Source: Candidatus Zymogenaceae bacterium (GTDB lineage Bacteria > Desulfobacterota > Zymogenia > Zymogenales > Zymogenaceae). Taken from it: DNA of 64,000 nucleotides. The notes beneath the pieces were generated by a model, which was not told the DNA's origin, searched no databases, and was given only the letters and a program-made list of their open reading frames with translations. The stretch covers positions 62,001 to 126,000 of the forward strand of contig JAFGFE010000020.1 of assembly GCA_016931225.1 (NCBI GenBank). The letters are read 5' to 3'. The position numbers were made by a program, and so were the translations under genes. Positions 1 through 64,000 of this stretch are shown piece by piece (the stretch's first letter is position 1; each line of letters begins with the position of its first letter).

Positions 1-243
1 ACGGCGATCATCAACAACACCATCGATGACATTCTAAAACAAATCCGCCGCGCCAGAGAAACGGTGATCCTGGGGCCGTCCACCATTCTCGCGCCCGAGG
101 CGTTCCGATACACCCCCGTCACCCGACTTTTCGGGGTCGTTTTCCGGGACGCATCCGCCTCCAGGCAGGCCATAGCCGACGGGGGGGGGACCAGGTCCTT
201 CATTCGGTACGCGAAAAAGGTGGAGGCCGCCGTTCCCGGATAA
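1..243 (+). CDS. DUF364-type protein, C-terminal end only
   Basis: The first 80 codons of the window are open in frame 1 and end at TAA 241-243; the gene begins upstream of the window. The visible part has a GPSTILAPE motif followed by a Gly-rich stretch with GGGT near the end. This matches the C-terminal Rossmann-like half of DUF364 proteins, a family with a proposed role in heavy-metal or siderophore chelation. The function is not proven for the family, so it is named by domain only. Confidence 0.6.
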   Translation, partial: TAIINNTIDDILKQIRRARETVILGPSTILAPEAFRYTPVTRLFGVVFRDASASRQAIADGGGTRSFIRYAKKVEAAVPG

Positions 244-385
244 AGAAACCGACAGGACTTTTGAGGGACGCGCCGACCGGCGACGTCTCAATACCACCGA
301 TACTCAAGAAAGGAAGAGACGGGCACCCCGGCGAGGGCCGCCGCGTTCGGGACGCCGACGCCGATTCCACGATAGGAGATGTTTA

Positions 386-880
386 ATGCTGACCATCCGA
401 CCGGCGCGTCCGGACGACGCCGAAACCATCATCGAACTAATCAGGGAACTCGCCGAATATGTAAAGGATACGGACACAATCGATATCACGACTGAAGATA
501 TCATCCGATACGGCTTCGAAGATAATCCGATTTTTCATTGCCTGATATGCCTAAAAAACGACGTTCCGACGGGATTCGCACTCTACTTCTACACCTTCTC
601 CCCGTTAAAGGGAAAACCGGTGATATTTCTGGAGTGTTTCTACATCTGTCCCGAGTACCGCCGACAGGGCATCGGTAGGGCACTGATGACCCGGATGGCC
701 GAAACCGCACTACGGGACGGATGCGTCTGTTTCGAGTGGATCGTCCCGGACTGGAACACGCCGGCCATTGATTTTTACCGGTCCCTAGGGGGATATCACC
801 TCCCCGGAATGGTGCCCTACCGCATGGATTCCGGGGATATAACGGCTCTCGTAAAAAGGAGCGAATCCGATAAAAAGTAG
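386..880 (+). CDS. SSAT-like GNAT acetyltransferase, copy 1 (diverged)
   Basis: This 164-residue protein has the layout of spermidine/spermine or thialysine N-acetyltransferases. An RPARPDD start is followed by the acetyl-CoA loop YRRQGIG (residues 91-97) and DWNTPAI-FY, with Tyr131 at the general-acid position known in human SSAT. A ribosome site (ATAGGAG) precedes the ATG. It is about two-thirds identical, without gaps, to the next gene and its first 20 residues are the same, so it is a tandem duplicate. Where copy 2 and SSAT have Glu-Asp (83-84), this copy has Glu-Cys, so amine binding may have changed. The substrate is unknown. Confidence 0.88.
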   Translation: MLTIRPARPDDAETIIELIRELAEYVKDTDTIDITTEDIIRYGFEDNPIFHCLICLKNDVPTGFALYFYTFSPLKGKPVIFLECFYICPEYRRQGIGRALMTRMAETALRDGCVCFEWIVPDWNTPAIDFYRSLGGYHLPGMVPYRMDSGDITALVKRSESDKK

Positions 881-954
881 TCGAGCAACGGCTCCATTAT
901 GTTTGCGGGAATTCGATACATCCGTCATACCTATTCCATAACGGGAGTAACACC

Positions 955-1449
955 ATGCTGACCATCCGACCGGCGCGTCCGGACGACGCTGAAACCATCA
1001 TCGAGCTGATCAGGGGGCTCGCCGAATACGAGAAGGAACCAGACGCAGTCAGGACTTCCACGGAAGATATCATCCGATACGGCTTCGGAGAGAAGCCTGT
1101 ATTTCACTGCCTGATGTGCCTGTGGAACGACGTCCCGGCGGGATTCGCTCTCTATTTTTATACCTACTCCACATGGGAGGGGAAACCGGGGCTATTTCTG
1201 GAGGACATTTTCATTCGTCCCGAGTATCGACGACACGGCATCGGCAAGGCGATAATGATCCGACTGGCGGAAATCGCCGTGCGGGAGGGATGCGCCCGGT
1301 TTGAGTGGAACGTCCTGGACTGGAATACGCCGGCCATCAGGTTCTACGAGTCCCTGGGAGGATATCACCTCTCCGAATGGCTCCCCTACCGCATGAACCC
1401 CGAGGATGTGAAAGCCCTTGCAGAAAAGGCCGGTCCCGACAGTAAGTAA
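955..1449 (+). CDS. SSAT-like GNAT acetyltransferase, copy 2
   Basis: This 164-residue GNAT protein is the tandem paralogue of the preceding gene. It keeps the family signature better: Glu83-Asp84 (the acidic pair that contacts the amine in human SSAT), the CoA loop YRRHGIG, and NVLDWNTPAI with Tyr131. GGGAG lies just upstream of the ATG. The likely reaction is transfer of acetyl from acetyl-CoA to a primary amine such as a polyamine or lysine analogue in the cytoplasm. The exact substrate cannot be read from the sequence. The 74-bp gap after copy 1 shows no terminator, so the two may be co-transcribed. Confidence 0.9.
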   Translation: MLTIRPARPDDAETIIELIRGLAEYEKEPDAVRTSTEDIIRYGFGEKPVFHCLMCLWNDVPAGFALYFYTYSTWEGKPGLFLEDIFIRPEYRRHGIGKAIMIRLAEIAVREGCARFEWNVLDWNTPAIRFYESLGGYHLSEWLPYRMNPEDVKALAEKAGPDSK

Positions 1450-1575
1450 CCGGGGAACGCACCTCCATTCTGCTTGTGGAACCCCAATAAATCCGATATA
1501 ATAAGTGGCGGTTTTTCCAGCTCATCCGCCGCGGCCGATCGATCGGCGGGGGAATCGCCTCTATCCGGAGATGCT

Positions 1576-4101
1576 ATGGAACTCAACTATTTCAAGCTCG
1601 CGTGGTGGTTCCTGAAATATCGCCTGCTCTATCCCCTGTTCAAAAGCAGATCGATGTACTTCTCTGAGCCGAACGTGATCTACGGCCTGACCGATCACCC
1701 CATGGATAGGAACGGAGCGCCGGTAAACGACATCTTCTCACTGCCCCGAAAGCTCTTTTCCCGCACCCCCCGATCAGTCTTGAATGTATACCTCTTGGAC
1801 AAGGAGAAAAATTCGTTTCTCTTCCGGGCCAGGGCGTATAATATCTTCAACCGAAAGCTGGGCGTCTGGCACGTTGAATACAACACGGGGCCGGATGAAA
1901 AATATACCGAATGCGCCCTGCGCATCGACCTCTTGACTCCAGATTCGTATCGCCTGCGCCTGGCCCAGGGCCGACAGGTACCCGCGCACAACACCCCCAT
2001 GATATCCGGAGACTCCCTGGACAACGGATACGATGAAGACATCGGCACGGGCCTGAAAAACAGGAGGAAGAGTGATTTCGAGGCGATCTATGCCGACGAG
2101 GACGACCGCTACGTCATCTCCACCGAATCGCTGACACTTCATGTCTATAAGGAATCCTTTCGCGTTGAAGTTTTCGACGCCGTCGGAGACCTCGTCGCCC
2201 GGACCGGCAGCCGCAGTCACAATGAATTTCCGAACGCCAACGATGCGTTTCCCCTGGGTTTTGTTGAAAATCGCCTTCCCAAAAAACGCCTGGCGGTCGA
2301 AAACTTCGACCTCTTCCCGGGTGAAGCGATATTCGGCCTGGGGGAATACTTCGGCCCCCTCAATCGGGTGGGACAGACCGTCTCCCTGTGGCACCTGGAC
2401 GCCACCGGAAATTCCTCCCCCCGTTCGTACAAGAGCATCCCGTTTTTCATGAGCTCACGGGGGTACGGCGTCTTCTTCAACGATTACGCCCCCATGACGT
2501 TCTGGGTGGGAAGCCGGGAGGTCAGTAAAATCCAGGTCGCCGTGGAAAACGACCTGGTGGATTATTACTTCTTCTACGGACCGGAGCCGAAAAAGGTCCT
2601 GGGGTCCTATACCGCCCTCACCGGGAGGGCACAGGTAGCGCCCCGCTGGACCCTGGGGACGTGGATGTCCCGCCTTAGCTACGGCAGCCAGGAGGAGGTG
2701 CTGGAGGTGGCCCGTCGCCTCAGGCACGAAAAAATACCGACGGACGTCCTGAACCTCGACACAAACTGGTCCACCGTCGAGTGGGCCTGCGATTGGTCCT
2801 TCGATGGAAAACGCTTTCCCGACCCGGCCCTGATGTTTCAGGAGCTGGACAAAATGGGTTTCAAGCTCTGCCTCTGGCAGATCCCGTACGTGATGAACAC
2901 CCTTGACATCAGCAGGGAGGGAAAGGAGCGCCGGGCCTTCGCCAAAAACAGAGGCCCGTTTATTTTTGTCTTCCTCGGCCTCGCCCGGGTCATCGACTTC
3001 TCCCGGGAGGAGGGAATCCGCTGGTACCGGGAAAAGTTAAAAAGGCTCTTCTCCCTGGGTGCGCGGGCCGTCAAGGTGGATTTCGGCGAGCAGATCGAGC
3101 CGCACCAGCGGTTTTTGAGATACTCGGGCCGCCAGATGCACAACCTCTACCCCCTTCTCTACAACAAGGCGGCGTTCGAGGCCTCCCAGGACTTCTTCGG
3201 CACAAAAGAGGCCGTCATCTGGGCCCGCAGCGCCTATGCCGGCTCCCAGCGATACCCGGTACACTGGTCGGGGGACAACTCCTCGAACTACGCAAATATG
3301 CCCGCCTCCCTTCGGGGCGGCCTCAGCCTGGGGTTGTGCGGCTTCACCTACTGGAGCCAGGATGTGGGCGGTTTTGTAGGCCTGCCGGACGACACCCTTT
3401 ACATCCGCTGGGCCACCCTGTCTATTTTTCAATCCCACATCAGGTTCCACGGCTGTCCACCACTTTTCCGGGAACCCTGGAACTTCTCCCAACAAACCCA
3501 GGAGACGGTCAGAAAGATACTGGAGCTTCGCTATCGTTTGATCCCCTATATATTTTCGGAATCCATCGCATCCGCCCATGTCGGCATCCCTCTGATGCGC
3601 ACCCTGTTTTTTGAGTTTCCGGACGACCCGAACACCCTTCACATCGACGACCAGTTCATGTGCGGTGAAACCCTGCTGGTGGCCCCGATCCTCACCGAGA
3701 GCGATACACGAAGGCTCTACCTCCCGGCGGGATACTGGCATGATTTCTGGACCGGCGACCTGCGGGAGGGGGGGCGATGGTACGAAGATACCGCCCCTCC
3801 GGGTAAGATCCCGCTGTATGTCAGGGGGGGGAGGTTCCTTCCCATGGGTGAAGTCGCCCAGTATATTCCTTTTGGAAGGGAGGCCCTCCCGAAAAAGCTA
3901 ACCCTCTACGCCTCGCCGAACGACGACCCGGAGCTCTCCTGTACTCTCCATGACGAGGCGGGCTCCATCAGGTTCGAGGGGGTTATGAATCGGGATCGGC
4001 TGGATGTGGAGGTGCAGTACGAACCGAAGGGCAGGGAATCCATCAAGGTGGAGGTGGAGCTCCCCCCGGGATACGATCACGTCGTCATAGACGTGAACTG
4101 A
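1576..4101 (+). CDS. GH31 alpha-glycosidase (alpha-xylosidase/YicI-like)
   Basis: This 841-residue glycoside hydrolase family 31 protein contains the nucleophile motif KVDFGE (Asp502) and the acid/base motif HWSGDN (Asp567), followed by SLRGGLSLGL. These blocks resemble E. coli YicI (alpha-xylosidase) more than intestinal-type alpha-glucosidases. The frame is open from TTG 1474, but ATG 1576 has GGAG at 1567-1570 and starts the conserved part, so it is chosen. Residues 5-21 are hydrophobic; no clear signal-peptidase site follows, so the location is uncertain. It probably releases alpha-linked xylose or glucose from oligosaccharides. No other sugar-degrading gene sits beside it. Confidence 0.92.
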   Translation: MELNYFKLAWWFLKYRLLYPLFKSRSMYFSEPNVIYGLTDHPMDRNGAPVNDIFSLPRKLFSRTPRSVLNVYLLDKEKNSFLFRARAYNIFNRKLGVWHVEYNTGPDEKYTECALRIDLLTPDSYRLRLAQGRQVPAHNTPMISGDSLDNGYDEDIGTGLKNRRKSDFEAIYADEDDRYVISTESLTLHVYKESFRVEVFDAVGDLVARTGSRSHNEFPNANDAFPLGFVENRLPKKRLAVENFDLFPGEAIFGLGEYFGPLNRVGQTVSLWHLDATGNSSPRSYKSIPFFMSSRGYGVFFNDYAPMTFWVGSREVSKIQVAVENDLVDYYFFYGPEPKKVLGSYTALTGRAQVAPRWTLGTWMSRLSYGSQEEVLEVARRLRHEKIPTDVLNLDTNWSTVEWACDWSFDGKRFPDPALMFQELDKMGFKLCLWQIPYVMNTLDISREGKERRAFAKNRGPFIFVFLGLARVIDFSREEGIRWYREKLKRLFSLGARAVKVDFGEQIEPHQRFLRYSGRQMHNLYPLLYNKAAFEASQDFFGTKEAVIWARSAYAGSQRYPVHWSGDNSSNYANMPASLRGGLSLGLCGFTYWSQDVGGFVGLPDDTLYIRWATLSIFQSHIRFHGCPPLFREPWNFSQQTQETVRKILELRYRLIPYIFSESIASAHVGIPLMRTLFFEFPDDPNTLHIDDQFMCGETLLVAPILTESDTRRLYLPAGYWHDFWTGDLREGGRWYEDTAPPGKIPLYVRGGRFLPMGEVAQYIPFGREALPKKLTLYASPNDDPELSCTLHDEAGSIRFEGVMNRDRLDVEVQYEPKGRESIKVEVELPPGYDHVVIDVN

Positions 4102-4180
4102 TTGACGATCAACCGAACTCCCGACCGGCCGACCGGACGGGTGAAGAATATCAGCGCCGTATAATACATTGGAGGTTTCT

Positions 4181-4903
4181 ATGTCTGTCGCTGAATGGAA
4201 AAAGGACGGCACCGTTGCCGTTATCACCATGACCAACGGTGAAAACCGTTTGAATCCCACATACAACGAGACCATAATCGCGCTTCTGGATGACATCCTG
4301 AATGATGCCGAGGTATCGTCGGTGGTCATTGCGTCGTCGGATGCGAAGAACTGGTCCCAGGGAATCGACCTGGATTGGATGATGCAGCGGATGGGTGAAA
4401 ACGACACCCAGGCCATCAAGGATTTTCTCTACGGCCTCAACAACCTATTCAAGAAGCTCCTTCTCTACCCGATGCCGGTCATCGCCGCCATCAACGGTCA
4501 CGCCGCCGCCGGTGGTGCCATCATCGCGTGCGCCTGCGACTTTCGCTTCATGCGATCGGACCGGGGTTTCTTCTTCTTCCCGGAGATCGACATCGGCATC
4601 CCCTTTCTGCCCGGCATGATCGCCTTCGCAAAAAAGGCGATGCCCTACTACATCTTCAACGAGATGATGCTCACCGGGAAACGCTACACGGCAATGGAAC
4701 TCGCCGAGCACAACGTTATTGTCAAGGCATGCCCCACGGCGGACGATACCGTCTCCGAGGCCGTCGCTTTCGGGAAAACCCTGAATAAAAAGCGCGGTAT
4801 GTTCGGCGAGTCGAAATATCGTCTCCATCGGGAGATGGTGGAAATATTCGAAAAAGAAGATCCCCAGTACATCGACCCATTGAACCTGATGGTGACCGAC
4901 TGA
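4181..4903 (+). CDS. Enoyl-CoA hydratase/isomerase family (delta3-delta2-enoyl-CoA isomerase-like)
   Basis: This 240-residue crotonase-fold protein has the oxyanion-hole motif GHAAAGG and then FMRSDRGFFFFPEIDIG, a stretch typical of peroxisome-type delta3,delta2-enoyl-CoA isomerases; the Glu of PEIDIG is the likely catalytic base. The frame runs back to TTG 4169, but GGAGG at 4171-4175 sits 5 bp before ATG 4181, so that start is used. It would shift double bonds of unsaturated acyl-CoAs for beta-oxidation, which fits the nearby dienoyl-CoA reductase. A hydratase activity cannot be excluded. Confidence 0.9.
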   Translation: MSVAEWKKDGTVAVITMTNGENRLNPTYNETIIALLDDILNDAEVSSVVIASSDAKNWSQGIDLDWMMQRMGENDTQAIKDFLYGLNNLFKKLLLYPMPVIAAINGHAAAGGAIIACACDFRFMRSDRGFFFFPEIDIGIPFLPGMIAFAKKAMPYYIFNEMMLTGKRYTAMELAEHNVIVKACPTADDTVSEAVAFGKTLNKKRGMFGESKYRLHREMVEIFEKEDPQYIDPLNLMVTD

Positions 4904-4927
4904 CGAGCCGTTTTTTTGAAAAACGAA

Positions 4928-4985
4928 GGGCGGGTATTCTCCGAAGGCGTGTTGGAAAGACAACGCGTTCGGATGACACCCGCCC
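4928..4985 (+). terminator. Inverted repeat, possible terminator between convergent genes
   Basis: GGGCGGGT at 4928-4935 is perfectly complementary to ACCCGCCC at 4978-4985, with a long 42-nt loop, and the right arm is followed by CTATTTTT. It lies between the ends of two convergent genes. The long loop makes it weaker than a classic terminator. Confidence 0.45.
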
Positions 4986-5019
4986 CTATTTTTCGACGTG
5001 CGTCTTTATTGTCTGTGAG

Positions 5020-6057
5020 TTATTTCACCTGGGACACCAGTTTTTTCGATATCTCCTGTGCCTCTTTGACGGTACGCTCCATCAGCTCCGCCACCGTGGG
5101 GATATCATACAATAGTCCTGCGACCTGTCCCCCCGGTAAAATCCCATGCTCGACATCTCCAAGCTCGGTGGCGAGCAGCGCGTTTTGATACGTGTTTGCC
5201 AGAAACGCCATCTGTTTGGCGTTTTTCCATCCGGACAGCATCACGCCCACAAAGAGCTTCAGCCAGGGAAGCCCCAATTGCTTGGCGATGATCCGGGAGT
5301 TGAAGAACGCTGCGGGCATATTCAGCCCCCGCTTGACCTGGCGACGGGCGGGGGGGGTGTCCATCACCCTGCAGGGGATGCCGTCGATGCGGGTGGAGTA
5401 TATGGTATCGTATACCGACTTTTCAACCGACAGCTCCTTGAAGTTATCGTGAAGCCCGCTCTCCTTGGTGGTCATGAACCGGGTTCCCATGGCTACGCCG
5501 TCGGCCCCCAAGGACAGGGCCGCCGCCACTCCCCGGCCGTCGGCGAAGCCGCCGGCGGCGATTACCGGGATGTCGAGGCTGTCTACAATGCTCGGGATGA
5601 GCACCAGGCTCGTGGCGTCTCCCCCGTGTCCCGCCGCCTCGTGTCCGGTTACGATCACGGCGTCGCAGCCGTATTCCTGGGCCCTTTTGGCGTGGCGATG
5701 AGTCACCACCGTGGCGATCACCTTCCCGCCGTATTTATGGGCCTCTTCCACCAGCCAGTCCCCCTTCCCCAGGGCGAAGTTGATGACCGGCACCTTCTCT
5801 TCCAAAAGTACCCGTGCATTGTCCTGGGCTCCCGGCAGCATCAGCGATGCGTTCGCCCCAAAGGGCTTGTCGGTCAGGGAGCGAATCTCCCGAATCGCCT
5901 CCTTGCATTCATCATGACTCAGGGGGCCCGTGGCCAGGATTCCCAGTCCACCGGCGTTGGATACGGCGGCCACCATCTTGGGCAGGCTGATCCAGCTCAT
6001 TCCCGAGAGGATTATCGGATACTCGATGCCGAAAAGTTCGGTTATGCGGGTCTTCAT
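5020..6057 (-). CDS. FMN-dependent nitronate monooxygenase-like oxidoreductase, copy A
   Basis: This 345-residue protein is of the nitronate monooxygenase/2-nitropropane dioxygenase family, a TIM barrel binding FMN. It starts MKTRITELFGIEYPI, then SGMSWIS, AGGLGILATG, the GHEAAGHGGD segment carrying the His used as base in the family, and AAGGFADG plus GADGVAMGTRF for phosphate binding. The frame extends to 6102, but AGGAG lies 7 bp before ATG 6057. The family also includes FabK-like enoyl-ACP reductases, so the substrate is open; the neighbourhood of acyl-CoA genes favours a lipid or nitro-lipid role. It is downstream of a close paralogue on the same strand. Confidence 0.9.
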   Translation of the reverse strand: MKTRITELFGIEYPIILSGMSWISLPKMVAAVSNAGGLGILATGPLSHDECKEAIREIRSLTDKPFGANASLMLPGAQDNARVLLEEKVPVINFALGKGDWLVEEAHKYGGKVIATVVTHRHAKRAQEYGCDAVIVTGHEAAGHGGDATSLVLIPSIVDSLDIPVIAAGGFADGRGVAAALSLGADGVAMGTRFMTTKESGLHDNFKELSVEKSVYDTIYSTRIDGIPCRVMDTPPARRQVKRGLNMPAAFFNSRIIAKQLGLPWLKLFVGVMLSGWKNAKQMAFLANTYQNALLATELGDVEHGILPGGQVAGLLYDIPTVAELMERTVKEAQEISKKLVSQVK

Positions 6058-6156
6058 ACAATATCTCCTGAAAAATAGCCTATAACACACCCAACGGAAC
6101 ATACAGAATGAAACAGCCGCCGGGAACCGTCACCGCAGAATATGAAACGGTATATG

Positions 6157-6179
6157 GGGGACGGCCCGCAGCCGTCCCC
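6157..6179. terminator. Strong hairpin between the two paralogues
   Basis: GGGGACGGC (6157-6165) and GCCGTCCCC (6171-6179) form a 9-bp stem with a 5-nt loop. The T-run TTTT lies on the plus-strand side, so for the minus-strand genes it lacks the usual U-tract. It may act as a partial terminator or mRNA-stabilising element between them. Confidence 0.45.
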
Positions 6180-6233
6180 TTTTGTATCTCTCTATTATCG
6201 TATGAGCAAGGCAGACTCATCCGTCCACTCGGG

Positions 6234-7271
6234 TTATGGCAACATGGTGTCCATTTTTTTCCGGATCTCCGTGGCCTCCTTGACCATCCTCGTGATCAGC
6301 TCCTCCACGGTGGGAATATCCCGCACCAATCCCTGGACCTGCCCCACCGTCAGGACGCCCTCTTCCAGGTCGCCGTCCTCGGTGGCAAGCTTGATGGCCT
6401 TGAAGGCGTTCGCCAGGTATGCAAGCTGCTTGGCGTTCTTCCAGCCGGACAGCATCACGCCGACAAAGAGCTTGAACCAGGGCAGTCCCAATTGATCGGA
6501 GATGATCTTGGAGTTGAACAGTGCGCCGGTGTAGTTGAGGCCCCGCTTGAGCGCCCTGCGGGCGGGAGGGGTGTCCATCACCCGGCACCACAGGCCGTCG
6601 AACTTGTCTGAATAGAGGGTGTCGTACACCGTCTTTTCGATGGAGAGCTCCTTGAAGCGCTCGTGCAGCTCGCTCTCCTGGCTGGTCATGAACCGGGTTC
6701 CCATGGCCACGGCGTCGGCCCCCAGGGCCAGCGCCGCCGCCAGACCCCGGCCGTCGCCGATGCCTCCCGCGGCGATGATCGGTATTTTCACGGCGTCGGC
6801 CATGTTCGGGATCAAAACAAGCGTGGTGGCGTCTCCGCCGTGGGCCGCGGCTTCGTTTCCGGTCACGATCAGGCCGTCGCAGCCGTAGTCCTCTGCCCGC
6901 TTGGCGTGGCGGTGGGTAACCACCGTCGCCACCACCTTTCCACCGTATTTGTGGGCGGCTTCAACAATCCAGTCTCCCTTTCCGAGGGCGAAGTTGATGA
7001 CCGGCACCTGTTCCTCCAGGAGCACCTGGGCGTTGTACGCCGCACCGGGAAACAACAGTGATGCGTTCGCTCCGAAGGGCTTGTCGGTCATGGAGCGGAT
7101 TTCCTTGACGGCCGCGCGGGTTTCATCCGGGTTCAGCGGCCCCGTTGCCAGAATCCCCAACCCTCCGGCGTTGGATACGGCGGCCACCATCTTTGGAACG
7201 CTGATCCAGCTCATTCCCGAGAGGAGTATCGGGTACTTGATGCCAAAGGACTCGGTGATGCGCGTCTTCAT
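6234..7271 (-). CDS. FMN-dependent nitronate monooxygenase-like oxidoreductase, copy B
   Basis: This 345-residue protein has the same length and motifs as the downstream copy: SGMSWIS, AGGLGILATG, GNEAAAHGGD with the catalytic-type His, AAGGIGDG, and GADAVAMGTRF. AAGGAG precedes ATG 7271. The two differ most near the C-terminus and in the loop before VMDTPPARR. Duplicates of this family often differ in substrate while keeping FMN. A consensus-like promoter lies at 7353-7381. The pair stands directly upstream of, and divergent from, the FadH-like gene. Confidence 0.9.
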   Translation of the reverse strand: MKTRITESFGIKYPILLSGMSWISVPKMVAAVSNAGGLGILATGPLNPDETRAAVKEIRSMTDKPFGANASLLFPGAAYNAQVLLEEQVPVINFALGKGDWIVEAAHKYGGKVVATVVTHRHAKRAEDYGCDGLIVTGNEAAAHGGDATTLVLIPNMADAVKIPIIAAGGIGDGRGLAAALALGADAVAMGTRFMTSQESELHERFKELSIEKTVYDTLYSDKFDGLWCRVMDTPPARRALKRGLNYTGALFNSKIISDQLGLPWFKLFVGVMLSGWKNAKQLAYLANAFKAIKLATEDGDLEEGVLTVGQVQGLVRDIPTVEELITRMVKEATEIRKKMDTMLP

Positions 7272-7352
7272 TGGAACTCTCCTTTATTGTGCGTTTCGAG
7301 TGAGTATCATCGTTTCGGAATAAACGGAAGATGACACGGGAAAATCTCCAAA

Positions 7353-7381
7353 ATACTACCCGAGATGCGGGGAGTTGTCAA
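7353..7381 (-). promoter_or_regulatory. Sigma70-type promoter for the NMO-like pair
   Basis: Read on the minus strand, TTGACA (7376-7381), a 17-bp spacer and TAGTAT (7353-7358). The predicted start is about 75 bp before ATG 7271. Confidence 0.65.
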
Positions 7382-7550
7382 CGGTATTGGTCCGTTTCAT
7401 TCGTATCGAAGGAGCCGGGGCGCGACATCCCGGATTTCCCCGAATAAACGCTGTGGGAACGCCGCCTTCGTATTCATGCGCGGAAAAAATGGGAACGCAC
7501 CGTTTTTTTTCTGATATTTTTCCTTGCATTTTTTTCGATTCCGGAGTATC

Positions 7551-7580
7551 TTGTTATAGTTTAAAGCATTACTTTATACT
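7551..7580 (+). promoter_or_regulatory. Candidate promoter for the FadH-like gene
   Basis: TTGTTA (7551-7556), an 18-bp spacer and TATACT (7575-7580), giving a leader of roughly 110 nt. The rest of the 423-bp divergent region 7272-7694 holds only the promoter of the opposite pair and T-rich sequence; no gene is seen. Confidence 0.5.
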
Positions 7581-7694
7581 TTATCATGGTCGTTGTCAAC
7601 AGGAAGAAGGCTTTTTTTAGATACAACATCTCGTGATTACTTCCTTTCGTAAGCCTTCGCTTTCCCACAAAAAGAACATCGTTTGGGGGGATAC

Positions 7695-9722
7695 ATGACA
7701 CCCACACACGCCACGGGGCACATGGACCCGCTGCTGGAGCCGATTACCATAAACGGAATGGAAATACAGAACCGCATTCTTATGCCGGCCATGCATCTTT
7801 CCATGGTGGATAATTCCTTTGTCACCGATCAACTGGTGGAGTTCTACGCCGAGCGGGCACGGGGGGGCGCAGGCGCCTTCGTGGCCGGCTACGGCATGGT
7901 CAATGAATACGCCGGGAGCGCCATCATCATCGGAGCGCACAAGGACGAGTTCGTTCCCGGACTCAGTCGCCTGGCACAAGCCATGAAACTGGGAGGTGGA
8001 CGGGCGGGGTTGCAGCTGAATCACTCGGGGCGTTATAACTTCTCCATCCTCCTGGGGGGAAAGCCCTCGGTTGCACCCTCGGCCGTCACCTCCCGGTTCA
8101 CTAAAGAAACACCCCGGGCGCTGGAATACGACGAGGTCAAGCAGACCATCCAGGATTTTGCGGATACCGCCGCCCGGACGAAAGAGGCGGGCTTCGACTT
8201 CGTGGAAATCCTCTCCGGCACCGGCTACCTGATCAGCCAGTTCCTCTCGGAGTTGACCAACAAAAGGGAGGATGAATACGGCGGGTCCTGGGAAAACCGG
8301 ATGCGCTTCGGCTTGGATATCGCACGGGCGGTCAGAAAGGCCGTGGGGGATGATTATCCGGTTATCTGGCGTATCAACGGAAACGACTTCATGCCGGAAG
8401 GCATCGGAAGGGTCCGGATGCGGGAGTACGCCGTGAAGCTGGTGGAAAACGGCGCCGACGCCATTTCTGTCAACGTGGGATGGCACGAGGCCCGGGTCCC
8501 CCAGATCGTCACGTCCGTCCCCCGGGGCGCGTTCGCGTATCTCTTCCGGGGCATCAAGGATCTGGTGGACGTGCCGATCATCGGCAGCCACCGCATCAAC
8601 GACGTTGTCACCGCCCGTGAGCTTCTCATCGACGGCATGTGCGACATGGTTGGCATGGGCCGGGCGCTCATCGCCGATCCCGACCTCCCCAAAAAAATCA
8701 TCGAGAACAGGGAGAAGGAAATCATCCACTGCGTGGCCTGCGGCCAGGGCTGCTTCGATCACCTGTTCGTGATGCAGCCGGTGGAGTGCCTCTGCAACCC
8801 CCGGGCCGGACACGAGATCGACCGGGTGGTTGAAAAAACGAAAGAGCCGAAGAAAATCCTGGTGGTGGGCGGCGGAGCCGCCGGCATGAGCGCCGCCGCC
8901 ACGGCGGCCGGGCGCGGGCACGACGTGTGTCTTTACGAAAAGGACGACTGTCTGGGCGGGCAGCTTCACCTGGCGGGAGCGCCTCCGGGACGGGACGAGT
9001 TCATCGAGCTGGCGTTCGATCTGGAGGCCCAGCTCGGCCCCAGCGGCGTCAAGAAGGTGATGCTGGGGACGGCGGTGGACGAGAAGGTGATCGATACCGA
9101 GAAGCCGGACGTGGTGATTCTTGCCACCGGGGCCGTCGAGCTGAATCCGCCCATACCCGGCGCGGACCAGCCCCACGTGGTGGGGGCCTGGGACGTGCTT
9201 CGGGATACGGTCAACACCGGGAAGCATGTAGTGGTCATCGGCGGCGGCGCCGTGGGAGTGGAGACGGCGCTTCACCTGGCCGAGAAGGGAACCCTCACTG
9301 GCGACATGGTCAAGTTCCTCCTCGTCAACAAGGCCGAGCCCGTCGAGGACCTCTACGACCTGGCGACGCAGGGATCAAAGGAAGTAACCCTGGTGGAAAT
9401 GCAGGACCGCATCGGGCCGGACATCGGCCGGACCACCCGGTGGGGCATGCTCCAGGACCTGGATCATTACAACGTGACGACGATGAAAGCCACCACGGCG
9501 AAAAAAATCACCGAGAACTCGGTGGTGCTGGAGGGGCCGGACGGCGAAACGGAAATCCCCGCCGACACGGTGGTAATGGCCGTGGGGGCGAAGTCCTACA
9601 ATCCCCTGGAAGAGCTTTTAAAGAAAAAGAAAATCGCGTATCACGTGGTGGGAGACGCCCGGCAGGTGGCCAAGGCCATGGACGCCATCCACGAGGGCTT
9701 CGAGGCGGCCCGGGCGGTGTAA
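7695..9722 (+). CDS. 2,4-dienoyl-CoA reductase-like (FadH/OYE-type) iron-sulfur flavoprotein
   Basis: This 675-residue protein has three parts. An OYE-type FMN barrel comes first (about 1-330; QLNHSGRY, GMGRALIADP). Next is a Cys cluster starting at Cys346 (CVACGQGC, then C-L-C) for a 4Fe-4S centre. Last is an FAD/NAD(P) disulphide-oxidoreductase module (VVGGGAAGMSAA, then VIGGGAVGVE). The length matches FadH (about 670). The reaction would be NAD(P)H-dependent reduction of 2,4-dienoyl-CoA or a related enone. BaiCD- and trimethylamine-dehydrogenase-type relatives share the layout, so the substrate is inferred. The frame opens at TTG 7683; ATG 7695 with a G-rich site upstream is chosen. Confidence 0.9.
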   Translation: MTPTHATGHMDPLLEPITINGMEIQNRILMPAMHLSMVDNSFVTDQLVEFYAERARGGAGAFVAGYGMVNEYAGSAIIIGAHKDEFVPGLSRLAQAMKLGGGRAGLQLNHSGRYNFSILLGGKPSVAPSAVTSRFTKETPRALEYDEVKQTIQDFADTAARTKEAGFDFVEILSGTGYLISQFLSELTNKREDEYGGSWENRMRFGLDIARAVRKAVGDDYPVIWRINGNDFMPEGIGRVRMREYAVKLVENGADAISVNVGWHEARVPQIVTSVPRGAFAYLFRGIKDLVDVPIIGSHRINDVVTARELLIDGMCDMVGMGRALIADPDLPKKIIENREKEIIHCVACGQGCFDHLFVMQPVECLCNPRAGHEIDRVVEKTKEPKKILVVGGGAAGMSAAATAAGRGHDVCLYEKDDCLGGQLHLAGAPPGRDEFIELAFDLEAQLGPSGVKKVMLGTAVDEKVIDTEKPDVVILATGAVELNPPIPGADQPHVVGAWDVLRDTVNTGKHVVVIGGGAVGVETALHLAEKGTLTGDMVKFLLVNKAEPVEDLYDLATQGSKEVTLVEMQDRIGPDIGRTTRWGMLQDLDHYNVTTMKATTAKKITENSVVLEGPDGETEIPADTVVMAVGAKSYNPLEELLKKKKIAYHVVGDARQVAKAMDAIHEGFEAARAV

Positions 9723-9762
9723 ATAGAACGATAACAGAAATTATAAAAAACCCCCTGAACCG

Positions 9763-9794
9763 AAAGCGCCGTCATGGAAGCATGACGGCGCTTT
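9763..9794 (+). terminator. Intrinsic terminator after the FadH-like gene
   Basis: A 14-bp perfect stem (9763-9776 with 9781-9794) with a GAAG loop, followed by CTTGTATTCTTT. It begins 41 bp after the stop codon. Confidence 0.85.
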
Positions 9795-9875
9795 CTTGTA
9801 TTCTTTACCCCTTAAAGGTGAATGGATAGAGAAAATCCACCAAAGAAGCATCCAAGTTTCAGAAAACTATAAAGT

Positions 9876-10484
9876 TTAATCAGGATCCAATTTCAAATCC
9901 ACGAGATCACAAATAGCACTACCTTCAAACACAGCTCCCATGTTTGCAAATGACATCTCAATAGAATATTCATAACCAAAGATATCTGAAAACCGCACTA
10001 AACAACCATTCTTATCTATTTCCGAATGATCCCAAACAGGTTTTGGGAATCTATATTTTATCAGCTTTGCCTGACCTGGTGGTATCGAAGAATCCTCATA
10101 TTTATCTTTGGGAGTAAAATATAATCGAGTTGCTGGAAACGCAGGATCTTCAAAAAGGAAATCAACAACTTCTATTCTACTAACTCTGTTCATTAGCATC
10201 GCATCATTAATGAAAGATATTGATACTACAATATATTCATCTAATCCCTGTATTTCTTCATTAATCGAAATTTTATATTTCAGTGGTTTAAACCTCATTT
10301 TGTAATCTCTTTTAAATATTTCTAGGGTTTCCATTGTTAGTTTATATGCATTTTCCGCTTGCCTAGAGCTAGACGCCGCAAAATAAAGACTTACACCCGC
10401 AAATATAACTGCGAGGAGGGTTAGAAAAGCAAGTGCAATGTTAATCAAGTTGAGTATGCCAATCTCTTTCAAGAATGGTATCAT
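9876..10484 (-). CDS. Hypothetical membrane-anchored protein, AT-rich
   Basis: This 202-residue protein has one strong N-terminal membrane segment (about residues 10-36, INIALAFLTLLAVIFAG) and then a soluble domain with alternating hydrophobic strands. I do not recognise the family. Base composition is clearly lower in G+C than the flanks and codons favour A/T third positions, which suggests transfer. There is no strong ribosome site before ATG 10484. It is the first gene of the AT-richer island 9.8-13.5 kb. Topology suggests a small N-in anchor and a C-terminal domain outside or in the cytoplasm; the side cannot be decided. Confidence 0.7.
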   Translation of the reverse strand: MIPFLKEIGILNLINIALAFLTLLAVIFAGVSLYFAASSSRQAENAYKLTMETLEIFKRDYKMRFKPLKYKISINEEIQGLDEYIVVSISFINDAMLMNRVSRIEVVDFLFEDPAFPATRLYFTPKDKYEDSSIPPGQAKLIKYRFPKPVWDHSEIDKNGCLVRFSDIFGYEYSIEMSFANMGAVFEGSAICDLVDLKLDPD

Positions 10485-10590
10485 GTGATTTTATCCATTT
10501 AAATTGACAACATATTACCACAATCAAATATAACATATAACATACGAACATACTATTGGATAAAGATCATTCCTACTAATTACAAATAAC

Positions 10591-10835
10591 AGCTCCTTCA
10601 TACACTCTTCCACATATCCCATATACCCATGCTTTTTCCAGAAGCGCTATGATACCGGATTGGTGACGGCCACCCGGCATTCAATCCGATCGGCGTCGCT
10701 TTTTGAAAAACCACCGCTCAGCCTCGTGTAAAGGCTCCGTCCCCAGACCCATGTTCCGGTGCCTCCCCGTCACGCGGATTCCCTCGACGACGCCCCGCCT
10801 CTTTCCCGAGTGCACCGGCGGTGGGGAGACGACCG
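10591..10835 (-). pseudogene. Decayed GNAT acetyltransferase (copy of 12972-13475)
   Basis: The minus strand here matches the C-terminal half (about 80 residues) of the intact GNAT gene at 12972-13475; GLGTE, EAERWFFK, RFWKKHGY and the C-terminal KEL are recognisable. Two lesions are visible. An extra base after the AERWFFK codons shifts the frame, and a Gln codon before RFWKKHGY has become TAG. The N-terminal half is missing. The rest of the 495-bp gap 10485-10979 shows nothing but AT-rich sequence and the terminator at 10909-10932. Confidence 0.85.
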
Positions 10836-10908
10836 ACAGAAATTGTCAATCCGGGGAGAAAAAAACAAGAAACGGAAACAAACACAAAAACCCATCCCAG
10901 AAAAGAAC

Positions 10909-10932
10909 AAAGCCGCCAGAACCGGCGGCTTT
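10909..10932 (-). terminator. Intrinsic terminator for the secreted-protein gene
   Basis: AAAGCCGCC (10909-10917) pairs with GGCGGCTTT (10924-10932), loop 6 nt; on the minus strand it is followed by GTTCTTTTC. It lies 48 bp after the stop of the gene at 10980. Confidence 0.7.
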
Positions 10933-10979
10933 GAGAGAGCACATTGTACGACAAGTGCCCGATTTTGATAATTATCTAT

Positions 10980-11441
10980 TTATTCGACTTCATCGGTTAT
11001 TTCTTCTTCGTACGATGTCACCGGCGTCTCTTTCATGACTTCTCCCGTGTCCAGATCGTTCAGATAAAAATACAACTCGTTGCCGCCGCCTCCATATGTG
11101 GTTTTTTTCCCAATCTCACCTGTAAACAAGTACGTATGCCCCCCCTCAACGGTGAATTCACCCGGACACGTGGCGGACGTGTAATTTTCTCCATCATTAT
11201 ACAATCCCGTGATAATGACGACTCCAGGCGGCACATAGACTTCAACATTCCGTATGCCGGAACCGACCCTTTCTCCATTGATCTCCTTTATGTACGCGTG
11301 AGTGCTGTTGTCTGTAGTAATAGTAGCATACTCGTCGGGCGAATCCGAGATCGAGTCGGGACACAGGTCATAGTACGTCGGCGCGCCGCAAAACAATCCG
11401 ATAACGAACAGGCACATGACCAAAGCAATTCTTCTCCGCAT
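10980..11441 (-). CDS. Small secreted or lipoprotein-like hypothetical protein
   Basis: This 153-residue protein begins MRRRIALVMCLFVIGLFCG, a signal sequence with a Cys at its end that could be lipidated, though the residues before it (GLF) are not a standard lipobox. The mature part includes VEVYVPPGVVIITG, a pattern seen in small beta-sandwich (PEGA-like) lipoproteins, and an acidic C-terminus. The frame extends to 11477, but AGGAG lies 7 bp before ATG 11441. It sits directly downstream of the gasdermin-like gene on the same strand, separated by a strong terminator, so it is probably its own unit. Function unknown. Confidence 0.75.
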   Translation of the reverse strand: MRRRIALVMCLFVIGLFCGAPTYYDLCPDSISDSPDEYATITTDNSTHAYIKEINGERVGSGIRNVEVYVPPGVVIITGLYNDGENYTSATCPGEFTVEGGHTYLFTGEIGKKTTYGGGGNELYFYLNDLDTGEVMKETPVTSYEEEITDEVE

Positions 11442-11557
11442 GTCAATTCTCCTATATTTTTTGAGAGAGATTATCATGCCGTTAAATACCCGTCAAGTTC
11501 TATTTATTAATCTCTCACATGCAAGGCGCATTTTTCAGTATCTTCCCTGAAAAAAAA

Positions 11558-11581
11558 GAAGCCGCCATAAACGGCGGCTTC
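11558..11581 (-). terminator. Strong intrinsic terminator for the gasdermin-like gene
   Basis: GAAGCCGCC (11558-11566) pairs with GGCGGCTTC (11573-11581) around a 6-nt loop. On the minus strand the stem is followed by eight T's (plus-strand A's at 11550-11557). Confidence 0.88.
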
Positions 11582-11723
11582 GAGAGAGAAGATATACTGT
11601 ATGCAAACGAAAGGTGTCTGTTTTTTACACCATATACATCTTTTCCACAGCCACGTGTCTGAGCGCGAGGGCACCCTTTTCGAGCAATTCCATAAAAGAT
11701 CCGGTTCCTATCATACCGGATGT

Positions 11724-12536
11724 CTAATCCGAAATATCCAGCAATTCTCCCGGTTGTATAAGAGGAGGCGAAAAAATATTCTGTGCGTCTTTTTCTTCCA
11801 TTGAAAACATTGCTTTCGTACCCACTCCCGGCGGCTTCCCGGGTATCATCATCTCAAACGATTGACTCTCCGGCGATACCCACATCATCATTACCATTAT
11901 CGCGAAATTGAAATATTTTTTGCCTTTAAACGACACGGTATAATCCTCGGTTTTTTTGACGGTGATACCCGGTTGAACCGAGATAATATCTTGAAGATTC
12001 GCCACATCGATATCAAGGTTGCATTCGTTTTTATCCTTTGACGTAATTGAGAATGAATTGGACTTGAGGACCTCAAGTACAATGTACGCCTCTTTCTTCT
12101 CATCAAAATGTCCGATTAGCTTATTTTTCATATCCGGTACGGAATTACCAAGATACTTCGCTATCGCTAGAGGCTCCGAAGAATCCAGAAGAACATTCTT
12201 GTATTCGAAGGTAAACGATTTTGCGTTTTTGAATAATCCCTTCACACCCACACCGGGAACGCCGATCGCGGATAGAAGATTATCAAGCGCCGAAACCCCT
12301 AATGAAAAATTGAATTTTGCGGTCAAATGCCCTGAAATTTTCGGCGTCTCCCGGTCTCTTTCAATCTTCGGCTTCTTTTCTGAGGTATCGGCAATAATAT
12401 ACGAGACGGAGCCCAGGCGCGCGAGCTTCTTTTTCGCCCTATAGAGCACGTCCATCGGCTCAAATTCTCTATACGGATACGAAACCGGATTATATCCCAA
12501 GTCATTCAAAAATTTAATCGCCGGCTTATCCAACAT
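11724..12536 (-). CDS. Gasdermin-like protein (candidate bacterial gasdermin)
   Basis: This 270-residue protein has no signal peptide. Its N-terminus (LNDLGYNPVSYPYREFEPMDVL), the following ISGHLTAKFNF-SLGVSALDNLLSAIG segment, and the strand-rich middle with FTFEYKNVLLD resemble, from memory, the opening and core of bacterial gasdermins. These are about 250-280 residues long and are pore formers released when a protease removes a short C-terminal inhibitor. The last 40 residues are polar and Pro/Gly-rich, as expected of such a tail. Odd points: no Cys near the N-terminus (known bacterial gasdermins carry one that is palmitoylated) and no linked protease. GGGAGG precedes ATG 12536; G+C is lower than the flanks. 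Homology is a judgement by eye; an unrelated beta-rich protein remains possible. Confidence 0.6.
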   Translation of the reverse strand: MLDKPAIKFLNDLGYNPVSYPYREFEPMDVLYRAKKKLARLGSVSYIIADTSEKKPKIERDRETPKISGHLTAKFNFSLGVSALDNLLSAIGVPGVGVKGLFKNAKSFTFEYKNVLLDSSEPLAIAKYLGNSVPDMKNKLIGHFDEKKEAYIVLEVLKSNSFSITSKDKNECNLDIDVANLQDIISVQPGITVKKTEDYTVSFKGKKYFNFAIMVMMMWVSPESQSFEMMIPGKPPGVGTKAMFSMEEKDAQNIFSPPLIQPGELLDISD

Positions 12537-12754
12537 GGGAGCCTCCCTTTCATTTTTTTAAGCGATACATATATCCCCAGCCGTCCACGTTCTTTGCACG
12601 TTACGAACCACGTTAATTGATCTTCTCGGGCCGGGACTTCACAAGATGGGAACGAGGGGGTTCCCTGTCGAGACGGGAGGTGTGAAACTCAATATGAAAA
12701 ACAGATGAGACCGTGTGGACGTGCCGCGCTACCAATCAGCTCGTGCTTGCCTGC

Positions 12755-12784
12755 ATATTACCAAACGTAAATTATACATGTCAA
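12755..12784 (-). promoter_or_regulatory. Candidate promoter for the gasdermin-like gene
   Basis: Read on the minus strand, TTGACA (12779-12784), an 18-bp spacer and TAATAT (12755-12760). It would give an untranslated leader of about 210 nt. The remainder of the 435-bp gap 12537-12971 shows no gene and no clear hairpin. Confidence 0.5.
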
Positions 12785-12971
12785 CCGATTTTTCGTCCTA
12801 TTTCTTCTTACTTCAAATACGACGCGTATTCTTTTTTTCTGAAATCCGTACGGTGCTCAATGATACGGGGGGTGTGGTAGGGTTTTTAGTGGTTTGAAAA
12901 AGATATATCAATCCCTCATTTTAGGAAACGACATCAGAGAAACCAAACAGGGTTGACGGAAGCGAGAGAAC

Positions 12972-13475
12972 TCACAGCTCCTTTATACACACTTTGATGT
13001 ATCCGGCATACCCGTGCTTTTTCCAGAAGCGCTGTGACACCGGGTTGGTGACGGCCACCCGGCATTCAATCCGCTCGGCGTCGTTCTTGAAGAACCACCG
13101 CTCCGCCTCATATAGCAGCTCCGTTCCCAGGCCCATGTTCTGGTGCATCTCCGACACGCAGATTTCATTGACGACGCCCCATTTCCGGCCCGGATATACC
13201 GGCGGGGGGGAGATGATCTCCCCGAAAATGTATCCCACAATCTCGCAGTCCTCTTCGGCCACCAGCGTCAGCTTCGCCCCGTTTGCGATGCAGTCCGCGG
13301 CGTACGGCCCATACACATCCGCGGCGTCCTCCCGGAGGGTGAAAACCGTGTTTTGCTCGACGTGAAACGCCATCATCTCCTGCCACAGGTACACGACGGC
13401 GTCAAGATCGTCCGCTTCGGCGGGGCGTATATGAACGCCCGCGCGAATTCCATTCAGGTTCTTCGGTACTCTCAT
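12972..13475 (-). CDS. GNAT family N-acetyltransferase
   Basis: This 167-residue GNAT protein has VHIRPAEADD at the start, the CoA loop HQNMGLG, and EAERWFFKNDAERIECRV with NPVSQRFWKKHGY at the end, the usual motif A and B order. The frame extends to 13556, but AGGA precedes ATG 13475, where the conserved domain begins shortly after. The acceptor is unknown. A frameshifted, truncated copy of its C-terminal half lies at 10591-10835 in the same orientation, so this gene or the intervening segment was once duplicated. Confidence 0.9.
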   Translation of the reverse strand: MRVPKNLNGIRAGVHIRPAEADDLDAVVYLWQEMMAFHVEQNTVFTLREDAADVYGPYAADCIANGAKLTLVAEEDCEIVGYIFGEIISPPPVYPGRKWGVVNEICVSEMHQNMGLGTELLYEAERWFFKNDAERIECRVAVTNPVSQRFWKKHGYAGYIKVCIKEL

Positions 13476-13618
13476 GGTTTTCCTGTTATGAACGTTATGA
13501 TATATATGGGTGCCCTCGCCCCCCGGCGTATGAAAGCGCCGGGGATGACTCGTCACTGTTTTTTATAGTTCAGAGACTCTCTCATGTGAAATCACCGGAG
13601 ATGCTCGTTGCGCATATA

Positions 13619-14854
13619 TTATTTTTCTTTCGGCCCCAATCCCTCCTTGAGCTCGTCTCCGAGCCACCGAAAAATCTCGTCCTTTCTGGCCTCGACGAAC
13701 GCGGCGTTGTGCCGACCGCCGGGAGTGATGCGTTCACCCTCCGGGGGAGAAACCCGCGCCCCCGCCGCCGAAAGAAGCGGCGCGATGATGGGGATGTGGG
13801 CGTCCAGGTTGAAGTCGTCCTCGCCGCCTGCGATGATGAAATAGCGCTGACCGGAGAGATCGGGATGCTCGTCCGCCAGCACCTCCACCGGGTTGAACTC
13901 CTTGAACCTTTGCCACACCGGCAGGTCCTCGATCCAGACCTCCCCCGGAGTCCGGTCGCTGTCGAACACGGCGTAATAGATGAATTCCTCCGTCACCCCG
14001 AAGCAGCCCCACAATACGCTCGCGTTGACGATACGGTTCGGGTCGTCTGTGGTCACAGGTGTGTAGCGCTCCGGATCGTAATCGGCGAGGCGATCCCCCT
14101 CGATGCTGTATCTGAGGTCCGCCGGGGGGAAGATCGGTATCAGGATGTGGGAAAAATCGGGATGACCGATGCCGTACCAGAGTACACCGTAGCCCCCCAT
14201 CGACGCCCCGATCAGCACTACGCCCTCGGCGTCGGTTCGGACGTGATAATGCTCCGTCACGAAGGGGACCAGCTCACAGAAGAAATGATCCTCGAATCGT
14301 CCCTGGTTTGTGTTGATGTAAAAGCTGCCGCCCCGGTCGTCATAGTAGGTATCCGGGTCGTCGAGTCCGGTCCCCGACAGGGAGAAATCGACCATCACGA
14401 TGACCGCATCGGGGATAACCCCCGCCTCGAACGCCTCCACCACGGGCGGAATCAGGGGCAGCCACATGGTATAGCGCCCGCCGAAGCCGTGCAGGGCGTA
14501 TATCACCGGATACGGCTCCTCCCTCTCCGGATCGTATCCGGGGGGAGTATAGACCGCCAGGGGCCGGGATTGACCCAGGATATCGCTCATGAAAGCCTCC
14601 CCCGTTGTGACGTTCTCCCCCCGGGGCATGGCGGGGTCGGATTCCATGTGCAGGACGATGTCCCCCGGCCCGTCGTACACGAAGGGACCGGATGTGTCTT
14701 CAAGCCCCTTGTTGAGGGTCTTCAAAGACAGGGGGCGGGGCGTGCTGCAGCATGCCTGGCAGACACACAACAACAATACGATCATCGCACAAAAAAACGA
14801 CGCCCGACCGACTTCTCCGACCGACCGGAGATACGGACGATCCGTGAGGCTCAT
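13619..14854 (-). CDS. Secreted esterase, enterochelin-esterase/EstD-like alpha/beta hydrolase
   Basis: This 411-residue protein has a hydrophobic N-terminal export segment (FFCAMIVLLLCVCQACCS, about residues 20-37) ending in Cys residues that could be a lipobox. The alpha/beta-hydrolase domain shows YALHGFGG (oxyanion), GASMGGYG (nucleophile Ser), GGEDD (Asp) and GGRHN (His), a full triad of the putative-esterase family. It probably cleaves an ester outside the cytoplasm, but the substrate is unknown. GGAGAG stands before ATG 14854. It follows the small gene at 14944 on the same strand. Confidence 0.9.
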   Translation of the reverse strand: MSLTDRPYLRSVGEVGRASFFCAMIVLLLCVCQACCSTPRPLSLKTLNKGLEDTSGPFVYDGPGDIVLHMESDPAMPRGENVTTGEAFMSDILGQSRPLAVYTPPGYDPEREEPYPVIYALHGFGGRYTMWLPLIPPVVEAFEAGVIPDAVIVMVDFSLSGTGLDDPDTYYDDRGGSFYINTNQGRFEDHFFCELVPFVTEHYHVRTDAEGVVLIGASMGGYGVLWYGIGHPDFSHILIPIFPPADLRYSIEGDRLADYDPERYTPVTTDDPNRIVNASVLWGCFGVTEEFIYYAVFDSDRTPGEVWIEDLPVWQRFKEFNPVEVLADEHPDLSGQRYFIIAGGEDDFNLDAHIPIIAPLLSAAGARVSPPEGERITPGGRHNAAFVEARKDEIFRWLGDELKEGLGPKEK

Positions 14855-14943
14855 GCCATCTCTCCAAATGAATCATATAAGATAGAAATTCGATATGGGT
14901 AATCGACCGCACCGCTCATCCAACTCGCGACGAAACGATTTGG

Positions 14944-15129
14944 TTACGATGACTTTTTATCCAGCTCCTCCATGATGTGCTCAAAAAGGGTAACGGCGTT
15001 AAAACAGAGGTCCTTTATCGCCGTCACGTTGAAAGAGCCCAGTTTCGGGTCTCGATCTTGGTAATAGCGAAGCACGATGTCCCGAACGATCTGGGCCCTG
15101 GCGTCGTTGAAACTATCCTGTTTCGACAT
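14944..15129 (-). CDS. Small conserved-looking protein, 61 residues
   Basis: This 61-residue, charged, helical protein begins MSKQDSFNDARAQIVRDIVL and ends in Lys-Lys-Ser-Ser, without a membrane segment. The frame runs to 15186, but GGGAGA lies 6 bp before ATG 15129. I do not recognise a named family. Coding-like composition and a good ribosome site support a real gene. It lies 89 bp upstream of the esterase on the same strand. Confidence 0.6.
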   Translation of the reverse strand: MSKQDSFNDARAQIVRDIVLRYYQDRDPKLGSFNVTAIKDLCFNAVTLFEHIMEELDKKSS

Positions 15130-15227
15130 CACATTCTCCCTTCCGTATATATTAATTTCAAAGAAGACTACCAGAAAAACGCACATACGTCAATTGAACA
15201 CATCCCATTCCCCGTTCCTATTTTCTC

Positions 15228-15255
15228 TTGAAAGTATACGGAGTTCTGATATAAT
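15228..15255 (+). promoter_or_regulatory. Promoter for the acyl-CoA synthetase/GNAT gene
   Basis: TTGAAA (15228-15233), a 16-bp spacer and a perfect TATAAT (15250-15255), with a leader of about 110 nt to ATG 15370. Confidence 0.65.
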
Positions 15256-15369
15256 ATTTGTTTTATTGATATTTTTTCCATATTTCTTCGATATGAATTA
15301 TTATATACTCAATAGAACAGTTATTTTAGCATTATCATTACCGACCTTCGACACAAGGGGAGAACATTC

Positions 15370-18093
15370 ATGAGCACCGTCAATCTGGATTCCATCTTCG
15401 CCCCGAAGCGCATCGCTATCGTCGGCGCAAGCGATTCACCCTCCAGCGTTGGCTACACCATCCTGAAAAAACTGGTCGGTTCCGGCTTCCCGGGAGTCAT
15501 CTACCCGGTCAATCCGAAGCGCGAATCCGTTCAGGGCATACACGCCTACCCGGACGTCAAGAACCTGCCCAGCCCTGCGGACCTGGCGGTCATCTGCACC
15601 CCGGCGGGAACCGTGCCGGGCATCGTTGAGGACTGCGGCGCCATGGGAACGATGGGCGTCATTATTATCTCCGCGGGTTTTCGGGAAATCGGCGAAGAGG
15701 GGAAACGGCTTGAGACCGAGATCGAGGCCATACAACACAAATACGAGGGGATGCGCATCCTGGGACCAAATTGTCTGGGCATCATCGTTCCGCCCCTCTC
15801 CATGAACGTCAGTTTTGCCGACGCCATGCCCGGTCCGGGGCGGGTGGCGGTCATATCCCAATCGGGGGCGCTGTGTACCTCTATTCTGGACTGGGCCATC
15901 GAAAAGGGAATCGGGTTTTCCTTCTTTGTTTCCATCGGGAACATGCTGGATATATCCTTCGATGATCTCATCGACTATTTCGGACAGGATCCGAATACCG
16001 ACTCCATCATCCTCTACGTGGAGTCCATCACCAACGCCCGGGAATTCATGAGCGCCACCAGGGGGTTTTCCCGGACGAAGCCGATCGTAGCGTACAAATC
16101 GGGCCGGTTCGCCGAATCCGCCCAGGCGGCCGCCTCCCACACCGGGGCGATGGCCGGCGCCGACGACGTCTACGACGCCGCCTTCATGCGGGCGGGCGTG
16201 GAGCGGGTCATCGAGATCGACGATATCTTCGAGTGCGCCGCCCTCCTTGCGGGATCAAAGCTCCCCGGGGGACCGAGGCTCGCTATTGTCACCAACGCCG
16301 GGGGGCCGGGAGTAATGGCCACCGACTCCCTCATCGCCCGCAACGGCCTGCTCGCCGAGCTGACGGATGAGACCGTATCGAAACTGGACGGATTCCTCCC
16401 CGTCTTCTGGTCCCACGGAAACCCGGTGGACGTCCTGGGAGACGCACCGCCGGAACGGCTGGCCGAGGCGACGAGGATTACCATTGACGATCCGAACGTG
16501 GATGCGGTGCTGGTGGTGCTGACACCCCAGGCCATGACCGATCCCACCGGCACCGCCAGGGAGATCGGCCGTATCGCGAAAGGCACGGAAAAGCCGATCC
16601 TCGCCGCATGGATGGGCGGGTACGCCGTCCGAGACGGAATCAAAATACTCAATAAGGCCGGGACCCCCACCTACACCACGCCCGATCAGGCCGTCCAGGC
16701 GTTCATGCACCTGGTCAACTACCAGAGAAACCTCGAAACGCTCTATGAAACCCCCAAGGAAGTTCACGTCGAGTTCACCATCGATCGCTTCAAGATCAGG
16801 GAACAGCTCGAGCCGCTGTTCAAAAAAGGGGGTGGCGACGGCCGGGACTATATTTTCTCGGAAATCGAGACCAAGAGACTGCTCGAGGCTTACGGCATCC
16901 CGGTAACCATGCCGATACTCGCCGAGTCACAGGAGACGGCCGTACAACATGCCGAAACGATCGGCTATCCCGTGGTGATGAAGATACACTCCCCGGACAT
17001 CACCCATAAAACCGACGTGGGCGGCGTGGTGTTGAATCTCACATCCGAAAAAGAGGTGATAAGCGCCCACCGGAGCATGATCGAGACCGTCTCAAAAGCG
17101 GCGCCGGACGCCCGGATAGACGGGGTGACCATACAGCGGATGTTCACGGCACACGACCGCTTCGAGATGATCATGGGGGCGAAGAAAGACGTCACCTTCG
17201 GCTCGGTAATCATGGTGGGTATGGGCGGCGTGGCGGCGGAGGTGTTTCGGGATCGGGCGCTGGGCCTGCCGCCCCTCAACGAGAGCCTGGCCCGCAGGAT
17301 GCTGGAATCGCTGAAATCCTGGCCGCTCTTGGAAGGATACCGGGGAAAGCCCGGGGCGAACATCGACCGATTTATCGAGATAATGATACGCTTTTCATAC
17401 CTGGTGGCGGATTTCCCGGAAATCGCGGAGCTGGACATCAACCCGCTGATGGTCACAGAATCGGAGGTTATGGCCGTGGACGGCCGGGTGGTGACGGATT
17501 CACGTATTATGCCGGACGAAGTCGTCCCCTATTCCCACCTTACGGTTCGCCCCTATCCGGAGGAATACGTCCGCCCCGCGAAGCTCAAGGACGGCACCCC
17601 CGTGCTGCTCCGCCCCATTAAACCGGAGGACGATCCTCTGTGGCGGGAGCTTTTCGAAACCTATTCCGAGGAAACCATACGCTTTCGATTCACCCATCCC
17701 ATCAAGGACATCACCCGGGACATGATCACCCGTTACTGTTTCATCGACTATGACCGTGAGATCGGGATCGTTCTTGAAATGACCGAGAACGGCACGGAGA
17801 AGCTCATCGGCGTCGGGCGCCTGATCATCGACACGGGACACAACACCGCCCAGTTCGTCGCCGCGGTGGGCGATCCCTGGCACGGCCGGGGCGCAGGGTC
17901 GCTTCTGATCGACTACTGCATTAAAATCGCCCGGTACCGGGGCATCCGCACGATAGGCACCAAGATGCTGCCGGACAACGAGGTGGCCATCAGGACGCTC
18001 GAGAAGCGGGGATTCGTTCTGGAGGAGGACGGGGATATCATTCGCGGCACCTTGACCGTGGAGGGGGAGTATGACGGCTTTGATTTTCCGTAA
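15370..18093 (+). CDS. ADP-forming acyl-CoA synthetase fused to a GNAT domain (Pat-like)
   Basis: This 907-residue protein has, in order, a CoA-binding Rossmann domain (IVGASDSPSSVG), succinyl-CoA-synthetase-like domains with SQSGA and SHTGAMAG (the His that is phosphorylated in ADP-forming enzymes), an ATP-grasp domain (about 490-710), and a C-terminal GNAT domain with HGRGAG. The arrangement is that of protein lysine acetyltransferase Pat/YfiQ. In YfiQ-type enzymes the synthetase part is thought to be inactive; here the key His is kept, so acyl-CoA to acyl phosphate chemistry with ATP gain is possible. AGGGGAG precedes the ATG. It may be both enzyme and regulator of acyl-CoA metabolism. Confidence 0.92.
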   Translation: MSTVNLDSIFAPKRIAIVGASDSPSSVGYTILKKLVGSGFPGVIYPVNPKRESVQGIHAYPDVKNLPSPADLAVICTPAGTVPGIVEDCGAMGTMGVIIISAGFREIGEEGKRLETEIEAIQHKYEGMRILGPNCLGIIVPPLSMNVSFADAMPGPGRVAVISQSGALCTSILDWAIEKGIGFSFFVSIGNMLDISFDDLIDYFGQDPNTDSIILYVESITNAREFMSATRGFSRTKPIVAYKSGRFAESAQAAASHTGAMAGADDVYDAAFMRAGVERVIEIDDIFECAALLAGSKLPGGPRLAIVTNAGGPGVMATDSLIARNGLLAELTDETVSKLDGFLPVFWSHGNPVDVLGDAPPERLAEATRITIDDPNVDAVLVVLTPQAMTDPTGTAREIGRIAKGTEKPILAAWMGGYAVRDGIKILNKAGTPTYTTPDQAVQAFMHLVNYQRNLETLYETPKEVHVEFTIDRFKIREQLEPLFKKGGGDGRDYIFSEIETKRLLEAYGIPVTMPILAESQETAVQHAETIGYPVVMKIHSPDITHKTDVGGVVLNLTSEKEVISAHRSMIETVSKAAPDARIDGVTIQRMFTAHDRFEMIMGAKKDVTFGSVIMVGMGGVAAEVFRDRALGLPPLNESLARRMLESLKSWPLLEGYRGKPGANIDRFIEIMIRFSYLVADFPEIAELDINPLMVTESEVMAVDGRVVTDSRIMPDEVVPYSHLTVRPYPEEYVRPAKLKDGTPVLLRPIKPEDDPLWRELFETYSEETIRFRFTHPIKDITRDMITRYCFIDYDREIGIVLEMTENGTEKLIGVGRLIIDTGHNTAQFVAAVGDPWHGRGAGSLLIDYCIKIARYRGIRTIGTKMLPDNEVAIRTLEKRGFVLEEDGDIIRGTLTVEGEYDGFDFP

Positions 18094-18125
18094 GAACGCC
18101 TTTCACGGTATGTGGGAATAGAGAC

Positions 18126-19022
18126 ATGCCCGCCCCGAAACAAAAGGCAACGTTTTTTCTCCTCATCACCTTCGGTGTATCCTGGCTGATCGCCCTTGTA
18201 TATTACCTGGCGGACGGGCGATGGAACACGCCGCTCTCCGTGGTCGTCGGGGCCGTCTTCATGCTCGTTCCCATGCTGTCGGCGCTGTTCGTCCAGAAGG
18301 TACTCTATCGTCAGGCGGTCGTCGAGCCCCTGGGTATTTCCTTTCGCATAAACGTCTGGTTTTTAACAGCCTGGCTTCTGCCGGCGCTGCTGGTGTTCTG
18401 TGCCATCCCCGTGGCCATGCTGCTTCCGGGGGTGTCCTTTTCGCCGGAGCACGAGGGGCTATTCCGCCGCATGGCCGCCACCCTCTCCCCACAGCAGATC
18501 GAAGCCATGCGGGAAAGCTACGCAAACATGCGAATCAATCCCGCCCTGATGTCCCTTGTCCAGGGGCTCATTGCCGGGGCCACGATCAATGCCCTTCTCG
18601 CCTTCGGAGAAGAGCTGGGATGGCGGGGACTCTTGCAGCGGGAGTGGGAGCATCTCGGCGTGTTTACCGGCTCGGCACTGATCGGGCTGGTATGGGGCGT
18701 GTGGCATGCGCCCCTAATTGTGATGGGGCACAACTTCCCCGATCACCCGGCGGCGGGGATCTTTCAGATGATCGCGGCGACCATGCTTCTCGGTATACTC
18801 ATCAGCTATATCCGTCTCCGGGCGAAATCGGTCATCCCTGCGGCCCTGATGCACGGCTCAACCAACGGCCTGTACGGGGTGTCGCTGATGTACCTCGACT
18901 GGGACAACGACCTCTCCATCGGCCTGTTCGGCACCGGGGGATGCCTGGTGATGGGAGGCTGTGTCATCCTCCTGTTTTTCTATGACCGCTTCCTCTCCAA
19001 ACAACCGCTGTTTGAAAAGTGA
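18126..19022 (+). CDS. CPBP family intramembrane metalloprotease
   Basis: This 298-residue, multi-spanning membrane protein has the CPBP/Rce1 motifs: FGEELGWRGLL (EExxxR), WGVWHAP (first His) and LMHGSTNGLYG (later His-Asn), which together form the zinc-type active site. Family members process CAAX proteins in eukaryotes and act in bacteriocin immunity or unknown proteolysis in bacteria. It begins 33 bp after the acyl-CoA synthetase and is probably co-transcribed. It ends 20 bp from a convergent gene. The target is unknown. Confidence 0.92.
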   Translation: MPAPKQKATFFLLITFGVSWLIALVYYLADGRWNTPLSVVVGAVFMLVPMLSALFVQKVLYRQAVVEPLGISFRINVWFLTAWLLPALLVFCAIPVAMLLPGVSFSPEHEGLFRRMAATLSPQQIEAMRESYANMRINPALMSLVQGLIAGATINALLAFGEELGWRGLLQREWEHLGVFTGSALIGLVWGVWHAPLIVMGHNFPDHPAAGIFQMIAATMLLGILISYIRLRAKSVIPAALMHGSTNGLYGVSLMYLDWDNDLSIGLFGTGGCLVMGGCVILLFFYDRFLSKQPLFEK

Positions 19023-19041
19023 CGTTTCAAGAAAGGACGCG

Positions 19042-19518
19042 TCAGGGCCACAGCTTGAGCTCCTTGACGGCGTCGCATCCCTTCACTATCCCCAGCTCGC
19101 ATGCGCGATCCAGGTCCTGGGCGGCCTCGGAGGACAGCCCCAGGTGAGTGTATGCGATGCCCCGGTTGTAGTACGCGGCGCCTGTACGGGGGTCGATTTT
19201 GATAACCAGGGAGAAGTCCCTCACCGCCCCCTCAAAATCACCGAGATAGAGACGAACATTGCCCCGGTTGCTCAGATACTCCGACTCGCCGGGGTCCAGT
19301 TCCACCGCCCGGTTGAAACATTCCAGTGCCTTTTCATATTTCCCGTTGTTTGCCAGCGATTCACCCCGGTCATTCCATTCCCGTGCCGTTTTCGGCAGAA
19401 AGCTCCACAACAAAACGCCGACCGCAAGGACCACGAGAACACACAACGCCCAGAACAACGTCCGATTTATCTTCGCCAGCGACTCGACACCTCCCCTTGA
19501 CCGTTTATGATTCTTCAT
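19042..19518 (-). CDS. Membrane-anchored TPR protein
   Basis: This 158-residue protein has one N-terminal membrane segment (about residues 22-42, FWALCVLVVLAVGVLLWSF) and about three tetratricopeptide repeats (WNDRGESLANNGKYEKALE and two more), ending with a Sel1-like CELGIVKGCDAV turn. It probably serves as a binding scaffold on one face of the inner membrane. Its ATG lies inside the last codons of the upstream methyltransferase gene (14-nt overlap), so translation is likely coupled. The partner is unknown. Confidence 0.88.
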   Translation of the reverse strand: MKNHKRSRGGVESLAKINRTLFWALCVLVVLAVGVLLWSFLPKTAREWNDRGESLANNGKYEKALECFNRAVELDPGESEYLSNRGNVRLYLGDFEGAVRDFSLVIKIDPRTGAAYYNRGIAYTHLGLSSEAAQDLDRACELGIVKGCDAVKELKLWP

Positions 19519-20299
19519 GACGATTCCTTCCCGCCACCACGATCAGGAACTCGCTGGTTTCAGTATAAGGAGAGAAATCATAGCCGCCGTAGGCTTCCAC
19601 GTCTTTGAAGCCTGCGGCCTCGAGCATCCGCCGGTAGTCCTTCTCCAGGGGCATGAAGGGATATGTCGCGCTCCAGGTGAGGAACTCGGTGGTGGAGTCG
19701 GTGTGGATGAAATCGAGCACGTGAAACGTAATGCCCCGGCCGTGATAATCGATGACGAAGACCCGGGAGAGATCCCGATTGTTGACGACCGGCAGGAACC
19801 TCGGCTGCTCCATCATCATCCGTTCAGAAGTTCCATGGGTGATAATCAGCACGCCCCGGTCCGTGAGGGATGCGTACATGCTCGAAAGCGCCCGAATCAT
19901 CTCGTCCTCACTCCCCACGTGGGGAAGGGACGTGGAGAGGCACAGGATCGCGTCGAAGGGCTCGGAAAAATGTTCCGGGAGGGAGCGGAAGTCCGCCCTG
20001 GTCAGGGGGATCTGAAGTCCCAGCCTCTTTATGTTCTCTTGTGCCACGGCGAGCATGGACGGAGAGACGTCCGAGCCGAAGAGCGACAGCCCCAGGGGAG
20101 CCAGCATTGTCAGGTACTTCCCGGTGCCGCAGGAGCAGTCCAGCACCCGATTGGCCTGATATTTCTTGAGTACCTCTTCATAAAAAGACATCCGGGCCGT
20201 GTGGTCCTCCTCCTCGAAGAGGATATCGTACCGGGAGGCGATGCCGGCGTAGAGGTCGTCGTTTGTCTCTTTATGTTTGGGTGTGTCTTGATCGTTCAT
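19505..20299 (-). CDS. Class I SAM-dependent methyltransferase
   Basis: This 264-residue methyltransferase has motif I VLDCSCGTGKYL (about residues 52-63), then LFGSDVSPSML and ILCLSTSLPHV (post-I and motif II positions). The open frame reaches 20461, but the protein-like start is MNDQDTPK at ATG 20299 with a G-rich site upstream. The small-molecule or macromolecular substrate is unknown. The C-terminal EAAGFKDVEAYGGYDF is common in methyltransferases of family 11/25. It overlaps the TPR gene by 14 nt. Confidence 0.9.
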   Translation of the reverse strand: MNDQDTPKHKETNDDLYAGIASRYDILFEEEDHTARMSFYEEVLKKYQANRVLDCSCGTGKYLTMLAPLGLSLFGSDVSPSMLAVAQENIKRLGLQIPLTRADFRSLPEHFSEPFDAILCLSTSLPHVGSEDEMIRALSSMYASLTDRGVLIITHGTSERMMMEQPRFLPVVNNRDLSRVFVIDYHGRGITFHVLDFIHTDSTTEFLTWSATYPFMPLEKDYRRMLEAAGFKDVEAYGGYDFSPYTETSEFLIVVAGRNRHEES

Positions 20300-20338
20300 G
20301 GACGCCCCCCGAGAAGTGAGAAATGATAATGGGCCCAC

Positions 20339-20365
20339 CTTATACCACCCATGCCCGGCTGTCAA
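20339..20365 (-). promoter_or_regulatory. Candidate promoter for the methyltransferase/TPR pair
   Basis: On the minus strand, TTGACA (20360-20365), a short 15-bp spacer and TATAAG (20339-20344), 40 bp before ATG 20299. The short spacer lowers confidence. Confidence 0.4.
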
Positions 20366-20387
20366 CGCCGGGAGATGGATAAAAAAA

Positions 20388-20414
20388 GGGCCGGGGAGAA
20401 ACATCCACCCGGCC
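20388..20414 (-). terminator. Intrinsic terminator for the thiolase gene
   Basis: GGGCCGGG (20388-20395) pairs with CCCGGCCC (20407-20414); on the minus strand seven T's follow (plus-strand A's 20381-20387). It is 26 bp past the thiolase stop. Confidence 0.88.
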
Positions 20415-20439
20415 CGTCTATGAAAAGCAAGGCGATTGG

Positions 20440-21618
20440 TTACGCCTTGACGTTCTCCCACAGGGAGGAGTTGGCGTTTCCGAATCCGCCGCAGAGGGTG
20501 GCCACGCCGTACTTCTTGTCTTTCATGTCGGTCTTCATGATGTTGTTGAGGGTCACGACGATGCGCGCGCCGGACTCACCCAGGGGGTGGCCCAGGGCGA
20601 TGGCGCCGCCCCAGATATTGACGTTGTCAAAGGGGGCGTTCTTGGCGATGCCCAGCTCCCGGATGACCGCCAGGGACTGGCTGGCGAAGGCCTCGTTGAG
20701 CTCCCATACGCCGATGTCCTTGACGGTAAGGCCCGTTCGCTCCAAAAGCTTTCTGACGGCGAAGATGGGGCCGATACCCATGACGGTGGGATCGCACCCG
20801 GCCATGGCGCCGGCGACGTACTTGAGGGTGTAGTCCAGGCCCAATTTATCCGCCTTTTCCCGATCCATCAACAGCAGGGCGGCGGCGCCGGCGGTGAGGG
20901 GGGACGAGGTGGCCGCGGTCACTACGCCGTTCTCCTTGAAGGGAGACTGCATGGAGGCCATCTTCTCAATCGAGATGGATTCCCTGATCCACTGATCCCG
21001 ATCGACGGTGATCTTGGTGCCGTCCTCTTCCGCTCCCTCCAGGGGGATGATCTCATTCTTGAACTTGCCGGCCTGGGTGGCCTCCCACGCCTTTTTGTGG
21101 CTCCAGAGGGCCATGTTGTCCATGTCCTCCCGGCCGACCTTATATTGTTCGGCCACCTTCTCGGCGGTGGCGCCCATGGGCAGCTCGTTGAAATCATACC
21201 GCTCGCCGATCCTGGGGGGCATCTCCAGGGCGAACATCATGGGAACCTGGGCCATGTCTTCCACGCCCGAGGCGATGTAGGTGTCACCCTCGCCCACCAT
21301 GATGGCCCGGGCAGCGTGCTCCAGGGCCGCCATGCCCGAGGGACACTGCTGGCCGATACCGTTTGTGGCCACCGATTCCGGGAAGCCCCCGGCCAGCCAT
21401 GCGGCCCGGGCGATGTCGTTCTGCTTGCCGGCCTGGTTGGCGGTGCCGCAGTAGACCGCTTCGATATCTTCCGGTTTCACCTTGGGATTTCTTTTAAACA
21501 GCGCGTCGTACACCGTGGTCAGGAGCACGTCCGGGGTGTGGTTCTTGAACCATCCCTTTTCCAGGTGCGCCCGGGCGTTCGCCGTACGCACACCGTCGAT
21601 AATCACACATTCCTTCAT
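20440..21618 (-). CDS. Acetyl-CoA acetyltransferase / 3-ketoacyl-CoA thiolase
   Basis: This 392-residue thiolase has nucleophile Cys92 in QQCPSGMAAL, GHPLGESGAR with the His, and ATLCGGFGNA with the second Cys. Full family length. AAGGAGGAT precedes ATG 21618. It cleaves 3-ketoacyl-CoA or condenses two acetyl-CoA; the sequence alone does not say which. The last motif is GGFGNA rather than GGGQG, seen in degradative or atypical thiolases. It is a single-gene unit with its own terminator, divergent from an MFS transporter. Confidence 0.93.
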   Translation of the reverse strand: MKECVIIDGVRTANARAHLEKGWFKNHTPDVLLTTVYDALFKRNPKVKPEDIEAVYCGTANQAGKQNDIARAAWLAGGFPESVATNGIGQQCPSGMAALEHAARAIMVGEGDTYIASGVEDMAQVPMMFALEMPPRIGERYDFNELPMGATAEKVAEQYKVGREDMDNMALWSHKKAWEATQAGKFKNEIIPLEGAEEDGTKITVDRDQWIRESISIEKMASMQSPFKENGVVTAATSSPLTAGAAALLLMDREKADKLGLDYTLKYVAGAMAGCDPTVMGIGPIFAVRKLLERTGLTVKDIGVWELNEAFASQSLAVIRELGIAKNAPFDNVNIWGGAIALGHPLGESGARIVVTLNNIMKTDMKDKKYGVATLCGGFGNANSSLWENVKA

Positions 21619-21709
21619 GGGGTTGTATCCTCCTTTGTTTTATTACCACTCGGGTCGATGTGCCATACCGATCATATTCATGTCGATAATCGTGTGAGAT
21701 AAGTTTTCT

Positions 21710-21738
21710 ATCATGCCACATTTTAAACTGAATGGCAA
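21710..21738 (-). promoter_or_regulatory. Candidate promoter for the thiolase gene
   Basis: On the minus strand, TTGCCA (21733-21738), 17-bp spacer, CATGAT (21710-21715), about 90 bp before ATG 21618. Confidence 0.4.
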
Positions 21739-21797
21739 TTCATTTTTTTAAATTTTTTTTCGATGGAAAAACCGCCCACAGGCGCGAAAAAAAAGCA

Positions 21798-21826
21798 TTG
21801 ACGTGTCCACAAAAATTTTTTATATA
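21798..21826 (+). promoter_or_regulatory. Promoter for the MFS transporter
   Basis: TTGACG (21798-21803), 17-bp spacer, TATATA (21821-21826). The leader of about 145 nt contains a small GC-rich hairpin (ACGCCG/CGGCGT, near 21901-21918). The 358-bp divergent region 21619-21976 holds no gene. Confidence 0.6.
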
Positions 21827-21976
21827 TAGTTTGTATATAGCCTTGGCGAATACATCCGTACCCGCACATCCCCGACACTCGCCCATTGAATGAACAACAG
21901 AACGCCGCGCAGGCGGCGTGACGATACATCCGTGTATATATAATTTATTATTCTCATCATTCAAGGAGGAATACAC

Positions 21977-23272
21977 ATGTCCGTACAATCACAGGGGAAG
22001 GCCTACCAGACGGGAGGTGGGTCGGCGCGATTTCTTCTGGTCGTGCTTTCGCTGTTGTGGATGATCAACTGGATGGACCGTCAGGTCATGTCGGCGGTGC
22101 TGGAGCCGATGATGACGGAGCTCAATCTGACCGACACCCAGGGGGGATGGCTGCATACCGTGTTTCTCTTGAGCGCGTCTCTCTTTTCGCTGCCGGTGGC
22201 TTACCTCATCGACCGGTGGAGCCGCAGGAAGGCGGTGGCCATCATGGCGGTGTTCTGGAGCGCGTTCACCTTCGTCACCGGCCTGGGAAGAAATTTTCTG
22301 ACGGTCTTCATCCCCCGAACAATGGTGGGCGTGGGGGAGGCCGGCTACTCCGCCGGGGGGACCGCCATGATCACCGCGGCCTACCCCGCGGAGAAGCGGG
22401 GCACGGCGATGGGCGTCTTCAACATCTTCGTGCCCCTGGGCGCCGCCCTGGGCTACATCATGGGCGGGTATCTCTCCACACACTACGGCGGCTGGCGGAC
22501 GCCCTTTTACGTCTTCGCGGTGCCGGGGATCATCCTGGGGATTTTGGCGCTCTTTCTGAAGGACTACAAGACTGTGGAGGCGGTGGAGGAGACCGGCGGC
22601 GAGCGGCCCGGTTTTATTGAATCCGCCAAGGCGGTCCTGAAGGTCCCGACGCTGAGGTGGCTCTACATCGGGCACGCCATGCACAACATCATGGCCGTGG
22701 CGGTGCTGGTGTGGCTCCCGACGTTTCTCATCCGGGCCCACGACGTAACGGAAGCCAAGGCGGGCATGACCGTGGGTGTCATCAGCCTGATGGCCATCAT
22801 CGGCTCGCCCCTGGGGGGCATCCTGGCGGACCGTTGGCAGAAGAAGAATCCGAGGGGCCGGATGCTGGTGCCCGTGGTGGGGGATGTCCTCAGCGCGGCG
22901 CTTTTGATCCCGGGGCTGCTTTTGGACGTTGAAGGGGCGGGGCTGTATCTGATGTTCGCCTTCGGGATATTTTTAATGATGGGGCTTCCCTCCATCCACA
23001 CCATCACCCAGGACGTGGTAACGCCGGGGCTGAAGGGTGTCTCCTGGGGGATGACGGTGCTGGCGATCTACCTGCTTGGCGGGGCATGGGCGCCGATGGC
23101 GGTGGGGGCAATCTCCGACGGCCTGGGTGCCGATGCGGATGCCTTGCGCACCGCCATCATCATCGCGGGCTGCGCCGGGTTCCTGGCGTCGCTGTTGTTT
23201 TTCATCGGCTCCCGCAACTACCCGAGCGATGTGGAGAAGGTGAAGCATTCCGTGCTGGAGGCAGAGAAATAA
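21977..23272 (+). CDS. MFS transporter
   Basis: This 431-residue protein has about 12 membrane segments. It has the MFS loop 2-3 motif (LIDRWSRRKAVA) and the NWMDRQVMSAVLEPMM start common to the ACS/hexuronate and spinster-like families, plus GGILADRW in the second half. AAGGAGGAA precedes the ATG. It probably imports or exports an organic anion by proton coupling; the substrate cannot be told. It shares its divergent promoter region with the thiolase gene, suggesting uptake of a compound degraded through acyl-CoA. Confidence 0.92.
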   Translation: MSVQSQGKAYQTGGGSARFLLVVLSLLWMINWMDRQVMSAVLEPMMTELNLTDTQGGWLHTVFLLSASLFSLPVAYLIDRWSRRKAVAIMAVFWSAFTFVTGLGRNFLTVFIPRTMVGVGEAGYSAGGTAMITAAYPAEKRGTAMGVFNIFVPLGAALGYIMGGYLSTHYGGWRTPFYVFAVPGIILGILALFLKDYKTVEAVEETGGERPGFIESAKAVLKVPTLRWLYIGHAMHNIMAVAVLVWLPTFLIRAHDVTEAKAGMTVGVISLMAIIGSPLGGILADRWQKKNPRGRMLVPVVGDVLSAALLIPGLLLDVEGAGLYLMFAFGIFLMMGLPSIHTITQDVVTPGLKGVSWGMTVLAIYLLGGAWAPMAVGAISDGLGADADALRTAIIIAGCAGFLASLLFFIGSRNYPSDVEKVKHSVLEAEK

Positions 23273-23308
23273 TCTCTGGATAAGCACTGCTTAGTTTATT
23301 GCAAAAAT

Positions 23309-23337
23309 CCCCCGGACGGCCGGTGGTCGTTCGGGGG
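23309..23337 (+). terminator. Intrinsic terminator after the MFS gene
   Basis: CCCCCGGACG (23309-23318) pairs with CGTTCGGGGG (23328-23337), one G-T pair, followed by GAATTTTCCCCTT. Confidence 0.7.
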
Positions 23338-23388
23338 GAATTTTCCCCTTATGACATTAAGTAATCACTTTTAACTTATTTTTTATAC

Positions 23389-23417
23389 TTGACCCTCCCC
23401 TCCCCTTCCGGTATCCT
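23389..23417 (+). promoter_or_regulatory. Promoter for the SGNH hydrolase
   Basis: TTGACC (23389-23394), 17-bp spacer of C/T-rich sequence, TATCCT (23412-23417); predicted start about 37 bp before ATG 23461. Confidence 0.6.
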
Positions 23418-23460
23418 GTCAGAAAAATGAATTAAGAAAGAGAACGAAAAGGAGAACGCG

Positions 23461-24336
23461 ATGAAGAAGGCGCTGATGATTGCCGGTATCGTTGTGGTGG
23501 TCCTGGTGGTTTTTGTGGTGATCTTTTACACGGCGCTCTCCCGCGCGGCCCAGAAGCCGCCGGACAACAGGCCCGCCGTCTACATCTCCGAGGTCATGCC
23601 CGAAAGTGACCTTCCCACCCTCGTCTGTGCGGGAGACAGCATCACCCACGGAAGAGTCAGCCACAACTATGTGGACCTCCTGGCCGAGCGCCTGAATGGC
23701 GAGGTGGACGTGATCAACGCCGGCATCAACGGCGAGCTTGCCTGGAATCTGTTGGCGCGAAGCGACGAGATCATCGCCTGTGACCCGGAATACGTCACCA
23801 TCCTCATCGGCACCAACGACGCCAACGGCTCCATGTCGGAAGAAAAGGGCCGGGCGCAGATCAAGGAAATGGGCCTTCCCCAGACGCCCACGAAAGAATG
23901 GTACAAAGAAAACCTGATCGCCCTGTGCGAGAAGCTGATCGCCTATACCGACGCCGAGATCGCGCTGCTCTCGCTGCCCCCCATCAACGAGGACATCGAC
24001 CACGAGGCCTACGCCCGGGCGATGGAGTACAGCCTTGTCATCGAGGAGGTGGCCGATGAATTGGACCTCGCTTACCTCCCCCTCAACGAGACCATGGACG
24101 CCTCTCTCCGGGGGGCCGGGGGAAATCCCGCCATCGGCTATGAGGACCAGACCAAGGCGATGTACATCGGCATCGCCAAGCACTTCGTTTTGAAGAAAAG
24201 CTTCGAGGAGATCGCCGACGCCAACGGGTGCCTTCTGATAACCGACACCCTGCACCTGAGCGAGACCGGGGCGAATATCGTGGCGGACCTGATAGAGGAA
24301 TTCGTCCGGGAGCACCTTCCCGAATCCGACGAGTAG
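23461..24336 (+). CDS. Membrane-anchored SGNH/GDSL hydrolase
   Basis: This 291-residue protein has an uncleaved-looking N-terminal anchor (residues 4-27, ALMIAGIVVVVLVVFVVIF). The SGNH blocks are visible: AGDSITHG (Ser nucleophile), INGELAWN (Gly/Asn region), IGTNDANG (Asn) and DTLHLSETG (Asp-x-x-His). It is probably an esterase or lipase-like enzyme acting outside the cytoplasm. AAGGAG is 7 bp upstream. It is bounded by its own promoter and a terminator at 24421, so it is a single-gene unit. Confidence 0.9.
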   Translation: MKKALMIAGIVVVVLVVFVVIFYTALSRAAQKPPDNRPAVYISEVMPESDLPTLVCAGDSITHGRVSHNYVDLLAERLNGEVDVINAGINGELAWNLLARSDEIIACDPEYVTILIGTNDANGSMSEEKGRAQIKEMGLPQTPTKEWYKENLIALCEKLIAYTDAEIALLSLPPINEDIDHEAYARAMEYSLVIEEVADELDLAYLPLNETMDASLRGAGGNPAIGYEDQTKAMYIGIAKHFVLKKSFEEIADANGCLLITDTLHLSETGANIVADLIEEFVREHLPESDE

Positions 24337-24420
24337 TCAACGCCCGGGGGAATACGCTTCCGGTAATTTTTTAGAAATCTACACGCCCCGGCCCACCACA
24401 CCGACCGGGGCGTATATCGA

Positions 24421-24449
24421 AACGGCAGACGAGCATACCGTCGGCCGTT
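24421..24449 (+). terminator. Intrinsic terminator after the SGNH hydrolase
   Basis: AACGGC (24421-24426) pairs with GCCGTT (24444-24449) and an inner GAC/GTC extends the stem; a run of eight T's follows. A separate 9-bp hairpin (24383-24391 with 24405-24413) precedes it without a T-run. Confidence 0.75.
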
Positions 24450-24515
24450 TTTTTTATATCACCCGGCATCGATATCAACCCGCCGGGCGGACGCGGGATG
24501 TCCCGTCGATATTTC

Positions 24516-24544
24516 TTGACCGGGACCAATTCCCGGCGTAGACT
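24516..24544 (+). promoter_or_regulatory. Promoter with a built-in inverted repeat (3-hydroxyacyl-CoA dehydrogenase)
   Basis: TTGACC (24516-24521), 17-bp spacer, TAGACT (24539-24544). The spacer contains CGGGA-5-TCCCG (24521-24535), a possible repressor site. Start codon at 24582. Confidence 0.6.
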
Positions 24545-24581
24545 GAGCGCAGTGGAACACATCATTGAAAGGGGAAATCAC

Positions 24582-25523
24582 ATGAAGGCACGCGATGTTA
24601 AAACGGCGCTGGTGGTGGGCGCCGGTGTGATGGGTCATTCCATCGCCCAGGTGTTCGCCACGGCGGGCATCGAGACCCGCCTTGTGGACCTGAACGAAGA
24701 CGCATTGAAGCGGGCAATGGATCTGGTCGAAAACAACCTTGAAACGTTATCGGAAGCAAAAAGGTTGGGCAAAAAAGACATCCCCGATGTGCTGAAGCGC
24801 ATCCACCCCACCACGGACCTGGAGGCGGCTGCGAAAGACGTCGATTACGTCCTTGAGGCGGTGGTGGAGGTGGACACGGTCAAGCGGGAGGTGTTTTCCC
24901 GCCTGGAGGCGGCCTGTCCGAAGGATACGGTGCTGGCCAGCAACACATCGGGGCTCGACGTGTTTGAGATCATCGATATCAAGGACCCCTCCCGCCTGGT
25001 GGTGGCCCACTGGTTCGCCCCGCCCCACATCATCCCCCTGGTGGAGGTGGTGCCCGGGGAAAAAACCGCCCCGGATGCGGTGACCCTGACCATGGAGCTT
25101 ATGGAGCGGCTCGGCAAAAAGCCGGTATTCATGAAGAAATTCGCCCGCTCCTTTATCGTCAACAAGATCCAGAACAACATCTTCCTGGCGGTGATGGATA
25201 TCCTGACCAACGAGCTCGCCTCGGTGGAGGACATCGACGCCGCGGTGAAGCACAGCCTGGGCATACGGCTTCCCATCGTGGGGGTGGCTCAGAGCCTGGA
25301 CTTCACGGGGCTGGATCTGGTTCGGGACAGTGCGAAGAGCTACGGGATGACGTTTCCCATCATCGAAGAGAAGGTGACAGCGGGCGCCATGGGGGCGAAG
25401 ACCTCCCGGGGGCTGTACGATTATCAGGGCAGAAGCGAAGAGCAGATTCTGAAAGACCGGGACCGGCTGTATCTCAAGATGCTCGATTACATGGAGAAGA
25501 TCGGCGCCTTCAAGCCGGTATAA
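24582..25523 (+). CDS. 3-hydroxyacyl-CoA dehydrogenase (NAD-dependent, HBDH-like)
   Basis: This 313-residue protein has the NAD site VGAGVMGHSIAQ at residues 11-22, ASNTSGLDV, and AHWFAPPHIIPLVEVV with the His in the active-site region. Single-domain length is like 3-hydroxybutyryl-CoA dehydrogenase but the PP-HIIP variant is typical of diverged 3-hydroxyacyl-CoA or lambda-crystallin-like members. The frame is open to 24498, upstream of the promoter, so ATG 24582 (AAAGGGG before it) is the start. It oxidises 3-hydroxyacyl-CoA in beta-oxidation or the reverse reaction. Confidence 0.9.
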   Translation: MKARDVKTALVVGAGVMGHSIAQVFATAGIETRLVDLNEDALKRAMDLVENNLETLSEAKRLGKKDIPDVLKRIHPTTDLEAAAKDVDYVLEAVVEVDTVKREVFSRLEAACPKDTVLASNTSGLDVFEIIDIKDPSRLVVAHWFAPPHIIPLVEVVPGEKTAPDAVTLTMELMERLGKKPVFMKKFARSFIVNKIQNNIFLAVMDILTNELASVEDIDAAVKHSLGIRLPIVGVAQSLDFTGLDLVRDSAKSYGMTFPIIEEKVTAGAMGAKTSRGLYDYQGRSEEQILKDRDRLYLKMLDYMEKIGAFKPV

Positions 25524-25558
25524 AAGACGGCGGGGAATAAAATAATAAAAAACAAGAG

Positions 25559-25583
25559 GCCGGGGATGCGAAGCACGCCCGGC
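25559..25583. terminator. Hairpin between convergent genes
   Basis: GCCGGG (25559-25564) pairs with CCCGGC (25578-25583); TTTTCTT follows on the plus side and AT-rich sequence on the other, so it may serve both genes. Confidence 0.6.
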
Positions 25584-25592
25584 TTTTCTTCA

Positions 25593-26087
25593 TCAATCGG
25601 GCCACTCGATGAAGTCAATCTCCACCACTGCGCCGTTTTCCAATAGAAAGCGCACCTCTTCGTAAATCTCTCCGAAATAGAGATACATGCCATCATCGAT
25701 GACGTCCGGCTGGCCCAGGCGGCGGGTAACGGTAAACGCCGAATCCCCCACGGAGAGTCCGTCAAACTCGTACGCGTCCGATGTGTAGGCCGCCTTCATC
25801 ATGATCTTCTTGCCGTCGAACACCTCGTAGATGGAGAAGCTTACGTCTTCATAGATGTATTCACGTATCGTGTCCGTCTTTTTCGGCCTGTGGGTGTTGG
25901 GCCGCTCGGTCTCGACGACCTCCAGGGGATCCCCCAGGGCAAAGATGAACTCAGCCTCGGTTTTGCCGAATCGATAGAGCCCCTCATAGATGAAATCGGT
26001 GCGATCATCATACTGGGCGAGTGCCGCACCCGATATGACGACCGCCAGCACAAGACTGATACAAACCGCGGCTTTTGATATACGCAT
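25593..26087 (-). CDS. Secreted hypothetical protein with SmpA/BamE-like look
   Basis: This 164-residue protein has a clear signal peptide (SKAAVCISLVLAVVISGAALA, cut near residue 24). The mature part contains two similar elements, FIFALGDPLEVV and VTRRLGQPDVI, a G(D/Q)P pattern found twice in BLIP/SmpA-type lipoprotein folds. No lipobox. The ribosome site AAGGA is present. It is probably periplasmic and may bind a protein partner; the function is not known. Confidence 0.8.
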   Translation of the reverse strand: MRISKAAVCISLVLAVVISGAALAQYDDRTDFIYEGLYRFGKTEAEFIFALGDPLEVVETERPNTHRPKKTDTIREYIYEDVSFSIYEVFDGKKIMMKAAYTSDAYEFDGLSVGDSAFTVTRRLGQPDVIDDGMYLYFGEIYEEVRFLLENGAVVEIDFIEWPD

Positions 26088-26289
26088 CGTTCTCGTCCTT
26101 CTTAAGTCGCTCGCGCGAGAGCAAATGAAATTATGTTTTCATCATACGACGCATTCATCCGGTTGTCAATCCACCGGAGGACAAGACGCCCGAAAATCAT
26201 CCCTCGGCACCATGGGATTAAATCCCCCTCCCCCTGAAAACCGCTTTACAGCCGCCGACCGTGCTCATGTGTCCCTGAGCAAATAAGTC

Positions 26290-26318
26290 TTGACACCGCC
26301 GCGCCTTTTTTCTATTCT
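26290..26318 (+). promoter_or_regulatory. Strong promoter of the five-gene flavoenzyme/kinase operon
   Basis: Perfect TTGACA (26290-26295), 17-bp spacer, TATTCT (26313-26318). Transcription would start near 26325, which excludes the earliest in-frame start codon (26318) of the next gene. Otherwise the 311-bp divergent gap 26088-26398 holds nothing recognised. Confidence 0.75.
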
Positions 26319-26398
26319 TGTTCCCAGCGTGCGTCACCGGCGACACGCATCGTCACCGGGGCGTTCTCCTCACATCCATCCTTCCAAGAGGTGACATC

Positions 26399-27856
26399 GT
26401 GATAGCCGATGACCGTTTCCGCCGCGTGTATCCATACCACAAAACCATCGTCGAAAGAGACCTCCGGGAGGTGCTGGGACCGGACCGGCTCATCAGCTCT
26501 CCCATAGACCGCCGGTCCTATTCCCGGGACCTGATCGTGGCATACAACAACCCCTTTCCGCCGGAAGAGGGGGACATCGCCCCGCCGATCGCCGATTTCG
26601 TGGTCATTCCCGAAACGACGGAAGAGGTCAGCGAAATCCTGAAGATCGCCAACACCCACAGGGTCCCGGTGACGCCGGAATGCGGCGGCGCCCAGGGCAG
26701 CGGCAGCACCCTCCCGCTTTTCGGCGGCATCGTGCTGGACGTCAAGGGACTCTCCCGGGTGATCGATATCGACACCGACAACCACACCGTCACGACCCAG
26801 ACCGGCCTCATCGGCGCGGAGCTGGAGTCGTTTCTCAACCCCCACGGATACACGACCTGCCACTACCCCCAGTCGCTGCACGTCAGCGGCATCGGCGGGT
26901 TCCTGGCCGCCCGGAGCGCCGGGGTTCTCTCCACGAAATACGGCAAAATCTCCGAGATGGTCCTGGGCATGGAGGTGGTGCTCCCCACGGGCGAGGTCAT
27001 GCGGACCAAGGCCGTGCCGAACTCCGCCGCCGGGCCGAACTTCAACTATCTGTTCATGGGCTCCGAGGGGACGCTGGGGGTCATCACCGAGGCGACGCTC
27101 ATCATCCGGAAGCTGCCCGAAAGCAGGAAGTTCCTGGGGGTCCTCTTCGAGGATCTCCCCGCCGCCATGAACGGCGCCCGGCTGATCATGCGCCGGGGTC
27201 TGAGGCCCGCCGCCATGCGCGTCTCCGACGAGATGGAAACCACCTTTTACCACAAGATGAACGGCTCTTTGTTGATCGTCATGTTCGACGGCTTCGAGGA
27301 ATTGTGTGAGTTGGAGCTTTCCGAGACGAAGAAGATCATCACCTCCCTGGGCGCCGAAGACCTGGGCGAGGGGCCGTGTAAGACCTGGTGGGAACAAAAG
27401 CGCTTTTCCATCGCCTTTCCCTCATCGGACCATCCGCTCTTCGGCATCCCCACCCCCGGCACCATCAGGATATCCGGCTGCATCGACTCCGCCGGAACGT
27501 TCGATTACCTGGTACAGGTCCAGCGCGGCCTCAAGGAGATGGTGGAGGGGATGGGCATGTTCCTGGGCGCCCATTTTTCCCACTGGTATCCCACCGGCGG
27601 GATGATCTACCCCACCTTCGTGGGGGAATTCAAGATCGGCCCCGAGGCCAGCACAAAATATAACGAGGTCTGGCGCCGGGGCATCGAGATCACCCAGAAG
27701 CTGGGCGGCACCATCAACCACCACCACGGCATCGGAGTGAATCTGGGCAGGTTCATGCGCTGGGAACTGGGAGACGCCGGATTCGAGAACTTCAGGAAGA
27801 TCAAGCGGGCCATGGACCCGAACCATATCATGAATCCCGGCAAGCTGGGCCTATAA
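26399..27856 (+). CDS. FAD-linked oxidase, AGPS/GlcD-like
   Basis: This 485-residue protein is of the vanillyl-alcohol-oxidase flavoprotein family. An FAD-binding PCMH domain (PETTEEVSEILKIAN, GGAQGSGSTLPL, MGSEGTLGVITEAT) comes first. The C-terminal cap ends NHHHGIGVNLGRF, resembling the HHHG motif of alkylglycerone-phosphate synthase (AGPS), and HYPQSLHVSGIGG also fits AGPS better than lactate or glycolate oxidases. Start: GTG 26399 with GAGGTGA upstream, because the promoter overlaps earlier starts. It is followed by an Fe-S subunit, as in GlcD/GlcF 2-hydroxyacid oxidases, so both readings stay open. Confidence 0.88.
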   Translation: MIADDRFRRVYPYHKTIVERDLREVLGPDRLISSPIDRRSYSRDLIVAYNNPFPPEEGDIAPPIADFVVIPETTEEVSEILKIANTHRVPVTPECGGAQGSGSTLPLFGGIVLDVKGLSRVIDIDTDNHTVTTQTGLIGAELESFLNPHGYTTCHYPQSLHVSGIGGFLAARSAGVLSTKYGKISEMVLGMEVVLPTGEVMRTKAVPNSAAGPNFNYLFMGSEGTLGVITEATLIIRKLPESRKFLGVLFEDLPAAMNGARLIMRRGLRPAAMRVSDEMETTFYHKMNGSLLIVMFDGFEELCELELSETKKIITSLGAEDLGEGPCKTWWEQKRFSIAFPSSDHPLFGIPTPGTIRISGCIDSAGTFDYLVQVQRGLKEMVEGMGMFLGAHFSHWYPTGGMIYPTFVGEFKIGPEASTKYNEVWRRGIEITQKLGGTINHHHGIGVNLGRFMRWELGDAGFENFRKIKRAMDPNHIMNPGKLGL

Positions 27857-27911
27857 TCGTCTGGACACATTCGGCGCCCGTATGACGGGTGCCGCACAGG
27901 AAGGAGTAATC

Positions 27912-29021
27912 ATGCCGGACCTTACAGAAAAAACGAGACTCTGTTCCGTCTGTTTCAAGATGTGTCGGGACGTATGCCCCGTGGCCGGGGCCACCCGGCG
28001 GGAGGCGGATTCACCCCACAACCGCGCCTACTTCGCCTATCAGATAATGCAGGGGCGGGAGGGATTGACACCCGAGACCGTGTCTTATTTCTATCGATGC
28101 GCCATGTGCAAGGCGTGCCGGGAGGCGTGCGAGACCGGCATGGACGTATCGGAGATCATGCTCGCATCCCGAAGCGACATCCCGCCGAGCCTTTTGCCGC
28201 CGGAGCTTTCCGAAAAGGCCGACGACATCACGGCCGGAAAGCCCTTCGGCGGCGACTCGAAGAAGATCAAAAAGGTTATCTCGAAGAGCACCGCGGATAC
28301 CGGGGAGACGCTCATTATCCTGGGGAGCCGCATTCGGGCGGGTGAGGGCGCAGCCATCAAAGCCCTCCTCTCCGTGGCGGAGAAACTCGGCGATTCCCCC
28401 TTCGTCCTCAAGGACGAGCCGGACACGGGGCATATCGCCCATTTCCTGGGCTTTCGTGACGCCACAAGGACACTCGCGAAGCATTTTCTGGCCGCGGTCG
28501 AAAAAACCGGCGCATCAACGGTCGTGTTCCTCCAGGCGGAAGACGCCCGGATGATCGCAAAGGAGTACGAGTCGATCGGAATGCCGACCCCGGGCTGGAA
28601 GGCCCTCACGCTCCCCGAATACCTGCTGGGGCTCCTGGAGGCGAAAAAACCCTCATTTGCAAAAAAAGATCCCATTACCGTCACCTATCACGATCCCGGC
28701 GGGCTGGGCAGGGAGCTTCGGCTCTTCGAAGCGCCCCGGAAAATCATCGGCATGGTTCCGGGCGTGACGCTTGTGGAGATGGGACTTTCCCGGGACACCG
28801 CCCCGGACTGCGGCTACGGCGCGGGATTGGAGCTCACGCACCCGGAAATCAGCCGGGCGATGCTCGGGCGTCTGTTTCTCCACGCCGCGTCCACCAATGC
28901 CGAGGTGCTCATCTCCGGCGATCCGGTATGCCTGGAAATGGCGGCGGCCTTCGGTAAAGATGCGGATACGGCCATTGAAACCCATGACCTTTCACTCTTT
29001 CTTGATGGATATCTACCATGA
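27912..29021 (+). CDS. Fe-S oxidoreductase subunit (GlcF/heterodisulfide reductase-like)
   Basis: This 369-residue protein has two N-terminal 4Fe-4S motifs, CSVCFKMCRDVCP (about residues 11-23) and CAMCKACREACE. The second half is a CCG-like domain that ends with HAASTNAEVLISGDPVC. The frame opens at 27882 but AAGGAG leads ATG 27912. Such subunits pass electrons from a flavoprotein to quinone or another carrier; the partner is most likely the preceding FAD enzyme. Its stop overlaps the next start by 4 nt (ATGA), so translation is coupled to the GlpD-like gene. The CCG motifs are partly degenerate. Confidence 0.88.
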   Translation: MPDLTEKTRLCSVCFKMCRDVCPVAGATRREADSPHNRAYFAYQIMQGREGLTPETVSYFYRCAMCKACREACETGMDVSEIMLASRSDIPPSLLPPELSEKADDITAGKPFGGDSKKIKKVISKSTADTGETLIILGSRIRAGEGAAIKALLSVAEKLGDSPFVLKDEPDTGHIAHFLGFRDATRTLAKHFLAAVEKTGASTVVFLQAEDARMIAKEYESIGMPTPGWKALTLPEYLLGLLEAKKPSFAKKDPITVTYHDPGGLGRELRLFEAPRKIIGMVPGVTLVEMGLSRDTAPDCGYGAGLELTHPEISRAMLGRLFLHAASTNAEVLISGDPVCLEMAAAFGKDADTAIETHDLSLFLDGYLP

Positions 29022-30658
29022 ATGCGAAACAATCCTTGAAGACCTGGAGTGCAAAAGACAGAGATCGTTATCTTTCGGAACTCTCCGAAAAGACCTTTGA
29101 CGTTTTGATCGTCGGCGGGGGAATCACCGGCGCCGGAATTCTTCGGGCCCTGGGCCTGAGGGGAATATCCGCCGCCCTCATCGAAAAGGACGATTTCGGA
29201 TTCGGCACCTCGTCGAAGAGCACCCGCCTCGCCCACGGCGGCGTCAGGTACATCATCAACGGGGAATTCAGTCTCGTCAGCGAGGCCTGCCATGAGCGGG
29301 ACTGGCTGCGGGGGGCGCTCCCCAACCTGGTCAGGCCCGTGCCCATCGTCATGATAAATCACAACCTCGCCACCTCGTTTTTCTTTGGGGCGTACCTCCG
29401 ATTTTACGACCTTTTGTCCGGCTGGAACAACTACAAAAAATATGTACACCTCCCGCTTCCCGACCTCAAGAATGCCGAACCCCTGGTGAATATCCCGGGC
29501 ACCCACTCCGCATCACGGATATATGAGTGCATTATCAACGACGCCCGTCTGACCCTGGAGATCGTCAAGGAGGGCGTAATGACCGGCGGCACCGCCGTCA
29601 ATTACCTGGAGGCGAAACGGGTCATCACCGGAAAAGGGAGGGCAACAGGCGTTGAGGCGGTGGATCGATTGACCGGGAATACCCTCGTCATCAGGGCTAA
29701 AAACGTCGTCAATGCCTGCGGCCCGTGGACGGACGACCTCATGCCCGAAGAAGCCTCGAGGATCATCCGTCCCTCAAAGGGGATCCACATCGTCGTGAAG
29801 CGGGAAAACATCGGCAACGTGGGCGGGCTGTATGTCAAGAGTCCCGCCGACAACCGGAGCATCTTCGTCCTGGCCCACGGCGACTTCACCTACCTGGGCA
29901 CCACCGACACCGACTATCCGGGAGACCTGGATCACTGCTATACCGAGCGGGAGGAATACGAATACATGAAGGTGGTGGTGGACAACTGCTTTCCCGACGC
30001 CCGATTCGAGGAAGCGGATATCCTGGGCACCTACGCCGGGGTGCGGCCGCTGGTCTTGGATCCCACCGAGACCACGGAGACGAAGACGTCCCGGCGGGAG
30101 CTCATCGACGAGGTCTATTCCGGATATTTCGTCATCACGGGAGGGAAACTCACGATCTTTCGCAGCATGGCCGAAAAGCTCATCGAACTCATGGCGAAAA
30201 AAGGCGCGGTGAGCATTAACAAATCGGATACGAACCGCTCAAAAGAACGGTTCATCCTAGGGCTGACCCCCGAGGAGTGGGCCGCATCGAATACATCCGG
30301 AAAACTCGACGAGAAGACCCTCTCTCACCTGTATCAGAATTACGGCGTTGGGGGTCTTTCCATTATCGATGCGGTTAAAAAGGACTCATCCGTGGCACAT
30401 CCCATCACGAACAATCAGCTGAACATCCAGGCGGAGTTGGATTATTGCCTCGAGCATGAGATGATCACCCGGGTACGGGATTTTCTTATGAGGCGCACCA
30501 ATCTGTCGCTCCACCAGCGGGACGATCACGAGACCCTAGGCCGGGAGACGGCCCGGCGCATGGGAGCGTACCTGGGATGGCATACCGCCCGCATAGAGCA
30601 GGAGGTGGCTGAATACGTCGACATCGCTCATAAGAACAGCTTTTTTCTTGACAGGTAG
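29018..30658 (+). CDS. FAD-dependent glycerol-3-phosphate dehydrogenase family (GlpD/GlpA-like)
   Basis: This 546-residue protein starts with the dinucleotide motif LIVGGGITGAG, followed by GTSSKSTRLAHGGVRY, the GlpD signature, and YAGVRPL further on; the C-terminal helical DAO_C domain is present (about 400-540). It oxidises sn-glycerol 3-phosphate or a similar polyol phosphate and feeds electrons to quinone at the membrane. EryB-type erythritol-phosphate dehydrogenases belong to the same family. Overlap with the Fe-S gene and the kinase 21 bp downstream place it in a polyol-phosphate operon. Confidence 0.92.
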   Translation: MNAKQSLKTWSAKDRDRYLSELSEKTFDVLIVGGGITGAGILRALGLRGISAALIEKDDFGFGTSSKSTRLAHGGVRYIINGEFSLVSEACHERDWLRGALPNLVRPVPIVMINHNLATSFFFGAYLRFYDLLSGWNNYKKYVHLPLPDLKNAEPLVNIPGTHSASRIYECIINDARLTLEIVKEGVMTGGTAVNYLEAKRVITGKGRATGVEAVDRLTGNTLVIRAKNVVNACGPWTDDLMPEEASRIIRPSKGIHIVVKRENIGNVGGLYVKSPADNRSIFVLAHGDFTYLGTTDTDYPGDLDHCYTEREEYEYMKVVVDNCFPDARFEEADILGTYAGVRPLVLDPTETTETKTSRRELIDEVYSGYFVITGGKLTIFRSMAEKLIELMAKKGAVSINKSDTNRSKERFILGLTPEEWAASNTSGKLDEKTLSHLYQNYGVGGLSIIDAVKKDSSVAHPITNNQLNIQAELDYCLEHEMITRVRDFLMRRTNLSLHQRDDHETLGRETARRMGAYLGWHTARIEQEVAEYVDIAHKNSFFLDR

Positions 30659-30679
30659 ATCCATCCGAAGGGGGACAAC

Positions 30680-32233
30680 ATGACGGACAGAGATCTGATT
30701 CTTGCCATAGACTGCGGTACACAGAACGTCAAGGCGGCGGTGTTCGATCCCGAGGGGCGTGAGGTGGCCCTGGCCCGCCGGGCCCACGGCCCGGATATCA
30801 TCCCCCAGCCGAGATGGATGGAACACGATCCCGAAGACTATTACCAGAAATCGAGGGACGCGGTGCGGGAGGTAATAGACGCCCTGGGAGCGGACGTCTC
30901 CCGGCTACGGGCGGTGGGCCTTTCCTCCCAGCGGGGCACGGCCATCCCCCTGGACAAAGACGGCGTCCCCACCCGAAACGCCATCGTCTATCAGGACAAC
31001 CGCTTCACCGAAAACCTGGGCCCCCTCAGAAACCTCTGGGGCCTTTTCTTCACGATCATCGGGATGAAAAGCGCCATCGAGTATGTCCGCACCCATTCCC
31101 GCTTTATCTGGATCAAGCAATACCAGCCGGAGGTATACGAAAAAACCGCCGTATTCACCCAGGTCGCCTCGTATCTCAACTTTCGCCTCACCGGAGAAAT
31201 CAACGAATCCATCGGCATGATGGTGGGGATGTTTCCATTGGATTACAAGAAGCTGGATTGGTACCCCTTCAGCGGCATACACGATATCTTCGGCGTGACC
31301 CCCGCCAAGCTCCCCCCGCTGGTTCGCCCCGGCAGCATCACCGGATACATCACAAGCGAAGCATCCGCCGATACCGGCATCCCCAAAGGACTCCCGGTGG
31401 TGGTGGGGGGTGGCGATGTCCAATCGGCGGTGTTGGGGATGGGGGTAACCGATGATACCAAGGCCGCCCTCTCCCTGGGGACCACCATCGATTTCGATAT
31501 CCCCTACCATAAACATATTTCAGACAAAGAGCTTCGCTACCTTGCGTGGCCCGCGGCGGTGCCGGATCAGTATGTCCTGGAGGGGGGAGTGGGCAGCGGT
31601 TTTCTGACCGTGACCTGGTTCAAAAACGAGATCGCCACCCACGAGGCGCAACTGGCCGAAAACAGCGGAAAGACCACCGAGGACATCCTGGATGAGGCGA
31701 TCGCCGATATCCCCCCCGGCTCCCTGGGTCTGATGGTCCATCCATACTGGACGCCCCCCTTTCACCGGGACGAGGCACGGGGATCCATCATCGGGCTGAC
31801 CATGTCCCACGATCGCCCCCATATCTACCGGGCGATTCTGGAGGGGCTTGCCCTGGAAACCCTGACAGGCTACGAAGCCATACAGAAAAAGACCGGCATC
31901 GAGATCGAAGAGATCCGTGTGTCCGGCGGCCCCTCCCAAAGCGATCAGGTGCTTCAGATCCTGGCGGACGTGTTCCAGGTTCCCACCGTTCGCATGGAGG
32001 TCCAGGAGGCGGCGGCTCTGGGATCGGCGGTGAGCGCCGCCGTGGGATCGGGTCTTTTCACGGAGCTCTCCGACGCCGTCGGCGCCATGACCCACCCGAA
32101 AACGGTTTTTACCCCGAACCGGGAAAACCGGGATATCTACCGATTTTTATACAAGAAGTACGTCGATCTCTATCCGAAAATGGCCGATCACTACAGGGAG
32201 ACGGCCTCCCTTTTGGAGACGAACGACACATAA
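30680..32233 (+). CDS. FGGY-family carbohydrate/polyol kinase
   Basis: This 517-residue two-domain kinase has AIDCGTQNVKAAVFD (phosphate 1), LGTTIDFDIP (phosphate 2) and VSGGPSQSDQVLQILAD (adenosine/FGGY end). Length fits glycerol, xylulose or erythritol kinases; the substrate loop is not diagnostic by eye. With the GlpD-like gene 21 bp upstream and a GPH symporter downstream, it likely phosphorylates an imported polyol or pentose that the dehydrogenase then oxidises. GAAGGGGG precedes the ATG. Confidence 0.92.
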   Translation: MTDRDLILAIDCGTQNVKAAVFDPEGREVALARRAHGPDIIPQPRWMEHDPEDYYQKSRDAVREVIDALGADVSRLRAVGLSSQRGTAIPLDKDGVPTRNAIVYQDNRFTENLGPLRNLWGLFFTIIGMKSAIEYVRTHSRFIWIKQYQPEVYEKTAVFTQVASYLNFRLTGEINESIGMMVGMFPLDYKKLDWYPFSGIHDIFGVTPAKLPPLVRPGSITGYITSEASADTGIPKGLPVVVGGGDVQSAVLGMGVTDDTKAALSLGTTIDFDIPYHKHISDKELRYLAWPAAVPDQYVLEGGVGSGFLTVTWFKNEIATHEAQLAENSGKTTEDILDEAIADIPPGSLGLMVHPYWTPPFHRDEARGSIIGLTMSHDRPHIYRAILEGLALETLTGYEAIQKKTGIEIEEIRVSGGPSQSDQVLQILADVFQVPTVRMEVQEAAALGSAVSAAVGSGLFTELSDAVGAMTHPKTVFTPNRENRDIYRFLYKKYVDLYPKMADHYRETASLLETNDT

Positions 32234-32273
32234 CGATACGGTTCATTCATTTTTTTTATTACGGGGGAGCGCC

Positions 32274-33695
32274 ATGAGCCATCATTCCGGTCCCGCGGAC
32301 GCGCCGGTTCGCGACCGCCTGCCTGTATTCACCAAAATATACTACCTCTTCGGTGACATCGGCATTTCTATGTGTATAGCAGGATTCAGTTTTTTCATCC
32401 TCTTCTTTTATGCAGACGTCGCGGGCGTCAGCCCCGGCCTCGTGGGAACGGTGCTGCTTCTGGCCAAGATCTGGGACGCCGTGACCGATCCGGCCTTCGG
32501 GTGGCTCTCCGACCGGACCCGCTCGCGGTTTGGGAGGAGAAAGGTCTACCTTATTTATTTCTCGATCCCCTTCGGCATCGCATTTTCCCTGTTGTGGTTT
32601 CTGCCCCAAAAGCTCGCCCCGTTTGTGCTTGATCCCGTAACAGGGGGCCGGATCGTCCTAATGAGTCCCGGGCTCATCGCCTGGATCGTGGGAATATTCT
32701 TCCTCTATTTCACGCTCTTTACGATCACGTCGGTCTCCTACTACGCCATGACGCCGGAGCTGACCCGGGACTACGACGAGCGGACAAGCCTCATCACCTT
32801 TCGTATGGTGGGGGGGACCATCGGCTATATGGCGGGCGCGGCCCTGCCGCCGGTCATCGCGGGGATGTTGAAAAGCCAGGATATCGGGTGGTTCAGCATG
32901 GGCCTGGTTTTCGCCGCGGTTACCATCATCTGTCTCTACATCACCGTGCTGGGGGTCAAACAGCGCCCGGAGCTGGAGGGGCCGCCGTCCGAGCTTCCCG
33001 CGTTTACATCCATGCTCACCTGTTTCAAGAACAAGCCCTTCGACTACCTGATGGTCATGCAGGTAGCCTCAGGTGTCTGCTTCATGCTGGTGATGAGCTA
33101 CATGGCCTTTTTCCTCACCTACGTGATGGACATGGAATCACAGATCCCCATCCTGATGATCCTGCTCCTGGTGACCATCGGGGTGTTTTTGGTCTTCTGG
33201 AAGTGGCTGATGGACAGGTGGGGAAAGAAGGGGCCGGTCTACGCCCTGGGGCTGTTCATCGCCTTCAGCGCCACGGCGTCCACCTTCTTCCTCCCCCAAG
33301 GGGGGAGTTGGATGATCTACCCGATCATTTTCATCGCCGGATTCGGCTTTTCCGCCCAGTGGGTGTGCCCCTGGTCCATCTTCCCGGACGTGCTGGAGCA
33401 CGACGAGCTGATGACCGGGGAGCGGCGGGAGGGGCTCTACTACGGCGTCAAGGGGTTGATCGACAAGATAGCCAGCGCCTTCGCCCTCTTCGTGGGCGGC
33501 TGGGTGCTGGAGCTGTTCGGATTCGTGGCCGGGGTCGAGCAGACCCCCCATGCGCTTCTGGGGATACGGCTCTTTTTCGGTCCCGTGCCCGCGCTGGTGA
33601 TGTTTTTGAGCTTCCCGTTTCTCATCTGGTTCCCCATCACCAGGAAGACCCATCTGGAAACCCTGGCGGAGCTGGAGCGGAGAAGACAAAAGTAA
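32274..33695 (+). CDS. GPH-family sugar:cation symporter
   Basis: This 473-residue protein has about 12 membrane segments. The glycoside-pentoside-hexuronide family signature is clear: KIWDAVTDPAFGWLSDRTRSRFGRR near residues 65-90, and YYAMTPELTRDYDERT after membrane segment 4. Members such as MelB and XynB-type symporters carry sugars with Na+ or H+. It is the last gene of the operon from 26399 and gives the pathway its uptake step. GGGGGAG stands before the ATG. Confidence 0.93.
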   Translation: MSHHSGPADAPVRDRLPVFTKIYYLFGDIGISMCIAGFSFFILFFYADVAGVSPGLVGTVLLLAKIWDAVTDPAFGWLSDRTRSRFGRRKVYLIYFSIPFGIAFSLLWFLPQKLAPFVLDPVTGGRIVLMSPGLIAWIVGIFFLYFTLFTITSVSYYAMTPELTRDYDERTSLITFRMVGGTIGYMAGAALPPVIAGMLKSQDIGWFSMGLVFAAVTIICLYITVLGVKQRPELEGPPSELPAFTSMLTCFKNKPFDYLMVMQVASGVCFMLVMSYMAFFLTYVMDMESQIPILMILLLVTIGVFLVFWKWLMDRWGKKGPVYALGLFIAFSATASTFFLPQGGSWMIYPIIFIAGFGFSAQWVCPWSIFPDVLEHDELMTGERREGLYYGVKGLIDKIASAFALFVGGWVLELFGFVAGVEQTPHALLGIRLFFGPVPALVMFLSFPFLIWFPITRKTHLETLAELERRRQK

Positions 33696-33766
33696 AAAAA
33701 CAAGAACCGCACCCATACGGTGACTTTCGCATTCCTGTCACGGGTACGCGGCGTTTAAACCCATGA

Positions 33767-33795
33767 TTGACAGCCGTTATTCAAACGGGTATACT
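33767..33795 (+). promoter_or_regulatory. Near-consensus promoter for the pirin gene
   Basis: TTGACA (33767-33772), 17-bp spacer, TATACT (33790-33795); predicted start about 32 bp before ATG 33834. It makes the pirin gene separate from the operon upstream. Confidence 0.75.
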
Positions 33796-33833
33796 GTCAC
33801 CGATTTTACACGGCCTGTTTTCCGGCGGCGGAG

Positions 33834-34598
33834 ATGTTTCAAATCATACGTGCCCGCCAGCGGCATTTCGTGGATTTCGGATGGCTGAAAACCTACTGGC
33901 TTTTTTCATTCTCCTTCTACTACGATCCGCACAACATCCGATTCGGACCGCTCAGGGTATTCAACGACGATGTGATCGACCCCAACAGCGGATTCGACAC
34001 CCACTCCCACCGGGAAATGGAGATCGTCACCATTCCCCTTGAGGGGGAGATCACCCACGAGGACAGCCTGGGCAATCGGACCGTCATCGCCCCGGGAGAT
34101 GTCCAGTGCATGTCCGCAGGCAACGGCGTTTCCCATTCGGAATGCAATCTCACCGAAGATCCGGCTCACCTGTACCAGATATGGTTCTACCCGGACGAGC
34201 CGCGGCTCGAGCCGGGCTACGACCAGCGCTCCTTCACGGTTGAAGACCACACGAACAGGCTGTGTGTGGTGGCCTCCGGCCGGGGGGACGACCCGGCGGT
34301 GGAGTTGCACGTGGACGCGACGATCTATATGTCTCGTCTCGACCCGGAGACGGCGCTGACGCACGACTGCGGGGAGGATCGGCGGGTGTTCGTCTACCTC
34401 TCCGGCGGCATGCTTGATATCAACGGCAAACGCCTGGTTCCGGGAGACCAGGCCCGCATCGATCCGGACGGGCCGCTGGAGCTTGTCTCCCGAAACGGCG
34501 GTGATACAGCGTTCATCCTCATCGATGTCCCCTCCAGCCGGGCCATCGGCTATCCCCAGGAGATACTGTGGGGACCGGGGAGAAAAGAGATCGCGTAA
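33834..34598 (+). CDS. Pirin family protein (YhhW-like)
   Basis: This 254-residue bicupin protein has HSHREMEIVTIPLEG (metal-binding His pair and Glu) and the second-cupin segment of pirins (GDQARI). It also has DVQCMSAGNGVSHSE, which supplies the remaining ligands. YhhW of E. coli has quercetinase activity and other pirins act as redox regulators; the role here is unknown. It has its own promoter and terminator. Confidence 0.93.
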   Translation: MFQIIRARQRHFVDFGWLKTYWLFSFSFYYDPHNIRFGPLRVFNDDVIDPNSGFDTHSHREMEIVTIPLEGEITHEDSLGNRTVIAPGDVQCMSAGNGVSHSECNLTEDPAHLYQIWFYPDEPRLEPGYDQRSFTVEDHTNRLCVVASGRGDDPAVELHVDATIYMSRLDPETALTHDCGEDRRVFVYLSGGMLDINGKRLVPGDQARIDPDGPLELVSRNGGDTAFILIDVPSSRAIGYPQEILWGPGRKEIA

Positions 34599-34606
34599 CA
34601 TAAAAA

Positions 34607-34631
34607 GCGGGGGAATCCCGGACTCCCCCGC
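34607..34631 (+). terminator. Intrinsic terminator after the pirin gene
   Basis: GCGGGGGA (34607-34614) pairs with TCCCCCGC (34624-34631), followed by a T-rich tract to about 34652. Confidence 0.85.
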
Positions 34632-34818
34632 ATCTCCATTTTTCTTTTTTCTGTTATGCCTCCCCTCATCCCACTGCCGGGGGACGCACCCCTCCCCGGA
34701 TACACGTCCGTATCATTTTATCCTCTGAATGTTCTCCCCTCCTCGTTCGCCTGTACGCGCGTCATATGATCCGAAACGCACAGAACAATGCGGCCGGTTG
34801 AATCGGTACAAACAGACA

Positions 34819-36111
34819 TCAATCCCCATCGATTATTTCACAATCCCTCACGGACGGGCCCACATCCCCCTCACCCCCCTTATCTTTCGCCTTTTTCGCC
34901 TCGGTCTCACACCCCAATTCCAAAAGCGCCGCCGGCAGGTGCCCGCTCTCCGCCAGGAACCGGGCCCGGCTCAGCACATAATCCGGGTCCTCCCGGTCCA
35001 GAGAGGGAAATTCCACCGTCACCTCGAAGGCGTCTGTGCCGTATTTGATGAGGAGATATTTTTCCATCAGCTCTTCGAATCCCCGACCGAGATACACCAG
35101 CTTCGTCTCGGTATAACGCTTGAGGCTCTCCAGCATGGCGTTGAGGGCCTTGGCCGAGGTGGCGGCCCTGGCCATGTCGTCTTTCAGGCGGCGGGGCACC
35201 GACCCCAGCCGATAGAGGTGGTCCAGGGCGTCGTCCACCTCCCGCTCCACCGAGGTCAGGTCCACGTCTCCGCCCACCGCCTCGATGGGGATGGGGGAGA
35301 GGGACCCTGGGGAGACCCGGATGGTCGTGCCCTGCTCTATAAAACCCGCCTCCTTCGGCGCCCAGACCCGAAACGAATTGTACTTGGTGGCCCAGGCCCT
35401 CTTCGTCAGGGCCATGTTGACGTTCTGCTGGGCCTCGATGAGATCGGCGATGCCGGACTTCCCGTACGGGGAACCCTCCACCTCCTCCCGGATGATCTTC
35501 ACCACCGGGATGAAACCGAAATTGTGGGCGTCATCACTGATGAGCTTCCCGTCGGCATACCGCCGATACCCCAAGCCGTCGATCTCCTCCCGCATCGCGA
35601 CCGTCCTTTCGCCGCCTTCCTCCAGGTCGTGGGTCTCCTCCCAGGAAAACACATATCGCTTCACATCCAGGTAATTCCGCTCGTCGGTCACCACCTCCAC
35701 GTCCCGGGTCTCCATCTTCTGGACCGATATTCGCCCATTCCTGACGAAGAGCTTCAGAAAGAGCGTGCCGTAGTTTTCGTGGGTCCTGAGATAGCCGGGC
35801 AGTGCCTCCCAGAAACTGCGGCCGCCGCCGAAATTCCGGGAGCGAAGCCACCGACGCACCTCACCGGTTAAGCCTGTGTGGATTTCACCGGTATCCGAAC
35901 GCGCCGCCGACACGTCAAACCGGGACGGCGTGAAGTTGATACGGACATCCTGGATGACCCGGATGTCGTTTTGAAAGTAAAAATCGATGATGGAAAACCG
36001 ATCGTCCCTGGGGATATCGCTCGACACCCGCCGGGCCGTAAAATGGCCGAAGATTCCCTCCTTGTTCCCGTTATAGAAGTCAAGATATCTTTTTATGTCA
36101 TCCCGATTCAT
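34819..36111 (-). CDS. Phage portal protein (SPP1 gp6-like)
   Basis: This 430-residue protein resembles SPP1-type portals: a long N-terminal region with DFYNGNKEGIFG, then GKSGIADLIEAQQNVNMALTKR, a helix typical of portal stems, and MARAATSAKALNAMLESLKR. Family function: a dodecameric DNA gate at one vertex of the procapsid that docks the terminase. ATG 36111 follows a G-rich site; an earlier ATG 36129 lacks one. It is the last gene of the cassette; no protease, scaffold or capsid gene follows, only the terminator of the convergent pirin gene 190 bp on. Confidence 0.82.
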   Translation of the reverse strand: MNRDDIKRYLDFYNGNKEGIFGHFTARRVSSDIPRDDRFSIIDFYFQNDIRVIQDVRINFTPSRFDVSAARSDTGEIHTGLTGEVRRWLRSRNFGGGRSFWEALPGYLRTHENYGTLFLKLFVRNGRISVQKMETRDVEVVTDERNYLDVKRYVFSWEETHDLEEGGERTVAMREEIDGLGYRRYADGKLISDDAHNFGFIPVVKIIREEVEGSPYGKSGIADLIEAQQNVNMALTKRAWATKYNSFRVWAPKEAGFIEQGTTIRVSPGSLSPIPIEAVGGDVDLTSVEREVDDALDHLYRLGSVPRRLKDDMARAATSAKALNAMLESLKRYTETKLVYLGRGFEELMEKYLLIKYGTDAFEVTVEFPSLDREDPDYVLSRARFLAESGHLPAALLELGCETEAKKAKDKGGEGDVGPSVRDCEIIDGD

Positions 36112-36143
36112 CTGCCCCCCCATCCACATGAAAAAAGTTTCGA

Positions 36144-36347
36144 TTACAACGACACATCCTTGCCAAAGTCCTTCTGATAGACCCGATGCTCCTTACCCAG
36201 CTGCAGCCAGCGGAGCTCCCGCCCCGGAAGGACCACCCGCCGTCCGCCCTTCCTCTTGATGATCACATACTCCCCGCGGCAGGCGACTCTCTTCACCATG
36301 GAATAGGTCCGCATCTCTCCGTCGGTGAACTTTGCCTTTGCCAGCAT
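36144..36347 (-). CDS. Small basic protein of the packaging cassette
   Basis: This 67-residue basic protein has a likely small beta fold (KRVACRGEYVIIKRKGG, VVLPGRELRWLQL). It lies between the large terminase and portal genes. The frame is open to 36395, overlapping the terminase end, but GGGAG is well placed before ATG 36347. I do not recognise a family; it might be a head-closure or nucleic-acid-binding accessory. Short spacing to both neighbours suggests one transcript. Confidence 0.6.
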   Translation of the reverse strand: MLAKAKFTDGEMRTYSMVKRVACRGEYVIIKRKGGRRVVLPGRELRWLQLGKEHRVYQKDFGKDVSL

Positions 36348-36375
36348 ACTCGATCTCCCTTCGTCTAATTCGTTC

Positions 36376-37596
36376 TCAGAATCCGATATGTTCAAAATCC
36401 GCCCCGGAAATCCGCCCGCCCCGCATCCCCCACCACGCGAGTCCCAGGGCGATCACGCAGTCATCATGGCCGCCGGGGGGCGCCCCATAGCGCACACCCC
36501 CGCCTGTGGTAATGCTTCCCTCAAAAAGCATGAGCTCATCGATCAATTCCGGGATCGGCGCGAGCGTGATGTGTCCCCCCTCCAGACCCAGCGCCAGGTG
36601 CTCGATGATCGCCTCCTTGTTCCTGGCCGAAAAGGTAACCCCCCTCACGGTCAGGTCCATTCTCCTCAGATCCTCGAAGATCGGGTCGCCGACGCCGGTG
36701 GAGTCCATCCACACGATCGCGTTGTGATATTTTTTCACCGCCCCCGCCACCCGGCTCTTCATCACGCCCCAGCTCGTCCTCCTGAAGCGATCAAAATAGA
36801 CGAGGGCTCCCTCATCGTCCAATATCACCAGCACCGTGTAATCCTGCAGGCGGGCCACATCCAGACCGCCGATGTATCTTCTCCCGGGTGATGGATCGGC
36901 GAGATTGGCCCGCACGGCGTCATGCACGTGTGAAAACACCCCGGCGCCGTCTTCCACAAACCGAGCCTGGTATTCCTGGCGAAACACCCGGTCGGGAAGC
37001 GTCCTCTGGGCTTCTTCGATCTCGTCTTTCGAGATGTTCGGGTTGCTCTCGGTGGGAAAACAAAACGACGCCCAGTTTTCTTCTTTGTTGTCCCGCCCCC
37101 GGGCGAAAAGGCCGTAAAACCAGTTTTTGCCCTTGGGAGTTCCCACCAACAGCGCCCTTCCGTGCCGATCGGCCAAAGTGGGACGCAGCACCTCCTCCCA
37201 GAGCCCTCGGGGAAGAAAGGCGGTCTCATCCACGACCAGGAAATCTACGCCGAAACCCCTCAATGTGTCGGCGAGATGTGCGCTCCTGAACTCGATAATC
37301 GAGCCGTTCGCCAGGACGATCCGGCGATTTTCCCTACTGATTGTCTTCACAACGTCACCGGAGAGACCGTTCCTCACCAAGTCGAACGCGATGGAACTCT
37401 GCCGATACACCGGCGCCACCCAGAAGGAAAGTGACCCCGGCTCCTCCCAGGCGTGTTTAACAATCTCCGCGGTGGAGGCGACGGTTTTGCCCCAGCGTCT
37501 GCCGCAGGCCGCCACCCGAAACCGCGCCCGGGACGCATGAAGCACCTGCTGGCCCGGATGGGGCTTATATATCTTCAGGATCCTTCGTTGTATCAT
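36376..37596 (-). CDS. terL: Phage terminase large subunit
   Basis: This 406-residue protein has the ATPase parts ACGRRWGKT (Walker A variant, about residues 28-36) and FLVVDETAFL (Walker B with catalytic Glu). They are followed by GTPKGKNWFY (motif III) and a C-terminal RNase H-like nuclease region with GGLDVAR, WMDSTGVGD and GGHDD (acidic metal ligands). All catalytic blocks look intact. Start: ATG 37596; a TTG at 37620 is an alternative. It overlaps the small gene upstream, so translation may be coupled. Motor and headful or site-specific cutter in phage packaging. Confidence 0.9.
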   Translation of the reverse strand: MIQRRILKIYKPHPGQQVLHASRARFRVAACGRRWGKTVASTAEIVKHAWEEPGSLSFWVAPVYRQSSIAFDLVRNGLSGDVVKTISRENRRIVLANGSIIEFRSAHLADTLRGFGVDFLVVDETAFLPRGLWEEVLRPTLADRHGRALLVGTPKGKNWFYGLFARGRDNKEENWASFCFPTESNPNISKDEIEEAQRTLPDRVFRQEYQARFVEDGAGVFSHVHDAVRANLADPSPGRRYIGGLDVARLQDYTVLVILDDEGALVYFDRFRRTSWGVMKSRVAGAVKKYHNAIVWMDSTGVGDPIFEDLRRMDLTVRGVTFSARNKEAIIEHLALGLEGGHITLAPIPELIDELMLFEGSITTGGGVRYGAPPGGHDDCVIALGLAWWGMRGGRISGADFEHIGF

Positions 37597-37867
37597 CGAC
37601 GAATCGTGCCTCGTACACAATCTCTGTCAAATCTTCATCTCCATCGGAGGCATTGAAATGCTGTCTGTATTTCAAAAACAACTCCTGGTGCTTCACGCTC
37701 CCTCCCTTCGCCTCCCGAATGATGGCATCGAGCACATCCCGGGTCCAATCAGTACCACCCTTTTTGTGTGTCGGGGATGTCTGTTTCCCTGTATGTTTCG
37801 ATTTGGAGGGGAGATCATGTTCCCCGCCGGTGTGCGTATTCTTTTTATCAGTGGACCGGATCGTCAT
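37565..37867 (-). CDS. Small cassette protein, possible terminase small subunit
   Basis: This 100-residue protein has a Lys/Thr-rich, likely disordered first 40 residues and a helical second half (TRDVLDAIIREAKGGSVKHQELFLKYRQHF). Position directly before the large terminase, with a 32-bp overlap, is where phages encode the DNA-recognition subunit. No diagnostic motif, so the role rests on position. Its ATG overlaps the end of the HTH gene upstream by 20 bp. Confidence 0.6.
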   Translation of the reverse strand: MTIRSTDKKNTHTGGEHDLPSKSKHTGKQTSPTHKKGGTDWTRDVLDAIIREAKGGSVKHQELFLKYRQHFNASDGDEDLTEIVYEARFVDDTTKDPEDI

Positions 37868-38078
37868 GAAGCCTCCTGCCGAGTTCTGACACGATCTGGC
37901 TCAGGTGATAGGCGATATCCGACTGGCTCACCCCCAAGCGTTCTCCGATCCACTCCTGGGTGTATCCCCTACGGTACATCAACCAAACCCACAGATCCGT
38001 ATCATCCAGCTGCATAAGGGCGCGCTCGTAATCGATGGCGAAATTCAGGGTAGTCGCGGACAAACCGTCTGAGTGCAT
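37848..38078 (-). CDS. Small HTH protein, sigma region 4-like, cassette copy
   Basis: This 76-residue protein has a single HTH of the sigma-70 region 4 type: DLWVWLMYRRGYTQEWIG, then ERLGVSQSDIAYHL. GGAGGAG stands before ATG 38078. It leads the packaging cassette and could be the DNA-recognition half of a split small terminase or a regulator. It is clearly homologous to the 84-residue protein at 51036-51290. No other DNA-binding gene is in the cassette. Confidence 0.75.
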   Translation of the reverse strand: MHSDGLSATTLNFAIDYERALMQLDDTDLWVWLMYRRGYTQEWIGERLGVSQSDIAYHLSQIVSELGRRLHDDPVH

Positions 38079-38182
38079 GTCTCCTCCCGTGTGGTTCCGT
38101 AAGATCTCAATTGTACTTGCATCGGATATTGATTATGAATTATATAAATATATTTGAACATCTTTATTTCGAACCTCTCCGG

Positions 38183-38211
38183 TTGACAAAAGGCCCGTGC
38201 TGTGTTAATAC
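38183..38211 (+). promoter_or_regulatory. Candidate promoter for gltX
   Basis: TTGACA (38183-38188), 17-bp spacer, TAATAC (38206-38211), about 75 bp before ATG 38288. The -10 element is weak, the -35 perfect. Confidence 0.5.
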
Positions 38212-38287
38212 CCCTGAGGGAAAAAGAAGAAGGCTTCGTTCACCAGGTATTTCACATACAACACGACACTCGGCAACAGAGGTATTC

Positions 38288-39700
38288 ATGGAAACAGTAC
38301 GTGTCAGATTCGCCCCCAGCCCGACGGGACACCTGCATATAGGCGGCGCCCGCACATCTCTTTTCAACTGGCTCTACGCCCGCCGTATGGGGGGGACGTT
38401 CATCTTGCGCATTGAGGATACGGACAGAGAGCGCTCCCGGGATGAATATACCGAGGCGATTCTGGACAGCCTCACCTGGCTCGGGATGGACTGGGATGAA
38501 GGACCTTTTTACCAAAGTCAGAGGGACGATTGCTACCAAGAGGCGATAGGCAGGCTGCTTTCCGAAAAAAAGGCGTATCGATGCTACTGCACCCCCGAGG
38601 AGCTGGAGGAAAAAAGGGATGCGGCGATGAAGCGGGGAGAAAAGCCGAAATACGACGGCACCTGCCGGGGGAAGGACCTCCCCCATCGGGAGGAGCCCTA
38701 CGTGGTGCGGTTTCACTCGCCGGAAAGCGGCGTCACCGAGTTCACGGACCTGATTAAGGGGAAGATCATCTTCGAAAACCGCGAGCTTGACGACCTCATC
38801 ATCAGGAGATCCGACGGCTCTCCCACCTATAACTTCACCGTCGTGGTGGACGACACCGACATGAACATCACCCATGTCATTCGGGGAGACGACCACATCA
38901 ACAATACCCCCCGACAGATACTCATATTCCAGGCCCTGGGATACACCGTTCCCGCCTTCGCCCATGTACCGATGATCTTCGGCTCTGATCACAAAAAACT
39001 CTCTAAGCGTCACGGCGCACTTTCCACCACGGAATATCGACAGATGGGCTACCTCCCGGAGGCCCTGGTGAATTACCTGGTTCGGCTGGGTTGGAGCCAC
39101 GGCGATCAGGAGATTTTCAGCATCGAGGAGTTGAAAGAGGCATTCACCGTGGAGGACGTGGGAAAATCAGCGGGCGTCTTCAACCCGGAAAAGCTGGAGT
39201 GGCTCAACGGCCATTACATCCGCCAGGCGGATCCGACCCGTATCGCCCGTGATATCGTCCCGATCCTCTCCGACCGGGGATACGAGGGGCTCGATGCCGC
39301 GTGGCTCGCCCGGGCCGTCGAAACCCTCCAGGAGCGGGCGAAAACCCTGGTCGAGATGGCGGACATGGGGGATTTTTACTTTACGGACGGGGTCACCTAC
39401 GACGAAAAGGGCGCGGACAAATTCCTGAAGGCGTCTGTCACCGCACCTCTGCAGGAGATCAAGGGCGAGCTTTCGGCCCTTTCAGACTGGAGCGCCGCGA
39501 ATATTGAATCGGCGTTCAATCGTGTGCTGGAGCGCTTTGATCTGAAGCTGGGAAAGATCGCCCAACCGCTCAGGGTGGCCCTCACCGGCACCACCGTCAG
39601 CCCCGGGATATACGAGATCATCGATGTCCTGGGAAGGAAACGGGTGACCGAACGGATCGATCGGGCGCTTGAATATATCTCATCGAAGGGCGAAGCGTAA
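38288..39700 (+). CDS. gltX: Glutamyl-tRNA synthetase
   Basis: This 470-residue class I synthetase has FAPSPTGHLHIGGART (HIGH motif) at residues 7-22 and KLSKRHG (KMSKS motif). It also has the CYCTPEEL-...-GTCRG Cys-bearing insertion usual in bacterial GluRS, and the anticodon-binding domain at the end. Length is typical. The frame runs back to 38111 across the promoter; AGAGG precedes ATG 38288. Charges tRNA-Glu (and perhaps tRNA-Gln if GatCAB is present). This is the best core-genome anchor in the window. Confidence 0.97.
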   Translation: METVRVRFAPSPTGHLHIGGARTSLFNWLYARRMGGTFILRIEDTDRERSRDEYTEAILDSLTWLGMDWDEGPFYQSQRDDCYQEAIGRLLSEKKAYRCYCTPEELEEKRDAAMKRGEKPKYDGTCRGKDLPHREEPYVVRFHSPESGVTEFTDLIKGKIIFENRELDDLIIRRSDGSPTYNFTVVVDDTDMNITHVIRGDDHINNTPRQILIFQALGYTVPAFAHVPMIFGSDHKKLSKRHGALSTTEYRQMGYLPEALVNYLVRLGWSHGDQEIFSIEELKEAFTVEDVGKSAGVFNPEKLEWLNGHYIRQADPTRIARDIVPILSDRGYEGLDAAWLARAVETLQERAKTLVEMADMGDFYFTDGVTYDEKGADKFLKASVTAPLQEIKGELSALSDWSAANIESAFNRVLERFDLKLGKIAQPLRVALTGTTVSPGIYEIIDVLGRKRVTERIDRALEYISSKGEA

Positions 39701-39705
39701 CACGT

Positions 39706-39735
39706 AAAAACGGGCGGCATCCGCCGCCCGTTTTT
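39706..39735. terminator. Strong bidirectional terminator after gltX
   Basis: A 13-bp perfect stem (39706-39718 with 39723-39735) with a 4-nt loop, A's on one arm and T's on the other, between gltX and the convergent DUF427 gene. Confidence 0.9.
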
Positions 39736-39758
39736 ACCGCCCCTCATTCAGGGGTATT

Positions 39759-40040
39759 CTACTTGACAATCCCCACATCCCCAGAGAAGGCAACGTAATC
39801 TTTAATAGGCCTCGCCTCCTGTTTCGGATCGGGATAGTACCAGGCCCCGTCCTCATGCATTCCGCCGCCCGCCTCTATGGTGTAATAGTACGCTTCTCCC
39901 TTCCAGAGACAGGTCGTGCGCCTGTCGCTCTCTTTAAGGTATTGCCGGTTGATGGAATCGGGAGGGAAATAGTGAATGCCCTCTACCACTATCGTTTTAT
40001 CGCTCTCTGCGAGCAGTGTATCGTTCCATATCGCTTTCAC
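39759..40040 (-). CDS. DUF427 protein
   Basis: This 93-residue protein matches the DUF427 family: KAIWNDTLLAESD, then VVEGIHYFPPDS, CLWKGEAYYYT, AWYYPDPKQEA and DYVAFSGDV at the end. All conserved blocks and full length are present. The family has a small beta-tent fold; function unknown. It is convergent with gltX. Confidence 0.92.
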   Translation of the reverse strand: MKAIWNDTLLAESDKTIVVEGIHYFPPDSINRQYLKESDRRTTCLWKGEAYYYTIEAGGGMHEDGAWYYPDPKQEARPIKDYVAFSGDVGIVK

Positions 40041-40135
40041 GGCATGCGTCCTTCCCGGCGCACGGGAAACATCGTCCCCCGTACGCTCTCACTCGATGGT
40101 TTTCTTGCGTACCATATGAAATAGGATAATCACGA

Positions 40136-40161
40136 CTGTGCGGGAATGCAAGCCCGCACAG
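40136..40161 (-). terminator. Hairpin after the DUF401 gene
   Basis: CTGTGCGGG (40136-40144) pairs with CCCGCACAG (40153-40161), loop 8 nt, 54 bp past the stop at 40215. The following minus-strand sequence is AT-rich but has no pure T-run. Confidence 0.55.
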
Positions 40162-40214
40162 ACCGAAGAAAGAGCGGTCCCCCCAGGTTTGCGGAAGAAA
40201 ACCGCGGGCATGTC

Positions 40215-41456
40215 TTAGAAAAAAACGTTGAGCACAAGATATGCAGCCACCGCCACAAGCAGCATCGCCGCCACCGGCTTGATGATCTCGCGGTAGACGG
40301 CGCCGAGATCGGCATGGAAGTATTCCGTCGTCAGCACCAGGCAGAGGTGCACCGGGGACAGCAGCACACCCGCATATCCTCCCGCATACGCCAACATGAA
40401 TGCCACCATCGGGAACTCTGCCGCATCGAAAAACGGCATGAGGATGGGAAAGGTAATGCCGACATACGCCATGGTCATGCCCGTGGAAATGCCGATGACG
40501 AAGGGGAGAACCATCAACACCAGCAATGTCGGAATCCCCAGCCGATTCATGTCCATCGCGATTTCCGTAACGGCGTCGGTGACCTCCAGGACCTCCTTGA
40601 AAATCAATATCCCCATCACGAGGGTTACAAATTTCCACGAGAAATTGGTCTTAATGATCTCCCAGACTTCGGCGATGCCGATTCGATAGAGCAGGGCCGA
40701 AAAGAAGAAGACGATCAAAAGGCTCGTCACCAGTATCAGGAGGGACGGGATGATCGACTCCGTTTTGAAGATCAATACCGCCGATATGACGACAATCAGC
40801 GGCATGGCGCTCGCAATGAAGTCTGTCGCAAGCTTCCGGGTGACTTTTCCGTCGCCGTCGGTTTTTTTATATTTTATCCCTTTCAGACCGAAATAGAGTC
40901 CTCCGGCGATGGCCGCGAATGAGAGCGGCATGTTCGCCACCGCCACATCGGTGAAAGTGATGCCAAGGATGGCGGCGGAAAAGATGACGCCGGGATACGT
41001 GGGGAAAATATACTCCCAGAGGTGTCGGAACCAGTAATTGAGAAATGTCTTCCTGGACGCGTTTAATTTAAGCTCGTCCGATGCCTCCTCTACCATCGGC
41101 GCGGAGATCATCGCACCGCCGATAATCGGCAACAGGCCGATCATGGCCGGCACCAGCGTTACCACGCCCCTGGGATCCCCCAGCATGGTGCGAAGTGACG
41201 ACACCATCGTCTTGATTCTGCCCGCCCGCTTCATCAACTCGCTCAGATTGATGATCATCATCACGGCGATCAGGATCAGAACCGCCATGGGACTGATCAC
41301 GGTCCTTCCGAAGATGAGGGCGATATCTACCGGATTCGTCCAGTAGAGCACGGAAAGTAAAAGCGCCGAAAAGGCAAGCGACAGACCCAGGTCGAATTTT
41401 CGCCTGATGAGAAGAATCAACACCAGGGCGATGAGTGAAAATTTCAGGATGCCCAT
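40215..41456 (-). CDS. DUF401 family membrane protein (anion-transporter-like)
   Basis: This 413-residue protein has about 10-11 membrane segments. LLPIIGGAMISAPMVEEAS, the NYWFRHLWEYIFPTYPG block and GISTGMTMAYVGITFPIL are typical of the DUF401/GntP-like group in the ion-transporter superfamily. The frame reaches 41564 but ATG 41456 begins one base after the stop of the upstream acyl-CoA synthetase gene, so translation is coupled. It probably takes up a carboxylate, perhaps the substrate of that enzyme. Confidence 0.88.
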   Translation of the reverse strand: MGILKFSLIALVLILLIRRKFDLGLSLAFSALLLSVLYWTNPVDIALIFGRTVISPMAVLILIAVMMIINLSELMKRAGRIKTMVSSLRTMLGDPRGVVTLVPAMIGLLPIIGGAMISAPMVEEASDELKLNASRKTFLNYWFRHLWEYIFPTYPGVIFSAAILGITFTDVAVANMPLSFAAIAGGLYFGLKGIKYKKTDGDGKVTRKLATDFIASAMPLIVVISAVLIFKTESIIPSLLILVTSLLIVFFFSALLYRIGIAEVWEIIKTNFSWKFVTLVMGILIFKEVLEVTDAVTEIAMDMNRLGIPTLLVLMVLPFVIGISTGMTMAYVGITFPILMPFFDAAEFPMVAFMLAYAGGYAGVLLSPVHLCLVLTTEYFHADLGAVYREIIKPVAAMLLVAVAAYLVLNVFF

Positions 41457-41457
41457 A

Positions 41458-42834
41458 TCACGTAACACCCGGTGTGCGAAGGGACGCCAACACCTTCGCC
41501 GCCTGGGAAAGCTGCCGAAAGACCGGGATACCCGCGGCCCGCATGGTCCCCTCGAATGTTTCAAACAGGGACGGGAAGCCGAACACCCAGGAGACGATCG
41601 GCTTTTTTGTCTCCTTCATGGCCCGGGTGAAGATATCCACTTTCTGGGTTTGAACGAAGGGAGATGCGAAGGGAAGCAGGAGTACCGCATCGATGTTCGG
41701 GTCCCGCATCACCACCGGGACCACCAGCTCGAAGGCCTCATTGATGCCCCGAATCTCCATTGTGGGCCACAGATCCACCGGGTTCTTCGGAGGCATCCAG
41801 GGGGGAAATATCTCCTGGAGGGCCGATATAGTTTCCGGAGCCAGATCCGGCACTTCAAGGTCCCAGTCGCTCAAAAGGTCGGTCGATACGATTCCGCCGC
41901 CGCCGGTCACGGTGATCACCGCCACCCGCCGCCCGCCGGCGGGAACCGGAAGGGTGGCCAGGGCCTGACCCACGTGTATCATCTCCATGAAATCACACAC
42001 ACGAATCACCCCCGATTGGGCGAGGGCGCCGGCTACCAGCGGCTCATTCCCCGCCAGTGACCCGGTATGGGAAAGCGCCGCCGCCCGAGATTGTTCGGTG
42101 CGGCCCGCCTTGAGGAGCACCAGATGCTTCTTCCCGGAGAGCTTTCTGGCGATCTCCATGAACTCCCTTCCCCGGGAGATTGATTCCAGGTACATGAGAA
42201 TCACCCTCGTGTCGTCCTCTTCGGCCAGGAACTTCAGGATATCGACCTCGTCGATATCCATCTTGTTCCCGATGGCCGCCACCTTGTCGATGCCGAAGTA
42301 CTCTCCGTCAAGCATCTGGACGAGGAATCCGCCTGCCAGCATGCCGCTCTGAGCGATGACGCTCACAGGGCCGGGGATGAGCTTTTCGTTGAGATCCGGT
42401 GCCGGCATGAAGGGGGCGAAAAAGAAATCCCGGGCGCTGACGGAACCGGTGCAATTGGGGCCCCACACCCGGATGTCGTGTTTCTTCGCGATTGCGAGGA
42501 CTTTTTGGGCCAGCGCTTCGCCGTCCGCCCCTACTTCCGCGAAGCCGGCGGCCTGAATCTGTATTCTCCGTATGCCCAGTTCAGCGCATTCCGTCACCGT
42601 CGACGGAACGAGACCCGCCGGGATGAAGAGTATCACCAGCTCCACCGCCTCCGGAAGGTCCGATACCGACCGGTAGCAGGTATGCCCGCCTATTTCATCA
42701 TAGTTCGGATTGACCGGATAGACCCGGCCGCCGTAGTAGGTTTTCAGGTTATTGAAAATGTGATAGCCGCCCTTAACCGAATTCGCCGTCGCACCAACCA
42801 CCGCCACGCTCTCGGGTCGAAAGAAACTCTGCAT
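41458..42834 (-). CDS. Acyl-CoA synthetase (ADP-forming), alpha part only
   Basis: This 458-residue protein has a CoA-binding domain (VAVVGATANSVKGG), VWGPNCTG, VIAQSGML and ALSHTGSLAG with the His that carries phosphate in this enzyme class. It stops before any ATP-grasp (beta) domain, and no beta gene is adjacent. In ADP-forming acetyl-CoA synthetases the two parts may be separate genes, so a partner elsewhere is expected. Coupled to the DUF401 transporter gene. Weak ribosome site; the -10 box at 42873 is perfect. Confidence 0.88.
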   Translation of the reverse strand: MQSFFRPESVAVVGATANSVKGGYHIFNNLKTYYGGRVYPVNPNYDEIGGHTCYRSVSDLPEAVELVILFIPAGLVPSTVTECAELGIRRIQIQAAGFAEVGADGEALAQKVLAIAKKHDIRVWGPNCTGSVSARDFFFAPFMPAPDLNEKLIPGPVSVIAQSGMLAGGFLVQMLDGEYFGIDKVAAIGNKMDIDEVDILKFLAEEDDTRVILMYLESISRGREFMEIARKLSGKKHLVLLKAGRTEQSRAAALSHTGSLAGNEPLVAGALAQSGVIRVCDFMEMIHVGQALATLPVPAGGRRVAVITVTGGGGIVSTDLLSDWDLEVPDLAPETISALQEIFPPWMPPKNPVDLWPTMEIRGINEAFELVVPVVMRDPNIDAVLLLPFASPFVQTQKVDIFTRAMKETKKPIVSWVFGFPSLFETFEGTMRAAGIPVFRQLSQAAKVLASLRTPGVT

Positions 42835-42872
42835 GAGAAGATAACCTGCCGCATGAGACCAAAAAAGACTTT

Positions 42873-42901
42873 ATTATACTACATGCTGAGAGAAAATTAA
42901 A
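42873..42901 (-). promoter_or_regulatory. Candidate promoter for the synthetase/DUF401 pair
   Basis: On the minus strand a perfect TATAAT (42873-42878) with TTTAAT (42896-42901) 17 bp upstream. The rest of the 311-bp gap 42835-43145 shows only short imperfect stems (for example ACCCGC 43111-43116 with GCGGGT 43127-43132) and no gene. Confidence 0.5.
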
Positions 42902-43145
42902 GTACTGTCCTATATATGACTCCTATTTTTTTGCTACGCCGCCTTCCGGGTCACTCAGACGCTTTCTAAAATCGAAAGAAGCCGTTCCCGAATGGGGGAA
43001 TGAACGGTCGGGTGAGTCAGGCCGAAGCCGTGACTTAAGAGGCACATACGCCGAAAACGCACCCGAAAAAATCCATCTCTGGGGCCGACCGACAGAGGAT
43101 ATCTCCGTCAACCCGCCGAACAAAAAGCGGGTATTCGACGACCTG

Positions 43146-45647
43146 TTAGGTTTTATCGTCGCCCGTATACGATTGAGCGCTCCCCGGTTCTCTTTCGAGA
43201 AATCGCAGGGGATCGACCATTCCCCCATCGAAGAGTATATCGGCCAGAATCCTCACGATGGGAAGATCCACCTTGTAGCGCTCGGATAGGACCAATGCGG
43301 CCCGCACCGCCTGGTACCCTTCCACGTTCTTCTTCGCCCGGCGAAACTGGGCCAGCGCCCCGGCAACGCCGGTCTTCGTGAGGGATCTGCCGAACTGACT
43401 GTTTCGGCCCCCCCGGGCGGTGGCCAAAAAATCCGCCATCCACGCCTGTCCGGTGGATCCGAAGGTCTCATCCCTCGCCCCCATCGCCCGGCCCAATCGC
43501 CCCACCTCCCTGGATATCCGTGTCACCAGGGCGGCGGTGAAATTCACCGATGAGTCCTTGGCTCCGTCGCATATGCCGTAGGCGATGGCGTATACGTTTT
43601 TCATGGCCGCGGCGAGCTGCACGCCGGTCACGTCGTTGCTGGTATCCACCAAAAACAGCGGCGTCTCAAAAAGCCCCACCAGGGTATCGAGGACATCGAT
43701 ATCCTCCGCGGCGATCTGGGTGACGGTGAGCTTTCCCTCCATTATCTCGCTGGCGAGGTTCGCCCCGGAGAGCACCGCCAGCCGGACGTTTCGTCTGCCC
43801 AGCCGCTCCGTCTCCTCCCACGCCATCTCCACAGGCAAAAGCGCCGTTTCAGCCTCGAAGCCTTTGGTGGCGATCAACAGGATAAGGGCCCCCTCGTGCT
43901 CCCGGAGTACGCCGCGAACCGCCGCTCGAAAATGATGACTGGGCGTGGCGATGATCACCACGTCGGCGTCCCGCACAGCCGCCGCCAGGTCCGTCTCCAC
44001 GTGCACAACTCGGGGGAGAATGCTTCCCTCGAAAAAGTCCGGGTGACTCCTGGTCTCGCTGATGGCCTCCATCAACCTTTCCCTGGCATCATAGAGGATC
44101 AGCCCGTAATCAACAAATTGAGGATGTTCTTCAAATTTTCTTCCCAGGTGTGCCGTGAGGGTGTAGCCGAAGGCCCCGGCGTTGACCATCGTAATATTGT
44201 AGCGGGCCTTCGCCGCATACACACGGACGTCCGCCTGGTTGGCGTAAAAACGGCCAAGCCGAATATCCCGCACCCAATATCTTCTGGGTGGCCAGGGGCT
44301 TTTCCCGACGATTTTCCTCTTCACGAGAGGTTCCAACTCCATCGTGAGGTTCCGGGCCATGTCCCCCTGAAAGGCGTTGTCGAAGCTGGGAGATTGATGA
44401 TAGTACCTTTGACAGAACTCATCGATGCGGACCTGTTTCCGCCCGACCTCGGAGGCAAGCTCCTTCATCGTCCGGGGTCCGCCTCGAAGCAGCTCCCCCA
44501 CCGCCACGTGAACCGGGAATATCCGTTTGTTGACGGCGATATCCTCCATTACCCGGCGGACGATTTTCCGCTCGAACGCCGGGCGATCGCCCGCAGGCGT
44601 TTGGAGCTCCCCGGCCAAAAACGGCTCCCCCGGGACCACATATGCCCTGCCGAAAACGCCGGTCACCGATTCCAGGAGGGCCTGAAAAAGTCGATCGCCA
44701 TAGTCTCGGCCGAACCGGAGATACTCACGCACGGGAACAGCCACCCCGCGGTCCCGGGGAGTCAAAATCCCCATCAGCGGTGAGCGGTATACCAGCGATC
44801 GATCTTCGGGTACCCGAAAATAGGACGCCGAAAGGGGCACCACCAGAACATCCCGCCCGCATGACATGAGGGCTGTGAGAATCCACTCCGGTATGGTCGC
44901 CCGGAGGGTGCCGTCTATGCTCCTGGTGGTATACCGGGACGCCTCGGCATGGACTACCAGGGACGCCCCCTGGTTCATGATCGCAGCGGCGTATCGGGCC
45001 AGTATCTCCTCATATTCCTCCCTGTGTGCGCTCCACAACAGATCTTTTGTAATTTTTATACACATCAGCCGCTTGAGGGCGTCCTCAACCCCCGGCGTGG
45101 GCATCAACAGGTTGCCGATCGCCGAACAGGGAAGCGAAAGACCCATGACGTCAAGGTAGACGGCGATGGCGAGACTGTCCAGGTGGGAATGATAGTTGGG
45201 GAGATAGAGGACCGGGCCGTCGAAACCGGCGATTCTATCGATGCGGGACGCCTCCCGCTCGGTGCGTTCGGAGAAGGGGATTTTGATGTCACGGTGGGTG
45301 AAGATATGGCGGGAAATGAACGCACCGGCGATGCGACAGCGACGGTGAAACCCCTTGTCGTACCGACAGGCGGTATCGGCCAGGATATCCCGGGCGGAGA
45401 ACCCACCCGTACCTGATCTGTGGCTCGTCGGACGAGGGAATACCGTGTCCGGCAGGTCTTCCAGCGCCTCGCGATACGCCGCGTCCAGCATACAACGAGT
45501 ACGCTTGGCTGCGGCTTCGTCAAAGGGGGAAAGCACGGCGCTATGGGCCGAATAACCTGGCGTCGCCTCGATACGCCGGAAAAACGGCTCCAGGGATGAG
45601 GCCACAAACCGCTTCAGAAAAAGATTGACGACCCGGGAAGGGCTCAT
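43146..45647 (-). CDS. Fusion: glycerol-3-phosphate acyltransferase-like + glycerol-3-phosphate dehydrogenase (GpsA-like)
   Basis: This 833-residue protein joins two lipid enzymes. Residues about 60-400 resemble PlsB/GPAT acyltransferases (block I YLPNYHSHLDSLA, later VVHAEASRYTTRS and VVPLSASYFR). Residues about 480-815 resemble GpsA: NAGAFGYTLT (489-498, NAD site), ATKGFE, LSGANLASEI, AAMKNVYAIAYG with Lys683, and GRNSQFG. Together they could make G3P from DHAP and acylate it. Odd: in block I the catalytic His position (H-x4-D) is Tyr152, with His153 next to it. The first Gly of the NAD motif is Asn. ATG 45647 lies 4 nt after the stress-protein stop. Confidence 0.85.
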   Translation of the reverse strand: MSPSRVVNLFLKRFVASSLEPFFRRIEATPGYSAHSAVLSPFDEAAAKRTRCMLDAAYREALEDLPDTVFPRPTSHRSGTGGFSARDILADTACRYDKGFHRRCRIAGAFISRHIFTHRDIKIPFSERTEREASRIDRIAGFDGPVLYLPNYHSHLDSLAIAVYLDVMGLSLPCSAIGNLLMPTPGVEDALKRLMCIKITKDLLWSAHREEYEEILARYAAAIMNQGASLVVHAEASRYTTRSIDGTLRATIPEWILTALMSCGRDVLVVPLSASYFRVPEDRSLVYRSPLMGILTPRDRGVAVPVREYLRFGRDYGDRLFQALLESVTGVFGRAYVVPGEPFLAGELQTPAGDRPAFERKIVRRVMEDIAVNKRIFPVHVAVGELLRGGPRTMKELASEVGRKQVRIDEFCQRYYHQSPSFDNAFQGDMARNLTMELEPLVKRKIVGKSPWPPRRYWVRDIRLGRFYANQADVRVYAAKARYNITMVNAGAFGYTLTAHLGRKFEEHPQFVDYGLILYDARERLMEAISETRSHPDFFEGSILPRVVHVETDLAAAVRDADVVIIATPSHHFRAAVRGVLREHEGALILLIATKGFEAETALLPVEMAWEETERLGRRNVRLAVLSGANLASEIMEGKLTVTQIAAEDIDVLDTLVGLFETPLFLVDTSNDVTGVQLAAAMKNVYAIAYGICDGAKDSSVNFTAALVTRISREVGRLGRAMGARDETFGSTGQAWMADFLATARGGRNSQFGRSLTKTGVAGALAQFRRAKKNVEGYQAVRAALVLSERYKVDLPIVRILADILFDGGMVDPLRFLEREPGSAQSYTGDDKT

Positions 45648-45651
45648 ACGA

Positions 45652-46098
45652 TCACTGGACCACCAACACGGGGCACTCGGCCAGGTGAATGACCCTGTTT
45701 GCCACACTGCCGATCAGGCCCCTGGTCCTGCCGCCGTCCTTTGGCCTGCCGTGGGTCCCCATGACGATTAGATCGATCTTTTTCTTCTTCGCATACGTGA
45801 CGATTTCATCCGAGGGGAATCCATCCTTAATAACCTCAACCATGCTGACGCCGGCCTCTTTCGCCTGGTCTTTGATGTCATAGAAATACTTTCTGCCGTC
45901 CCGCTTGATGCTCTCCTGGAATTCCTTCACATCGCCCTTTCCGGTGCTACGCAGAGCGTCCACCACCAGCTCGGACACCACGAACAGCGTATGCAGCTCT
46001 GCGTCGAATCGCTTGGCGATTCCCACCGCGGTAGTCGCCGCCCGACTGGAACAGCTCGATCCATCCACCGCTACCAGAATCTTCTTGTAATCGATCAT
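45652..46098 (-). CDS. Universal stress protein (UspA family)
   Basis: This 148-residue single-domain protein has ILVAVDGSSCSSRA at the start and IVMGTHGRPKDGG-...-GSVANRVI near the end, the G-2x-G-9x-G(S/T) ATP-binding pattern. The frame is open to 46149; GGGGAGG precedes ATG 46098. It is immediately upstream of, and probably co-translated with, the acyltransferase/dehydrogenase fusion. This is an unusual link between stress signalling and phospholipid synthesis. Confidence 0.93.
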   Translation of the reverse strand: MIDYKKILVAVDGSSCSSRAATTAVGIAKRFDAELHTLFVVSELVVDALRSTGKGDVKEFQESIKRDGRKYFYDIKDQAKEAGVSMVEVIKDGFPSDEIVTYAKKKKIDLIVMGTHGRPKDGGRTRGLIGSVANRVIHLAECPVLVVQ

Positions 46099-46129
46099 GA
46101 CACCTCCCCGATGAGTGGTTTTCATGCTC

Positions 46130-46157
46130 ATGATATACAAGATGAGCAAAACGTCAA
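46130..46157 (-). promoter_or_regulatory. Promoter for the stress protein/fusion operon
   Basis: On the minus strand, TTGACG (46152-46157), 16-bp spacer, TATCAT (46130-46135), about 30 bp before ATG 46098. Confidence 0.5.
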
Positions 46158-46252
46158 GTCAAATATCAAGACGTCACGGGATATATCAGGTATATCTTGC
46201 GAAAAGAAACCTTTTCGGGTACAAATAGAGGCATGACTATGAGAATTGTTAT

Positions 46253-47473
46253 ATGATCAGCAGAGCTCACTGCCGTCGTTTTCGGATGCTCGCGACCGTC
46301 GTTTGTGTCCTCCTTTTCCTTCCGGTTCCCCGCGTCCGGGCCGATGAGATACTACTCACCGTCCACATCCTCGAAAAACATGTGTGTGATCGATTCACCC
46401 TCTCTTCCGCTGAAGGTCTGAACATAACCACCGGCTCAACCGTCACACCATCATCCGGTTCCGTCACCATCTCTTCAACCTCGGAGGGACTTATCTTGAC
46501 AATGGATGATAGAACGACCATCATTCCGAGCGGGCGGGCTATATTCACTCCCCTCGCCCCCGAAATGCCCATCACCGTATTCATCAAGGAGTCTTCCCTC
46601 ACCCGCTCCTACCGGGGGGATATCACCGTTACCTGTAACGAAGCGGGACCGATCATCATCAACAGGGTATCTCTTTCCGACTATCTGGCTTCGGTTGTCG
46701 CAGGCGAGATGGGGGGAATTGACGAGGAGGCGTTGATGGCCCAAGCCATTATCTCCCGAACCTGGGTTTTGACCCACATGAAGAGTCACGAAACCGCCGA
46801 CCTGTGCGACCTGACCCACTGCCAGAGCTACAGCGGGGCGGATGAGGAAACCCCCGCCGCGGTCCGCGCGATAAAGAAGACCGAAGGGCTGATCGTAACA
46901 TACGGAGGGGAGCCGGCGACGGTATTCTACCACGCCTGTGCCGGTGGTATGACCACCTCCCCGAAATACGTCTGGGGCGGCCCGGATATTCCGTATCTTG
47001 TACCCGTTTCGGAAGTCTACCGGGGTCGCGATCTTTCGGCGGGAAGCCCCCATCGATCATGGGAATGGCGAGTGGACCAAGATGAGCTGCTCGACATGCT
47101 GTCTGCATCATTCGGGGGTGCATATCGCTCCGTCTCCATTTCCGAGCGGGATCCATCAAACCGGGCGATGAGGATACTTCTATCGGGGGATGAGAACCGC
47201 ACCGTATCCGGAGAGGAGCTTCGCATCGCAGTGGGAAGGGAATATGGATGGGGTTGCCTTAAAAGCACCCTTTTCGACCTTACGATCAACGGTGGCGAGT
47301 ATGTCTTTTCCGGCAAGGGATTAGGGCACGGTGTGGGATTGAGCCAGTGGGGGGCGATGGAGCTTGCACGATCCGGCTTTACCGCAGAGGAGATCGTGCT
47401 CTTCTACTTTCCGAACACGGAGATCATCCCGCTCTCCGACTTCCCCGATCCGGCGCCGGGGTCAAACCGATGA
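46253..47473 (+). CDS. SpoIID/LytB domain protein
   Basis: This 406-residue protein has a signal sequence (MLATVVCVLLFLPVPRVRA) and a SpoIID domain: LSDYLASVVAGEMGG with Glu152 at the position of the catalytic Glu of SpoIID transglycosylase, ALMAQAIISRTW, YHACAGGMTTSPKYVWGG and GLGHGVGLSQWGAMELA. SpoIID cleaves denuded peptidoglycan glycan; LytB homologues in non-spore formers modify cell wall. It probably acts in the periplasm. Weak ribosome site; ATG 46286 is an alternative start. The GNAT gene follows after 28 bp. Confidence 0.9.
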   Translation: MISRAHCRRFRMLATVVCVLLFLPVPRVRADEILLTVHILEKHVCDRFTLSSAEGLNITTGSTVTPSSGSVTISSTSEGLILTMDDRTTIIPSGRAIFTPLAPEMPITVFIKESSLTRSYRGDITVTCNEAGPIIINRVSLSDYLASVVAGEMGGIDEEALMAQAIISRTWVLTHMKSHETADLCDLTHCQSYSGADEETPAAVRAIKKTEGLIVTYGGEPATVFYHACAGGMTTSPKYVWGGPDIPYLVPVSEVYRGRDLSAGSPHRSWEWRVDQDELLDMLSASFGGAYRSVSISERDPSNRAMRILLSGDENRTVSGEELRIAVGREYGWGCLKSTLFDLTINGGEYVFSGKGLGHGVGLSQWGAMELARSGFTAEEIVLFYFPNTEIIPLSDFPDPAPGSNR

Positions 47474-47501
47474 ACCGAATCGTTCCAGAGAAGGAATCGT
47501 A

Positions 47502-48047
47502 ATGAACGACATCACGGATGGATCCAAATTTTCCATACGCCCTGCGGATGAACGGGATGTTGGGGTGCTCACGAATATCATCCGCCGGTCATTCGCCCCG
47601 GTGGCGATACGATTCGAGATCACCCGCCGAACCTGCCCCACACACCCGTCCTTCTGCACAGACCGCTGGATAGAAGAAGACATGGCCGACGGGGACAGCT
47701 ATTTAATGCTTGTTCGGGACGAAATCCCCACAGGCTGCGTGGGTGTAAAACGGGGAAAGGAGGCGGGCATCTGCTACCTGACCCGGCTTGCGGTCATGCC
47801 GAACGCGCAGCATCGCGGCGGGGGGAGCGCACTCATCCAACAAGCCCTGGATGAGGCGAAACAGCGAGGGGCGAAAACGGCTCAGGTCGGCATCATCGCC
47901 GACGACACACGTCTGGAGGCCTGGTATCGGCGGCGGGGATTCGTCGTCTCATCACACGCCCGATTCATGCACCTCCCCTTCCGTGTCACGTTTCTGACAC
48001 GAAACCTGGACTCCTCGATCATCGAAAACGACTCCTTAGAATTCTGA
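47502..48047 (+). CDS. GNAT family N-acetyltransferase
   Basis: This 181-residue protein has FSIRPADERDVGV at the start, CYLTRLAVMPNAQHRGGGSALI (motif A with the CoA loop) and AWYRRRGFV (motif B). The frame reaches back to 47364 inside the SpoIID gene, but GAGAAGGA leads ATG 47502. The HPSFC-x-W insertion (TCPTHPSFCTDRW) after the first helices occurs in a subgroup of GNATs of unknown substrate. It follows the SpoIID gene and may be co-expressed. Confidence 0.9.
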   Translation: MNDITDGSKFSIRPADERDVGVLTNIIRRSFAPVAIRFEITRRTCPTHPSFCTDRWIEEDMADGDSYLMLVRDEIPTGCVGVKRGKEAGICYLTRLAVMPNAQHRGGGSALIQQALDEAKQRGAKTAQVGIIADDTRLEAWYRRRGFVVSSHARFMHLPFRVTFLTRNLDSSIIENDSLEF

Positions 48048-48101
48048 TTACTCTTTCAAATCCGCATCATCGTGAGGTGTCGGGACGGGCTCAGTTGTCT
48101 T

Positions 48102-48629
48102 TCATTCCCGCTTCGATTCGATCTCGATCACCCAGCGAATCTGGGTATGGGAGTAGTAGATACCGTGGTAGGCAAGAAAATATTCCTGGACGTATCCAGC
48201 AAGCTCGGTGACCGTCGGATCGATGCCTTGATCGTAATAGAACTCCGCCATAGCCCGGGATATTTCCCAGATCTGGTCAACTTCGTCGCCTCTCAGGCCG
48301 ATATGTTCGTAATCGAATTCATCATCCAGGGGAACATCGAGACCCCGGTAGTGGGAGCCGGGATCGGAAAATTGCACCTCTGATATGAATTCGCCGGGGT
48401 AGGAATAGAGGGTAAAGGTATCGTCGCCTTTTATCTTGAAATAGAGCCAGTTCCCCTCCCAGTAACAATCCCCGCCGATGATAAGAACACCGTCGGCGGT
48501 TTCGATGATGCAATCGCCGCCGAAGAGATTCGACACAGGACAAAAAAGAGCGAACAACAGTATTATGAACGGCAGAAATGTCTTTTTTGTTATTTTCACT
48601 GCGTTGCGGGATGTGAAACATTCATTCAC
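48102..48629 (-). CDS. Secreted hypothetical protein, third gene of the LCP-like operon
   Basis: This 175-residue protein has a signal segment (TFLPFIILLFALFCPVSNLFGG) and a mature acidic, aromatic-rich part with no family that I recognise. The first possible start is GTG 48629, 12 bp after the upstream stop; GTG 48599 is an alternative. Small beta-rich domain first (IIETADGVLIIGGDCYWEG), helical part later (VDQIWEISRAMAEFYYDQG). Likely periplasmic and co-transcribed with the lipoprotein gene. Confidence 0.75.
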   Translation of the reverse strand: MNECFTSRNAVKITKKTFLPFIILLFALFCPVSNLFGGDCIIETADGVLIIGGDCYWEGNWLYFKIKGDDTFTLYSYPGEFISEVQFSDPGSHYRGLDVPLDDEFDYEHIGLRGDEVDQIWEISRAMAEFYYDQGIDPTVTELAGYVQEYFLAYHGIYYSHTQIRWVIEIESKRE

Positions 48630-48641
48630 GCCGATTTCCGC

Positions 48642-49760
48642 TTACTCCTCCGCTTCGTACACATCGGTCTGTTTCATGGCATCACTCAGATATGACTGCA
48701 CCAACTTCTTGGGAGCGAGAAAGATGGAGCCGTCGGGTATCGGCTCGTTATAGGCCGATAGATCCGTGGAGACGAATTCATCAAATTTCTCAGGGTCCAC
48801 CGGATAGAATGGGCGTAGGATCGCCTCGAACCCGTAATCGAACTCCTCGTCCATCAAAAGGGAAAAGGGTTTAAAATAGGCGTGGCGCTCGAACTGCTCG
48901 GCGAAAAGCGGATCGTCCCCTCCTTGAACACAGAAGAGGATATGGCTGATGTAGTGCCGGGGATAATTGGTCTGGTTATACAACCCGACCACGATGTCCC
49001 CCTCCCGAGGGATGTAGCCGAAGCTCCCCACCATCGGCAGCCGAACGCGAATGGGAAGCTCATCCTTGTTCTCGACCCAGAAATTGAAGCCGTCAAGCCC
49101 CGTCTCCTCGTCGTACTTCATGGCCACCACCCAGCGCTTATCATACATGCGCTCGAAGGCGATCCATGAAAACTCCGCGTAGTTGAGGCTCATGTAGTCG
49201 AAGAAGGAGTAGAAATCCCGTTTGAGGGTCTGCTTCATGGCAACGGAGAGGCTCCCCGCCCGCTTCATGGTCACATCACCCCTTTTCACCGCGGTGAAGA
49301 CCTTCCCATAATAGAGCATTTCCATCGGATTTGCATACCCGAATTCCCCCGACAGGTGATAGATCCACTTATAATAGTTGAGTTGAAGCCCCCCCAGGCA
49401 ATTCGGCTTCTCGTCGTCGGTGTCCAGTATCTCAAAATCCCGGGGCTCAAACTCATCCCAGAATGACGTGCGGTAGAAGGGAAAATCGATCCCCATCGTA
49501 TCGAAGGGAAGGCTTGCATGATTTATGATATCGGCCCCGACGTAGGGATTCGCCGCCTCTCCCACATTCAGGCCGTAGCGAAGGAGTTCATCCTCCACCA
49601 GTGAATTGTCCACCCTCCCGATACCATCCAGCGAAACACACCCGGAAAGCAAAAACAGGAGCGCGATCAGAATGAGAACCGAATCCACGATACGACGAAA
49701 GCACGTCGGCGGATGAGCGGCGATAGATGATGTGATACTATGGTGTCGTCGAACCAGCAT
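48642..49760 (-). CDS. Lipoprotein of unknown function
   Basis: This 372-residue protein has a signal segment and lipobox LLSGC (LILIALLFLLSGCVS). The mature domain is rich in Tyr, Phe and acidic residues (GIDFPFYRTSFWDEFEPRDFE, VAMKYDEETGLDGFNFWV). I do not recognise a family. The frame opens with GTG 49775, but GAGGAG 7 bp before ATG 49760 decides the start. It overlaps the end of the LCP-like gene by 23 bp, so the products are likely made together. Confidence 0.85.
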   Translation of the reverse strand: MLVRRHHSITSSIAAHPPTCFRRIVDSVLILIALLFLLSGCVSLDGIGRVDNSLVEDELLRYGLNVGEAANPYVGADIINHASLPFDTMGIDFPFYRTSFWDEFEPRDFEILDTDDEKPNCLGGLQLNYYKWIYHLSGEFGYANPMEMLYYGKVFTAVKRGDVTMKRAGSLSVAMKQTLKRDFYSFFDYMSLNYAEFSWIAFERMYDKRWVVAMKYDEETGLDGFNFWVENKDELPIRVRLPMVGSFGYIPREGDIVVGLYNQTNYPRHYISHILFCVQGGDDPLFAEQFERHAYFKPFSLLMDEEFDYGFEAILRPFYPVDPEKFDEFVSTDLSAYNEPIPDGSIFLAPKKLVQSYLSDAMKQTDVYEAEE

Positions 49761-50970
49761 ACAGTTTCTCCTCACAGGCGGTGATCATCTCGCCCACACG
49801 TTCCTTGTATTCGGTGTTTATGAGGTCCAGCGACCGTTCGTTCATAAAAGACTGGGCAATGGCCCGGGCGTTGTCATATTCTCCCAGGTTAAAATATGCC
49901 TGATATAACAGCTCCATGAACTCGAAGTGGAGTCGTTCCGAGAGCTGATCGCTATTCACCTGATACCACAGGTGTTGCTCATATTTTGTGAGGTTTTTTG
50001 AGATAATCGTCCGATCGTCTTTCCCCAGATATCGCGTGTAATACCCGATAATACCCGCCAGATACTGGGACATGGGCGGCTCATCGCTCTCCTCACTCTC
50101 CTCGATATCCTTCATGGCCTCCTCGCACTCCTCAAGCCGCTTTTTCTGTTCCTTGAGCACAGTATCGATCGTGTCCGGTGTAATGACGACGTCCGTGACA
50201 AGGCTCTCGTAGTCGGCGGGCTTCATCTTCAACTTCATTTCGGTAATGCCGTTTTCCAGATAGAGATCCGATATCTGTACCATCACCTCGAACGGCATGT
50301 CCGTCTCGACGATTTCACTGGCGACGAACAAGAGCGCCCGACCCAAGGTGGGATATTCCTTGAAGTGGGGATAGTTGCGCATAATCTCGTTGGCCATGAA
50401 CAATGCCTGGTTGTGTGACCGTTGGGGATCGCCGATGCCGTATGCCTTCCGGGAACGAAGCACCTGCAGTGTCTTTTCGCCGTCATATCCGAGCTTTTCA
50501 AACAGGGCCTCCGCCTCGGAAAAACCGACGATGACGTAATAATCGACCACGAGATCCAGATATTCCTCAACGGATTCTATGGTCAATTCCCTTCCGCCCA
50601 CGGAATAGGTTTCGGCGATTATCTCCTTTCCCTCGGCGATCTTTTCGCTCATGGTACCCCGGGGTATCGAGGTGATGACGATACGCCCTTCATAGGGATA
50701 CAGCGTAAAGCAATGGATGGCGTCGGCCCGCCTGTGGGTTTGGCCCCTGCGGCCGTCAAGGCCCAGCACAAGGATATCAACTTTTTCCCGGACCGGGGGA
50801 AGCTCGGGGAGAAAGATAAGTTTTTCCAACAGGTCGTGATAGTAGATAATCGTATCCTTCCAGTCCTCGAACCAACTCCCCGCCCGGGCCTCGAGTGGTG
50901 TGACCAGAATGATGGACAGGGCGATGATAAGTAACATCGCCCTGTGGATATGTGGCGTGATTTTTTTCAT
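49738..50970 (-). CDS. LytR-CpsA-Psr (LCP)-like secreted protein with C-terminal helical extension
   Basis: This 410-residue protein has a signal peptide (MLLIIALSIILVTPLEARA) and an LCP-like domain: VDILVLGLDGR, HRRADAIHCFTL (RSDT site), ITSIPRGT, DYYVIVGFSEAEALFEKLG and LRSRKAYGIGDPQRSHNQA (the R-x-R-x(n)-GD-x-x-R-x-x-x-Q block). LCP proteins attach polymers to peptidoglycan in Gram-positives. Here the usual Asp of IPRD is Gly, so activity may differ. Residues about 260-410 form a helical, TPR-like tail with an acidic stretch. Weak ribosome site; strong promoter at 50997. Confidence 0.78.
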   Translation of the reverse strand: MKKITPHIHRAMLLIIALSIILVTPLEARAGSWFEDWKDTIIYYHDLLEKLIFLPELPPVREKVDILVLGLDGRRGQTHRRADAIHCFTLYPYEGRIVITSIPRGTMSEKIAEGKEIIAETYSVGGRELTIESVEEYLDLVVDYYVIVGFSEAEALFEKLGYDGEKTLQVLRSRKAYGIGDPQRSHNQALFMANEIMRNYPHFKEYPTLGRALLFVASEIVETDMPFEVMVQISDLYLENGITEMKLKMKPADYESLVTDVVITPDTIDTVLKEQKKRLEECEEAMKDIEESEESDEPPMSQYLAGIIGYYTRYLGKDDRTIISKNLTKYEQHLWYQVNSDQLSERLHFEFMELLYQAYFNLGEYDNARAIAQSFMNERSLDLINTEYKERVGEMITACEEKLYAGSTTP

Positions 50971-50996
50971 TTCACACTGTTTTACTGTAGTATGTT

Positions 50997-51026
50997 ATTG
51001 TATCTTAAACTCTGAAATGTTGTCAA
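50997..51026 (-). promoter_or_regulatory. Promoter of the LCP-like operon
   Basis: On the minus strand, TTGACA (51021-51026), 18-bp spacer, TACAAT (50997-51002); short leader of about 20 nt. It sits just past the stop of the HTH gene at 51036. Confidence 0.65.
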
Positions 51027-51035
51027 ACAAAATTA

Positions 51036-51290
51036 TTAAACACTTTTAATACGCATAGTCCTACCTGTAGGTACGCCACTGATTCGTTTTTTGAAGTACA
51101 CATCAATTTTTTTTATGCGGTGACTGATTGCCGACTGTGTCAAGCCCAATCTGTCGGCAATCCACGTCTGGTTCATGCCGCGGCGATACATCAGCCATAT
51201 CCATAAATCAACATCAGGCAACTCTTCAAGGGCTTTCTCGTACATGTGGAAATATCTGTTCGTGGGCAGATAGCATTCAGGATTGAACAT
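51036..51290 (-). CDS. Small HTH protein, sigma region 4-like, second copy
   Basis: This 84-residue protein has VDLWIWLMYRRGMNQTWIA and DRLGLTQSAISHRI, the same HTH block as the cassette protein at 37848-38078, with a basic tail instead of an acidic one. AAGGAG precedes ATG 51290. It is divergent from an XRE regulator across a 202-bp region with paired promoters and inverted repeats. The role is likely regulatory, or a remnant of a second packaging cassette. Confidence 0.78.
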   Translation of the reverse strand: MFNPECYLPTNRYFHMYEKALEELPDVDLWIWLMYRRGMNQTWIADRLGLTQSAISHRIKKIDVYFKKRISGVPTGRTMRIKSV

Positions 51291-51318
51291 GATGAGTCTC
51301 CTTTTTAGTTTTTTATCA

Positions 51319-51347
51319 ACGCTACACTAAAGTTTCCATAATGTCAA
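51319..51347 (-). promoter_or_regulatory. Promoter for the small HTH gene
   Basis: On the minus strand, TTGACA (51342-51347), 17-bp spacer, TAGCGT (51319-51324), about 30 bp before ATG 51290. Confidence 0.55.
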
Positions 51348-51354
51348 CACCAAT

Positions 51355-51380
51355 TTCCCACAATGTTGTCCAAATGGGAA
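51355..51380. promoter_or_regulatory. Inverted repeat, possible operator
   Basis: TTCCCA (51355-51360) and TGGGAA (51375-51380) are perfect inverted copies separated by 14 bp, just upstream of the -35 of the minus-strand promoter in the HTH/XRE divergent region. Confidence 0.4.
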
Positions 51381-51457
51381 CACTCGGCTTTTAATAGTTC
51401 CCGAAAACGGTAATATTTTCTGCGTTTCTTCCGTTTATTTCACGTTTTTTTAAACAG

Positions 51458-51486
51458 TTGACAATGGGGCAACTTCCCTGTACGAT
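51458..51486 (+). promoter_or_regulatory. Promoter giving a likely leaderless XRE transcript
   Basis: TTGACA (51458-51463), 17-bp spacer, TACGAT (51481-51486). The start codon ATG is at 51493, where transcription itself would begin, and there is no ribosome site. An inverted GTTG-9-CAAC (51457-51473) overlaps the -35 box and could be an autoregulatory operator. Confidence 0.6.
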
Positions 51487-51492
51487 ATCCCT

Positions 51493-51942
51493 ATGAATGA
51501 CGGGGAATTCATCCGCCTGATGCGCCAGAAAAAGGGCCTCACCCAGGAAGAACTGGGCGAGCTTTTGGGGGTGAAAAAATCTGCCATCAGTCGGTGGGAA
51601 AGCGGCGAACGCAGGATTACTTTGGAAAATATTCGAAATATCTCGCAGATACTGAATTTCCCCTTGGGTGTTTTTCTGGAGCAAAATGAAAACTATCGGC
51701 CCGTTGATTCACACATACCATCCGACGAGGAGGATGTATATGATGTGATACAAGAGGAGACCGGAGATTTCTCTTCCGACGGCATACGAATCATTTTACC
51801 GGATATTGATGATCCCGAGCTGGTCCAGGTGTTTGAGGGTTTCAAGGATCTAAACAAACTTACGAAGGACGACCTGGAAGATATCAAGGATATCCTCAAG
51901 CTCGCACAACGAATCATCGAAAAGCGTTCTCATAAAACATGA
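51493..51942 (+). CDS. XRE-family HTH transcriptional regulator
   Basis: This 149-residue protein has an N-terminal HTH (residues 6-60: LMRQKKGLTQEELGELLGV, KSAISRWESGERRI) followed by an acidic linker and a C-terminal helical segment that may dimerise (LVQVFEGFKDLNKLTKDDLE). This is the layout of phage-type or stress repressors without a peptidase domain. Its mRNA is probably leaderless, as for lambda cI. Divergent from the small HTH gene, which it may control. Confidence 0.9.
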   Translation: MNDGEFIRLMRQKKGLTQEELGELLGVKKSAISRWESGERRITLENIRNISQILNFPLGVFLEQNENYRPVDSHIPSDEEDVYDVIQEETGDFSSDGIRIILPDIDDPELVQVFEGFKDLNKLTKDDLEDIKDILKLAQRIIEKRSHKT

Positions 51943-52205
51943 AATCGCCGAAAAACATGTCCCAGTTGATAATTTTGAGGCAAAAGCCCCATGACAGCGG
52001 ACGTTCCATGAAACCCTTCAATTTCGAGTCCCCGGGCGTACACGAGGGAACCGTCTCGTTCGAATAGAGAATGCCGTCTAAAAAATGGTGTTTTATCTCG
52101 GACCACCGATATTTCATCACCAGCAAAGGCGGCCCACCAAAAAGGCTCGGAGCGTTTTTCGTTTTTCACAAGCATGTTCACCGCCACGATCTTTCCGACG
52201 GTCAC
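51930..52205 (-). pseudogene. Possible decayed MOSC-type gene
   Basis: The minus strand is open for 91 codons from GTG 52205. It begins VGKIVAVNMLVKNEKRSEP, similar to the start of MOSC-domain proteins (GKIVAVNISEKKG type), and has RRHSLFERD and ARGLEIEG where MOSC proteins have RQVSLL and a GL-E motif. The conserved Cys region and the normal end are absent. Upstream frames 52206-52449 look like broken coding sequence in several frames. A weak call: the stretch 51943-52449 may simply be noncoding. Confidence 0.22.
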
Positions 52206-52449
52206 CGTTCCACGAAATCACACATCTGCTTGAGTTACGGATTTTTCGACGGCTGTCACTGCAATCATTCCAACCAAAGGCCCACACACAGCCTTCGCAG
52301 AACGAGTCGATAGGAAGCCCCAGCACTCGGTGGATTCCAAACCGTGAGCGTATTGGATGTGTCGCCGGTTGAGGACGCCTCGTGAGATAGTACGGCCTGG
52401 GTGACAAACAGACCCCCGGTATTCATGAGTCAGGAGGAGGACAATCGGC

Positions 52450-52785
52450 ATGAAGAAACCGCTGGAAACGCTCTCTTTCTTTCCCGTGATCGTCGTGGGA
52501 GCGATTATATCGGCAATCATCGGGATGGTGGCGGTGGCCATGGCGTTCGTCGTGATCTCGGCCCTCCTTCAGCTCCTGGGAAAATTCATCGGCCTTCTCA
52601 CGGGATCAGTGCCCTGGCATATTATTACTTTTTTTGAAAACGGGCAATTCGTTTTTAAACTGACCGAGACAGCTTTTTCGGCGATGAATCTTCTTTCCCG
52701 GTGGGTGGGGCTTCTGGGCGGCGGCGCGTGCGGAATCTACCTGTTTGTGAGGCGGCACCGGAAAAAGAGCACCATCTCCGCCTGA
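52450..52785 (+). CDS. Small membrane protein
   Basis: This 111-residue protein has two to three membrane segments (VIVVGAIISAIIGMVAVAMAF, ALLQLLGKFIGLLTGSV, WVGLLGGGACGIYLFV) and a basic end (RRHRKKS). AGGAGG precedes ATG 52450. No recognised family. The positive-inside rule places the C-terminus in the cytoplasm. Confidence 0.7.
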   Translation: MKKPLETLSFFPVIVVGAIISAIIGMVAVAMAFVVISALLQLLGKFIGLLTGSVPWHIITFFENGQFVFKLTETAFSAMNLLSRWVGLLGGGACGIYLFVRRHRKKSTISA

Positions 52786-52849
52786 TCCCGTGATATCACG
52801 TACATTCCAGACCCTTCCTCGTTCCGGAGGCTCTGTCCCTCCCACAAAA

Positions 52850-52872
52850 AAACCCGCCGATTCAGCGGGTTT
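52850..52872. terminator. Bidirectional terminator
   Basis: AAACCCGC (52850-52857) pairs with GCGGGTTT (52865-52872), flanked by A's on the left. On the minus strand it gives a stem plus T-run after the WG-repeat gene; it can also serve the small membrane protein gene. Confidence 0.8.
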
Positions 52873-52899
52873 CACTCTTCACAATAAGAGGGATCTCTT

Positions 52900-53919
52900 T
52901 TAATCACCACCGGAAGACTTCAGGGGATTCTGGATGTATCCGTAGCGTCCTTCAAGTTTTATCAGACCCAGGCCGTCGCTGAAGGAATATGCCTCCTCAA
53001 ACTGCGGCTCGATGATGACATCACCCGAAGTGTTCATGTATCCCCAGAGTTCTCCCACCTGGATGGGTGAGAGTCCCTCGCGAAAAAGGCCCGCGTTATC
53101 GAATGGGACATCCTCGGACTTGATAACCACGTTGGCTTTATTGTCGATAAAAACATACCCGCCGTCTTGATAGACCTGGGCCAGTCCCTCGGTAAAACTG
53201 TATGCGTCCTCAAACGTCGGCTTGATAACGAAATCGCCGGTTTGATTGATGTATCCCCATCGATCTTCAACGTACACGGCCGCCAACCCATCTGAAAAGC
53301 TATCGATAAAGGTAAAATCGCCGTCGATCGCCACGCTTCCGTCGGTGTTGATAAACACCCATTTCTTGGTAATCCCCTCGGCCATTCTCACCGCCGCCAT
53401 ACCTTCCGAAAATCGAAACGCGTCGGTGTATGTCGGAGAGATGGCGACATCGCCCTCGGTATCGATATACCCCCACATCACACCGCCCCCCACCGGCGCC
53501 AATCCGTCGGCAAAGGTCCATGCGGTGGCGTACATCGGTTCGATAACCATTTCACCGGCTGCGTTGATATATCCCCATTGACGATCAACCCTCACAGGCG
53601 CCAGACCCTCGCCAAACAGACCCTCAGCGTCGAATTTCGGCTCGATTACTACGGTTCCCGTGGTGTCAATATAACCCCATAATTCCCCCGCCTCCGTGCT
53701 GAATATCGGGGCGAGACCCTCGGAAAATGGGCCGGCATCCTCGAACTGAGGCTCGATGGCGTATATAACCGCTACGACCTTATCCAGGGACGTCCCGTCA
53801 ACCGAGCCTCCGGACTCATCCCCACCACCGGCGGCGGGTTGCTCGTTCCGGGCGCACCCGATAATAGACAGGACCAGGAAAAGCGCCAGGAAAACGGACA
53901 GTATATGCGTCCACTTCAT
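52900..53919 (-). CDS. WG-repeat lipoprotein
   Basis: This 339-residue protein has lipobox LSIIGC at the end of its signal sequence, a Gly/Ser-rich linker, and about six to seven WG repeats (G-(L/M)-A-P-V...-WGYI-x-T-x-G-x-x-x-I-x-P). The repeats probably form a beta-propeller-like binding surface on the cell envelope. The function is unknown in most members. AAGGAG precedes ATG 53919. Its terminator is shared with the convergent membrane-protein gene. Confidence 0.93.
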   Translation of the reverse strand: MKWTHILSVFLALFLVLSIIGCARNEQPAAGGGDESGGSVDGTSLDKVVAVIYAIEPQFEDAGPFSEGLAPIFSTEAGELWGYIDTTGTVVIEPKFDAEGLFGEGLAPVRVDRQWGYINAAGEMVIEPMYATAWTFADGLAPVGGGVMWGYIDTEGDVAISPTYTDAFRFSEGMAAVRMAEGITKKWVFINTDGSVAIDGDFTFIDSFSDGLAAVYVEDRWGYINQTGDFVIKPTFEDAYSFTEGLAQVYQDGGYVFIDNKANVVIKSEDVPFDNAGLFREGLSPIQVGELWGYMNTSGDVIIEPQFEEAYSFSDGLGLIKLEGRYGYIQNPLKSSGGD

Positions 53920-54110
53920 ATAATTACTCTCCTTGAATCAATGTCATAGGAAACGGCACACACTTTCACCGCGCTATTATCACTCGAAATTAAAAAAACG
54001 AAAAGCTTTTTTTCATGCCATGTGCGTATTTTAATACTATTACGTGGAGTATTCCTTTTTATCTCCGGGAACGTTAATATAAAAAAACCGATTCACTGAA
54101 CATGATCGAT

Positions 54111-56153
54111 TCATTTATCGGCTCTTTCTCTGGATGCCAGTATCCTGATCTTCCTCAAAAGCGTTGTCACGTCGAAGGGTTTTTTGATAAAATCCGCCGC
54201 TCCCATTTTGATCAACTCTCGGTGCCACAATTCGTCCGTATGCCCACTCATTGTAAGAATACTGGCATCGGGATTATCTTTCAGAATATCCTGCAAAACG
54301 GCCTCCCCTCCGATATCGGGCATGATGATATCCAACATCACCACATCAATACGATCCCGTTTTTCTCGATATATTTCGAGACCCTCCCCGGCCGATCTGG
54401 CAATCAACATGGTATATCCGTAATCCCCCAAGATACCCTTGAGCATCCATGAAAACTCCGGTTCGTTATCGATGACAAGGATCGTTTCGGTACCGCCGAT
54501 CTCTTTCTCCTCCTCCACGGAAGAATCTTCTTCATCCCGGTGGATGGCGTGAAGGTAGATTGAGATAGTTGTTCCCATACCGGGCTTACTTGAAACATGT
54601 ATAAAACCGTTATGTTCCATGACGATATCATATACGGTGCTCATCTCCAACCTGGTGCCGTCCCTGCCCGGGAATGCGGTATCAGATCTCTCAAAGAGCT
54701 TCTTAATCGATTCAGAGTCCATCCCCTCTCCCTCGTCGGTGATAATAATGGAGCAGTATTCTCCGGGGGGGATTGTCATGTGTGAACCGTCAATTTCCGT
54801 TTCCACTATTCTCTGAGCGGTTTTGATGGTAATGGTTCCTCCATCGGGCATGGCGTCCCGGGCATTGAAAAGCAGATGCAGGATCATCCGGCGAAGTTGC
54901 CGGGCGTCACCCTCGACGCTCTTCATGTCCTGTTGGAGATCCAGGGTCACGGTATGGCTTTTTTCAACGGCGCCGTTGATGCTTTCATGCACCGCCCTGA
55001 TAATCCAATTGATATCAACCGGCCTGTTCGTTATCCCCTCAGGGGTTGAAAATGAGATAAGCTGAGCGGTCAGCTCCGATGCCCTAATGGCTGCGTCCTC
55101 GATGGATTGCATCTCCTCACAAGTATAATGATCTCCTCTAACCCGAGACTTTAGATGGGACGCGTAACCGATTATGGTGGCGATGATGTTGTTGAAATCA
55201 TTTGCGATGCCGCTGGTCAGCCTATTGACGGCTTCTATTTGGGATGACGCAATTAGCCATCGTTCCAGCCTCTTTTGTTCGGTGACATCCTCCCCCGAAC
55301 CCAAAACCCCAGAAATAAAACCCCGATCGTTTTTTATGGGAGAATACGTCCATCTGATGATGCACTGCTGTCCGGAAGGTGTGGTGAAAATTGATTCCAG
55401 TGATTGAACGCCCTCAATTTCCCCGGACATAATCCGATCAAACCAGTTCAGGGCCAATTCTCTCTCCTCGGCCGGAAACAACAGATCGACGATTTTTTTC
55501 CCCAGCAGCTCCTCTTCGGAGTATCCCAAAACGTCGCATCCCTTCTTGTTGACGAGTACGATTTCCGCACGTTCATTGACTTGTACGATGATTACATGGG
55601 TAATATCGAGAAACATTCGGGCGCGCTCGCTCTGAAACCGCATTTTATCCTCGGCGAGTTTTCGCTCCGCAATTTCAATTCTCAGCTCCTCGTTAACCTG
55701 TTGCAGTCTCATCGTCTGCTCTTCCATCTGGAGCTTTAAATCATCCTGTATTTCCACAAGCCGCCGCTGGGATTTTTTTCTTTCGATGGCGCTTTGGATC
55801 GACCGGGAAAGGAGCGCCCCATCCACGTGACCCTTGGTAAGATAGTCCTCGGCACCCTCCTTGATCGCCTCCAGAGCCACGCGGTTGTCATCCACCGCCG
55901 TGTAAATGACCACCGGGACCTCATCATTGGATGCCAGAACCTTGTAGAGTGTGTCCAGCCCCTCGCTGTCCGGCAGGTTCAGATCCAGGAGCACCACGTC
56001 AACACCGCCGCGATCCAATCGCGACAGACCGGACGACAGCTTCCTGGAGCTGTTCACCGAATATGTATTGAAACCGGAATTTATAAGAAGGTCCGTGAGA
56101 TATCGAACATGCCAAGAGTCATCTTCGATAATGAGGACATGAGTGGAATCCAT
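54111..56153 (-). CDS. Hybrid histidine kinase-like protein, catalytically degenerate (REC-PAS-HK-REC)
   Basis: This 680-residue protein has, in order: receiver domain with Asp57 (LLDLNLP) and TKG Lys; coiled coil (about 130-175); PAS domain; histidine kinase region; second receiver (MLDIIMPD, TMSGH, KKPF). In the H-box the usual GIAHDFNN reads GIANDFNN: the phosphoacceptor His is Asn318 (codon AAT, 55200-55202). The ATP G2 box GTGLGLS reads GTRLEMS (Arg501, Glu503). N-box NARDAMPDGG and DEGEGM remain. It probably cannot phosphorylate itself and may act as a receiver scaffold. Weak ribosome site. Confidence 0.93.
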   Translation of the reverse strand: MDSTHVLIIEDDSWHVRYLTDLLINSGFNTYSVNSSRKLSSGLSRLDRGGVDVVLLDLNLPDSEGLDTLYKVLASNDEVPVVIYTAVDDNRVALEAIKEGAEDYLTKGHVDGALLSRSIQSAIERKKSQRRLVEIQDDLKLQMEEQTMRLQQVNEELRIEIAERKLAEDKMRFQSERARMFLDITHVIIVQVNERAEIVLVNKKGCDVLGYSEEELLGKKIVDLLFPAEERELALNWFDRIMSGEIEGVQSLESIFTTPSGQQCIIRWTYSPIKNDRGFISGVLGSGEDVTEQKRLERWLIASSQIEAVNRLTSGIANDFNNIIATIIGYASHLKSRVRGDHYTCEEMQSIEDAAIRASELTAQLISFSTPEGITNRPVDINWIIRAVHESINGAVEKSHTVTLDLQQDMKSVEGDARQLRRMILHLLFNARDAMPDGGTITIKTAQRIVETEIDGSHMTIPPGEYCSIIITDEGEGMDSESIKKLFERSDTAFPGRDGTRLEMSTVYDIVMEHNGFIHVSSKPGMGTTISIYLHAIHRDEEDSSVEEEKEIGGTETILVIDNEPEFSWMLKGILGDYGYTMLIARSAGEGLEIYREKRDRIDVVMLDIIMPDIGGEAVLQDILKDNPDASILTMSGHTDELWHRELIKMGAADFIKKPFDVTTLLRKIRILASRERADK

Positions 56154-56423
56154 ACGACAAAGTTCTTAATGCATTACGCCGACAGGTAACAGGTATAATA
56201 CCCCCCTCCAGTAGAGTGAAGGTTGAGACGACACACCTCCCATTCCATAGTTGCGCCTCGCCGCCGGAAACAGATGAATTTCGTATACACAGTATGAGAT
56301 ATTCTATCCGGTATTTTAATTCATATATCATAGTTTGTATACATCTCAAAGAAAATAAAAAAATCTTTATAGACTATTTATTTACGGTTGTATCGGTATT
56401 AAAACTGTTTCAGGAGAAACTCG

Positions 56424-56561
56424 ATGGGAGTGTTGATATCGCCCGAAGCTGCAAAGAAAAAAATGGGGGGAAGCAATGCTTTCGACACTATAATGGAGTC
56501 AACTCACCGGTCTTCGAAAAGTTTCCCCTCCAACCAGCCGATTCGGACGTCCTTCCGATAA
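56424..56561 (+). CDS. Possible 45-residue small protein
   Basis: An ATG with CAGGAGA 7 bp upstream opens 45 codons (MGVLISPEAAKKKMGG...), ending TAA 56559-56561; the last 58 bp lie antisense to the 3' end of trmO. There is no homology I recognise. The rest of the 350-bp gap 56154-56503 is AT-rich with no gene and no clear terminator. Confidence 0.25.
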   Translation: MGVLISPEAAKKKMGGSNAFDTIMESTHRSSKSFPSNQPIRTSFR

Positions 56562-56971
56562 TCAAATGCCGGGACCACCGGCTTGATATCGAGGAGCGGG
56601 GTACCGTCCAGGATGTCAAGCTCACTCACCCGCAGGATATTCTCCGATGGACCGGATATTTCCATAAGCCGCACCACGGAGAGCCCGATCGGATTGGGGC
56701 GGTTGAAATATCGAATGGCGAAAATACCTCGAGGCGTATCGTCCAGAAAGGGCTTCTTCAAAAGCTCGGCCTTTCCGGCGAGATGAAAATGGTACAGGAG
56801 ATAGAGGTGTGAAAATCCCCCGATGTCGGTCAATCCCTTCGAAAACTCCGGAAACACCTCAACATTGCCCTCAATATCCGGGGCGAAGACTCCCTGAGGC
56901 GGCCCCCCTCCCGGGGCGGTCAGGGGAGAATGGATAACGCCGATGGGCCGGTAGGAAATGGATGAGGTCAT
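56504..56971 (-). CDS. trmO: tRNA (N6-threonylcarbamoyladenosine37-N6)-methyltransferase TrmO family
   Basis: This 155-residue protein is a single TsaA/TrmO domain: RPIGVIHSPL, then GGFSHLYLLYHFH, DDTPRGIFAIRYFNRPNPIGLSVVRL (the signature block) and DGTPLLDIKPV, DYRKDVRIGW. TrmO methylates t6A37 in some tRNAs with SAM; the C-terminal extension of E. coli TrmO is absent, as in many single-domain members. The frame reaches 57121 inside the ATPase; ATG 56971 begins the domain. Confidence 0.9.
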   Translation of the reverse strand: MTSSISYRPIGVIHSPLTAPGGGPPQGVFAPDIEGNVEVFPEFSKGLTDIGGFSHLYLLYHFHLAGKAELLKKPFLDDTPRGIFAIRYFNRPNPIGLSVVRLMEISGPSENILRVSELDILDGTPLLDIKPVVPAFDYRKDVRIGWLEGKLFEDR

Positions 56972-57039
56972 GTCGATACGCCCTTTTGTGTGCAAAAAGA
57001 AACGGGGCGAATCGTTCACTCCACCCCGAAGTACATGTA

Positions 57040-59766
<2,727 letters not shown>

Positions 59767-59819
59767 AGACTTTTCGGATTTCTCGTCTTTCCGGTAAAAG
59801 ATAAAACATAAAAAAAACG

Positions 59820-59852
59820 GGGAGTCGGTCATATCGTCCACAGACGACTCCC
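59820..59852 (-). terminator. Intrinsic terminator of gap
   Basis: GGGAGTCG (59820-59827) pairs with CGACTCCC (59845-59852); on the minus strand a T-run follows (plus-strand A's 59811-59817). The loop covers an in-frame ATG (59832) of the ATPase frame, arguing for the later ATPase start. Confidence 0.85.
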
Positions 59853-59903
59853 ACCCCCCCGCTCTATTCACAGGTGTGTTGATGCATGGTGCATCACTAT
59901 CGC

Positions 59904-60938
59904 TTATCTGTCCGTGATGAAACCGGCCAAATCAAGGAGCCTCCCGGCATATCCGTACTCGTTGTCATACCAGATCAGCACCTTCACCACATTATCCATC
60001 AGGACCATAGTGGAGGAAGCGTCTATGGTACAGGAGTGTGGATCGCTGAGGATGTCTGCGGAAACCAGCTCGTCCTCCGTGAAGGCCAGGATACCCCGCA
60101 TCGCGCCCTCTGACGCTTTCTTGAACGCCTCGTTCACTTCTTCGACGGTCACTTTTTTCTTGAGATGCGCGACCACATCGGTAATGGCGCCGTCCGGCAC
60201 CGGCACCCGGACCGCAATGGCGTCCATCTTTCCCTTCAACTCCGGTAAAACCTTTGCTGTGGCCTTCGCGGCGCCGGTGGTGGAGGGTATTAAAGACAGC
60301 GCCGCCGCCCTTCCACGACGCTTCTTTCCCGGTCCCTTGGCGATGTCCAGAATCCCCTGGCTGGTGGTGTAGGCGTGGATGGTGGTGGCAAAAAGATATT
60401 CGATACCGAAAGCATCGTTGAGGACCTTTGCCGGAGGCGCCAGAGAGTTGGTGGTGCAGGAGGCGTTCGAGATGACATGGTGCTTGCCGCCGTCATACTC
60501 GTCTTCGTTGACACCCATCACCACCGTCAAATCCGCATTGGGCGAGGGGGCGGAAATGATAACCTTTTTCGCTCCCGCCTCAAGGTGTGCCGCGGCGGCG
60601 TTTCGGTCGGAAAAACGACCCGTACATTCAAGAACAATATCAACACCCATCTCACCCCAGGGGAGCGCGGCGGGATTCTGTTCGCTGAATTTCTGTATCT
60701 TTTTGGAATTCAACTGCAGGTAGTCGTCTCCGTATGATACATCAAAATCGGCCCGTCCGTGCACCGAGTCATACTTGGTCAGATACGCCAGTTCCTCGGT
60801 GGTGGTCAGATCGTTCGCAGCGATTACGTTCACTCGGCCCGCTGGATTTTCCGGGATGCTGCTGCCGGTCCTGCTCATGCTGTGGCGCAGCACCAGCCTG
60901 CCGATACGCCCCAGCCCATTGATGGCTACATTCATCAT
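59904..60938 (-). CDS. gap: Type I glyceraldehyde-3-phosphate dehydrogenase
   Basis: This 344-residue protein has NGLGRIGRLVLR (NAD site) at 7-18, SNASCTTNSLAP with catalytic Cys161, ATTIHAYT with His188, and WYDNEYGYAGRLLDL at the end. It interconverts glyceraldehyde 3-phosphate and 1,3-bisphosphoglycerate in glycolysis or gluconeogenesis. AAGGAGGGAAAGG precedes two adjacent ATG codons (60938, 60935). The segment GKKRRGRAAALSLIP differs slightly from the common DLRRARAAA-N-IP. Single-gene unit with its own terminator; no pgk nearby. Confidence 0.96.
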   Translation of the reverse strand: MMNVAINGLGRIGRLVLRHSMSRTGSSIPENPAGRVNVIAANDLTTTEELAYLTKYDSVHGRADFDVSYGDDYLQLNSKKIQKFSEQNPAALPWGEMGVDIVLECTGRFSDRNAAAAHLEAGAKKVIISAPSPNADLTVVMGVNEDEYDGGKHHVISNASCTTNSLAPPAKVLNDAFGIEYLFATTIHAYTTSQGILDIAKGPGKKRRGRAAALSLIPSTTGAAKATAKVLPELKGKMDAIAVRVPVPDGAITDVVAHLKKKVTVEEVNEAFKKASEGAMRGILAFTEDELVSADILSDPHSCTIDASSTMVLMDNVVKVLIWYDNEYGYAGRLLDLAGFITDR

Positions 60939-61153
60939 TTCCTTTCCCTCCTTGTTAGTACAATGCTGTCACTGGGCGAAACAGCGGGTAACAGGTATAA
61001 AAGATGTTTTATGCGTCATTGACGGATGCTATCGTCTTAAAATACCACGAATACATTTTCTTATGTAAAAGAAATCCGATTGCGTCGGCCCTTGATGTTA
61101 TTCACTCCGTAGCGATAATTCACATATTAAAACCGTTGTACGATAGAAGCACC

Positions 61154-62011
61154 CTATCTCCAGGTAACGTCCGCCTCGTTTCGAGCGGGGAGTTTTCTGT
61201 ACTTCCGGGCCGGGTAACCCACCATCACACATCCGAACAGCTCATGTCCCTCGGGCAGGGCGAGTATCTCACCGATTTCCGGCACGTGGGGTGCGGCCCC
61301 GGGGAAATACCCGTTGATGCAGGTTCCCAATCCCAACGCCGCCGCCATCAGTACGATGTGAAAGAGTGCATTGTGGCAGTTGTGGGCTCCCGTATTTTCG
61401 CTCTTCTCAGCGGAAGTCAGGATGACCACCGGGGCGCCGCGAAAAATACGGTCCTTCCCCTCCGTGTAAAATTTATGGGCCATCTTGAACCCGTGCTGAA
61501 AACCGAGGAGTTTCTCGTCAAACGCCCCCGGATTTTCCTCCATCATTGCGGCCAGCCCTCCAAAGAACTCCGCCACCAGCCCGGAAAGGCTCCGTATCGT
61601 CCCGGCGTCGGTAATGACCGTCAGGGAGACATTCTGATAATTGTGACCCGTGGGGGCGAAGCGGGCGGCGTCCACCAGCTTCTCCAGCACCTCCCGGGGC
61701 GGAACTTTTTTCGAGTAGGTCCGACAGCTCCTACGGCCCCGGAGAAATTGATAAACCGAATCTGCAGAGATCGCCTTGTCTTCATCGATGGGGATGAATC
61801 CATCGACATCCAACCCATTGTGTTGCACCGAATCGGTGGGACACACCGCTATGCAGTGACCGCATGAAATGCAGTGTTCCTCGTATTGCGTCGTCACCCC
61901 CATATCAGTAACCGAAAAGATATGAGACGGGCAGACATCCTGACACGCGCCGCACCGGGTACAGGTGGCGGGATCGACTCCAATGGTGACGGTTCCCCTC
62001 GTTTCTCCCAT
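61154..62011 (-). CDS. Nitroreductase fused to an N-terminal 2[4Fe-4S] ferredoxin domain
   Basis: This 285-residue protein has two ferredoxin motifs, CTRCGACQDVCP (17-28) and CISCGHCIAVCP (47-58). A nitroreductase fold follows with RRSCRTYSKKVPPREVLEKLV, APTGHNYQN and GLGTCINGYF; FMN binding is expected. Such fusions reduce quinones, nitro compounds or other small molecules with electrons from ferredoxin-type donors in anaerobes. Neighbours give no clear pathway. Confidence 0.92.
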   Translation of the reverse strand: MGETRGTVTIGVDPATCTRCGACQDVCPSHIFSVTDMGVTTQYEEHCISCGHCIAVCPTDSVQHNGLDVDGFIPIDEDKAISADSVYQFLRGRRSCRTYSKKVPPREVLEKLVDAARFAPTGHNYQNVSLTVITDAGTIRSLSGLVAEFFGGLAAMMEENPGAFDEKLLGFQHGFKMAHKFYTEGKDRIFRGAPVVILTSAEKSENTGAHNCHNALFHIVLMAAALGLGTCINGYFPGAAPHVPEIGEILALPEGHELFGCVMVGYPARKYRKLPARNEADVTWR

Positions 62012-62211
62012 AGTATGCCTCGAAAAAACGAAATAATTATGTCGACATAAATTTTTATGTTATCAGAACATATCCCGAAATACAACACCGTTCTGCATCC
62101 CGGCGGACGATTTTCATCGAAAACGACCTATATGACATGATTCGGGAGAAACGCTCTCGCCGGTTGACGCCTTTTGAAGTCTTCTTTGTCGAAGAACACG
62201 ATGAATACAGC

Positions 62212-62904
62212 TTAGGTGTTCGGGAAATAGGCGGTGGAGAGGCCGATAAGCAGCTGACCGCCGGCGTAGAGAATCGGGCCGATTACTTTCAGGTGTATGA
62301 CGAACCTCGGCGGCGGCGGCTTCCTGAACGTCTCCAGGGCGAACTGAATGTCTCCCAGAAAAATCATGGCGGCGCCCGCTGTCAAAAGGATCGCCTGAGC
62401 GTGAGAAAACGCATCGCTGAAACAGGTGGAAATTGCCCGACTCAACAGGAAAAAGAGCACAAATCCATACACCATCCCGGCGATGCGCGTCCCCGTAAGT
62501 CCCCTCCAGCAATAGGCGATAACCACCACGTAGAGCACAACGGATATCCCGATGACGATGAAATCCTGGGGAATGAAAAAACCGCCGTAGACGGTGAATG
62601 CCACCGGATAGATGGCATAGGCGACGACGAACAATAAAAGACCGACCATAACCGTTTTTTCGTCGGTCATGTCCACGTTATTGATATCCCCGACAAGGGC
62701 GAACAGGAGGCCCGCCAATATGAGCACGGTGAACCCAATATTCCCGGCGGGAGTCAACAGCCCCAGAGCGGCAATGACCATCACCACCGCGGTATTGAGG
62801 GGCTGGACGACCGCCACCACATTCAGGTTGTTTTTCTTTCGCGCCCAGAAGTAGACGGCGATTCCAATTAACGCCAGAGGAACGGGAATAAGATGATAAT
62901 ACAT
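62212..62904 (-). CDS. YhhN/TMEM86 family membrane protein, copy 1 (lysoplasmalogenase-like)
   Basis: This 230-residue protein has about eight membrane segments. It carries the two conserved YhhN features, ALVGDINNV (residues 69-77, GD motif) and IFLGDIQFA (GD motif near the C-terminal third). TMEM86B hydrolyses the vinyl-ether bond of lysoplasmalogen; most bacterial members are uncharacterised. A paralogue follows 120 bp upstream on the same strand. Insertion of a polar loop RKPPPPR is specific to this copy. Confidence 0.82.
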   Translation of the reverse strand: MYYHLIPVPLALIGIAVYFWARKKNNLNVVAVVQPLNTAVVMVIAALGLLTPAGNIGFTVLILAGLLFALVGDINNVDMTDEKTVMVGLLLFVVAYAIYPVAFTVYGGFFIPQDFIVIGISVVLYVVVIAYCWRGLTGTRIAGMVYGFVLFFLLSRAISTCFSDAFSHAQAILLTAGAAMIFLGDIQFALETFRKPPPPRFVIHLKVIGPILYAGGQLLIGLSTAYFPNT

Positions 62905-63024
62905 ACGACCTGATTCTCCTCGTCACTTCGGACTACGACACACACAGTATTCCACGTCACCATGAAAAGGACGGGGGCCTCACCCGACATCCGTCCGTAT
63001 CGTTCACACATCACCCGCCCTGAC

Positions 63025-63696
63025 CTATCCCGCGGGGAAGTAGGAACAGGAAAGGGCGATAAGGAGCTGTCCCGTCGGATACATCAGGGGTCCGTAGATG
63101 GTCTTGAGGGGCTTGACGAACCGGTGCACGGCATACTCCGAATCGGCGATATACAGGATCGCCGTTCCCACAGAGAGCATGATCGCCTGGGTGAGGCTGA
63201 AGGTATCCCCAAAAAAGGTGGAAACGCCCCGGCTGACCATGAATATCATCACGAGCTTATACAGTGTCCCCGGGATCTTCCACTGGTTCTCCAGGTGCTT
63301 CCACACATAGGAAAGGAGACACACCAGACTCACCAGCAAAACCGCTCCGACAATAATATCCTGCCAGTGGAATCCGTTATAGATGGTCATTCCAATCGGG
63401 TAGACCAGATAGGCAAAAAGAAAGACGATTATGGCGGCAAAGAGGATTTTATCATTGGTCATGTTAATGTTGAAGATATCCCCCGCAAGGGAAAGCCCCA
63501 ACCCCACCAGCATCCACACGGTAAAACCGGGAACGACGTTTGGCGTCAGAAAGCTCAGCGCCGCTACGGCGATGGTCAGCACGGTGGTTATCGGCTGGAA
63601 GAGAGCGACCTTTTTGTAATCCTCCCGATTTCTCGCCCGCCAGGTGATGATCGTACCGATCAGGATGAACGGAACCAGTATTAAATGATAGTACAT
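63025..63696 (-). CDS. YhhN/TMEM86 family membrane protein, copy 2
   Basis: This 223-residue protein starts MYYHLILVPF like copy 1 (MYYHLIPVPL) and aligns over its length. Conserved GD remains as SLAGDIFNI; the second GD has become IADSEYA (Gly replaced). The frame opens at 63768, but AGGAGG stands before ATG 63696. Probably a tandem duplicate; the loss of the second GD suggests altered function. If active, ether-lipid or vinyl-ether hydrolysis at the membrane is the best guess. Confidence 0.82.
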   Translation of the reverse strand: MYYHLILVPFILIGTIITWRARNREDYKKVALFQPITTVLTIAVAALSFLTPNVVPGFTVWMLVGLGLSLAGDIFNINMTNDKILFAAIIVFLFAYLVYPIGMTIYNGFHWQDIIVGAVLLVSLVCLLSYVWKHLENQWKIPGTLYKLVMIFMVSRGVSTFFGDTFSLTQAIMLSVGTAILYIADSEYAVHRFVKPLKTIYGPLMYPTGQLLIALSCSYFPAG

Positions 63697-63739
63697 GTCG
63701 AAAACCTCCTTTTGGGGCGTAACCGCCCTCCCGGTTAGG

Positions 63740-64000
63740 TTACCTTTTCCCCCCTTTTGCGATGGCATCCGCCGTCTTTTTCGCTCCGTACACGACGTTC
63801 GAGATACCCCCGCCGCTCTCGCTCTGCTGCCCCACGAACCAGAGACCCTTCACGGGAGTCTTGAAGGACTGCCCCGTTTTCCCCAGCACCGGCTTCAGAC
63901 CGCCGAAGGCGTGATGATCGAGGTGGGTGATCTTTCTGAAATCCTCCGGCGTCATGATGACCTTTACCTTCACCTTTTTTCTTAAGTCCGGGAAAACCCG
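63740..64000 (-). CDS. FAD-dependent oxidoreductase, CrtI/phytoene-desaturase type, C-terminal end
   Basis: The last 86 codons of a minus-strand gene that begins beyond the window. The end reads LDHHAFGG, then PVKGLWFVGQQSESGGGISNVVYGAKKTADAI, the classic FAD-binding C-terminal block of the carotenoid isomerase/phytoene desaturase/amine oxidase family. The rest is not visible, so the substrate is unknown. Stop TAA 63740-63742. Confidence 0.85.
   Translation of the reverse strand, partial: RVFPDLRKKVKVKVIMTPEDFRKITHLDHHAFGGLKPVLGKTGQSFKTPVKGLWFVGQQSESGGGISNVVYGAKKTADAIAKGGKR

Follow-up and report, generated by a model that had tools for sequence, protein, structure and literature searches.

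Does a lone gene of a Candidatus Zymogenaceae bacterium encode a bacterial gasdermin, and how could such a protein act with neither the N-terminal cysteine nor the neighbouring protease that its relatives carry? Relatives of such proteins punch death pores in human cells. A first-pass annotation of the locus proposed by eye that the gene belongs to this family. The window, the whole 64,000-nucleotide stretch of contig JAFGFE010000020.1 that was analysed, contains a minus-strand open reading frame of 270 codons with precisely the limits 11724-12536 and an ATG start at 12536, and the sequence motifs quoted for its product are present there (Table 1).

Table 1 Features of the gasdermin locus, in window coordinates
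Feature	Position	Strand	Basis
Bacterial gasdermin gene, 270 aa	11724..12536	(-)	NCBIfam NF051890, PADLOC bGSDM, PDB 7n51
Leu2 codon, aligned with the lipidated N-terminal Cys	12531..12533	(-)	Alignments with Vitiosangium 7n51, L002, L012, L013, L007
Lys241 codon, inferred candidate cleavage position	11814..11816	(-)	Aligned with Arg/Arg/Lys of relatives
C-terminal peptide PGELLDISD, presumed autoinhibitor	11727..11753	(-)	Matches GELLEV / GQLLEI tails of relatives
Shine-Dalgarno GGGAGG	12542..12547	(-)	Read from sequence
Presumed untranslated leader, ~210 nt	12537..12748	(-)	No family, no unusual folding
Promoter-like site TTGACA-18-TAATAT	12755..12784	(-)	10/12 matches
Intrinsic terminator of the gasdermin gene	11558..11581	(-)	10-bp GC-rich stem + T8 tail

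Judged by sequence comparison, the open reading frame encodes a genuine bacterial gasdermin. The protein matches the NCBIfam equivalog model NF051890 (prok_gasdermin) from end to end (model positions 1-203 of 203) at 170 bits, where the cut-off is 100 bits, and scores 198.7 bits against the PADLOC bGSDM profile. Its best matches in the PDB are the Vitiosangium entries 7n51 and 8sl0 (E ~5e-30, 28% identity), and a profile of five relatives also finds Bradyrhizobium 7n50 (E 1e-9) and Runella 7n52 (E 9e-5), placing both in the same family as the window protein. This comparison with solved gasdermins had been proposed with the original call, and together with the curated equivalog and the defence-system profile it bears the call out. 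A structure predicted from an input of only three sequences was poor (pLDDT 47.3, pTM 0.47); a Foldseek search of the PDB with this model returned bacterial gasdermins as its top four matches (best E 2e-6, TM 0.24), which may be taken as weak support. That the protein is something other than a gasdermin is scarcely credible. Such a reading could draw on the Pfam search, in which no match rose above the cut-off and the sole subthreshold hit, at 19.4 bits against a cut-off of 27, fell on the unrelated Cep192_D3 domain. However, NCBIfam, PADLOC, PDB and Foldseek all indicate bacterial gasdermins, mostly with high scores, and the curated equivalog score in practice already refutes it.

The first departure from the usual pattern lies at the N terminus. 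Alignments place a cysteine right after the first residue in the Vitiosangium, three Syntrophobacterales and Gloeothece gasdermins, and 7n52 has one in the aligned place, whereas the window protein has Leu2; its sole cysteine is residue 172. The Bradyrhizobium gasdermin carries a lipidated Cys3 (PMC10989679, PMC9079055) that the window protein likewise lacks. We considered an alternative upstream start that would carry a cysteine and rejected it on the in-frame codons, which read TAA AAA AAT GAA AGG GAG GCT CCC, then ATG. The seven codons between the upstream TAA and the ATG include neither a start codon nor a cysteine codon, so an earlier start cannot supply the residue, and the absence of a cysteine near the start holds as first noted. 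The N-terminal cysteine is a feature of most bacterial gasdermins but not of every one (PMC9079055, PMC12547243, PMC9612521), and palmitoylation, where present, improves pore formation (PMC9612521). It is not a strict requirement for the family.

The second departure is the missing partner. Acetyltransferase (GNAT) and putative esterase genes lie upstream, and genes for a lipoprotein-like and a small membrane protein, neither with a convincing family, lie downstream; the earlier observation that no protease gene adjoins the gasdermin on either side is thus correct. The lipoprotein-like neighbour was considered as a partner, an idea that found no support, as it has no family and the gasdermin terminator stands between the two genes. 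The nearest protease-like gene (18126-19022) is on the opposite strand ~5.6 kb away; it encodes an Rce1-like (CPBP) membrane protein and looks unrelated. No other defence gene adjoins the gasdermin. The CARD-NLR gasdermin defence system (Lysobacter type) is an operon of trypsin-like protease, CARD and NLR-like ATPase genes; no such operon lies beside the window gasdermin, which forms a single-gene transcription unit.

The host assembly (3.73 Mb in 46 contigs, 99% complete, so that ~1% may be missing) encodes one gasdermin and yielded no match to Peptidase_C14, Peptidase_C11 or Peptidase_S8. It encodes two CHAT proteins, both starting with a signal-like hydrophobic segment, by which they look exported. 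One of these (L018:1492-2679) has SADR, with Asp at the catalytic cysteine position by inspection, and is probably not an active protease. Three Trypsin_2 genes are also present, and the one that was read has an N-terminal membrane segment. Among the C14, C11, S8 and CHAT families searched, no cytosolic candidate for an activating protease was found.

Known relatives show what the window gene has kept and what it lacks. The Vitiosangium gasdermin (7n51, 8sl0, 9a84) is 28% identical to it over the pore domain, falls in the same length class and has its motifs in the same order. Within the same phylum, three Syntrophobacterales gasdermins (L002, L012, L013) are ~25% identical to it; all have Cys2 and a Peptidase_C11 (clostripain) gene directly after the gasdermin gene, and the window gasdermin has neither. 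This pairing of Syntrophobacterales gasdermin genes with Peptidase_C11 was noted for L008:10778-12163, L012:8802-10172 and L013:8690-10060, and our literature search for gasdermin with clostripain or Peptidase_C11 found no report of the pairing. A plasmid gasdermin of Gloeothece verrucosa PCC 7822 (L007; 23% identity) is an independent case that, like the window gene, has no adjacent protease in the annotation and open reading frames read; it is followed by a membrane protein gene and, unlike the window protein, has the N-terminal cysteine. Another genome of the phylum encodes a 506-residue protein (L005:1099-2619) that may be a larger, exported relative of gasdermins: its N terminus resembles an export or lipoprotein signal, part of it is gasdermin-like (33.5 bits against PADLOC bGSDM, E 7e-9), and a long additional stretch forms the C-terminal side.

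At the C-terminal end the window protein and its protease-linked relatives share the motif G[EQ]LL[ED][IV], which reads GELLDI in the window protein and GELLEV or GQLLEI at the ends of the relatives, and Lys241, 29 residues from the C-terminal end, aligns in the loop with Arg, Arg and Lys. A length of 270 residues and this conserved motif would fit a short, putatively autoinhibitory C-terminal peptide where other gasdermins have a large domain. Three characterised bacterial gasdermins are activated by removal of the tail (PMC9079055, PMC10989679). In Runella the cut is made by a caspase-like protease encoded next to the gasdermin (PMC9079055). Characterised bacterial gasdermins lose roughly their last 20 residues, the cut falling behind Leu or Arg (PMC9612521), and clostripain, the founder of Peptidase_C11, prefers Arg (PMC11121540). 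Since the window protein shares its tail motif and basic loop residue with protease-linked relatives, it appears to have kept the cut-and-release layout.

On the strength of the kept tail motif and Lys241, we favour a model in which the window protein is an autoinhibited pore-former released in trans by an unlinked protease and able to kill without a palmitoyl anchor, a scenario to which we give an even chance. The gasdermin would be made from its own transcription unit and its pore domain held inactive by the C-terminal peptide. On an alarm signal, plausibly phage infection, a protease whose gene lies at another genomic site would cleave the loop before the peptide, with Lys241 the best candidate site. 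The freed pore domain would then oligomerise in the cell membrane and cause cell death, forming pores without the palmitoyl anchor used by most bacterial gasdermins, and the protein may thereby serve in defence. The absence of any cytosolic activating protease among those found, and of a defence gene beside the gasdermin, counts against this scheme, as does the weakness of the fold model. The first-pass annotation had suggested an orphan or differently activated gasdermin; the conserved tail and the basic residue before it fit conventional cleavage by an unlinked protease just as well.

One such alternative dispenses with the protease altogether. Cleavage-independent activation has been reported for the Trichoplax and RCD-1 gasdermins, ancient eukaryotic members of the family (PMC13305819, PMC12547243), and a trigger of that sort, be it modification, a redox change or a partner protein, would suit a gene with no linked protease in a genome with no cytosolic C14, C11 or S8 enzyme. 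We nevertheless consider it unlikely here, given that the C-terminal motif and the basic loop residue are retained as in protease-linked relatives, the lone Cys172 cannot form an internal disulphide, and the genome has no second gasdermin for heterodimers. Alternatively, the tail could be bait: the protease of an infecting phage would cut it directly, making the gasdermin both sensor and killer, and the solitary gene and missing host protease would then be accounted for. Genes for a phage portal-like protein and a terminase large subunit at 34819-37620 of the window (minus strand, ~22 kb from the gasdermin), perhaps a prophage remnant, show that the lineage meets tailed phages. Our literature search found no such case, however, and we regard direct cutting by a phage enzyme as very improbable. 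A working gasdermin that can do without both lipid anchor and dedicated host protease, whether through a cleavage-free trigger or a phage-protease cut, seems to us unlikely.

The gasdermin gene is monocistronic and has its own terminator, a strong one in which a 10-bp stem (11581-11558) precedes TTTTTTTT. The first-pass annotation had also given it a promoter and a leader of ~210 nt. A promoter-like site is visible, but the region holds no more such sites than chance would give (4 observed versus 2.8 +/- 1.7 in shuffles), and the leader length follows if the site at 12784-12755 is real. We also rejected the idea of an RNA element in this leader, since an Rfam search of it found no family and its folding is ordinary (z = +1.36).

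The distribution of the gene is patchy. A gasdermin scored above the cut-off in 4 of the 395 genomes sampled in the phylum and in none of the three other genomes of its own family, where esterase homologues are present in a different surrounding gene order. A search of genome contigs with the single window protein found no relatives, and one with the alignment found only two loci of the Syntrophobacterales type. Nothing in the viral contigs, phages and plasmids searched was related except the Gloeothece plasmid gene, so a phage-borne origin, which we considered, is unsupported. As first noted, the gene is AT-richer than its surroundings (GC 0.43 versus 0.56 for the region). It also sits between two repeats: the last ~249 nt of the GNAT gene recur as a broken remnant (10584-10832 and 12969-13216), the copies being 77-85% identical and 2384 nt apart with the gasdermin and lipoprotein-like genes between them, and their terminators are 82% alike. 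Low GC, sporadic presence and the broken GNAT copy fit local rearrangement together with horizontal gain, by which the gasdermin was probably acquired; its patchy distribution and reduced GC are in keeping with a mobile defence gene.

The gene could also be a defunct relic that came in, or was left behind, with neither protease nor lipid anchor. In favour of this, it lacks the two customary accessory features, its flanking by an intact acetyltransferase gene and a broken copy of the latter points to local rearrangement, and it keeps the smallest share of the positions invariant in other lineages (21 of 38, or 55%). By the same measure the other lineages keep 21/30 to 21/35 (60-70%), only slightly more and in a small sample, so the window gasdermin is not clearly decaying. 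The open reading frame is intact, the Shine-Dalgarno sequence good, the terminator in place, the composition codon-like and the tail motif kept. Intact frame, good Shine-Dalgarno sequence and terminator count for a working gasdermin, and with the near-normal conserved positions the frame and translation signals argue mildly against decay; we judge a non-working relic quite unlikely.

Both departures, the absent cysteine and the absent linked protease, are exceptions that the literature already allows. Reviews speak of 'most' gasdermins only, and the Gloeothece gasdermin has no adjacent protease, so this is a known family in an unusual combination. What is notable is that combination, in a genome where no cytosolic form of the best-known activator protease families was found. 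The triggering of bacterial gasdermins is understood in systems where a protease lies next door, and the window gasdermin offers a simple natural case for probing the need for lipidation and for a dedicated protease.
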